Virus record (IMG/VR): IMGVR_UViG_3300037189_005260
Location: 1-30,634 of that record
Reading direction: 5' to 3' (one strand)
DNA length: 30,634 nt
From: a virus
Both the position numbers and the translations under genes were made by a program. Below are positions 1 through 30,634 of this stretch, piece by piece; the first letter of the stretch is position 1; the number at the start of each line of letters is the position of its first letter. A model generated the notes under the pieces. That model was not told the origin of the DNA. It did not search any database and saw nothing but the letters and a program-made list of their open reading frames with translations.

Positions 1-723
1 GGACCTACCGGAGCTGCCGGAGCTGCCGGAGCAACTGGAGCTGCCGGACAAAACGGATCTAGTGGAACTTCAGGATCTAGTGGAACTTCAGGATCTAGTG
101 GAACTTCAGGTACTAACGGATCATCTGGTTCTAGTGGAACTTCAGGAAATAGTGGTTCTAGTGGAACTTCAGGATCTAGTGGAACTTCAGGAAATAACGG
201 TTCTAGTGGAACTTCCGGAACAATTGGACCAACTGGACCAGCTGGAACAAGCGGAACTTCCGGAATTAATGGAGCAACTGGTGCTACTGGAGCAACTGGT
301 GCTACTGGAGCAGGCAGTTCTTTTAATTCTGGTGCTAAAGCAATAAGAAATAGTACATTTAGTTGGTCAGGAACAGATTTTACCCCATTTGTTTTTGATT
401 CAGAAATATACGATTTATCTTCTGAATACAATACAACTACAGGTTATTTTACAGCTGCTAATACTGGCTATTACATGGTTTGTTATAGCTTATATTGGAA
501 TGAGGGTGGAAGTACTACTGCTAGTTCATATTTACAGGTAAATCAAAATAATATAGCTAGAACACAAGCAACTGCTCCACAAACAGCGCACATTTTAAGC
601 ATGGTAGTTAAAATGAATGCTGGAGATTTTTTAGGAGTTGCTTTAAAATCTGGAGCAGCAGGTACAAAATTTATTTTTGCATCTTCTGTAGATAATTGGA
701 TTACAATACAAAGAATAGGATAA
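1..723 (+). CDS. 3' part of neck protein/collagen-like fibre fusion with C1q-like head domain
   Basis: Open from the first base in frame 1 to a TAA at 721-723 (240 codons), so this is the C-terminal part of a gene that begins outside or, more likely, at 30017. Residues 1-20 are Gly-X-Y triplets (GPT, GAA, GAT), residues about 20-75 are [12 protein letters not shown] triplets, then GPT/GAT triplets to residue about 104. The last 135 residues form a C1q/TNF-like jelly-roll: pattern F-VF-SE-YD, then YN-TTGYFTA, GYY, LYW and AGDFLGV, as in C1q domains. Collagen-like stalks capped by C1q-like trimers are known in phage tail fibres and bind receptors; location on the virion is inferred. The next gene starts 10 bases downstream. 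The first 12 bases repeat the last 12 of the window, in frame with the partial gene there. Confidence 0.85.
   Translation, partial: GPTGAAGAAGATGAAGQNGSSGTSGSSGTSGSSGTSGTNGSSGSSGTSGNSGSSGTSGSSGTSGNNGSSGTSGTIGPTGPAGTSGTSGINGATGATGATGATGAGSSFNSGAKAIRNSTFSWSGTDFTPFVFDSEIYDLSSEYNTTTGYFTAANTGYYMVCYSLYWNEGGSTTASSYLQVNQNNIARTQATAPQTAHILSMVVKMNAGDFLGVALKSGAAGTKFIFASSVDNWITIQRIG
55..232 (+). repeat. 18-bp tandem repeats coding GSSGTS
   Basis: Imperfect tandem copies of an 18-base unit (GGATCTAGTGGAACTTCA and variants with GGTTCT, GGAAAT, GGTACT) code for GSSGTS hexapeptides. Similar runs occur in the fibre gene at about 21827-21903 and 22627-22742, giving long near-identical stretches between separate genes and substrate for recombination or copy-number change. 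Confidence 0.8.
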
Positions 724-733
724 AAAATAAAAT

Positions 734-1558
734 ATGAGTTTAAATTGGCCAATACCTAGTTTCGTAGGAGAACAATATACATACGCAGGATCAACTTGGG
801 AATGGAACGGTGAAGCATGGCAATCCTTAGGACCTGGACAATCTGGTCCAACAGGTCCAACAGGTGCTACCGGAGCAACAGGATCTACAGGTGCTACCGG
901 AGCAACAGGATCTACAGGATCTATAGGTGCTACTGGAGCAACAGGATCTACAGGATCTATAGGTGCTACTGGAGCAACAGGTGCGATATCTGATGTTATT
1001 AGAGAACCGATAATTAATAGAACTGCCACTACTTATGTTAGTCAATGGTTACCTGGTGGTGCTACTATAACTGATAGTTCTATGAATTCTACCTCTGGAG
1101 GTTTATTATTAGTTCCTATTATAGGTTACCAAAATATGAGTCTTAATCAAATTATAGTTAACTGTACTACTGCTCCAAGTCCAGCATCGAGTATAAGATT
1201 ATTGCTTTATTCAGATAGCGACGGATATCCTGCATCTAAGTTATTAGAAAGTACAACATTTACTATTTCTAGTACAGGACTTAAAACATTTTCAACTAGT
1301 TATACATTAGTAGCTGGAAGGGTTTATTGGTTAGGATTTCAATCTGCAAGTGCCGGTGCTGGTATAGGATCTTTTAACGGAGTTTCAGTACAGGCATTAA
1401 CAGTACAATCAGGTACTGCTACTTCTTTAGGTAATGCTGGTAGAGGTTATTTTAAATCTGGTGTAGCAATAGGATCAGCTCCTGCAACATTTAGTGGAGG
1501 AACTCTTTTTAATGACGTTTGTCCTTTATTTTATATAAATCTTAATCCAGTAGCTTAA
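734..1558 (+). CDS. Collagen-like tail fibre protein
   Basis: A 274-residue protein with three parts. Residues 1-33 contain a [19 protein letters not shown] segment, a Trp-rich N-terminal motif I associate with phage fibre proteins and that may attach to the virion. Residues about 37-84 are Gly-X-Y triplets ([12 protein letters not shown]). The remaining 190 residues are a beta-rich domain with [23 protein letters not shown] and [14 protein letters not shown], a pattern common in phage fibre heads. Role in host binding is inferred. It starts 10 bases after the previous fibre gene and its TAA overlaps the next ATG (TAATG), so it is probably co-translated. The collagen part contains a perfect 36-bp duplication. 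No close family name can be assigned. Confidence 0.8.
908..979 (+). repeat. Perfect 36-bp tandem duplication in collagen stalk
   Basis: Bases 908-943 and 944-979 are identical and each code for [13 protein letters not shown] related 27-bp unit lies just upstream at 881-907. Perfect identity suggests recent duplication; each gain or loss of one unit would keep the frame and change the stalk by 12 residues. Confidence 0.9.
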
Positions 1559-1878
1559 TGAATTCTATACTAACCGAAGCTTTTAAGAGGCTAATTATAG
1601 CTAGAGGTCTAGTAGATACTGGATTCCTTTTAAATTCTATAAATGTTAGTACGAAATTAGTCGGCTCCGAAATCTATATAGATATAACTGGAGCCGACTA
1701 TTTGCCTTATGTAATTGTGGATAATGATCTAATAAATCTTTTCCAAAATGATCCATTAGTTAGCCAGGAAATATCTATAATGCTAACACCTATGATAGAA
1801 CAAATGGTTCAAGATGCTATAAACGGTAAATTTACAGACGTAACTCCAAGAGCATTTGTACTTATTAACGGAGTTTAA
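1558..1878 (+). CDS. Neck/head-tail joining protein, HK97 gp10-like
   Basis: A 106-residue protein. The stretch ARGLVDTGFLLNSINV followed by a short beta segment and GADYLPYV resembles the 'G-L--TG-L--SI' and 'Y-PYV' pattern of HK97 gp10-like head-tail joining proteins; this match is by eye and moderate. Its start overlaps the stop of the fibre gene (TAATG), and the neck-fibre fusion lies just upstream, which supports a neck role. Its stop overlaps the stop of the convergent minus-strand gene within TTTAAA at 1874-1879. An 11-bp perfect inverted repeat lies inside the coding sequence (1658-1700). Confidence 0.55.
   Translation: MNSILTEAFKRLIIARGLVDTGFLLNSINVSTKLVGSEIYIDITGADYLPYVIVDNDLINLFQNDPLVSQEISIMLTPMIEQMVQDAINGKFTDVTPRAFVLINGV
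1658..1700. repeat. 11-bp perfect inverted repeat with inner palindrome
   Basis: TAGTCGGCTCC at 1658-1668 pairs perfectly with GGAGCCGACTA at 1690-1700. The 21-base loop itself contains the 12-base palindrome ATCTATATAGAT (1672-1683). The arms are GC-rich in an AT-rich gene. It lies about 180 bases before the convergent gene ends, where no ordinary terminator is visible. Confidence 0.8.
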
Positions 1879-2642
1879 ACTTCGAATGTCTTTTTCATTC
1901 CAAGAACATTAAAAACTAAAATAATTTTTTGTCCAAAAACATCGTTAAATTTAGTAATATCTCCATTTGCTAAACCATATATGGTGTTTTCCCAACTAAA
2001 TTTAGCTTTAGATTGCTGTTTTAACAGTTCTTTTCTGTATTCTACATTTTCATAACCTACTAATTCTTCCTTTTCTTCTTGGATTTCTTTACCAGTATTG
2101 GAATCTTCGAATAGATTTTCGTAAGTTTTCATAAAATCTTTCTTCCAATTTATGTATTTTCTAAGCCAATACATACCAGAAGTGATAGGAATTTCACCAA
2201 ATTCTTCAGATCTTTTAACTATATCATAAATGTAGGGTTCGTAAATATCGTTACCCCATTCATCTTGTTTTTTATTTTTAAATAAAATAGCTAGAATTAT
2301 CTTTAGATTATCTAATGGTTCTTCCATATAGTGTTCTAAATCTATAAATTCACCAACTACTAATTCATTTAATTCAATAGGTTCTAATCCTATTTGTAGT
2401 TTTTGTGCATTACTTGGAGGATCTGCACTAAGAAATGATAGTTTTTCTATACAACTGAATAAATCGTCCACTGTTAGATCTTCTATATCCGGATCTGTAG
2501 AGTCAGTATCAAGAAGAACTGCTAGTTGCTCTAAAACTAAAGACATACTAGTCAGTTCTTCGTGTTCTAATGATTTAAGTTCGATGTATTGATCAATTGT
2601 TATTAGATTCCAATTGCTCGGTAGACGGTTCAATATCGACAT
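1875..2642 (-). CDS. Putative tail assembly chaperone, paralogue B
   Basis: A 255-residue acidic, mainly helical protein. Its order of motifs parallels the upstream 193-residue protein: an 'ITIDQY/FNIGQF' start, a 'VDDLFSCIEKL / DDELFEIIKSF' segment, a Pro-Leu-Gly region, an EF-L segment, 'NLKIILAILFKNKK / FSGVLSVVFKRQD', a Y-P segment and 'YWLRKYINWKK / YQYIVWITKK'. The C-terminal 80 residues are an extra charged extension. Two such adjacent genes in a tail module suggest tail assembly chaperones (as lambda G/GT); this role is inferred from context and not from a clear family match. Its start lies inside the preceding gene with a 50-base overlap. Confidence 0.55.
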   Translation of the reverse strand: MSILNRLPSNWNLITIDQYIELKSLEHEELTSMSLVLEQLAVLLDTDSTDPDIEDLTVDDLFSCIEKLSFLSADPPSNAQKLQIGLEPIELNELVVGEFIDLEHYMEEPLDNLKIILAILFKNKKQDEWGNDIYEPYIYDIVKRSEEFGEIPITSGMYWLRKYINWKKDFMKTYENLFEDSNTGKEIQEEKEELVGYENVEYRKELLKQQSKAKFSWENTIYGLANGDITKFNDVFGQKIILVFNVLGMKKTFEV

Positions 2643-3174
2643 TTAAACTTTTAATTTTTTCTGATAGTTTTTTAGTAATCCAAACAATGTATTGGTAAAA
2701 ATCCACTGCTGGTAATTCTTTAAACAAATTTGCTTTGTGTTTTAAATGTGCAGGAGTGTAATGTTCTACAGTTCCTAGATCCTGTCTTTTAAAAACAACA
2801 GAAAGTACTCCAGAGAAATAACTACTTTTATCCGAAAAAGCTTTCTCGATTAGGGAAAGATCCTTAGCTTTTAAATTAAATTCAGATCCTTCTTCGAAAC
2901 TAGCATAAACATAACCGTCTATTTCTATCGTTCTTTTAAGTCCTAATGGAATATCTTCTGATTTCTTTTGGAATGACTTAATGATTTCAAAAAGCTCATC
3001 ATCGCTTAAATTATCGATAAATTCACTTGGCAATTTAAACGCCTCTAAAAGATCAATATATCTTTCTACGTAAGTTACTTTTTCGTCGTTAAGAATTTTA
3101 GTAGCTGTTTCGAATTGACCAATATTAAAATCAGTAATTTGTGTTGGTATTTCTACCCCTTTAATTGTTATCAT
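2593..3174 (-). CDS. Putative tail assembly chaperone, paralogue A
   Basis: A 193-residue acidic, helical protein, apparently a paralogue of the next gene (shared motif order from residue 13 to 170). ATG at 3174 overlaps the stop of the upstream HNH gene as ATGA. Its last 16 codons overlap the first codons of the 255-residue gene in another frame, a 50-base overlap that is long for this compact genome and would allow a +1 or -2 frameshift to join the two. No slippery heptamer could be confirmed. It is on the minus strand although all other structural genes are on plus. The chaperone role is inference. Confidence 0.55.
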   Translation of the reverse strand: MITIKGVEIPTQITDFNIGQFETATKILNDEKVTYVERYIDLLEAFKLPSEFIDNLSDDELFEIIKSFQKKSEDIPLGLKRTIEIDGYVYASFEEGSEFNLKAKDLSLIEKAFSDKSSYFSGVLSVVFKRQDLGTVEHYTPAHLKHKANLFKELPAVDFYQYIVWITKKLSEKIKSLNVDIEPSTEQLESNNN

Positions 3175-3692
3175 AGTTGTGTTATTTTTCCGTATATTTT
3201 TAATTCCATTTCTTGATATGCTGTTTTAGCATCCTCTTCGTTTATAAAAGATCCTATATAAAACTTTTTACGATCTTTAATTATTCTTGCAACATACTTT
3301 TTTTTCTGTTTACAATAATGAACACCTAGATATTTAGAAGTTTTATTAGGTTTTTTTAAAGCGCTTCTAATAGAATTATCTCTAGCAGATATAATTCTAA
3401 GATTTTCTACTCGGTTATTTAATTTATCGAAATCGATATGATCTACGGTTAATGTAAAACCTTGTCTTTCATGATTTAAAAAAGCCATAGCAACTAATTG
3501 GTGTATTCTAAAGTTTTTATGTGTTTTATCTGGTAGGGTTAAATCTACTCTTAGATATCCACCAACACCTCTACTAGCTTTTAATTGTCTATTTCTTTGA
3601 GCATTTCTAATATTTCCTAGGTTGGAAGCTTCATATCTTCCGTTAAATCCTGGTATTTCTTTCCAAATTTCCATATGATCTTTATTTGCCAT
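3171..3692 (-). CDS. HNH homing endonuclease with NUMOD4 and AP2-like domains
   Basis: A 173-residue protein in three parts: NUMOD4 motif (EIWKEIPGFNGRYEASNLGN, residues 8-27), an HNH_3-type nuclease core (HQLVAMAFLNH, then VDHIDFDKLNNRVENLRIIS) and a C-terminal AP2-like DNA-binding domain (SKYLGVHY to IGSFINEEDAKTAY). Such free-standing nucleases cut DNA lacking the gene and spread by gene conversion. A second in-frame ATG at codon 7 is possible. It is the first gene of the minus-strand block; its TGA overlaps the ATG of the next gene by four bases. It shares this architecture with four other loci in the window. Confidence 0.88.
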   Translation of the reverse strand: MANKDHMEIWKEIPGFNGRYEASNLGNIRNAQRNRQLKASRGVGGYLRVDLTLPDKTHKNFRIHQLVAMAFLNHERQGFTLTVDHIDFDKLNNRVENLRIISARDNSIRSALKKPNKTSKYLGVHYCKQKKKYVARIIKDRKKFYIGSFINEEDAKTAYQEMELKIYGKITQL

Positions 3693-3758
3693 ATATTATA
3701 TATCGTTACAAATAAAAGATTTCTGTAAAAAATCTAATCAAAATCCAATTTATTTGTA
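3693..3758. promoter_or_regulatory. Divergent promoter region
   Basis: A 66-base gap separates divergent genes starting at 3692 (minus) and 3759 (plus). TTTATTTGTAA is present on both strands, one copy next to each gene (plus about 3748-3757, minus about 3703-3712), a near match to the Bacteroidota -7 box TAnnTTTG with one mismatch. The minus side also has GATATATAATATATG reaching the ATG. Promoter function is inferred from divergence and these sequences. Confidence 0.45.
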
Positions 3759-4847
3759 ATGACTGAAAAAGAATTATACAAAATTACTATTGATCCTGAA
3801 TATTCTGAGAATGGAGAGGATCTTGGTGTAGAGCAAATAGCATTTGTTAAGAACCCAGCCGTTAAGATGAAAGGATTTGCCTTTAATTCTAATGTTAAAC
3901 CTCTAGCATTTGCAGATGAACCTAAAATGAGAATTACTGCTCCCGCATTAATTCCAATGGATATTTACAGAAATGATGAATTTGGAGAATATTACGTCCA
4001 ATTCACAGAAACTGAAATCGAAAAAATATTTTCTAAGTTTATGCAAAACCTTTCTAATAAAGGTAAATTCAATTTAGAACACAACGCACAAAAAGAATCT
4101 CCAGCATATGTTTTAGAAGCATGGTTGGTAGATAAACCAAAACAAGATAAAGCTTATTCAACATTCGGATTAGAAGTTCCTAAAGGAACTCTTATGATGA
4201 CTGCACAGCTTACTGATAAGAAATTTTTTAACGATCTAGTTAGAAACGAACAAACAGGATTTTCGATCGAAGGTTTCCTTGGATTGAAATTAGAAGAGCA
4301 TTTAAGAAACATCGAGGAAGAACGTCTATCCTCGAATATTAAAAATAAATATGCAACTATGAAATTACCAGATGGAAATCACGAAATCGAAGGTAAAATT
4401 TATGTTGTTAAAGATGGTGAAGTAATAGAGATCCTAGACAAAGCCGAAATGGAAAATGAAATGCCCGATGGTCAAACTATCGAGAAAGATGCTCCAATCG
4501 GAACTGAAATGGGAGACCAAACTGCTTCTAAGTTAGAAGATGATGCAGCTGCAGCAGCAGCTGAAGAAGATGCAGCATCAGCAGCTGAAGCCGAAATGGA
4601 AATTAATGTAGAGCCTAATGCTGAATTAGCTCCAAATCCAGGACAGGAAGAAGTTAAGATGCAAATCGACGAAACTGAACTAATGACTATCTTGCAACCT
4701 AAGTTTGACGAGATTTACAAAATGATCGCAGATCTAAAAGCAGCAACAATTGAGCATGAGGATGAAGAAGAATACCCAATGGAAACAGTGGAAATGAGTA
4801 TTCATCAAAGATTCTCAAATGTTGTTAAAAATTACATTAAAAAATAA
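3759..4847 (+). CDS. Prohead serine protease (XkdF-like) fused to scaffold-like C-terminus
   Basis: A 362-residue protein. Residues about 60-200 resemble the XkdF family of putative phage serine proteases: LIPMDIYRNDEFGEYYVQFT, then KFNLEHN with probable catalytic His108, and NEQTGFSIEGFLG with probable catalytic Ser169. Residues about 255-285 are acidic and Ala-rich (runs of Ala between Glu/Asp), and the C-terminus is a charged helix, as in scaffold proteins. Protease-scaffold fusions are common where no separate scaffold gene exists, and none is seen here. Residues 283-294 (NVEPNAELAPNP) nearly repeat capsid residues 9-20, which may mark a cleavage site. The capsid gene follows 14 bases downstream. 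Its promoter is probably in the divergent gap upstream. Confidence 0.85.
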   Translation: MTEKELYKITIDPEYSENGEDLGVEQIAFVKNPAVKMKGFAFNSNVKPLAFADEPKMRITAPALIPMDIYRNDEFGEYYVQFTETEIEKIFSKFMQNLSNKGKFNLEHNAQKESPAYVLEAWLVDKPKQDKAYSTFGLEVPKGTLMMTAQLTDKKFFNDLVRNEQTGFSIEGFLGLKLEEHLRNIEEERLSSNIKNKYATMKLPDGNHEIEGKIYVVKDGEVIEILDKAEMENEMPDGQTIEKDAPIGTEMGDQTASKLEDDAAAAAAEEDAASAAEAEMEINVEPNAELAPNPGQEEVKMQIDETELMTILQPKFDEIYKMIADLKAATIEHEDEEEYPMETVEMSIHQRFSNVVKNYIKK

Positions 4848-4861
4848 AAAAATAAAAAACC

Positions 4862-5791
4862 ATGAGAAATCTAAAATTCGACTTGAATGTAGAACCAAAT
4901 GCGTTACTTTGCCCAAACCCGCAAGAATTCTACTCTAAGGCTTATATTACCGAAGATATCGTAGACAACTATCGTCCAATCCCAGGTGTTAAGTCTGCTA
5001 CTAAAGTTGCAAACGTATTGTTTGACAACGTATTAAAACCTTCTGCTTGTAACTTCTCAGCAGAACCACAAACATTAGATGCAATCGACATCGACGTATG
5101 TGCATTATCAGCAATGGCTGAACTTTGCCGTTTCGACTTGGAAGCATCTTTCGTTTCTTTACAAATGGCTAAAGGTTCTAACGGATCTTTCGAAGTACCA
5201 GCTTTTATGGCTTACTACTGGGATGAAATGGCTAAAGAAATCGCTGACGAAATCGCACAGCTTCGTTGGAAAGGTAACACTGGATCTCCGGGTACAGATA
5301 GCTTCTTAGATCTTTGTGACGGTTACGAAGTTAAATTCGATAACGATAACGACATCATCACAACTGGATGGACACCAGCTGCTATCACTTCAGCTAACGT
5401 ACTTGCTCAAATGGCATTAGTTTACGCTGCATTGCCAGGAAAAGTTAGAGCATTGAAAAGAGACTTACGTTTCTACGTTTCTTCTAACGTATATGCTGCT
5501 TACCAATTGGCTGCTGCTTTAGGTAACACTCAAACTTACGTTACTGAAAGCTTAGGCGATACTTTCTTAGGTATCAAAGTAGTTATTTGTGATGGTATGA
5601 GCAACAACACAATGGTATTAACTTCTAAAAACAACCTTATCTACGCATTCGACGGTGAAGATGATGGTAAAGCTTTGAAAGCAGTTAACCTTGAGGATTC
5701 AGTTGCTGAGCCTTTATTGAGAACTCGTGCAAACATCAAAGTTGGTTTCTTCTATGTAAACCCAACTGAGATCGTTTACTACTCTTACTAA
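4862..5791 (+). CDS. Major capsid protein (HK97-like)
   Basis: A 309-residue protein immediately after the prohead protease gene, the normal place for the capsid gene. It has an N-terminal segment, a long helix-rich middle (residues about 105-145, WDEMAKEIADEIAQLRWKGN) and a beta-rich C-terminal half with RFYVSSNVYAAY and NTMVLTSKNNLIYAFDGEDDG, consistent with an HK97-fold capsid subunit. Codon choice differs from neighbouring genes: many C-ending codons (AAC, TTC, GAC, TAC), as expected for a very highly expressed gene. Residues 9-20 (NVEPNALLCPNP) match the protease-scaffold protein. A hairpin follows the stop codon. Assignment rests on position, size and fold pattern. Confidence 0.88.
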   Translation: MRNLKFDLNVEPNALLCPNPQEFYSKAYITEDIVDNYRPIPGVKSATKVANVLFDNVLKPSACNFSAEPQTLDAIDIDVCALSAMAELCRFDLEASFVSLQMAKGSNGSFEVPAFMAYYWDEMAKEIADEIAQLRWKGNTGSPGTDSFLDLCDGYEVKFDNDNDIITTGWTPAAITSANVLAQMALVYAALPGKVRALKRDLRFYVSSNVYAAYQLAAALGNTQTYVTESLGDTFLGIKVVICDGMSNNTMVLTSKNNLIYAFDGEDDGKALKAVNLEDSVAEPLLRTRANIKVGFFYVNPTEIVYYSY

Positions 5792-5798
5792 AAATAAC

Positions 5799-5822
5799 GG
5801 GGGTTTGGGTTACTGAACCCCC
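5799..5822 (+). terminator. Hairpin after capsid gene
   Basis: GGGGGTT (5799-5805) pairs with AACCCCC (5816-5822) around a 10-base loop, 8 bases after the capsid stop. The following TATTT is only weakly T-rich, so this may be a partial terminator or an mRNA 3'-end stabiliser that keeps capsid transcript levels above those of the downstream genes. Confidence 0.6.
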
Positions 5823-5853
5823 TATTTAAAAAACTAAATAACTAAAAATCAAC

Positions 5854-6393
5854 ATGGCAAATTGCGCATCACTAACAGGAATTTCAAAAAGTTGTGATAA
5901 CAATATGGGGGGAATTAGAGGCGTATGGATTTTCGACATGGAAGATGTAGAAACTCTAACTCCTAATACCACTACATGGACGATTGACGAATTAACTTTA
6001 TCTGGGTCTCCTGCAACATTACCTGTAGGATTCGAGTTCACTAGAAACTCTTCTAACTATACAGAGGAAAATCCAATCGATCTTGTAAATGGTTCTTCAT
6101 ATATCACTGCAACTTTAAACTTAATGTTCTCAAGAAGAGAAGCATCTAAGTCAAAATCTATCAAAATCTTAGGCGAAGGTCAAAGATATCTAGGAGCTCT
6201 AGTATTAGACGCTAACGGAATCTACTGGTTGTTTACAGACCTACAGTTATCTAACGTAGCTGAAGGAAGCGGTACTGCACGTGCCGATGGTAGCAAATAT
6301 GGAGTTACGCTTTTGGGCGAAACTAGCAATTTTGCTATGGTCGTTGCAACAGGTGAGGCTGAAAACTTCATCAGTACAGGAACTACTGAGTAA
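5854..6393 (+). CDS. Probable major tail (tube) protein
   Basis: A 179-residue, beta-rich protein: MANCASLTGISKSCDNNMGGIRGVW, then alternating hydrophobic strands, SRREASKSKSIKILGEGQRYL, and a Gly/Ala-rich segment (AEGSGTARADGSKYGVTLLGE). This architecture is typical of predicted major tail proteins of Bacteroidota siphophages, and the gene follows the capsid gene with only a hairpin between them. A head decoration protein is the alternative. A strong bidirectional terminator lies 39 bases after the stop. Confidence 0.6.
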   Translation: MANCASLTGISKSCDNNMGGIRGVWIFDMEDVETLTPNTTTWTIDELTLSGSPATLPVGFEFTRNSSNYTEENPIDLVNGSSYITATLNLMFSRREASKSKSIKILGEGQRYLGALVLDANGIYWLFTDLQLSNVAEGSGTARADGSKYGVTLLGETSNFAMVVATGEAENFISTGTTE

Positions 6394-6431
6394 TCTCGTA
6401 GCCCGGACATTACGTCCGTTTCCATATATAG

Positions 6432-6460
6432 AAAAAGGACTCTTAAATGAGTCCTTTTTT
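6432..6460. terminator. Bidirectional intrinsic terminator
   Basis: AAAAAGGACTC (6432-6442) pairs perfectly with GAGTCCTTTTT (6449-6459) around a 6-base loop, with a T run on the plus strand and, by symmetry, on the minus strand. It ends transcription of the tail gene on plus and of the broken HNH gene on minus; the minus-strand stop codon lies in the loop. Confidence 0.9.
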
Positions 6461-6937
6461 GTGGTCTTCTAATGCTTTTTGATAAACTTCGGAAGCTTCT
6501 TCTTCTGTATCGAAAACTCCCAATGAATGGTTTTTATTAAGAATTCTAATTCTTGCTTGCCATTTATTTCTAAATTTACTGACCCCTATATATTTAGAAC
6601 TTGTTAGTTTATTTTGAATATATAAATGTATATTTTCTCTATTAGATACTATTCTAAGATTTTTTAATCTGTTATCCTTTTTATTAAAATTTATATGATC
6701 TATAGTTGTTTCCATTCTATTAGGAATATAATCGCAAAAAGATATCATTACTAGTTGATGTACTAAAAATGATTTTTTTTTGCTATTTTTACATAAAGTT
6801 ATTCTTAAATATCCATGATTATTTAATCCGGGTTTTAATATTCGTTACTTATCAGTTTTAAGGCTCTTAACTCTTCCCCGGTTACTTACCATATAATCCT
6901 CATATCCTGGTATTTTTGCCCAAATTTCCTTTTCCAT
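6443..6937 (-). pseudogene. Broken HNH homing endonuclease (in-frame TAA)
   Basis: Reading from an ATG at 6937 gives MEKEIWAKIPGYEDYMVSNRGR, a complete NUMOD4 motif, then a TAA at codon 31 (6847-6845). The same frame continues at once with RILKPGLNNHGYLRITL, the HNH core (FLVHQLVMISFCDYIPNRMETTIDHINFNKKDNRLKNLRIVS) and a C-terminal AP2-like domain (SSKYIGVSKF to LGVFDTEEEASEVYQKAL). No frameshift is needed, so a single nonsense change disabled an otherwise intact gene of normal size. A downstream ATG at 6748 could still start a 101-residue protein that begins partway through the HNH core and lacks NUMOD4. The closest relatives in the window by eye are the 14985 and 9258 genes. Confidence 0.85.
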
Positions 6938-6960
6938 ATAAAAAATATTAATCAGCTAAT

Positions 6961-6970
6961 GTAATATATA
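6961..6970 (+). promoter_or_regulatory. GTAATATATA motif, candidate phage promoter element
   Basis: Exact GTAATATATA ending 12 bases before the ATG at 6983. The same 10-mer precedes the genes at 8087, 16702 and 30017 at 15-17 bases. Confidence 0.5.
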
Positions 6971-6982
6971 AATATATAGAAC

Positions 6983-7390
6983 ATGATATACCTTAATAAA
7001 AATACAACAAACGAATTCGGTTTAGAATTTCCTTCTATCCCAACTGACTACGTACATTTCATGTTTGTATTTACATTCGAAAGTGCAGTTCAACAAGAAG
7101 AAAGATATTGGTTTTATGACAATCCTGTTTGCAACAGCAGAACTTATATTTTCGAATTAATAGAATCTGATTCTGCAGAACAAACCGACGAGATAAGTCC
7201 AATAAATCTTCCGATTGGACAATGGAGATATGAGGTATATGCTAGCAACAATCCAATTTCTTTAGGAAGTCCAGAAAATTTAGGGGACTTTATTCAGGAA
7301 GGCAGAATGGTTGTAGACGGAGTTACTACAGAACCTGAAGTTTATATTGGTACTCAAAAACAAGTTTATACACCAAACGTTTACGATTGA
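6983..7390 (+). CDS. Conserved phage protein of unknown function
   Basis: A 135-residue beta-rich protein: MIYLNKNTTNEFGLEFPS, VHFMFVFTFESAVQQEERYWF, INLPIGQWRYEVYASNNP, then LGDFIQEGRMVVDG. The pattern 'strands - G-W-YEVY - LE-GRM-V' is one I associate with small structural or fibre-linked proteins of Bacteroidota phages, but I cannot name a function. It lies between the tail and portal genes, has the GTAATATATA motif upstream, and its last 10 bases overlap the end of a convergent HNH gene. Confidence 0.7.
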   Translation: MIYLNKNTTNEFGLEFPSIPTDYVHFMFVFTFESAVQQEERYWFYDNPVCNSRTYIFELIESDSAEQTDEISPINLPIGQWRYEVYASNNPISLGSPENLGDFIQEGRMVVDGVTTEPEVYIGTQKQVYTPNVYD

Positions 7391-8037
7391 CGTAAGATAC
7401 CTGTATATAATTCCCAATCTTCCAAAGCTTCTTTTTCGTCTAAATAGTGATCTATGTGGTAAATATTACCCTCGTAGTCAAAAACATCCACTCGCCATTT
7501 ATGTTCACCTTCTAAATATAATAGACCCGGATATTTAACTTTTGGTATTATTTTTTTAAATGAACCAAACCAAAGTTCATGTACATTTTTAGCATCTTCC
7601 AACAAATTAAAATATCCTATATGTTTAAAAAATTCTTGTTTTTTCCTACGAATTCTATAGGAAACTTTCCATTTACCTAATTGTGGATACCAACTAATAT
7701 TTTTTACTCCACTAGGATTTAGTTTTTCCTGTCTTTTATTTTTTTGATTAAGTCTGGTAGATACTTCTAAATTATCTACGCAATTATTTAAAACGTTACC
7801 GTCTTTATGTTTAACAACTAATGTTGAGTCATTAAGATCTACTCCAAGAAAATAATGTGCAACTAATCTATGAATAGTTACTCTTCTTTGTTTCTTATCT
7901 TTTCTTAGTGTAACTAGATAAATATCCGCATTTTTTAAACTAACCATAAGCTTACCTTTTTGGTTAATTACTTTACCTGTATTGCTTATTCTATAAGGAA
8001 GATCAAATCCTTGTATTTCCTTCCAAACTTCCTCCAT
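7381..8037 (-). CDS. HNH homing endonuclease with two C-terminal DNA-binding repeats
   Basis: The ATG at 8037 starts a 218-residue protein with NUMOD4 (EEVWKEIQGFDLPYRISNTGKV), an HNH core (TIHRLVAHYFLGVD, then VVKHKDGNVLNNCVDNLEVST) and two AP2-like segments (GVKNISWYPQLGKWKVSYRI to LLEDAKNVHELW, and PGLLYLEGEHKWRVDVFDYEG to LDEKEALEDW). The first HNH His region reads KHKDGN instead of DHIDGN. A longer frame reaches 8109 but would run into the portal gene on the other strand, and the NUMOD4 motif begins at 8037. It is the most diverged of the five HNH loci. Its end overlaps the convergent gene by 10 bases. Confidence 0.8.
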   Translation of the reverse strand: MEEVWKEIQGFDLPYRISNTGKVINQKGKLMVSLKNADIYLVTLRKDKKQRRVTIHRLVAHYFLGVDLNDSTLVVKHKDGNVLNNCVDNLEVSTRLNQKNKRQEKLNPSGVKNISWYPQLGKWKVSYRIRRKKQEFFKHIGYFNLLEDAKNVHELWFGSFKKIIPKVKYPGLLYLEGEHKWRVDVFDYEGNIYHIDHYLDEKEALEDWELYTGILRQS

Positions 8038-8059
8038 GTAAAAATATCTTTGTAGTAAT

Positions 8060-8069
8060 GTAATATATA
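8060..8069 (+). promoter_or_regulatory. GTAATATATA motif upstream of portal gene
   Basis: Exact GTAATATATA ending 17 bases before the portal ATG at 8087; part of a longer TAATGTAATATATA shared with the copy at 6961. Confidence 0.5.
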
Positions 8070-8086
8070 TATCAAAATCATAAATT

Positions 8087-9241
8087 ATGAAAATATTAGG
8101 ATTTGACATAAGTAGATCAGGTGATGCTCCTAAGAAGGAGTCTAATCCACAGACATTCTCTGCTTTCTATCCCATTGGAAAAGAAAACTTATCTTTACCT
8201 TATATAGATCCATTATACACACTTAATGGTATCACACAATTTGGAACAGACAACCTTTACCCACAGAAACTAAACCAATTATATTTTAGTTCTCCTATTC
8301 ACTCCGCATGTATTGACTTTACAGTTAATGCTATTATCGGTGGAGGTTATACTTGGAACAACGAAAATGCTCCTGCTACAGAAATAGTAGACAGATTAGC
8401 ATTTGAAAAGTTTAATAAATTTGGTAAACTATCTAGATTATTAACAAGAGACTGGTTAATTCACAAAAGAATCACAGTTGAAGTTATAAGAAGAGGAGAA
8501 AAGGTAATTAAATTCCGTAGATATGATCCAGAAACTATTCGTAACAACGAATATTTCGACAGATTTATGTACTCATCTGACTGGAGAAGAGGTTATTTAA
8601 ACGCAAAAGAATTTATTAAGCACTACGACGGATGCAAAGAGGTATCTAGTCTTTATGTTTTCTACGATGAAAGTCCAGGTGTTAGTTCATATCCACTTCC
8701 TAGTTACAACGGTGCACTTAACTGGATTCAACTAGACGGAGAACAAGCTTATTTCCACAAGAACAATATTCAAAATGCTATATTCCCAAGTCTTGCTATT
8801 AGAAGACCTAAAGAATTTCAAAGTATTGACGAAATAGACAAATTTAAAACAGAAATTGCTAGTAAAACTGGAGCATCTAATGCAGGTAAAGTGTTAGTCT
8901 TAACTGGTAACGGTATAGATGATACACCAGAAGTTGTTAGCATCCCAACTAATGACAATAGTAAAATATTCGATTCTACATCTAAAGAATTAAAAGAGAA
9001 TATCTCTATTGCACACAAGATTAACCCTTCGATAATGGGTATTAAAACAGCAGGACAACTTGGAAATGTCCAAGAAATCGAAACGTCTTACACTATCTTC
9101 GAAAAAAATGTGGTTCAACCGGACAGAATGATAATGGAAGAGATACTTAATGAATTAATACACATAGCTGGGTTACATGATTCTATAACAATCAATAATT
9201 TTCAGATTATTGAAAATCAAATAGTAGATAAAACAGTATAA
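8087..9241 (+). CDS. Portal protein
   Basis: A 384-residue protein with the pattern of phage portal proteins from Bacteroidota phages: GITQFGTDNLYPQKLNQLYFSSPIHSACIDFTVNAIIGGGY near the N-terminus (residues about 48-90), a Trp-Arg-rich middle (SDWRRGYLNAKEFIKHY), and near the C-terminus the helix KINPSIMGIKTAGQLGNVQEIETSYTIFEKNVVQPDR that corresponds to the portal stem/crown region. The portal forms the dodecameric ring at the head vertex through which DNA is packaged. It is short for a portal (usual 400-500 residues) but looks complete. It is separated from the terminase genes by about 5 kb, which is unusual. Confidence 0.85.
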   Translation: MKILGFDISRSGDAPKKESNPQTFSAFYPIGKENLSLPYIDPLYTLNGITQFGTDNLYPQKLNQLYFSSPIHSACIDFTVNAIIGGGYTWNNENAPATEIVDRLAFEKFNKFGKLSRLLTRDWLIHKRITVEVIRRGEKVIKFRRYDPETIRNNEYFDRFMYSSDWRRGYLNAKEFIKHYDGCKEVSSLYVFYDESPGVSSYPLPSYNGALNWIQLDGEQAYFHKNNIQNAIFPSLAIRRPKEFQSIDEIDKFKTEIASKTGASNAGKVLVLTGNGIDDTPEVVSIPTNDNSKIFDSTSKELKENISIAHKINPSIMGIKTAGQLGNVQEIETSYTIFEKNVVQPDRMIMEEILNELIHIAGLHDSITINNFQIIENQIVDKTV

Positions 9242-9245
9242 TTAT

Positions 9246-9253
9246 TAGATTTG
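9246..9253 (+). promoter_or_regulatory. TAGATTTG, Bacteroidota -7 type promoter box
   Basis: Perfect TAnnTTTG match ending 4 bases before the HNH ATG, so the transcript would be nearly leaderless. The longer string TAGATTTGTGATAT differs by one base from the candidate rep promoter on the minus strand at 12102-12115. Suggests the HNH gene has its own promoter; inference. Confidence 0.4.
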
Positions 9254-9257
9254 TGAT

Positions 9258-9758
9258 ATGGAAATTTGGAAAGACATACCGGAATATGAGGGATATCAAG
9301 TTAGTAATTTAGGAAATGTTCGTAGTTGTAAATCTGGTAATTGGATAATCATGAATCCACAAAAAACAATTAAGGGATATTTAACTGTTCATCTAAGTTT
9401 AGGAAAAAGAGGTAATAGTAAAACTATATTCGTTCATAAATTAGTTTCTATAGCATTTTTAAATCATATTCCGAAAGGAATGTTGGAAGTAATAGATCAT
9501 ATAAATGGTATTAAAACTGATAATCGTTTAGAAAATATAAGATTAGTTACTACTAGAGATAATAATATTTATAAATCCCTAAGTATGAATACATCTAGTA
9601 AATATGTAGGGGTTGATTTTAGAAAATCTAGAAATAAATTTAGAGCTTGTATAACTATAAATAATAAAACTAAATATCTAGGTCAATTCAAATGCGAACT
9701 TCCAGCTGCTGCTGCTTACAACAAAGCACTAAAAGAATTAAATAAACAAAAAATATGA
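9258..9758 (+). CDS. HNH homing endonuclease (NUMOD4-HNH-AP2)
   Basis: A 166-residue protein: NUMOD4 at the N-terminus (MEIWKDIPEYEGYQVSNLGN), HNH core in the middle (FVHKLVSIAFLNHIPKG, then VIDHINGIKTDNRLENIRLVT) and AP2-like domain at the C-terminus (SSKYVGVDFRKSRNKFRACI to LGQFKCELPAAAAYNKALKEL). It sits between the portal and connector genes, and its TGA overlaps the connector ATG (ATGA), so insertion left the downstream gene translationally coupled. Most of the gene is very AT-rich; the last 25 or so codons (from about 9680) are noticeably richer in G and C. Confidence 0.9.
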   Translation: MEIWKDIPEYEGYQVSNLGNVRSCKSGNWIIMNPQKTIKGYLTVHLSLGKRGNSKTIFVHKLVSIAFLNHIPKGMLEVIDHINGIKTDNRLENIRLVTTRDNNIYKSLSMNTSSKYVGVDFRKSRNKFRACITINNKTKYLGQFKCELPAAAAYNKALKELNKQKI

Positions 9759-10267
9759 TATATTTTGTTACAGAAGCTTATCTGAAAAGCAATACAACAG
9801 TAGGCCTTAACGTAGATGCAAACATTATTTCTCCTGCCATAGTAACTGCTGCCGACACATACGTCCGCAGCATCATCGGGACAAACTTTTATAACTACTT
9901 GCTTACACAATTTAATAATCAAGTCCTCGATCCCGATGAAGTTACACTTGTTCAAGATTACGTTAAGGCCAGTATTGCTTGGAGAGCGGCATCTGAGTTA
10001 GTTGCTGCTGCTAGTTACCAATTAAAGAATAAAGGTATTCAAACACAAAGTGGAGACTATTCTATGAGTCCAGAATACAGAGCAGTCATGTGGAATATCC
10101 AACACACATCCGATAAAGCTACATTCTACGACAATAGACTTTCTGAATACCTAGGATCAGACAAGAATAAGTACCCACAATTCTGGGCTTATGATAACAG
10201 ATTTGCTATAGCAAGAAGAAATTGTGAAACTCCTAATCTGTTTAACCAAAACATAATGTTTATCTAA
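9755..10267 (+). CDS. Head-tail connector protein (DUF6712-like)
   Basis: A 170-residue, mostly helical protein: ISPAIVTAADTYVRSIIGTNFYNYLLTQF, LVQDYVKASIAWRAASELVAAASYQLKNKGIQTQSGDYS and FYDNRLSEYLGSDKNKYPQFWAYD. This matches the usual form of the DUF6712 and gp6-like connector proteins that sit below the portal in Bacteroidota phages. The start is set by the four-base overlap with the HNH stop. Codon use is close to the other structural genes. Confidence 0.7.
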   Translation: MIYFVTEAYLKSNTTVGLNVDANIISPAIVTAADTYVRSIIGTNFYNYLLTQFNNQVLDPDEVTLVQDYVKASIAWRAASELVAAASYQLKNKGIQTQSGDYSMSPEYRAVMWNIQHTSDKATFYDNRLSEYLGSDKNKYPQFWAYDNRFAIARRNCETPNLFNQNIMFI

Positions 10268-10513
10268 ATGGATCCAATAACCTTTTTAACCTTCATTGGA
10301 GGATTATCGATCTCTATTATAGGATATTTTCTAAGACAAACTATGGCTGATCTTAGATCTGTTAAAGAAGTTTCCTATGATACTAAATCTAAATTGAGTG
10401 TACTTGAGAATGATTACATTAACAAAATAGCACAACTAAATAACAAGTTTGATATCCTCAACGAAAGTATTAAAGAACTAACCAAGGAGATAAAGAATAT
10501 AAATCGTAAATAA
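10268..10513 (+). CDS. Small membrane-anchored coiled-coil protein
   Basis: An 81-residue protein whose N-terminus is one transmembrane helix (TFLTFIGGLSISIIGYFL, residues 6-23), followed by a charged helix with heptad-like spacing (residues 26-80). The form resembles XhlA-type haemolysin or small holin/spanin-like phage proteins, but there is no decisive motif. The ATG follows the connector stop directly. A strong terminator follows 33 bases downstream, so this is the last gene of the plus-strand head cluster. Confidence 0.7.
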   Translation: MDPITFLTFIGGLSISIIGYFLRQTMADLRSVKEVSYDTKSKLSVLENDYINKIAQLNNKFDILNESIKELTKEIKNINRK

Positions 10514-10546
10514 CCTGGTTTATTTGTCCGCTAAGAGACTTTTATA

Positions 10547-10581
10547 GATGCTTTAATGGTAATCATTAAAGCATCTTTTTT
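10547..10581. terminator. Bidirectional intrinsic terminator
   Basis: GATGCTTTAAT (10547-10557) pairs perfectly with ATTAAAGCATC (10565-10575), 7-base loop, followed by TTTTTT. It lies between the plus-strand head cluster and the convergent minus-strand gene ending at 10594 and can serve both. Confidence 0.9.
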
Positions 10582-10593
10582 GTGTGCTTAAAA

Positions 10594-10896
10594 TTAATTT
10601 TTAGAAGCTATATCTTCTTCGCGTAGTTTTTCTAAAACTCCGATAGCAGATAGCAAACTACTTTTAAGATCTAGTGTGAGATCTTCTGTTGCTAACATAA
10701 GCGATAGGTTTTTTCCTACCTGTAATAATGGATCTGTTAAATCTTCTGCAGCTATACAAACTGTAACAATTTTCTTAAGCAATTCTTTTTCTGCTGGATC
10801 TTTTGCTTCTAATGCAAGAAGATTAAATAAAAAACTTGCTTTTTTAATTGGTGCTAATTTTTTCATAAATGCTTTTTGTAGGCCTGTTAAATTCAT
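10594..10896 (-). CDS. Small helical protein of unknown function
   Basis: A 100-residue protein, predicted mostly helical with many Leu and Lys: MNLTGLQKAFMKKLAPIKKASFLFNLLALEAKDPAEKELLKKIV, a short VCIAAEDLTDPLL segment, then SLMLATEDLTLDLKSSLLSAIGVLEKLREED. No family recognised. It lies downstream of the Rep and zinc-ribbon genes on the same strand but beyond a terminator, so it probably has its own promoter in 10897-10990. Its A/T-rich leader (AATAAATAAAAATT before ATG) is typical of Bacteroidota starts. Confidence 0.6.
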   Translation of the reverse strand: MNLTGLQKAFMKKLAPIKKASFLFNLLALEAKDPAEKELLKKIVTVCIAAEDLTDPLLQVGKNLSLMLATEDLTLDLKSSLLSAIGVLEKLREEDIASKN

Positions 10897-10990
10897 AATT
10901 TTTATTTATTCTATATATGAAACCCGTAGTAATATTATAAATATAATACTAGAGTTTGTACTCAGTTTTTCTAAATTACTTGTTTCAACC

Positions 10991-11022
10991 AAACCCCTAG
11001 ATAATTCGATCTAGGGGTTTTT
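10991..11022. terminator. Bidirectional intrinsic terminator
   Basis: AAACCCCTAGAT (10991-11002) pairs perfectly with ATCTAGGGGTTT (11009-11020), 6-base loop. On the minus strand it begins directly after the stop codon of the zinc-ribbon gene, so it probably ends the rep operon. Confidence 0.88.
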
Positions 11023-11194
11023 AGTATAAAGGTCTAGATCTTATTATTTTAATATCTTTACCTTCTATTTTTTTGTATTTAATCCAACCAATAAATCCTT
11101 TACAGTAACTACACTGTACACGATAATGTTTTTTGTTTGTAGTAAAGATTAATTCCACATACTCAGGTGGTTCTTTTGAACAGCATGGCTTCAT
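11021..11194 (-). CDS. Small zinc-ribbon-like protein
   Basis: ATG at 11194 overlaps the stop of the Rep-like gene as ATGA and gives 57 residues: MKPCCSKEPPEYVELIFTT, then RVQCSYCKGFIGWIKYKKIEG. The CC pair (residues 4-5) and the CxxC (residues 28-31) could bind one zinc ion, giving a mini zinc ribbon that may contact nucleic acid or protein. Its stop is followed at once by a strong terminator. The tight coupling to rep suggests a role in replication or its control; this is inference. Codon use fits the surrounding genes. Confidence 0.7.
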   Translation of the reverse strand: MKPCCSKEPPEYVELIFTTNKKHYRVQCSYCKGFIGWIKYKKIEGKDIKIIRSRPLY

Positions 11195-11946
11195 CGATAA
11201 TAATTTTGAACATTAGATTTAAACGATTCGGATTCTTGTATAAATATTTTACGGGAGAAATCTTTTTGTTGTAATTTAATTCTATGTTTGTCTTTAATAT
11301 CGTACAATAGTTTTAAATCTATTTGAATATTTTCGATATTTTCATAAACACATAATAAATCCTCGGCAGATATAACTATATCTTTCTCTTTTAAAATTTC
11401 TTTTTGTTTATTTTCTTCCTTATGTAGATTTACTCTTTCAGTTAATTTATCTACAGATTCTTTAACACGCTCTCCTTCTAATTTAGTTTTAGTATAATTT
11501 ATAGTATAGTAGTTATTTCTATTATGACCTTTTCTTTCTACAAACAGATATTCGTTTTTAACAAGACTATCTAAACAATTCCTAAGTTGTCTTAATGTTA
11601 AAGGAATTTCATTAATGATTAATTCCTGTTTTTGAAAAAACTCATCTTGAAACATATAATATAGATCCTTAAGATGTTGAATTACCGTAGATCCATTTAT
11701 ACCTAACTCTTTTAATTCTTTTAAAGGGATCTTCCAATGAGGAAGTTTAGCAAAATCTCTAGGGTATTTAAAAGATTTGAAATCGAACTTTTTCTCTAAT
11801 CTAAGAAATGTCATTCTATCGATACCTAAAATCTTACATGATTTGTTTTTGCTATCTTTAGGATTAATAAAAGCATAACCTAATATTAAAGCAGTCTTTA
11901 GCCCGTATTGTTTTGACAGTTGTTTGTTTACGATAACGTATTCCAT
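11191..11946 (-). CDS. Winged-helix protein, putative replication initiator (Rep-like)
   Basis: A 251-residue basic protein. Residues about 20-60 contain a helix-turn-helix-like segment (CKILGIDRMTFLRLEKKF), and residues about 110-155 form a winged helix (IPLTLRQLRNCLDSLVKNEYLFVERKGHNRNNYYTINYTK), the pattern seen in the N-terminal domains of many phage and plasmid initiators. The last 80 residues are charged and helical. It reads away from a 546-base non-coding stretch that begins right at its start and contains four 23-bp iterons, the classic arrangement of iteron plasmids. No polymerase, helicase or primase motif is visible. A transcription regulator is the main alternative. The zinc-ribbon gene overlaps its stop. 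Confidence 0.6.
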   Translation of the reverse strand: MEYVIVNKQLSKQYGLKTALILGYAFINPKDSKNKSCKILGIDRMTFLRLEKKFDFKSFKYPRDFAKLPHWKIPLKELKELGINGSTVIQHLKDLYYMFQDEFFQKQELIINEIPLTLRQLRNCLDSLVKNEYLFVERKGHNRNNYYTINYTKTKLEGERVKESVDKLTERVNLHKEENKQKEILKEKDIVISAEDLLCVYENIENIQIDLKLLYDIKDKHRIKLQQKDFSRKIFIQESESFKSNVQNYYR

Positions 11947-12018
11947 ATAATAACCTTATTTTATTCAACCTTTCAAGTATTATTTGCCCTTTAACTTGAA
12001 AAAAATTATTACCCTTAA

Positions 12019-12056
12019 CGGAGGGTTGAACCCGAGGAGCTACCTCGGGATCTCCG
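12019..12056. promoter_or_regulatory. Nested GC-rich hairpin in rep leader
   Basis: Inner stem CCCGAGG (12031-12037)/CCTCGGG (12043-12049) with a 5-base loop; outer stem CGGAG (12019-12023)/CTCCG (12052-12056). GGGTTGAACCC (12023-12033) is an overlapping near-palindrome that would compete with the inner stem. On the minus strand it lies in the rep leader, about 70-110 bases before the ATG. May control rep expression; a plus-strand terminator is an alternative because GATTTTTAT follows. Confidence 0.6.
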
Positions 12057-12107
12057 GATTTTTATAAAGGTTTACTCCTTATGAACGTATTTACATTCTA
12101 TATATCA

Positions 12108-12115
12108 CAAATGTA
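12108..12115 (-). promoter_or_regulatory. Candidate rep promoter (-7 box TACATTTG)
   Basis: Minus-strand TACATTTG is a perfect match to the Bacteroidota -7 box TAnnTTTG. It predicts a transcript start near 12100 and a rep leader of about 150 bases holding the GC-rich hairpins. No clear -33 TTG was found. Confidence 0.45.
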
Positions 12116-12146
12116 AAAATTTTATTTAAAAGTTTTTATTAATACC

Positions 12147-12184
12147 CAATTTTAATTTTTCCGTAAGGAAAAAAATTAAAATTG
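12147..12184. repeat. Long AT-rich inverted repeat
   Basis: CAATTTTAATTTTTCC (12147-12162) pairs with GGAAAAAAATTAAAATTG (12167-12184) around GTAA, with two extra A residues in one arm. Could be a cruciform or terminator next to the origin. Confidence 0.75.
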
Positions 12185-12202
12185 TTATTCGGTTCATAGA
12201 TA

Positions 12203-12245
12203 CTTTCTTTTTTTCTTTTTTTCTTCTTTCTTTTTTCTCTCTTCT
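12203..12245 (+). other. 43-base pyrimidine tract
   Basis: Uninterrupted run of T and C immediately before the iterons. Homopurine/homopyrimidine tracts can form triplex or unwound DNA; its place beside the iterons suggests a part in origin melting or initiator loading, but this is inference. Confidence 0.7.
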
Positions 12246-12249
12246 AAGT

Positions 12250-12335
12250 GGTGACGTTTTGTTACGTTTGCTGGTGACGTTTTGTTACGTTTGCTGGTGA
12301 CGTTTTGTTACGTTTGCTGGTGACGTTTTGTTACG
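12250..12335 (+). repeat. Four 23-bp iterons
   Basis: The core GGTGACGTTTTGTTACG occurs at 12250, 12273, 12296 and 12319, exactly 23 bases apart; the first three copies are followed by TTTGCT and the fourth ends after the core. Each unit holds two direct half-sites GTKACGTTT spaced 10 bases, with 13 bases to the next unit. Phased short direct repeats without variable spacers are typical Rep-binding iterons. Confidence 0.9.
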
Positions 12336-12386
12336 ATTATATAATCTTTAGTCATTTGTAATAAAATTAAAAATTTTTAAAAAAGA

Positions 12387-12417
12387 AAAATCCCTCAGAA
12401 GATATCCGAGGGATTTT
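12387..12417. terminator. Hairpin terminator
   Basis: AAAATCCCTC (12387-12396) pairs with GAGGGATTTT (12408-12417), 11-base loop. It lies downstream of the minus-strand WYL_2-like gene and would stop its transcript before the iterons. Confidence 0.8.
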
Positions 12418-12492
12418 GTGTGGTGTACCACAATCATAAAAAAAAGATAAAAAGAAATGGCACTCTTAATTATCATATATTATATATCCTAC

Positions 12493-12741
12493 TTAACCAT
12501 AAGTTTCAATCCAAACATCTAGTTTTTTACTACAACTTCTGTATTGTCCAAGTATAATGTCATAATAAATACTGCAGCCAATATGTACAGGAACTGGTAA
12601 AGCTTTAGCAGGAAGTCTATTTTCGCAGGTAGTACCAAAAGCTTTTTTAAGATCCCCGTTAACCTTTCTGTGATAGAAGTATAAAGAACCTATCTTAAGT
12701 AGTTCTTCCAATTCTTCATGTGTAATTTTCTTAATTGTCAT
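12493..12741 (-). CDS. WYL_2/DUF2693-like SH3 beta-barrel protein
   Basis: From the ATG at 12741 an 82-residue protein: TIKKITHEELEELLKIGSLYFYHRKVNGDLKKAFGTT matches the start of the WYL_2 (formerly DUF2693) small SH3-barrel family found in Bacteroidota and their phages and plasmids ('EL-ELL--G---F-Y-KKDG--R-A-GT'). The C-terminal part, with two Cys, is less typical. A longer start at 12771 is possible but would sit only a few bases from the TTTATTTG promoter-like box (about 12778-12787, minus strand). Function unknown; a nucleic-acid-linked role is suspected. It is divergent from the lysozyme gene. Confidence 0.7.
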   Translation of the reverse strand: MTIKKITHEELEELLKIGSLYFYHRKVNGDLKKAFGTTCENRLPAKALPVPVHIGCSIYYDIILGQYRSCSKKLDVWIETYG

Positions 12742-12844
12742 ACTCGTAGATTTTACTCCAAAGATAATCATCCCAATACAAATAAAAAAATGATTTAAGA
12801 AAATTTATGGAAGGATGGATATATAAGATACAAATCAAATAATT

Positions 12845-13324
12845 ATGCAGGTAAATCCCAAGAACCTTTCACCAGAAGCATTCGAATTCCTAAAGGAGAT
12901 AGAAGGCTTTTGTGAGGTACCAACTAAGATCAATGGGGTGTTGTATACAGGTTATGGATTTAACTTCTATGAAAATGGCGATCCGATAACCCCCTCAGAT
13001 CTACCACTATCCAAGAAATACGCCTCCAGATACTTGAGAAATCTAGTTAAACCCTATGAGGCATCAGTAGGATCAGCATTAAGGATACGAGTTTCCCAGT
13101 CCCAATTCGATGCTTTAGTCCTTTTATGCTACGATATTGGCATTAAACAGTTTTTAAGAAGCACCCTGTTAAAAAAGATAAATGCTTCGGAAGATCCCCA
13201 GAATATTTACGAGGATTGGATCGTATACGGTCAACACGAAGGACAGTTTAACTTGGAGATGGTTAGACTCCGCGAGGCAGAATATCATCTCTACACAACT
13301 TCAGAAATAAACCACAACTTATGA
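12845..13324 (+). CDS. Endolysin, phage lysozyme (GH24-like)
   Basis: A 159-residue protein with the T4-type lysozyme layout: an N-terminal FLKEIEGF with candidate catalytic Glu20, YTGYGFN in place of the usual TIGYGH, and the C-terminal lobe QSQFDALVLLCYDIGIKQFLRSTLLKKIN and VRLREAEYHLY ('Q--ALV---YN-G---F--STLL', 'RR--E--L-'). It would cut peptidoglycan at the end of infection. No signal peptide or membrane segment is visible, so export needs a holin. The Asp that lies nine residues after the Glu in T4 lysozyme is replaced by Ile, with Asn next to it. The gene for a membrane protein overlaps its stop by four bases. Confidence 0.85.
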   Translation: MQVNPKNLSPEAFEFLKEIEGFCEVPTKINGVLYTGYGFNFYENGDPITPSDLPLSKKYASRYLRNLVKPYEASVGSALRIRVSQSQFDALVLLCYDIGIKQFLRSTLLKKINASEDPQNIYEDWIVYGQHEGQFNLEMVRLREAEYHLYTTSEINHNL

Positions 13325-13614
13325 TAGAATCGTTTTATAACATCCCAGACTTACAAGTGGGATTTGCAACTTGGCTTTTCATCTGGATGTACCTTCAGAT
13401 TACCCCAATCCAAATGTGGCTGGACAACTTCTACGATAATCTAATTTATTCGGATAGAATCCCAGGACTGATAATGCAATTTATCTCTTTAGTCTGGATT
13501 GCAATAGATTGCCACAAATGCTTATCATTTTGGTTAATATTAGCTTTTACACAGAACCCTATAGTAGCTATTGGCTTTTCTTTTTTGGCTTCTCTAATGC
13601 AAAAAAACAAATAA
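13321..13614 (+). CDS. Membrane protein, candidate holin
   Basis: A 97-residue hydrophobic protein with an N-terminal membrane segment (residues about 14-33), a short charged loop (NFYDNLIYSDR), and two further segments (residues about 48-64 and 68-91), separated by DCHKC. Its ATG overlaps the lysozyme stop (ATGA). Position and topology suggest a class I-type holin, but the CHKCLSFW motif is not a known holin signature and another membrane function is possible. Confidence 0.65.
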   Translation: MIESFYNIPDLQVGFATWLFIWMYLQITPIQMWLDNFYDNLIYSDRIPGLIMQFISLVWIAIDCHKCLSFWLILAFTQNPIVAIGFSFLASLMQKNK

Positions 13615-13615
13615 C

Positions 13616-13831
13616 ATGAGAGACTTATTTAATGACAAAGAATTACAATTTATCGATTCCTATAGAGACTCTCAAGATCTCTCTAAAATCAGAATTAAAA
13701 AACTCCACGGACTCTATAAAAAAGCAACCGGAATCCGCGAACATAACTGTTTTTGTGAAATGGAACAAAGAAGAGAATTCAAACATTTCTTCTACATCTG
13801 GTTCGACAACGTTACTTGGGGAGCAATTTAG
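13616..13831 (+). CDS. Small conserved-looking protein with CFC motif
   Basis: A 71-residue charged protein starting one base after the holin-like gene stop: KELQFIDSYRDSQDLSKIRIKKLHGLYKKATGIREHNCFCEMEQRREFKHFFYIWFD. The 'K-LHGLYKKATG' and 'CFC---RR-EFK-FFY-WF' segments look like a compact folded domain, and codon use is normal. No family can be named. An overlapping frame from 13632 also reads open but its N-terminal part is unlike protein, so this frame is preferred. Confidence 0.65.
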   Translation: MRDLFNDKELQFIDSYRDSQDLSKIRIKKLHGLYKKATGIREHNCFCEMEQRREFKHFFYIWFDNVTWGAI

Positions 13832-13832
13832 G

Positions 13833-14360
13833 ATGAGTGCATCGGATTTGTCTAGAGAATTTACTAAAAACTTTCAGGACATCGAGACTTATACTAAAAA
13901 ACTAATTAACTATTTAGGTAAGCCTATAGACTCCAGTTGGATAATGAGTGAATGTTATTTATATTTACATAGTAATATAAATCAACTAGACACACCCCGA
14001 ACAATGATTAGTTATGCTAAGAATTGGATTAAGAATAATCTTAAATGGACTAACTCACCACTTAATAGACAGATAAGAGTTAATAACTTATCTACGGATT
14101 CTCCAACAATTCCTGGTACTTCTGGTGTATTCCTTTTTGATTCCGACGAAATAATAGACCAACTTCAAGATTTTCGCGAGAATCTGTCTACATACGATAA
14201 GAGATTGTTCAACATCTATTATGATCTTGACCTAAGAAAGGGTAAAGAAATAGCTGAGCACTTGGATATTTCTATATCTTCTGCTTATCCTATTATTAAG
14301 GAGTGTAAGAAACTAGAACATAAATTAAGAAACCATATTAAATTAAACAATCCGTATTAA
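13833..14360 (+). CDS. Sigma-factor-like DNA-binding protein
   Basis: The ATG at 13833, one base after the previous stop, gives 175 residues. The C-terminal third (LSTYDKRLFNIYYDLDLRKGKEIAEHLDISISSAYPIIKECKKLEHKLRNHI) matches sigma-70 region 4 layout: 'L---DR-LF--YY-L---KGKEIAE-L-ISISSAY-IIKE-K-L--KLR'. The N-terminal part is helical and Trp-rich (SYAKNWIKNNLKWTNSPLNRQIRV), where region 2 would be, but is not clearly recognisable. It may direct RNA polymerase to phage promoters or regulate packaging genes. It directly precedes TerS (one base between). Confidence 0.6.
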   Translation: MSASDLSREFTKNFQDIETYTKKLINYLGKPIDSSWIMSECYLYLHSNINQLDTPRTMISYAKNWIKNNLKWTNSPLNRQIRVNNLSTDSPTIPGTSGVFLFDSDEIIDQLQDFRENLSTYDKRLFNIYYDLDLRKGKEIAEHLDISISSAYPIIKECKKLEHKLRNHIKLNNPY

Positions 14361-14361
14361 T

Positions 14362-14880
14362 ATGTCAAATAAACCAGAAGTTATTAACAATAAGGATGAT
14401 ATCTATTATCACGTAACAGAACGATTCCAAGAATTAAAAGAAATGAGTCTAGATTTAGTAGAAGATCTAGATGATGTTGCTGGGACGGAAAGGTTAACTT
14501 ATAAACAAAGAGTTTATGTAAACGAATATTGTAATTCTTTAAACGGAACACAAGCAGCTCTTCGTGCTGGATTTAATCCAAAGCATGCTAATGAACAATC
14601 CCAAAGATATCTAGCAAATCCAAAATTACAACGTGCTATAGTTCGTAGATTAAATGCCCTATCATTTGTTAGTGCTATAAGTAAAGAAACTATTATAACT
14701 GAACTATTCCAGATATATGAAAATCTTTTAACTGCGTCCAAACAAGATTATGCACTACAACTTAAATCGTTAGAGATAATAAGTAGGCTACAGGGTTACT
14801 ATAATCCTCAGCAACAAATTAACATACAAGACAATTCCGTAGAAGGAATAAAAATCACTATAATCAATCCAAATGAATGA
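14362..14880 (+). CDS. terS: Terminase small subunit
   Basis: A 172-residue protein. Residues about 44-95 carry the Terminase_2 pattern LTYKQRVYVNEYCNSLNGTQAALRAGFNPKHANEQSQRYLANPKLQRAI, the helix-turn-helix DNA-binding domain that recognises viral DNA for packaging. A helical oligomerisation region follows (ETIITELFQIYENLLTASKQDYALQLKSLEIISRLQGYY), then a short beta tail. TerL is downstream but separated by a small frame and an HNH gene. The GeneBank-style symbol reflects function only. Confidence 0.85.
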   Translation: MSNKPEVINNKDDIYYHVTERFQELKEMSLDLVEDLDDVAGTERLTYKQRVYVNEYCNSLNGTQAALRAGFNPKHANEQSQRYLANPKLQRAIVRRLNALSFVSAISKETIITELFQIYENLLTASKQDYALQLKSLEIISRLQGYYNPQQQINIQDNSVEGIKITIINPNE

Positions 14881-15037
14881 ATTTTTAACTAAAGAAGAAA
14901 AGGAAAGAATTAAATTACGGGTGGAAAAAGCCCTAGATAATTTAAGAACTAAATACGAGAATATTAATTTAGCAGAAAAAACACATGAGCAAAGAAAAAG
15001 AGATCTGGATGAGTATACCAGGATACGAGGATTATAA
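14873..15037 (+). CDS. Small charged helical protein, possibly truncated by HNH insertion
   Basis: An ATG at 14873, overlapping the TerS stop by eight bases, opens a 54-residue frame: MNEFLTKEEKERIKLRVEKALDNLRTKYENINLAEKTHEQRKRDL, then EYTRIRGL. The first 37 residues look like a real charged helix; the last 17 are encoded in the overlap with the HNH start and are probably not native. This suggests an old gene between TerS and TerL cut short when the HNH gene entered. It could also be a non-coding spacer. Confidence 0.4.
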   Translation: MNEFLTKEEKERIKLRVEKALDNLRTKYENINLAEKTHEQRKRDLDEYTRIRGL

Positions 15038-15497
15038 GGTAAGCGACCAAGGAAGGGTTAAGAGTCTTAAGTTTGGTAAGGAAAAAATTTTAGAACCTAT
15101 TTTAAATAAAGAATATTTAAAGGTTAATTTATTTAAAAATTGTAAAAAGAAAAATTATACAGTACATAATTTAGTTGCTATAACTTTCTTAGATCATATT
15201 CCAAACAGAATGGAAGGAGTTATAGATCATATTAATGGTATTAAAACCGATAATAGTTTAAAAAATCTTAGAATAGTATCTCAAAGAGAAAATACTACAT
15301 TTGGATGGCTTAAAAAAGAAACTTCTAGCAAATATCCAGGAGTTTGTATGCGTAAGAATTCTAAAAAATGGAGATCTTGTATTTATATAAACGGTAAACA
15401 AAAACATCTGGGTTACTTCGACACGGAGGAACTGGCCAGCCGGGCATACCAGGACAAATTAAAAGAGTTAAATGAATTTAGAAATCCAAGCAACTAA
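14985..15497 (+). CDS. HNH homing endonuclease between terminase genes
   Basis: A 170-residue NUMOD4-HNH-AP2 protein: KEIWMSIPGYEDYKVSDQGRVKSL, then TVHNLVAITFLDHIPNRME and VIDHINGIKTDNSLKNLRIVS, and the C-terminal SSKYPGVCMRKNSKKWRSCI to LGYFDTEELASRAYQDKLKEL. It starts inside a small frame and its last nine codons overlap the start of TerL by 26 bases. Bases about 15408-15460, coding for part of the AP2-like domain, are GC-rich (GGCCAGCCGGGC) in a gene otherwise very AT-rich, pointing to mosaic origin. Intergenic HNH genes next to terminase are common in phages. Confidence 0.9.
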   Translation: MSKEKEIWMSIPGYEDYKVSDQGRVKSLKFGKEKILEPILNKEYLKVNLFKNCKKKNYTVHNLVAITFLDHIPNRMEGVIDHINGIKTDNSLKNLRIVSQRENTTFGWLKKETSSKYPGVCMRKNSKKWRSCIYINGKQKHLGYFDTEELASRAYQDKLKELNEFRNPSN

Positions 15498-16653
15498 TGT
15501 ATTTTCCCGAACGTGGGAAGCAATTAATAGTGATTGTAGATTCATAAGGTCAGAGGGAGGTTCCAGAAGCTCTAAGACCTACAGTCTTATGCAGGTAATC
15601 ATACTTTATTGTTTACAACATCCACGGACATCTTTCTCAGTAGTCCGTGCTTCCTTCCCCGCTCTTCGTGGTTCTGTACTTAGGGACTTCTTCGAGATCT
15701 TAGATAATCTTGGATTATATGATGTAAAGAATCATAGCAAAACAGAAAACATTTATAAGTTTCCTAATGGTTCTTATGTAGAATTTTTCTCTGCGGACGA
15801 CCAACAAAAACTTCGTGGGCGTAAAAGAGACTTTTGTCTAGTAAATGAGGCAAATGAATTAGACTATGATTCCTTCCAGCAATTAAATCTTAGAACCACT
15901 AAAAAAATGTTGGTAGACTACAATCCATCAGCTGTCGAAAGTTACTTGTATCATCTTCCAGAAGATAAGACTATTTCTATCCATTCAACCTATAAGGATA
16001 ATCCATTTTTGACAGACGAGATTATCCAAGAAATAGAGAACTATAAGTATACCGACGAAGATTATTATCAGATCTTTACCCTCGGTCAACGTTGCTTCTC
16101 AAGAGAGAATGTATTTTCTAAATGGGATATCCTAAAGACACGCCCAGAATATCTAACAGAATCCATTTATGCTATTGACTTTGGCTGGACGCATCCTACT
16201 GCCTTAGTTAAACTTTGGTACCATCCTAATCACAATGAGATATTCTTAGAAGAGGTCATATATGAATCTAATTTAACATCCCAGGATCTTATAGACAAGA
16301 TGAATAAATTAAGAGTAGATAGTTCTAAGATGTTAGTATGCGAGACTGCTAGACCGGAGATTGTAAACGATTTAAAACGGGTTGGTTACAAATGCGTAGC
16401 TGCACAAAAAGATGTCAAAGAAGGTATACTAGTGGTCAAGGGATTTAAAGTTACTGTAAGCGAAGATGCTAAGAATATACAGAAAGAGAATTATAACTAC
16501 AGATACAAAAAGGTAAATGGGATTATCTTGGAAGAACCCGTGAAGCTTTGGGACGATGCCATGGATGCTATTAGATATGGATGCTTCTATATTAAAAAGT
16601 ATGGTCTTAAGAAGTCTAATACCCCAGGCCAAATCTACTCGTTTGAGATATAA
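15472..16653 (+). CDS. terL: Terminase large subunit (Terminase_3/PBSX type)
   Basis: A 393-residue packaging motor. ATPase half: Walker A-like GGSRSSKT (residues 29-36), Walker B FCLVNE (about 121-126) and coupling region around NPSAVESYLYHL. Nuclease half: YAIDFGWTHPTALVKL with the first catalytic Asp near residue 235, LVCETARPEIVNDLKRVG, and the last Asp pair in LWDDAMDAIRYG (about 359-370). It cuts and translocates genome DNA into the prohead. The ATG at 15472 is used because LEIQATNVFSRTWEA is the usual TerL start; it lies inside the end of the HNH gene. Confidence 0.93.
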   Translation: MNLEIQATNVFSRTWEAINSDCRFIRSEGGSRSSKTYSLMQVIILYCLQHPRTSFSVVRASFPALRGSVLRDFFEILDNLGLYDVKNHSKTENIYKFPNGSYVEFFSADDQQKLRGRKRDFCLVNEANELDYDSFQQLNLRTTKKMLVDYNPSAVESYLYHLPEDKTISIHSTYKDNPFLTDEIIQEIENYKYTDEDYYQIFTLGQRCFSRENVFSKWDILKTRPEYLTESIYAIDFGWTHPTALVKLWYHPNHNEIFLEEVIYESNLTSQDLIDKMNKLRVDSSKMLVCETARPEIVNDLKRVGYKCVAAQKDVKEGILVVKGFKVTVSEDAKNIQKENYNYRYKKVNGIILEEPVKLWDDAMDAIRYGCFYIKKYGLKKSNTPGQIYSFEI

Positions 16654-16674
16654 CGAAAAAGATAAGGGGATTAA

Positions 16675-16684
16675 GTAATATATA
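16675..16684 (+). promoter_or_regulatory. GTAATATATA motif upstream of tail operon
   Basis: Exact GTAATATATA ending 17 bases before the ATG at 16702, in the short gap after TerL, with the same spacing as at the portal gene. Confidence 0.5.
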
Positions 16685-16701
16685 AGTAAATAAATTAACT
16701 A

Positions 16702-18147
16702 ATGGCGATTACAATAGTTGGTCAACCAAATCAGATAATGCCTGCGTATAATCCCGTAGTGTATTACATATATTCTAATAACGTAGCACAACCTGCATTC
16801 AGATATCTAATACAGGTATATGATTCTGGTACTAATACACTTCTTGGGGAGTTTAAAATAGCACCAAGACCCACGGACAATTACGGATACGTAGATGTTT
16901 CTAAGATAGTCCAATCTCGAGTATCTAGTTATCTTAATAACACCTCCACGTTTTCTCCAGCGGATACTGGAACTGTTTATAACTATGATATTAAGTTCGG
17001 AGAGGAATATGTGGTTAGTAAACCATGGACATCTTATTCATTAAGTAGTAATTCTAACTATCCAAGTTTTACCCAGATAGCTTGTACTGGTCATGGATAT
17101 TCGGTTAACGACCAAGTAAACATGTCTACAACTTTAACATATACTGATGCAAGACAAACGTTAAATGGTTTCTTTACTGTTGTAGCAGTGCCTAATGCTA
17201 ACTCTTTCATAATCAATTTAACTTATCCTGTTGGATTAGGTTCAGCATCAGGGAAGGTTCAATATGCTGATAATAGAAGAGTAAGATACACAAACCTTAC
17301 AAGTTTATTAAATCGTAGAGTATTTAATAGGGCTTATACATTTGAGAATTTTCTAACTTATAATCAATCCCAGATTATCCTAGGATCTTCCACAAGTCAG
17401 ATCTTAACTAATGCACCTGCAGATGGGTTCTATATTAGATCGGACCAAAAGTTATTTTGGAATTTCTGGGATAATAAACAGAATCTATGTAGAAGAGTTA
17501 TATTCCAGAATGATGCGGGGGAACAATATTATATTAGTACTTCAGGGACTGCTAGTTTTATTAAACAGGTTAATGTGGCGAATGGAGCTACTGTTACTCC
17601 GATTGGGGGTGCAACACTACCTTTGGTTAAGTCCACAACTAAGTATTATGATGTATGGGCTACAGATTCAGCTACATTGACCACACAGAGTTCTGAGAAA
17701 CAAAGACTTTATATAGACACGGAATGTCCTATTAACGAAACCCAAATACTATTCTTAGACCGTTCAGGATCTTGGAGTTCTTATAGTTTCCCGTTAAGAC
17801 AAATAGAATCTGGTAACGTTACCAGAGAGGTTTACAGAAAAGAATTAGGCAATCTTAAGAATGGTGCATACACCTATACAACTTTAGACACTGGTATGAC
17901 CAATTGGTTTATCTCAGACACTAAGAGTTACACTTTAAATACTAGTTGGATGACCGATGAGATGAGTGTTTACTTCCAAGAACTTATAACAAGCCCACAG
18001 ACTTATGTTAAGTTCGATGGGTCTACTAACTTCCTTGCTTGTCAGATTGTTAATAGTAATTATGTTGTAGAAAGAACTAAGAATAAAAAGCTAATTAGAA
18101 AGACTATAGAGATTAGATTAGCAAACAATGATAACATCAATATATGA
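16702..18147 (+). CDS. Tail structural protein with phage FCCH-like insert
   Basis: A 481-residue beta-rich protein. N-terminal domain: MAITIVGQPNQIMPAYNPVVYYIYSNN, then FKIAPRPTDNYGYVDVSKIVQS. Residues about 115-195 contain an insert with GHGYSVNDQVNMS, LNGFFTVVAVPNANSFII, the pattern of a small beta domain (ubiquitin-activating-enzyme FCCH-like) common in phage virion proteins. The C-terminal half is beta-rich with an ILFLDRSGSWSSYSF segment. This type of protein accompanies the large distal-tail protein in Bacteroidota phages; a distal tail or baseplate role is inferred. The next gene overlaps its stop by four bases. Confidence 0.7.
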   Translation: MAITIVGQPNQIMPAYNPVVYYIYSNNVAQPAFRYLIQVYDSGTNTLLGEFKIAPRPTDNYGYVDVSKIVQSRVSSYLNNTSTFSPADTGTVYNYDIKFGEEYVVSKPWTSYSLSSNSNYPSFTQIACTGHGYSVNDQVNMSTTLTYTDARQTLNGFFTVVAVPNANSFIINLTYPVGLGSASGKVQYADNRRVRYTNLTSLLNRRVFNRAYTFENFLTYNQSQIILGSSTSQILTNAPADGFYIRSDQKLFWNFWDNKQNLCRRVIFQNDAGEQYYISTSGTASFIKQVNVANGATVTPIGGATLPLVKSTTKYYDVWATDSATLTTQSSEKQRLYIDTECPINETQILFLDRSGSWSSYSFPLRQIESGNVTREVYRKELGNLKNGAYTYTTLDTGMTNWFISDTKSYTLNTSWMTDEMSVYFQELITSPQTYVKFDGSTNFLACQIVNSNYVVERTKNKKLIRKTIEIRLANNDNINI

Positions 18148-20834
18148 TAAATCAGATAACTAAAATACAACTTGTAGGTACTCTTAAAGGATATCTAGAT
18201 GTTGCTGAAGCAGTCCCAGTTCCAATGACCTATTCCGTTGGGGATATCCGAGATATCTCTAAGAGAACTGGTGCATTTTCCAAGAGTATAGTTCTACCAA
18301 ATACCAAGAACAATGCTAATCTGTTAAACCATTACTTTGATATTAACATTCAAGCTGGGACTTTTAATGTTAACAAATTACAAGAATGTATACTGCTTCA
18401 GAATAATATTCCTGTTACTCAGAATGCTTATATTCAATTAGTAAATGTTAAAAAGATACAAAACGTACAAACAGAGGACGACTTTGTAGAATACGAGGTT
18501 CTTATTAAAGATAATGTATCGGATTTCTTTAGTAAACTTGGAGGATCTGAATTACAAGAATTAGATTTTAGTTCTTTTATTCATGCCTATACTTCGGATA
18601 ATATAATAGCATCTTATAATCACACCTGGCAGAACGGATACAAATATGTTTTACCTTGGATCGATATGCCCTCGGGAACTCTTCCTAAGTATATGCTTGC
18701 AGAACTTAAACCAGCTATTTATGCTAAACAATTCTGGGATAAAATACATGCTGAAGTTGGATTTAGCTATCAATGGGATACTTTATCTGCTTCCAATGTT
18801 AGATTTGATAAATGTTTGATTCCTTATAATGCTAGTGATGATAAATTAACTGAGGAGACTTTAGAGGCTTTAAAAGTAATCGCTACCACAAGCCCAGGTA
18901 CAACAGATTACGAACCATTTCCACCGATGACCAACCAGAATTATGCTTGGTATAAAACTATAACATTCCCGGTGGAAGTCTTGGATACTCAGGGATTTTA
19001 CACACCAGCACAATCTAAATATACATGTGCATACAACCTAAATGCACCTCAGGGATATGATGTTGTATTTGACGTTGACTATGATTTAATTTTTGATAAT
19101 ACCAATGTTATTCCTGCATATTTCCAAGGATCTGGGCAGTACCAACCATATATTCAGGTACTTAAAAATGGAAGTGGAGTTTATACGCCTAAACAATATA
19201 TAGGACCTGCAACTCAGTTTGCTTATTATAATGTTGGTCTAACAAGTTTACCTGCTACTTCATTACCACCAGGAGAAAATATAACCTATTCTATTAACAG
19301 TCAATTTAGCCAAACCTATACTCAATTTAGTCAAGGTAATTACATGAACTTTAGAATTGGTTTATGGCAATTTGGTGGGGGTGTTAATAACTGGGTAGAT
19401 TCTAATGGTAGTGATTTACCTAATAGTGTACAACCAATCATCAGAGTTAGATCTATAAAGATGACTATAAACGTTAATGCTTCAACATTAGTTTATGGAT
19501 TCCCAATTAATCTAAATTCTTACATACCTAAGAAGATCAAAAAGTCTGATTTCGTTAAGAGTATTTGTATGATGTACAACTTATTCGTAGAAACAGACCC
19601 GAATGATCCTAATAGATTAATCTACAAACACAGGGATCAGTTCTACGATACTGGGAAATCCGTGGATTGGACTGATAAATTAGCTAAAAATAAGGATCAA
19701 GATCTTAAATTTCTTCCTGAATTAAGCAGTAAAAGAATGATATTGTCCTATAAAGAAGACAAGGATAATGCTAATATTACTTATACGGCAGCCACTAAAG
19801 AAGTATATGGTCAGCAAGAAATAATATTCCAGAATGAATACATTAAAGGAATAGAAACTAAGCAACTTATATTCTCAGCAAGTCCAGTACAAAGTACAGG
19901 ATTCGGTACAGTTAATCCATTATACAATGGACAATCCCCGAATACTAATATCAGGATCTTATTAGACAATGGGAAAAAAACTTGTGGACAATACCAAATA
20001 CAAAACTCTACAACTAATATAGTTACTGTAGCTAACTATCCAGAAATTTCCCATTTTGATAATATTACAAATCCTGGATTTGACTTAAACTTTGGTATCT
20101 GTGATTTCTATTTCTATGATATCGTTAACACAACACAGAATAATCTTTATAATAATTTTTGGCGCCGTACGATGGCTCAAATAGACCAAGGTAAGCTTCT
20201 AACTGCCTACTTTGCTTTAGATGAAACAGACATAGCTAAAATGAAGTTAAACGATAAGATTAGAATAGACAACTCTTATTGGAATATTAACAAGATTATA
20301 GATTACAATGCTGGAAGCAACCAATTAACTAAAGTTGAATTAATGTCTGTAGATCCTGACCTTAATCTTCCTGGATTTGGTAGAGTCTCTGTGGTTAAAC
20401 CTGGATACGTAGTTAGTACACCATTTAAACCTTTATTACCTGTAGTTCCTATTAAGACCGTTAAACAAGTAAATCTAGATTTAGCTTCCGAAAGAAGTTA
20501 CATGACTTCCGTTATTAACACTTCCCGTAGTAGCATGGTACTTGGAACTGGAAATACTCTTAAAGATGGATTTTCTGGGATTGTAATAGGAGAAGGAATT
20601 GAAGCTACGGAAACGGGAATATATATTGGTGAGACTTATATCGGAGGAGATGGAGCTGTTAACTTTACAGGACTTAAAATAATAGATGCAGGATTTAACA
20701 CAGTTATGAACTTAAATAAAACAAATTGGACAGATATTATAGATGGTGGAGAAGACACAGTTCGTAAGATGGGAGGTCAAGCACAAGATAGACCAATTAT
20801 CGATGGAGCAGACAGTGACGAACCTTTAATATAA
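18144..20834 (+). CDS. Large distal-tail/baseplate-like protein
   Basis: An 896-residue protein. N-terminal 170 residues: VPMTYSVGDIRDISKRTGAFSKSIVLPNTKNNANLLNHYFDINI, then FNVNKLQECILL and DFFSKLGGSELQELDFSSF, a pattern I associate with large tail proteins of Bacteroidota phages. Middle (to about residue 745) is beta-rich with VKSICMMYNLFVETDPNDPNRLIYKHRDQFYD, similar in layout to baseplate hub/tail-associated proteins. The last 100 residues (TSRSSMVLGTGNTLKDGFSGIVIGEGIEATETGIYIGE) are Gly-rich and may join to fibres. Partner and function are inferred from size and from the fibre genes that follow. Confidence 0.7.
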   Translation: MINQITKIQLVGTLKGYLDVAEAVPVPMTYSVGDIRDISKRTGAFSKSIVLPNTKNNANLLNHYFDINIQAGTFNVNKLQECILLQNNIPVTQNAYIQLVNVKKIQNVQTEDDFVEYEVLIKDNVSDFFSKLGGSELQELDFSSFIHAYTSDNIIASYNHTWQNGYKYVLPWIDMPSGTLPKYMLAELKPAIYAKQFWDKIHAEVGFSYQWDTLSASNVRFDKCLIPYNASDDKLTEETLEALKVIATTSPGTTDYEPFPPMTNQNYAWYKTITFPVEVLDTQGFYTPAQSKYTCAYNLNAPQGYDVVFDVDYDLIFDNTNVIPAYFQGSGQYQPYIQVLKNGSGVYTPKQYIGPATQFAYYNVGLTSLPATSLPPGENITYSINSQFSQTYTQFSQGNYMNFRIGLWQFGGGVNNWVDSNGSDLPNSVQPIIRVRSIKMTINVNASTLVYGFPINLNSYIPKKIKKSDFVKSICMMYNLFVETDPNDPNRLIYKHRDQFYDTGKSVDWTDKLAKNKDQDLKFLPELSSKRMILSYKEDKDNANITYTAATKEVYGQQEIIFQNEYIKGIETKQLIFSASPVQSTGFGTVNPLYNGQSPNTNIRILLDNGKKTCGQYQIQNSTTNIVTVANYPEISHFDNITNPGFDLNFGICDFYFYDIVNTTQNNLYNNFWRRTMAQIDQGKLLTAYFALDETDIAKMKLNDKIRIDNSYWNINKIIDYNAGSNQLTKVELMSVDPDLNLPGFGRVSVVKPGYVVSTPFKPLLPVVPIKTVKQVNLDLASERSYMTSVINTSRSSMVLGTGNTLKDGFSGIVIGEGIEATETGIYIGETYIGGDGAVNFTGLKIIDAGFNTVMNLNKTNWTDIIDGGEDTVRKMGGQAQDRPIIDGADSDEPLI

Positions 20835-20877
20835 AGATATCAACTTAAAGATAATATAACTATACAAAAAAATTCTA

Positions 20878-23501
<2,624 letters not shown>

Positions 23502-23502
<1 letters not shown>

Positions 23503-24173
23503 TGCCATCAATAATAAACCCATATACTAAAGTTTGCAGTGGAGATGCTATCTCCACTACTTCTTTAGGTGCTTATTACAAGTTTAACGGAGACGTAACA
23601 GATTCATCTGGTAATGGACTAAATGGAACTGCTTATAATACTCCAGCATATGTTGCAGGAAAATACCAGAACGGAATAAAACTTAACGGTACAAGTCAAT
23701 ATGTTTCTGTTTCAGATAATACTTTATTCGAAGGATCTGGTGGTAATATCTCGGTATTTGCTTGGATAAATTGTGTAGATTTCGAGGGTCCTTGTCATAT
23801 TGCAGCTAAATATAGTGCATCTTTTACAGGCTATAGATTAGTACCAAGAGGTGGATTAGATACATTAGTAAGTATGGGAGGAGTTAATATAAGTAGAGGA
23901 GTAGGACCTAGTGCAAATACCTGGGCTCATTTAGGATTTACTTATAATAATAATGTCTTAAAAATATATTTAAACGGAGTTCAAGACGGAACTGATGCAA
24001 CAATAGGAGCACAAACTATAGCAAATACTGAAATTTTTACTATAGGTAGATCATCCCAAGGAAGTTTTGGATTCTGTAACGGAAGTATAGATGAACTTAA
24101 TGTTTGGCAAAGAGTATTATCATCAACCGAAGTAGCTAATTTATACAATTCAACTTGTCCACTTAAAGCTTAA
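23502..24173 (+). CDS. LamG/concanavalin-like lectin domain protein
   Basis: A 223-residue protein that is almost entirely one Laminin G3-type jelly-roll: LGAYYKFNGDVTDSSGNGLNGTAYNTPAYVAGKYQNGIKLNGTSQYVSV, then SVFAWINCVDFEG, WAHLGFTYNNNVLKIYLNGVQDG and GSIDELNVWQRVLSSTEVANLYN. Such domains bind sugars and are frequent in phage adhesion proteins. Its A of ATG overlaps the fibre gene stop (TAATG). Likely attached to or part of the tail tip; no signal peptide. Confidence 0.85.
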
Positions 24174-24174
24174 T

Positions 24175-24381
24175 ATGGAATACACAACTTCAAAAACAGT
24201 AACAGATTTAGAATTCGAAACGGTATATCATAATGATGATATTAATATCGATACAGAATTAAATATTCAATTTAGAAATGAACATCCTGACTATAATATA
24301 TTAGGAACAATTGGATATTTAACAGATAACGGAGACGGTACTAAAACTTACAATATAACATTTACTTACGAAGTAAATTAA
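24175..24381 (+). CDS. Small protein of unknown function in fibre cluster
   Basis: A 68-residue acidic protein, beta-strand-like: SKTVTDLEFETVYHNDDINIDTELNIQFRNEHPDYNILGTIGYLTDNGDGTKTYNITFTYEV. Starts one base after the LamG gene stop. No family recognised; a fibre chaperone or minor tail component is possible. Confidence 0.6.
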   Translation: MEYTTSKTVTDLEFETVYHNDDINIDTELNIQFRNEHPDYNILGTIGYLTDNGDGTKTYNITFTYEVN

Positions 24382-24394
24382 CATAATAAAACTA

Positions 24395-24730
24395 ATGAAT
24401 TTACTACAACAAATAGCAGAAAACTTAGGGGCAACAGGACCTGTCGGAGGTTCTTGGATGCAAACCATAGCAATTCAAGAAGGAGCTACAGGTCCTGTAG
24501 GAGGATCTTGGATTCAGTCTTGGGCTAATGCTGTCGGAGTTACTGGACCTCTTGGAGGTTCTTGGATACAGTCTATAGCAAACCATTATGGAGTTACTGG
24601 AGGACAAGGAGATTGGCTAATTGGTATACAAGAAGGAACCACTGGTATTTCACCGTCTAACTGGATTTTAGCTAATGGAACTTGGAACGATAATGGAGTC
24701 TGGGATGATAATGCAGAATGGATCGATTAA
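24395..24730 (+). CDS. 18-residue repeat protein with GxTGPxGGSW motif
   Basis: A 111-residue protein made of repeats. After MNLLQQIAENL, itself like a half unit, three 18-residue units start at residues 12, 30 and 48: GATGPVGGSWMQTIAIQE, then GATGPVGGSWIQSWANAV, then GVTGPLGGSWIQSIANHY. Two degenerate units follow, and the end is a Trp/Asp/Asn-rich tail (NWILANGTWNDNGVWDDNAEWID). Each unit joins a collagen-like turn to a short amphipathic helix. No family recognised. It sits in the fibre cluster with A/T-rich spacing and normal codon use, so it is probably a real virion protein. Confidence 0.75.
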   Translation: MNLLQQIAENLGATGPVGGSWMQTIAIQEGATGPVGGSWIQSWANAVGVTGPLGGSWIQSIANHYGVTGGQGDWLIGIQEGTTGISPSNWILANGTWNDNGVWDDNAEWID

Positions 24731-24748
24731 AATAAATAAAAAAACAAT

Positions 24749-26806
24749 ATGTCAGAAATTACGAATGGAATGTCTGGATTGGAAGCCAGAGAAATATTAA
24801 ACGTCGTTACCACACGACCTTACACAGATTGGGGTTTAACCAATTATATTATTTTAGGTGGAGAATTTGAAGCAGCTGTTGTAGAAGCTTTATTAGTAAC
24901 TAATCTAGTAGAATTTGATTACGATCCTGAGGATAATGCTACTAAATTTAAAGCGACTAGACCGTATGCTATAAATTTCCCTGTACCTTTACCTATTACA
25001 TCATGGTATGATGATGCTTGTGTATCTATTGCTAAAGAGGTATTTAAAGATAATAGTATATTAGAATCTATGGAATTTACAAATCTTAGATCTATCGGAC
25101 CTAGTGCATTTGAAAGTGCTTCAGCTTTAACTAGTGTTAATATGCCTTTATTAACAGAAATCCCTGCAGCAGCTTTTAGATTTTGTGGGAATTTAGCTGA
25201 TGTAAGTTTTGATAGCGCAGAAATTGTAAAAAGTAGTCCTAATGCTGCTTTTGAAAATTCAGGTGTTACTGGAATTAACGATACTAATTTCCCTTCTTTA
25301 ATTACTGTTGAAAGTGGGGCTTTTGGTTATTCTTCTAATTTAGCAGTAATAAATAATACTTCTATAACTGATTGGCAAGGAACTTTTAGTAATTTAGCCG
25401 GGTTAACTACTATAAATTTACCTAACGTAACTACTTTATCAGGAGGTGGTAGTATGTTTACCGATTGTGCTAGTTTAACTACTATAGATATACCTGTCAC
25501 TTTGCCTTTGAATGGATATAATTTCCAAGGATGTAGTAGTTTAGTTACATTTACTGGTTCAGATATTACTTTAGATTCTACTACTATTACAGGAGGAGCC
25601 AACTTTAAAAATTGTAGTAGCTTAACTGAATTATCAATAGCAGATTGTACTGAAATTACTGGAGGCAACAACTTTGAAGGATGTAGCAGTTTAACTGAGT
25701 TATCTTTACCGTTAGTAACTACACTTACTGGAGGTAACAATTTCAAAGACTGTACAGATTTAACTGAGATATCTTTGGATACGTTAGTTAATTTAACTAA
25801 CACAGAATTTTCAGGATGTACATCTTTGACTACTATTTATATGCCTCAACTTTCTGTAACTGGAGAAGTTAATATCTTTGATGGTTTACCAGACGACGGA
25901 GCAATCACAGTAAATTCAGATATTAATTCAGATACTAATTGGACAACAGTTGTTGAACCATATTTAGATGGTAAAGGTTGGACAATTACTTATTTTTCAG
26001 CTATTGATCCTGATGCACAAGCATATTTAGATGCTGTTGAAGCTGCTGGAGGAACTGTTAACTCTACAATATCTGAAGCAACAAATACATTATTTGTTAG
26101 TTTAAAAGATGCTAATATTTATTCTAAATTAGATGTGTTTTATCCGATGATAGGTGGAACTTATAATTCTATTAGAATTGAAGGAAAATTACAAAATACT
26201 TATTATTTAACAGAAAATGGTTCTTGGACTTATGATTCAAATGGTGCAACTACAACAGGAACTACTGTAGGTAGTACGTATTTTAATACCCAATACAATT
26301 GTCTTACTAATTTAACAAGTGCAAATAGTTCATATAGTACTTATTGGGTAAATACACATAATTATACACCATCAAACGACCAATATTTTTCTGGAGCTTA
26401 TACAGCTCAAACAGAAATGTGGTCTTTAAACCCTTATAATTCTACTGGTTGGAACTTTATAGGATACAGAAATGGAGAGGGACCTAATTTTAATCCAGCA
26501 ACTGCAGGAATATTGACAGATGGGGGATATTTTATAAATAGTGAACTTAATGTTAGCGGAACTGATACTATACAAGGTATGGTTAATACTGCAACTTATG
26601 TTTCACAAGCAATGTCTTCACCTACTAATTTACCAAACACAAATTTCTTTTTAGGTAGTATATCCTTATCTGGTTCACCATATAATAGTATCCCAGGAAC
26701 TTACAATTTCTTACATATTGGAGAAGGTCTTACACAATCTGAAATGACTGAATTATCAACAATCGTAAACACTTTCCAAACTACATTAGGAAGAAATACC
26801 TATTAA
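24749..26806 (+). CDS. Leucine-rich-repeat (BspA-like) tail fibre protein
   Basis: A 685-residue protein. Residues about 100-385 are BspA-type leucine-rich repeats: LESMEFTNLRSIGPSAFESASALTSVNMPLLTEIPAAAFRFCGNL, then repeated units with NFKNCSSLTELSI, NNFEGCSSLTELSLPLVTTLTGG and NNFKDCTDLTEISLD. The C-terminal 270 residues, from DPDAQAYLDAVEAAGGTVNS, form a beta domain (FVSLKDANIYSKLDVFYPMIG, LGSISLSGSPYNSIPGTYNFLHIGEGLTQSEMTELSTIVNTFQTTLGR) that recurs in Bacteroidota phage and prophage proteins. BspA-like repeats are common in surface proteins of gut and oral bacteria; here they probably bind a host surface ligand. Confidence 0.82.
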   Translation: MSEITNGMSGLEAREILNVVTTRPYTDWGLTNYIILGGEFEAAVVEALLVTNLVEFDYDPEDNATKFKATRPYAINFPVPLPITSWYDDACVSIAKEVFKDNSILESMEFTNLRSIGPSAFESASALTSVNMPLLTEIPAAAFRFCGNLADVSFDSAEIVKSSPNAAFENSGVTGINDTNFPSLITVESGAFGYSSNLAVINNTSITDWQGTFSNLAGLTTINLPNVTTLSGGGSMFTDCASLTTIDIPVTLPLNGYNFQGCSSLVTFTGSDITLDSTTITGGANFKNCSSLTELSIADCTEITGGNNFEGCSSLTELSLPLVTTLTGGNNFKDCTDLTEISLDTLVNLTNTEFSGCTSLTTIYMPQLSVTGEVNIFDGLPDDGAITVNSDINSDTNWTTVVEPYLDGKGWTITYFSAIDPDAQAYLDAVEAAGGTVNSTISEATNTLFVSLKDANIYSKLDVFYPMIGGTYNSIRIEGKLQNTYYLTENGSWTYDSNGATTTGTTVGSTYFNTQYNCLTNLTSANSSYSTYWVNTHNYTPSNDQYFSGAYTAQTEMWSLNPYNSTGWNFIGYRNGEGPNFNPATAGILTDGGYFINSELNVSGTDTIQGMVNTATYVSQAMSSPTNLPNTNFFLGSISLSGSPYNSIPGTYNFLHIGEGLTQSEMTELSTIVNTFQTTLGRNTY

Positions 26807-26818
26807 ATAATTTAAAAT

Positions 26819-27271
26819 ATGCCAGTAAACACAGGATCAGATAGCGAAGGATGCTTCGCAAGATGGGGTAGCCAAGGAGCTAAGTATCGATATACATGTG
26901 GGGATGAGGAAGCAAGAAAAGAAGCTAAGAGTAAGGCCTATCAACAAGGCCTTGCTATTGGCGAATATGCAGAAACATTATCTGTAGGAGATGCAGTATC
27001 TTGGAAAACAGGAGGCCAAAATCCTAGAGGTAGAATCAGAGATGTTGTTAAAGACTCTAAGAAAGTACCTGGTGTTGACTTTGTCATAGAAGGCACTGAA
27101 GAAGATCCTGGTTATATTATCGAAATATACGAGGAAAAAGATGGATCTTGGAATCCTACGGGTAGATTTGTAGGAAGAAAAGGTGATTCTATTTTAGCAA
27201 ACGTAACTCTTTCAGCCACAAAAACAATATATGAGAAGCTCTCCGAGTTTTATTCAATTAAAAATAAATAA
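26819..27271 (+). CDS. Protein with HVA1/DUF2945 Tudor-like domain
   Basis: A 150-residue protein. N-terminus: CFARWGSQGAKYRYTCGDEEARKEAKSKAYQQGLAIG, a short Cys-containing motif that I have seen in phage morphogenesis proteins. Residues about 50-105 match the HVA1/DUF2945 Tudor-like pattern 'GD-VSWK-GG---GRI-DV---' followed by 'GTEEDPGYIIEIYEE'. The role in a phage is unknown. Its stop overlaps the start of the tape measure gene (TAATG), so the two are probably translated together; a tail assembly or packaging link is possible. Confidence 0.65.
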   Translation: MPVNTGSDSEGCFARWGSQGAKYRYTCGDEEARKEAKSKAYQQGLAIGEYAETLSVGDAVSWKTGGQNPRGRIRDVVKDSKKVPGVDFVIEGTEEDPGYIIEIYEEKDGSWNPTGRFVGRKGDSILANVTLSATKTIYEKLSEFYSIKNK

Positions 27272-29973
27272 TGGCAATTGAACTAGAAATAGATGGTAAA
27301 TCGATAGTAGAACTTAAGGGTATGCTACGCGATTTGCGTAATGAGATAGGTCTAGCAACAGATCCAGCTCAGATGCAAAAATTAGCAGCTGCTGCTGGTC
27401 AAGTTAAGGACAAAATTAACGAAGTAAACGAGTCAGTTGCTGTATTCTCTGGTGGATCCAAATTCGAACAAGCAGGCACAGCCTTAGGACAGGTAGGAAA
27501 TAGTTTAAAGAATCTAGACTTTTCTGGTGCAGCACAACAAGCAACCCAATTAACTACTATAGTTAAAGGGATGACGTTTGGTGGGGCTGTTTCTGGATTA
27601 AAAGAATTAGGAACTACATTTATTCAACTTGGAAAAGCCCTACTAACAAACCCTATATTTTTATTAGCAGCTGCTATTACTTTAATAGTTACAGGTATCG
27701 TTGCTCTTCTTAGTAAATTAGGCCTTTTAAAACCTATGCTAGACGCTATTAAAAAAGCAATAGGATTTGTTGTAGACGCATTTGAAGCTTTAACTGATTG
27801 GTTAAATTTAACTTCTAATGCACAAGAAGAAAATGCGGAAAGAACTAAAAAAGCACAAGAAGAAAACAGAAAAGCAATTGAAGAAACTGGGAAGAAACAA
27901 GAGGAAATTTACAACTTAACTCAGAATTTAACCGAGGAAGAAATTAAAAATTTAGAGAAAAAGTTAGGTAAAGAATTAGATGTAGCTGGAAATATCTACG
28001 ATATTAAAATTAAACAAGCTAAAGATACTGAAGCTTCGATTGCAAAAGAATTAGAAACTTTAGAAGTATTAAAAAAACGTAATGGTGAATTAACAGAAGA
28101 CCAACAAAAACAATACGACGAATTAAAAGCTAAACAAAAAGAAGCAAACAATACTATTGTAGCTAATGAAAGAGCCAAAGTTGCTGCTATCCAAGATATC
28201 AATAAGAAATCTATGGATACTCTTAAGTCTTGGCAGATTAAGAATATTGCAGATGCTAACGAAAGAAGTAAAGCTGAGTTAAAGATAGAAGAAGAAAAAG
28301 CTTTAAGAGCAATTGATTTAGAAATTAAAAAAGCAAAAGGACTTGGTGCATCTACCAAAGAATTAGAACAGACTAAATTAGAAATTACTAAATTCTTTAA
28401 TAACGAGACCGTTAAAATAGATAAAGAGGTTCAAAAACAAAGAGCAGATGCTGTACAAGCAGCAAATGATAAGGCTAAAAGTAAAGAGGAAAAAAGATTA
28501 GCAGAATTAGCTAAGAAAACCAAAGCACAATTGGATCAATTAATTTATGATGAAGGTCTAAAAGTTAAAGCAACAGAAGAAGGATCAGCTGCAAGATTAG
28601 CTGCTGAAAGTGCTTTGTATGATAAACAAATTCAATTCTATAATGACAATTTTAAAAATCTACAAATAACAGAGCTTGAAAAGAATAAAGCTATTGACAA
28701 GTTAAATGAGGATAAGTTAAAAGGAATTAAAGTATTTAACGAAAAAGAAGAGGCAGAGAATAAAAAGAAAAACGATGCTATCTTCCAAGCACAACAAAAA
28801 ATAGATCAGAATGCTTTAGAAATTAGAAGATTAGGATTAAAACAACTGGAGGATTTAGAAACAGATTCTACTGCAGTTAGAATAGACAAATCTATACAAA
28901 GAGAACAACAGTTAAAAGCTATTGAAAAAACTGCTTTAGATGAGAATATACAAAATCTTAAAAAACAATTAGAAGATAAATTAATTTCACAAGAACAATA
29001 CGATTCTGATTTAATATTATTAACTGAACAATCCCAATCTGTTATTACTGATATAGAAAAATCTGAGGCTGATACTAGACTTAAAATAGCAGAAGACGAA
29101 AAAACAAAAAGAAAAGAAGACTTAGAAGAAACTCTACAAGCTTACCAACAAATTATAGATGCTTTACAATCTATTAGAGGTGAAGGTAATGCTTTAGCAG
29201 TTGACCTAATATCTACTAGTTTAGGGGGTATTAAAACATTTACTGAATTAGCAAATAAAGAATTTGAAAATGCTTCAGAAAAAGCTGCTGCATATGCCCA
29301 AGCAATTGGAGGCATTATGAGTAGTGTAGTAGCTGCAATTTCTGAATCTAGTCAACAAAGATCTGAAGAAAGTTTAGCAAGGGTAGAACAAAATAGTGCT
29401 AGAGAACAAGAAATATTAGACAATCAATTGCAACAAGGTTTAATTAGCCAAGAGCAATACGATGCACAAAGCCAAGCATTAGCTCAAGGATCTAATAAAC
29501 AAATGGAAGCAATCCGTAAGAAAGCTTTTGAAGATGATAAGAAAGCTAAGATTGCACAAGCAACTATTGCTGGATTAATGGGTGCTGTATCTGCATTTAC
29601 TGGAGCTATGCAATTAGGTCCTATAGCAGGTCCTATTGTCGGTGGTATATTAGCTGCTGCAGTTGGTGCTTTGACTGCTGTAAACATATCTAAAATACAA
29701 TCTCAGCAATATTCTGGAGGTGGTGGCGGTGGTGCTGCAGGTGGTGCTGGTTCTATCGGGGGATTAGGTGGTGCATCTACTGGTAATCAATCAGCAGTTC
29801 CTTCATTTAATCTATTCGGTCAAGGTAATAATGCAAACACAACTAATGCTTCAGCCCCAGTAATGGGAGGAGGACAACAAGGTCCAATGTTAGTTAAAGC
29901 TGTAGTTGTTGAATCAGATATTACAAACTCACAAGCAAACGTTGCTAGATATAACGAGTCTGCTACTTTATAA
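27271..29973 (+). CDS. Tape measure protein
   Basis: A 900-residue, mostly helical protein, the longest gene here. A short N-terminal helical domain (1-110), one hydrophobic segment (about 127-151, NPIFLLAAAITLIVTGIVALL), a very long Lys/Glu/Ala-rich coiled-coil region (about 180-700), then a second hydrophobic region (about 764-805, IAGLMGAVSAFTGAMQLGPIAG to AAAVGALTAVN) and a Gly-rich end. This is the usual layout of tape measure proteins, which set tail length and pass the membrane at DNA entry. By the rule of about 0.15 nm per residue a tail near 130 nm is expected (siphophage). The neck-fibre gene follows. Confidence 0.9.
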   Translation: MAIELEIDGKSIVELKGMLRDLRNEIGLATDPAQMQKLAAAAGQVKDKINEVNESVAVFSGGSKFEQAGTALGQVGNSLKNLDFSGAAQQATQLTTIVKGMTFGGAVSGLKELGTTFIQLGKALLTNPIFLLAAAITLIVTGIVALLSKLGLLKPMLDAIKKAIGFVVDAFEALTDWLNLTSNAQEENAERTKKAQEENRKAIEETGKKQEEIYNLTQNLTEEEIKNLEKKLGKELDVAGNIYDIKIKQAKDTEASIAKELETLEVLKKRNGELTEDQQKQYDELKAKQKEANNTIVANERAKVAAIQDINKKSMDTLKSWQIKNIADANERSKAELKIEEEKALRAIDLEIKKAKGLGASTKELEQTKLEITKFFNNETVKIDKEVQKQRADAVQAANDKAKSKEEKRLAELAKKTKAQLDQLIYDEGLKVKATEEGSAARLAAESALYDKQIQFYNDNFKNLQITELEKNKAIDKLNEDKLKGIKVFNEKEEAENKKKNDAIFQAQQKIDQNALEIRRLGLKQLEDLETDSTAVRIDKSIQREQQLKAIEKTALDENIQNLKKQLEDKLISQEQYDSDLILLTEQSQSVITDIEKSEADTRLKIAEDEKTKRKEDLEETLQAYQQIIDALQSIRGEGNALAVDLISTSLGGIKTFTELANKEFENASEKAAAYAQAIGGIMSSVVAAISESSQQRSEESLARVEQNSAREQEILDNQLQQGLISQEQYDAQSQALAQGSNKQMEAIRKKAFEDDKKAKIAQATIAGLMGAVSAFTGAMQLGPIAGPIVGGILAAAVGALTAVNISKIQSQQYSGGGGGGAAGGAGSIGGLGGASTGNQSAVPSFNLFGQGNNANTTNASAPVMGGGQQGPMLVKAVVVESDITNSQANVARYNESATL

Positions 29974-29991
29974 AATGAAGCAATTCGAAAA

Positions 29992-30001
29992 GTAATATAT
30001 A
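29992..30001 (+). promoter_or_regulatory. GTAATATATA motif upstream of neck-fibre gene
   Basis: Exact GTAATATATA ending 15 bases before the ATG at 30017, between tape measure and neck-fibre genes. Confidence 0.5.
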
Positions 30002-30016
30002 TGTTAAAGTAAACAG

Positions 30017-30634
30017 ATGAACATAACTTATTTAAAATTATTGCAGCTTTTTGAATCTTTTGCTTCTGCACATTTAGAAGTTAGAAGATTTAAAAGTGAT
30101 TTTTTAGAGCAATTACAAAATTTTGGGACTGAAGGAAATTCATATCCGATTCTTTATGTAGTACCTACACCAGCAACATTTGGTGGTACTGATATCTATA
30201 GCGATATGAATCTATACAGTTTTACTGTTTACTGTTTAGATATTATTCAAGAAGACCGTGCTAACATAAATCCTATATTAAATACCACTTCTTTAGTCTT
30301 AAATGACTTCCATAAATGGTTAAAAGATGGAGATATTCCAGGTATTGATATCCTAAGCGATAGTTTTATTACCCCTATTAATAACTATGCTTTAGATGGA
30401 TTAGCAGGCTGGTCATTAAATATTACAGTAGAGGTTTCTACATATTCTGTGTGTGAAATTCCATTTAAAGATTCGCCGATTATTTCTATTGAATCTTGCG
30501 ATATCATTTATGCACAATGGAAAGGCCCTACTGGTCCTACTGGACCTATGGGACCTACAGGACCTGCTGGAGGAGGTACTGGATCAGGAGTTACTGGACC
30601 TACAGGACCTATGGGACCTACAGGACCTACCGGA
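30017..30634 (+). CDS. 5' part of neck/tail-terminator-like protein fused to collagen-like fibre
   Basis: 206 complete codons from an ATG at 30017 to the window end. Residues 1-172 are a compact alpha/beta domain (MNITYLKLLQLFESFASAHLEVRRFKSDFLEQL, YPILYVVPTPATFGG, LYSFTVYCLDII, LNDFHKWLK, FITPINNYALDGLAGWSLNITVEV) with the layout of neck or tail-terminator proteins of Bacteroidota phages. From residue 173 Gly-X-Y triplets begin (GPT, GPM, GAG), running off the end. It continues at position 13 of the window if the genome is circular, giving about 442 residues. A GTAATATATA motif lies upstream. Neck domain assigned by layout; fusion to a fibre is unusual. Confidence 0.75.
   Translation, partial: MNITYLKLLQLFESFASAHLEVRRFKSDFLEQLQNFGTEGNSYPILYVVPTPATFGGTDIYSDMNLYSFTVYCLDIIQEDRANINPILNTTSLVLNDFHKWLKDGDIPGIDILSDSFITPINNYALDGLAGWSLNITVEVSTYSVCEIPFKDSPIISIESCDIIYAQWKGPTGPTGPMGPTGPAGGGTGSGVTGPTGPMGPTGPTG

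Follow-up and report, generated by a model that had tools for sequence, protein, structure and literature searches.

Close to its N-terminus, the major capsid protein of a virus recorded in IMG/VR (IMGVR_UViG_3300037189_005260; 30,634 bases, all of which were analyzed and are called the window here) carries a short sequence that recurs inside the protease-scaffold protein. The genes of both proteins adjoin and lie on the + strand. Why should a scaffold contain a piece of the capsid protein? The following features are relevant to this question:

3759-4847, + strand: protease-scaffold fusion, 362 aa
Protease-scaffold residues ~50-173: S78_2/XkdF-type serine protease domain (PF14550, E 1.2e-10)
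Protease-scaffold residues ~204-227: small predicted beta domain (low-confidence model secondary structure)
Between protease and coiled coil: acidic low-complexity linker, followed by the capsid-like motif
4596-4640, + strand: capsid-like cassette in the scaffold linker, MEINVEPNAELAPNP, scaffold residues 280-294
4605-4640, + strand: originally noted scaffold motif NVEPNAELAPNP, scaffold residues 283-294
Protease-scaffold residues 305-334: predicted coiled-coil helix (low-confidence model secondary structure and alignment)
Protease-scaffold residues 348-359: predicted basic C-terminal helix (low-confidence model secondary structure and alignment)
4862-5791, + strand: major capsid protein, probable HK97 fold, 309 aa (phrog_1623, phrog_11320)
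4877-4921, + strand: capsid N-terminal segment FDLNVEPNALLCPNP, capsid residues 6-20
4886-4921, + strand: originally noted capsid motif NVEPNALLCPNP, capsid residues 9-20

The protease-scaffold and capsid genes

The protease-scaffold protein matched phrog_24921 (E 3.2e-23), and its match to PF14550 (Peptidase S78_2 / XkdF-type) scored 41.9 bits compared to a curated cut-off of 24. Since the candidate catalytic residues His108 and Ser169 were also invariant in an alignment of 23 relatives, the protein qualifies as a putative phage serine protease of this family by both profile and conserved candidate residues. The N-terminal protease, the C-terminal coiled-coil scaffold and the position of the gene next to the capsid gene correspond to the architecture of gpO of phage P2. 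As in the P2 gpO/gpN pair, a protease fused to a C-terminal scaffold would act on a capsid protein that has an HK97 fold and an N-terminal arm; the likeness is architectural, and we established no sequence relationship of the P2 proteins to those of the window. In the protease-scaffolds of two relatives (L020:2660-3979 and L068:2644-3969), about 100 additional residues are inserted where the protease part gives way to the scaffold part.

The model of the capsid protein reached a best VIA-align Z of 11.6 with the phiRSA1 capsid (7oz4) and of 9.4-9.8 with HK97 forms over model residues 74-309, in a fold search that took in only about residues 73-309, and on this structural comparison we assign it to the HK97 fold with moderate confidence. 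Its mean pLDDT was 59.7, with low confidence for residues 1-91 (mostly pLDDT <50), and the scaffold linker was unstructured in the predicted model (mostly pLDDT <50), so that neither the packing of the capsid N-arm nor the docking of the scaffold can be read from the models. A search among solved structures gave no sequence match to the capsid protein, and a search among cultured phages gave no relative of the capsid protein, one weak match for the protease and none for the scaffold motif region. As one relative sits on a contig binned as uncultured Bacteroidetes bacterium, our guess is that the phages of this small uncultivated group infect Bacteroidota.

The window has an unusually dense set of homing-endonuclease-like genes interspersed with the structural genes, namely five HNH endonuclease ORFs at 3171-3692 (-), 6443-6748 (-), 7381-8109 (-), 9258-9758 (+) and 14985-15497 (+), four of them with a NUMOD4 motif and three with an AP2-like domain. 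Collagen-like GATGATG / GSSGTSG repeats mark 734-1558 and 20878-23502 as probable tail or fibre genes, and the 685-aa product of 24749-26806, which has leucine-rich repeats of the BspA type (PF13306, E 1.6e-30), is possibly involved in receptor binding or adhesion. The neighboring ORFs 1875-2642 (-) and 2593-3174 (-) overlap, have no Pfam match and are similar to each other in appearance.

Extent and significance of the shared sequence

The 10 identities in 12 positions that had been reported for scaffold residues 283-294 and capsid residues 9-20 were confirmed, and the likeness was found to be longer, covering about 15 residues (MEINVEPNAELAPNP in the scaffold versus FDLNVEPNALLCPNP in the capsid protein). 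The upstream extension consists of conservative changes (MEI versus FDL). The best ungapped BLOSUM62 score between the two proteins was 62, whereas the scores after shuffling the scaffold 2000 times averaged 32 and never exceeded 55, which corresponds to a Gumbel p of ~4e-5 for this protein pair; if every pair of proteins in the window is considered, this significance drops by some orders of magnitude. With a position-specific profile built from 28 distinct capsid N-termini, the scaffold site scored 25.3 bits and the runner-up among 17,472 window positions 7.7 bits, and no further copy above 8 bits was present in any ORF of the window. As shuffled sequences and all other positions scored below the observed site, a likeness by chance appears unlikely.

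At the DNA level, 30 of 51 bases of the two copies are identical and 6 of the 10 identical motif residues are encoded by different codons. These values rule out a recent copying of DNA within the window, in agreement with the first-pass annotation.

In the capsid protein, the segment belongs to a conserved block that continues through EFYSKAY (residues 22-28), and residues 6-28 are among the most conserved stretches of the capsid protein in this phage group. The stretch N-A-L-L-C-[P/A]-N-P-x-E-F-Y-S-[K/R]-x-Y was near-invariant both in 25 representative capsids and in 72 capsids, and its core was still recognizable in capsids outside the set of protease/capsid pairs described below. The L153 capsid (match 3001-3936) has an additional N-terminal stretch, MRELHFDFKDIKEASKEIEA, preceding the conserved KFDLTVETNALLCPNP, and the motif therefore need not be located at the extreme N-terminus.

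Distribution and evolution of the scaffold copy

Scans of IMG/VR with the capsid protein, the protease, motif patterns and the scaffold C-terminal region yielded 74 non-redundant protease/capsid pairs, including the very divergent L090. The motif was present in both proteins in six pairs (the window, L001, L002 together with L003, L004, L064 and L094), eroded in the scaffold of one (L008/L009) and confined to the capsid protein in the remaining 67. The carriers of the scaffold copy belong to the window's clade and to a single other lineage. It was also missing from eight further, more distant scaffolds, which keep the protease, the coiled coil and the capsid motif. Thus, the scaffold copy appears to be optional in this phage group, and most close relatives do without it. 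Two further matches were discarded: L101, picked up by scanning for a DNA pattern, proved to be unrelated, and a 16.4-bit match in L071 falls within an unrelated tail-like protein.

Where it occurs, the copy lies between protease and coiled coil, immediately before a conserved (K/R)MxIDE..L stretch. The surrounding linker cannot be aligned among the relatives, yet the 15-residue copies of the window, L004 and L064 differ by three to four synonymous and no non-synonymous codon changes, a pattern indicating that the copy is maintained by selection where present. It retains the capsid-conserved residues N13, A14, L16, N19 and P20, with conservation on either side of any possible cut (PNA-x-L-x-PNP plus MEI-x-V), but replaces the capsid-invariant Leu15 (by Glu/Val) and the near-invariant Cys17 (by Ala/Ser).

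The position matching capsid residue 12 is always Pro in the scaffold copy. Pro12 was found in four of six capsids of carriers and in three of 66 others (Fisher p 5e-4, kinship ignored). As Pro12 is typical only of the capsids of the window's clade, this suggests a single origin of the copy from such a capsid, followed by loss or transfer. In a protease-domain tree, which leaves out the linker, presence and absence require at least three to four gains or losses on well-supported branches, and in the capsid tree at least two changes. The clearest contrast is that of L064 and L072: their proteases group together, their capsids share the same first 40 residues and are each ~95% identical to the L094 capsid, but the scaffold copy is present in L064 only, L072 having a different linker in which the whole stretch is replaced.

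Docking, cleavage and other explanations

The first-pass annotation had presented the motif as a candidate maturation cleavage site common to both proteins, an idea to be given up if relatives had the motif in one protein only, and this is the situation in 67 of the 74 pairs. What stands of this proposal is a likeness that is unlikely to be accidental and appears to be under selection. Since the scaffold copy is missing in most relatives, a mandatory shared cleavage site was dismissed as the main explanation. An alignment of relatives, which had been recommended to look for joint variation, showed that the two copies do not vary together. In L064 and L094, Pro of the scaffold copy corresponds to Thr and Ala, respectively, in the capsid protein. 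The alternative of a shared docking sequence, also raised at that time, fits the data better as far as the sequences allow an inference. We consider an optional docking sequence more likely than an essential cutting site and, with a probability of roughly 45%, favor the reading that the scaffold copy, placed between protease and coiled coil, imitates the capsid N-arm as a short linear motif and would dock at the N-arm site. The ~15 conserved residues are long for a protease site and suit a binding strand; this span, the conservation on both sides of a cut and the differences at Leu15 and Cys17 are all better explained by a binding peptide. Due to these two replacements, a docking peptide would need to bind through the other face. 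The missing co-variation of the copies counts against a mimic.

According to the mimic reading, the copy would derive from the capsid gene of a phage in the window's clade and would later have been lost or moved between phages by recombination. It might act as an accessory docking peptide that occupies, in the procapsid, the site of the capsid N-arm tip, either on the shell or on the protease, and might thereby provide an additional anchor for the scaffold and the fused protease until the scaffold is removed during maturation. Relatives without the copy would depend on the C-terminal basic helix alone.

Among the competing explanations, the prohead protease might recognize the same sequence in both proteins and cut the capsid protein within residues 9-20 and its own linker, thereby freeing itself from the scaffold. 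The Asn-Ala step common to both copies resembles herpesvirus cleavage sites, which have Ala at the cut position. Examples are the PrV sites YLQA-T and VQA-S (PMC4498786). Moreover, the location is suitable, as P2 gpO (PMC7552001) and herpesvirus assemblin (PMC4498786) free themselves from their scaffolds in the linker that separates protease and coiled coil, and phage 80alpha provides a precedent for one short cleavage sequence common to capsid and scaffold (PMC5744158). However, besides its absence from most pairs and from the distant scaffolds with intact protease, coiled coil and capsid motif, the copy contains prolines that forbid or disfavor several possible cuts, does not retain Leu15 and Cys17 and appears to be selected at PNP, four to six residues past the most plausible cut, which is unexpected for a protease site. 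Our literature searches yielded neither maturation cleavage data for this phage group nor a mature capsid N-terminus. All in all, we regard shared cleavage as rather unlikely, although it deserves to be taken seriously.

Alternatively, the two peptides could have a third molecule as their common binding partner, for instance the portal, a host chaperone or a host defence sensor, the scaffold copy serving as decoy for the last of these. The patchy presence is as expected for an optional trait depending on host or partner, but no candidate was identified, no other ORF of the window having the motif above 8 bits, and we judge this improbable. Still less credible is a functionless relic, i.e., a piece of the capsid gene that landed in a tolerant linker and persists there. 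The linker is indeed hypervariable and tolerates large changes, as illustrated by the replacement in L072 and the erosion in L008/L009, but a relic would hardly have kept its amino acids through three to four synonymous changes in an otherwise unalignable linker. The least weight is given to a chance likeness between two independently conserved peptides: only 12-15 residues are involved, the two copies resemble each other no more in DNA than in protein, and the lowered significance in a search over all pairs is in its favor, whereas the shuffle statistics for the pair, the distance of the profile score from the runner-up and the clade-specific Pro12 common to both copies argue against it.

Several systems are comparable to the proposed N-arm mimic. 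The N-terminal 14 residues of the P2/P4 capsid protein attach to trimer interfaces within the procapsid and are lost afterwards, when residues 1-31 are removed (PMC7552001). A motif resembling the gpN N-terminus was sought in the P2 scaffold gpO, but none was found (PMC7552001); in contrast, the window's scaffold contains a capsid-like motif, which would supply the piece missing in gpO. In 80alpha, the scaffold contacts the N-arm helix of the capsid protein (PMC5644958), and the RIIK motif of its scaffold and of SaPI1 CpmB is an example of a short motif reused such that a second protein docks at the same capsid site and competes (PMC5644958). The window motif might dock in a similar way; unlike RIIK, which is common to two scaffolds, it is common to scaffold and capsid. 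In the Prp system of 80alpha, capsid and scaffold likewise have a short sequence in common close to the N-terminus of the capsid protein (PMC5744158). There, both proteins carry it N-terminally, a host protease cuts it between Phe and Ala, and ribosomal protein L27 has it as well (PMC5744158), whereas the scaffold copy of the window is internal, lacks Phe-Ala and is absent from most relatives; the window motif is thus not a Phe-Ala sequence at both N-termini of the 80alpha type. The herpesvirus assemblin-scaffold pUL26 is likewise a serine protease-scaffold fusion, with a linker cut between the two parts (PMC4498786). The cleavage sequence is not described there for the herpesvirus capsid protein itself (PMC4498786), but the window's capsid protein carries the motif.

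The scaffold motif is therefore best described as an optional, apparently selected, capsid-mimicking linear motif; as a kind, short motifs that scaffold and capsid systems have in common are already known. It is conceivable, though we hold this only tentatively, that scaffolds can gain by copying, and swap between phages, an N-arm mimic that fills the N-arm site of the procapsid and tunes assembly or protease loading. As procapsid maps show most of the scaffold as disordered, the way in which scaffolds grip capsid subunits ahead of maturation is poorly resolved. A scaffold with a recognizable piece of the capsid N-terminus would point straight to the docking site, and natural pairs with and without this piece, such as L064 and L072, are a ready-made comparison.
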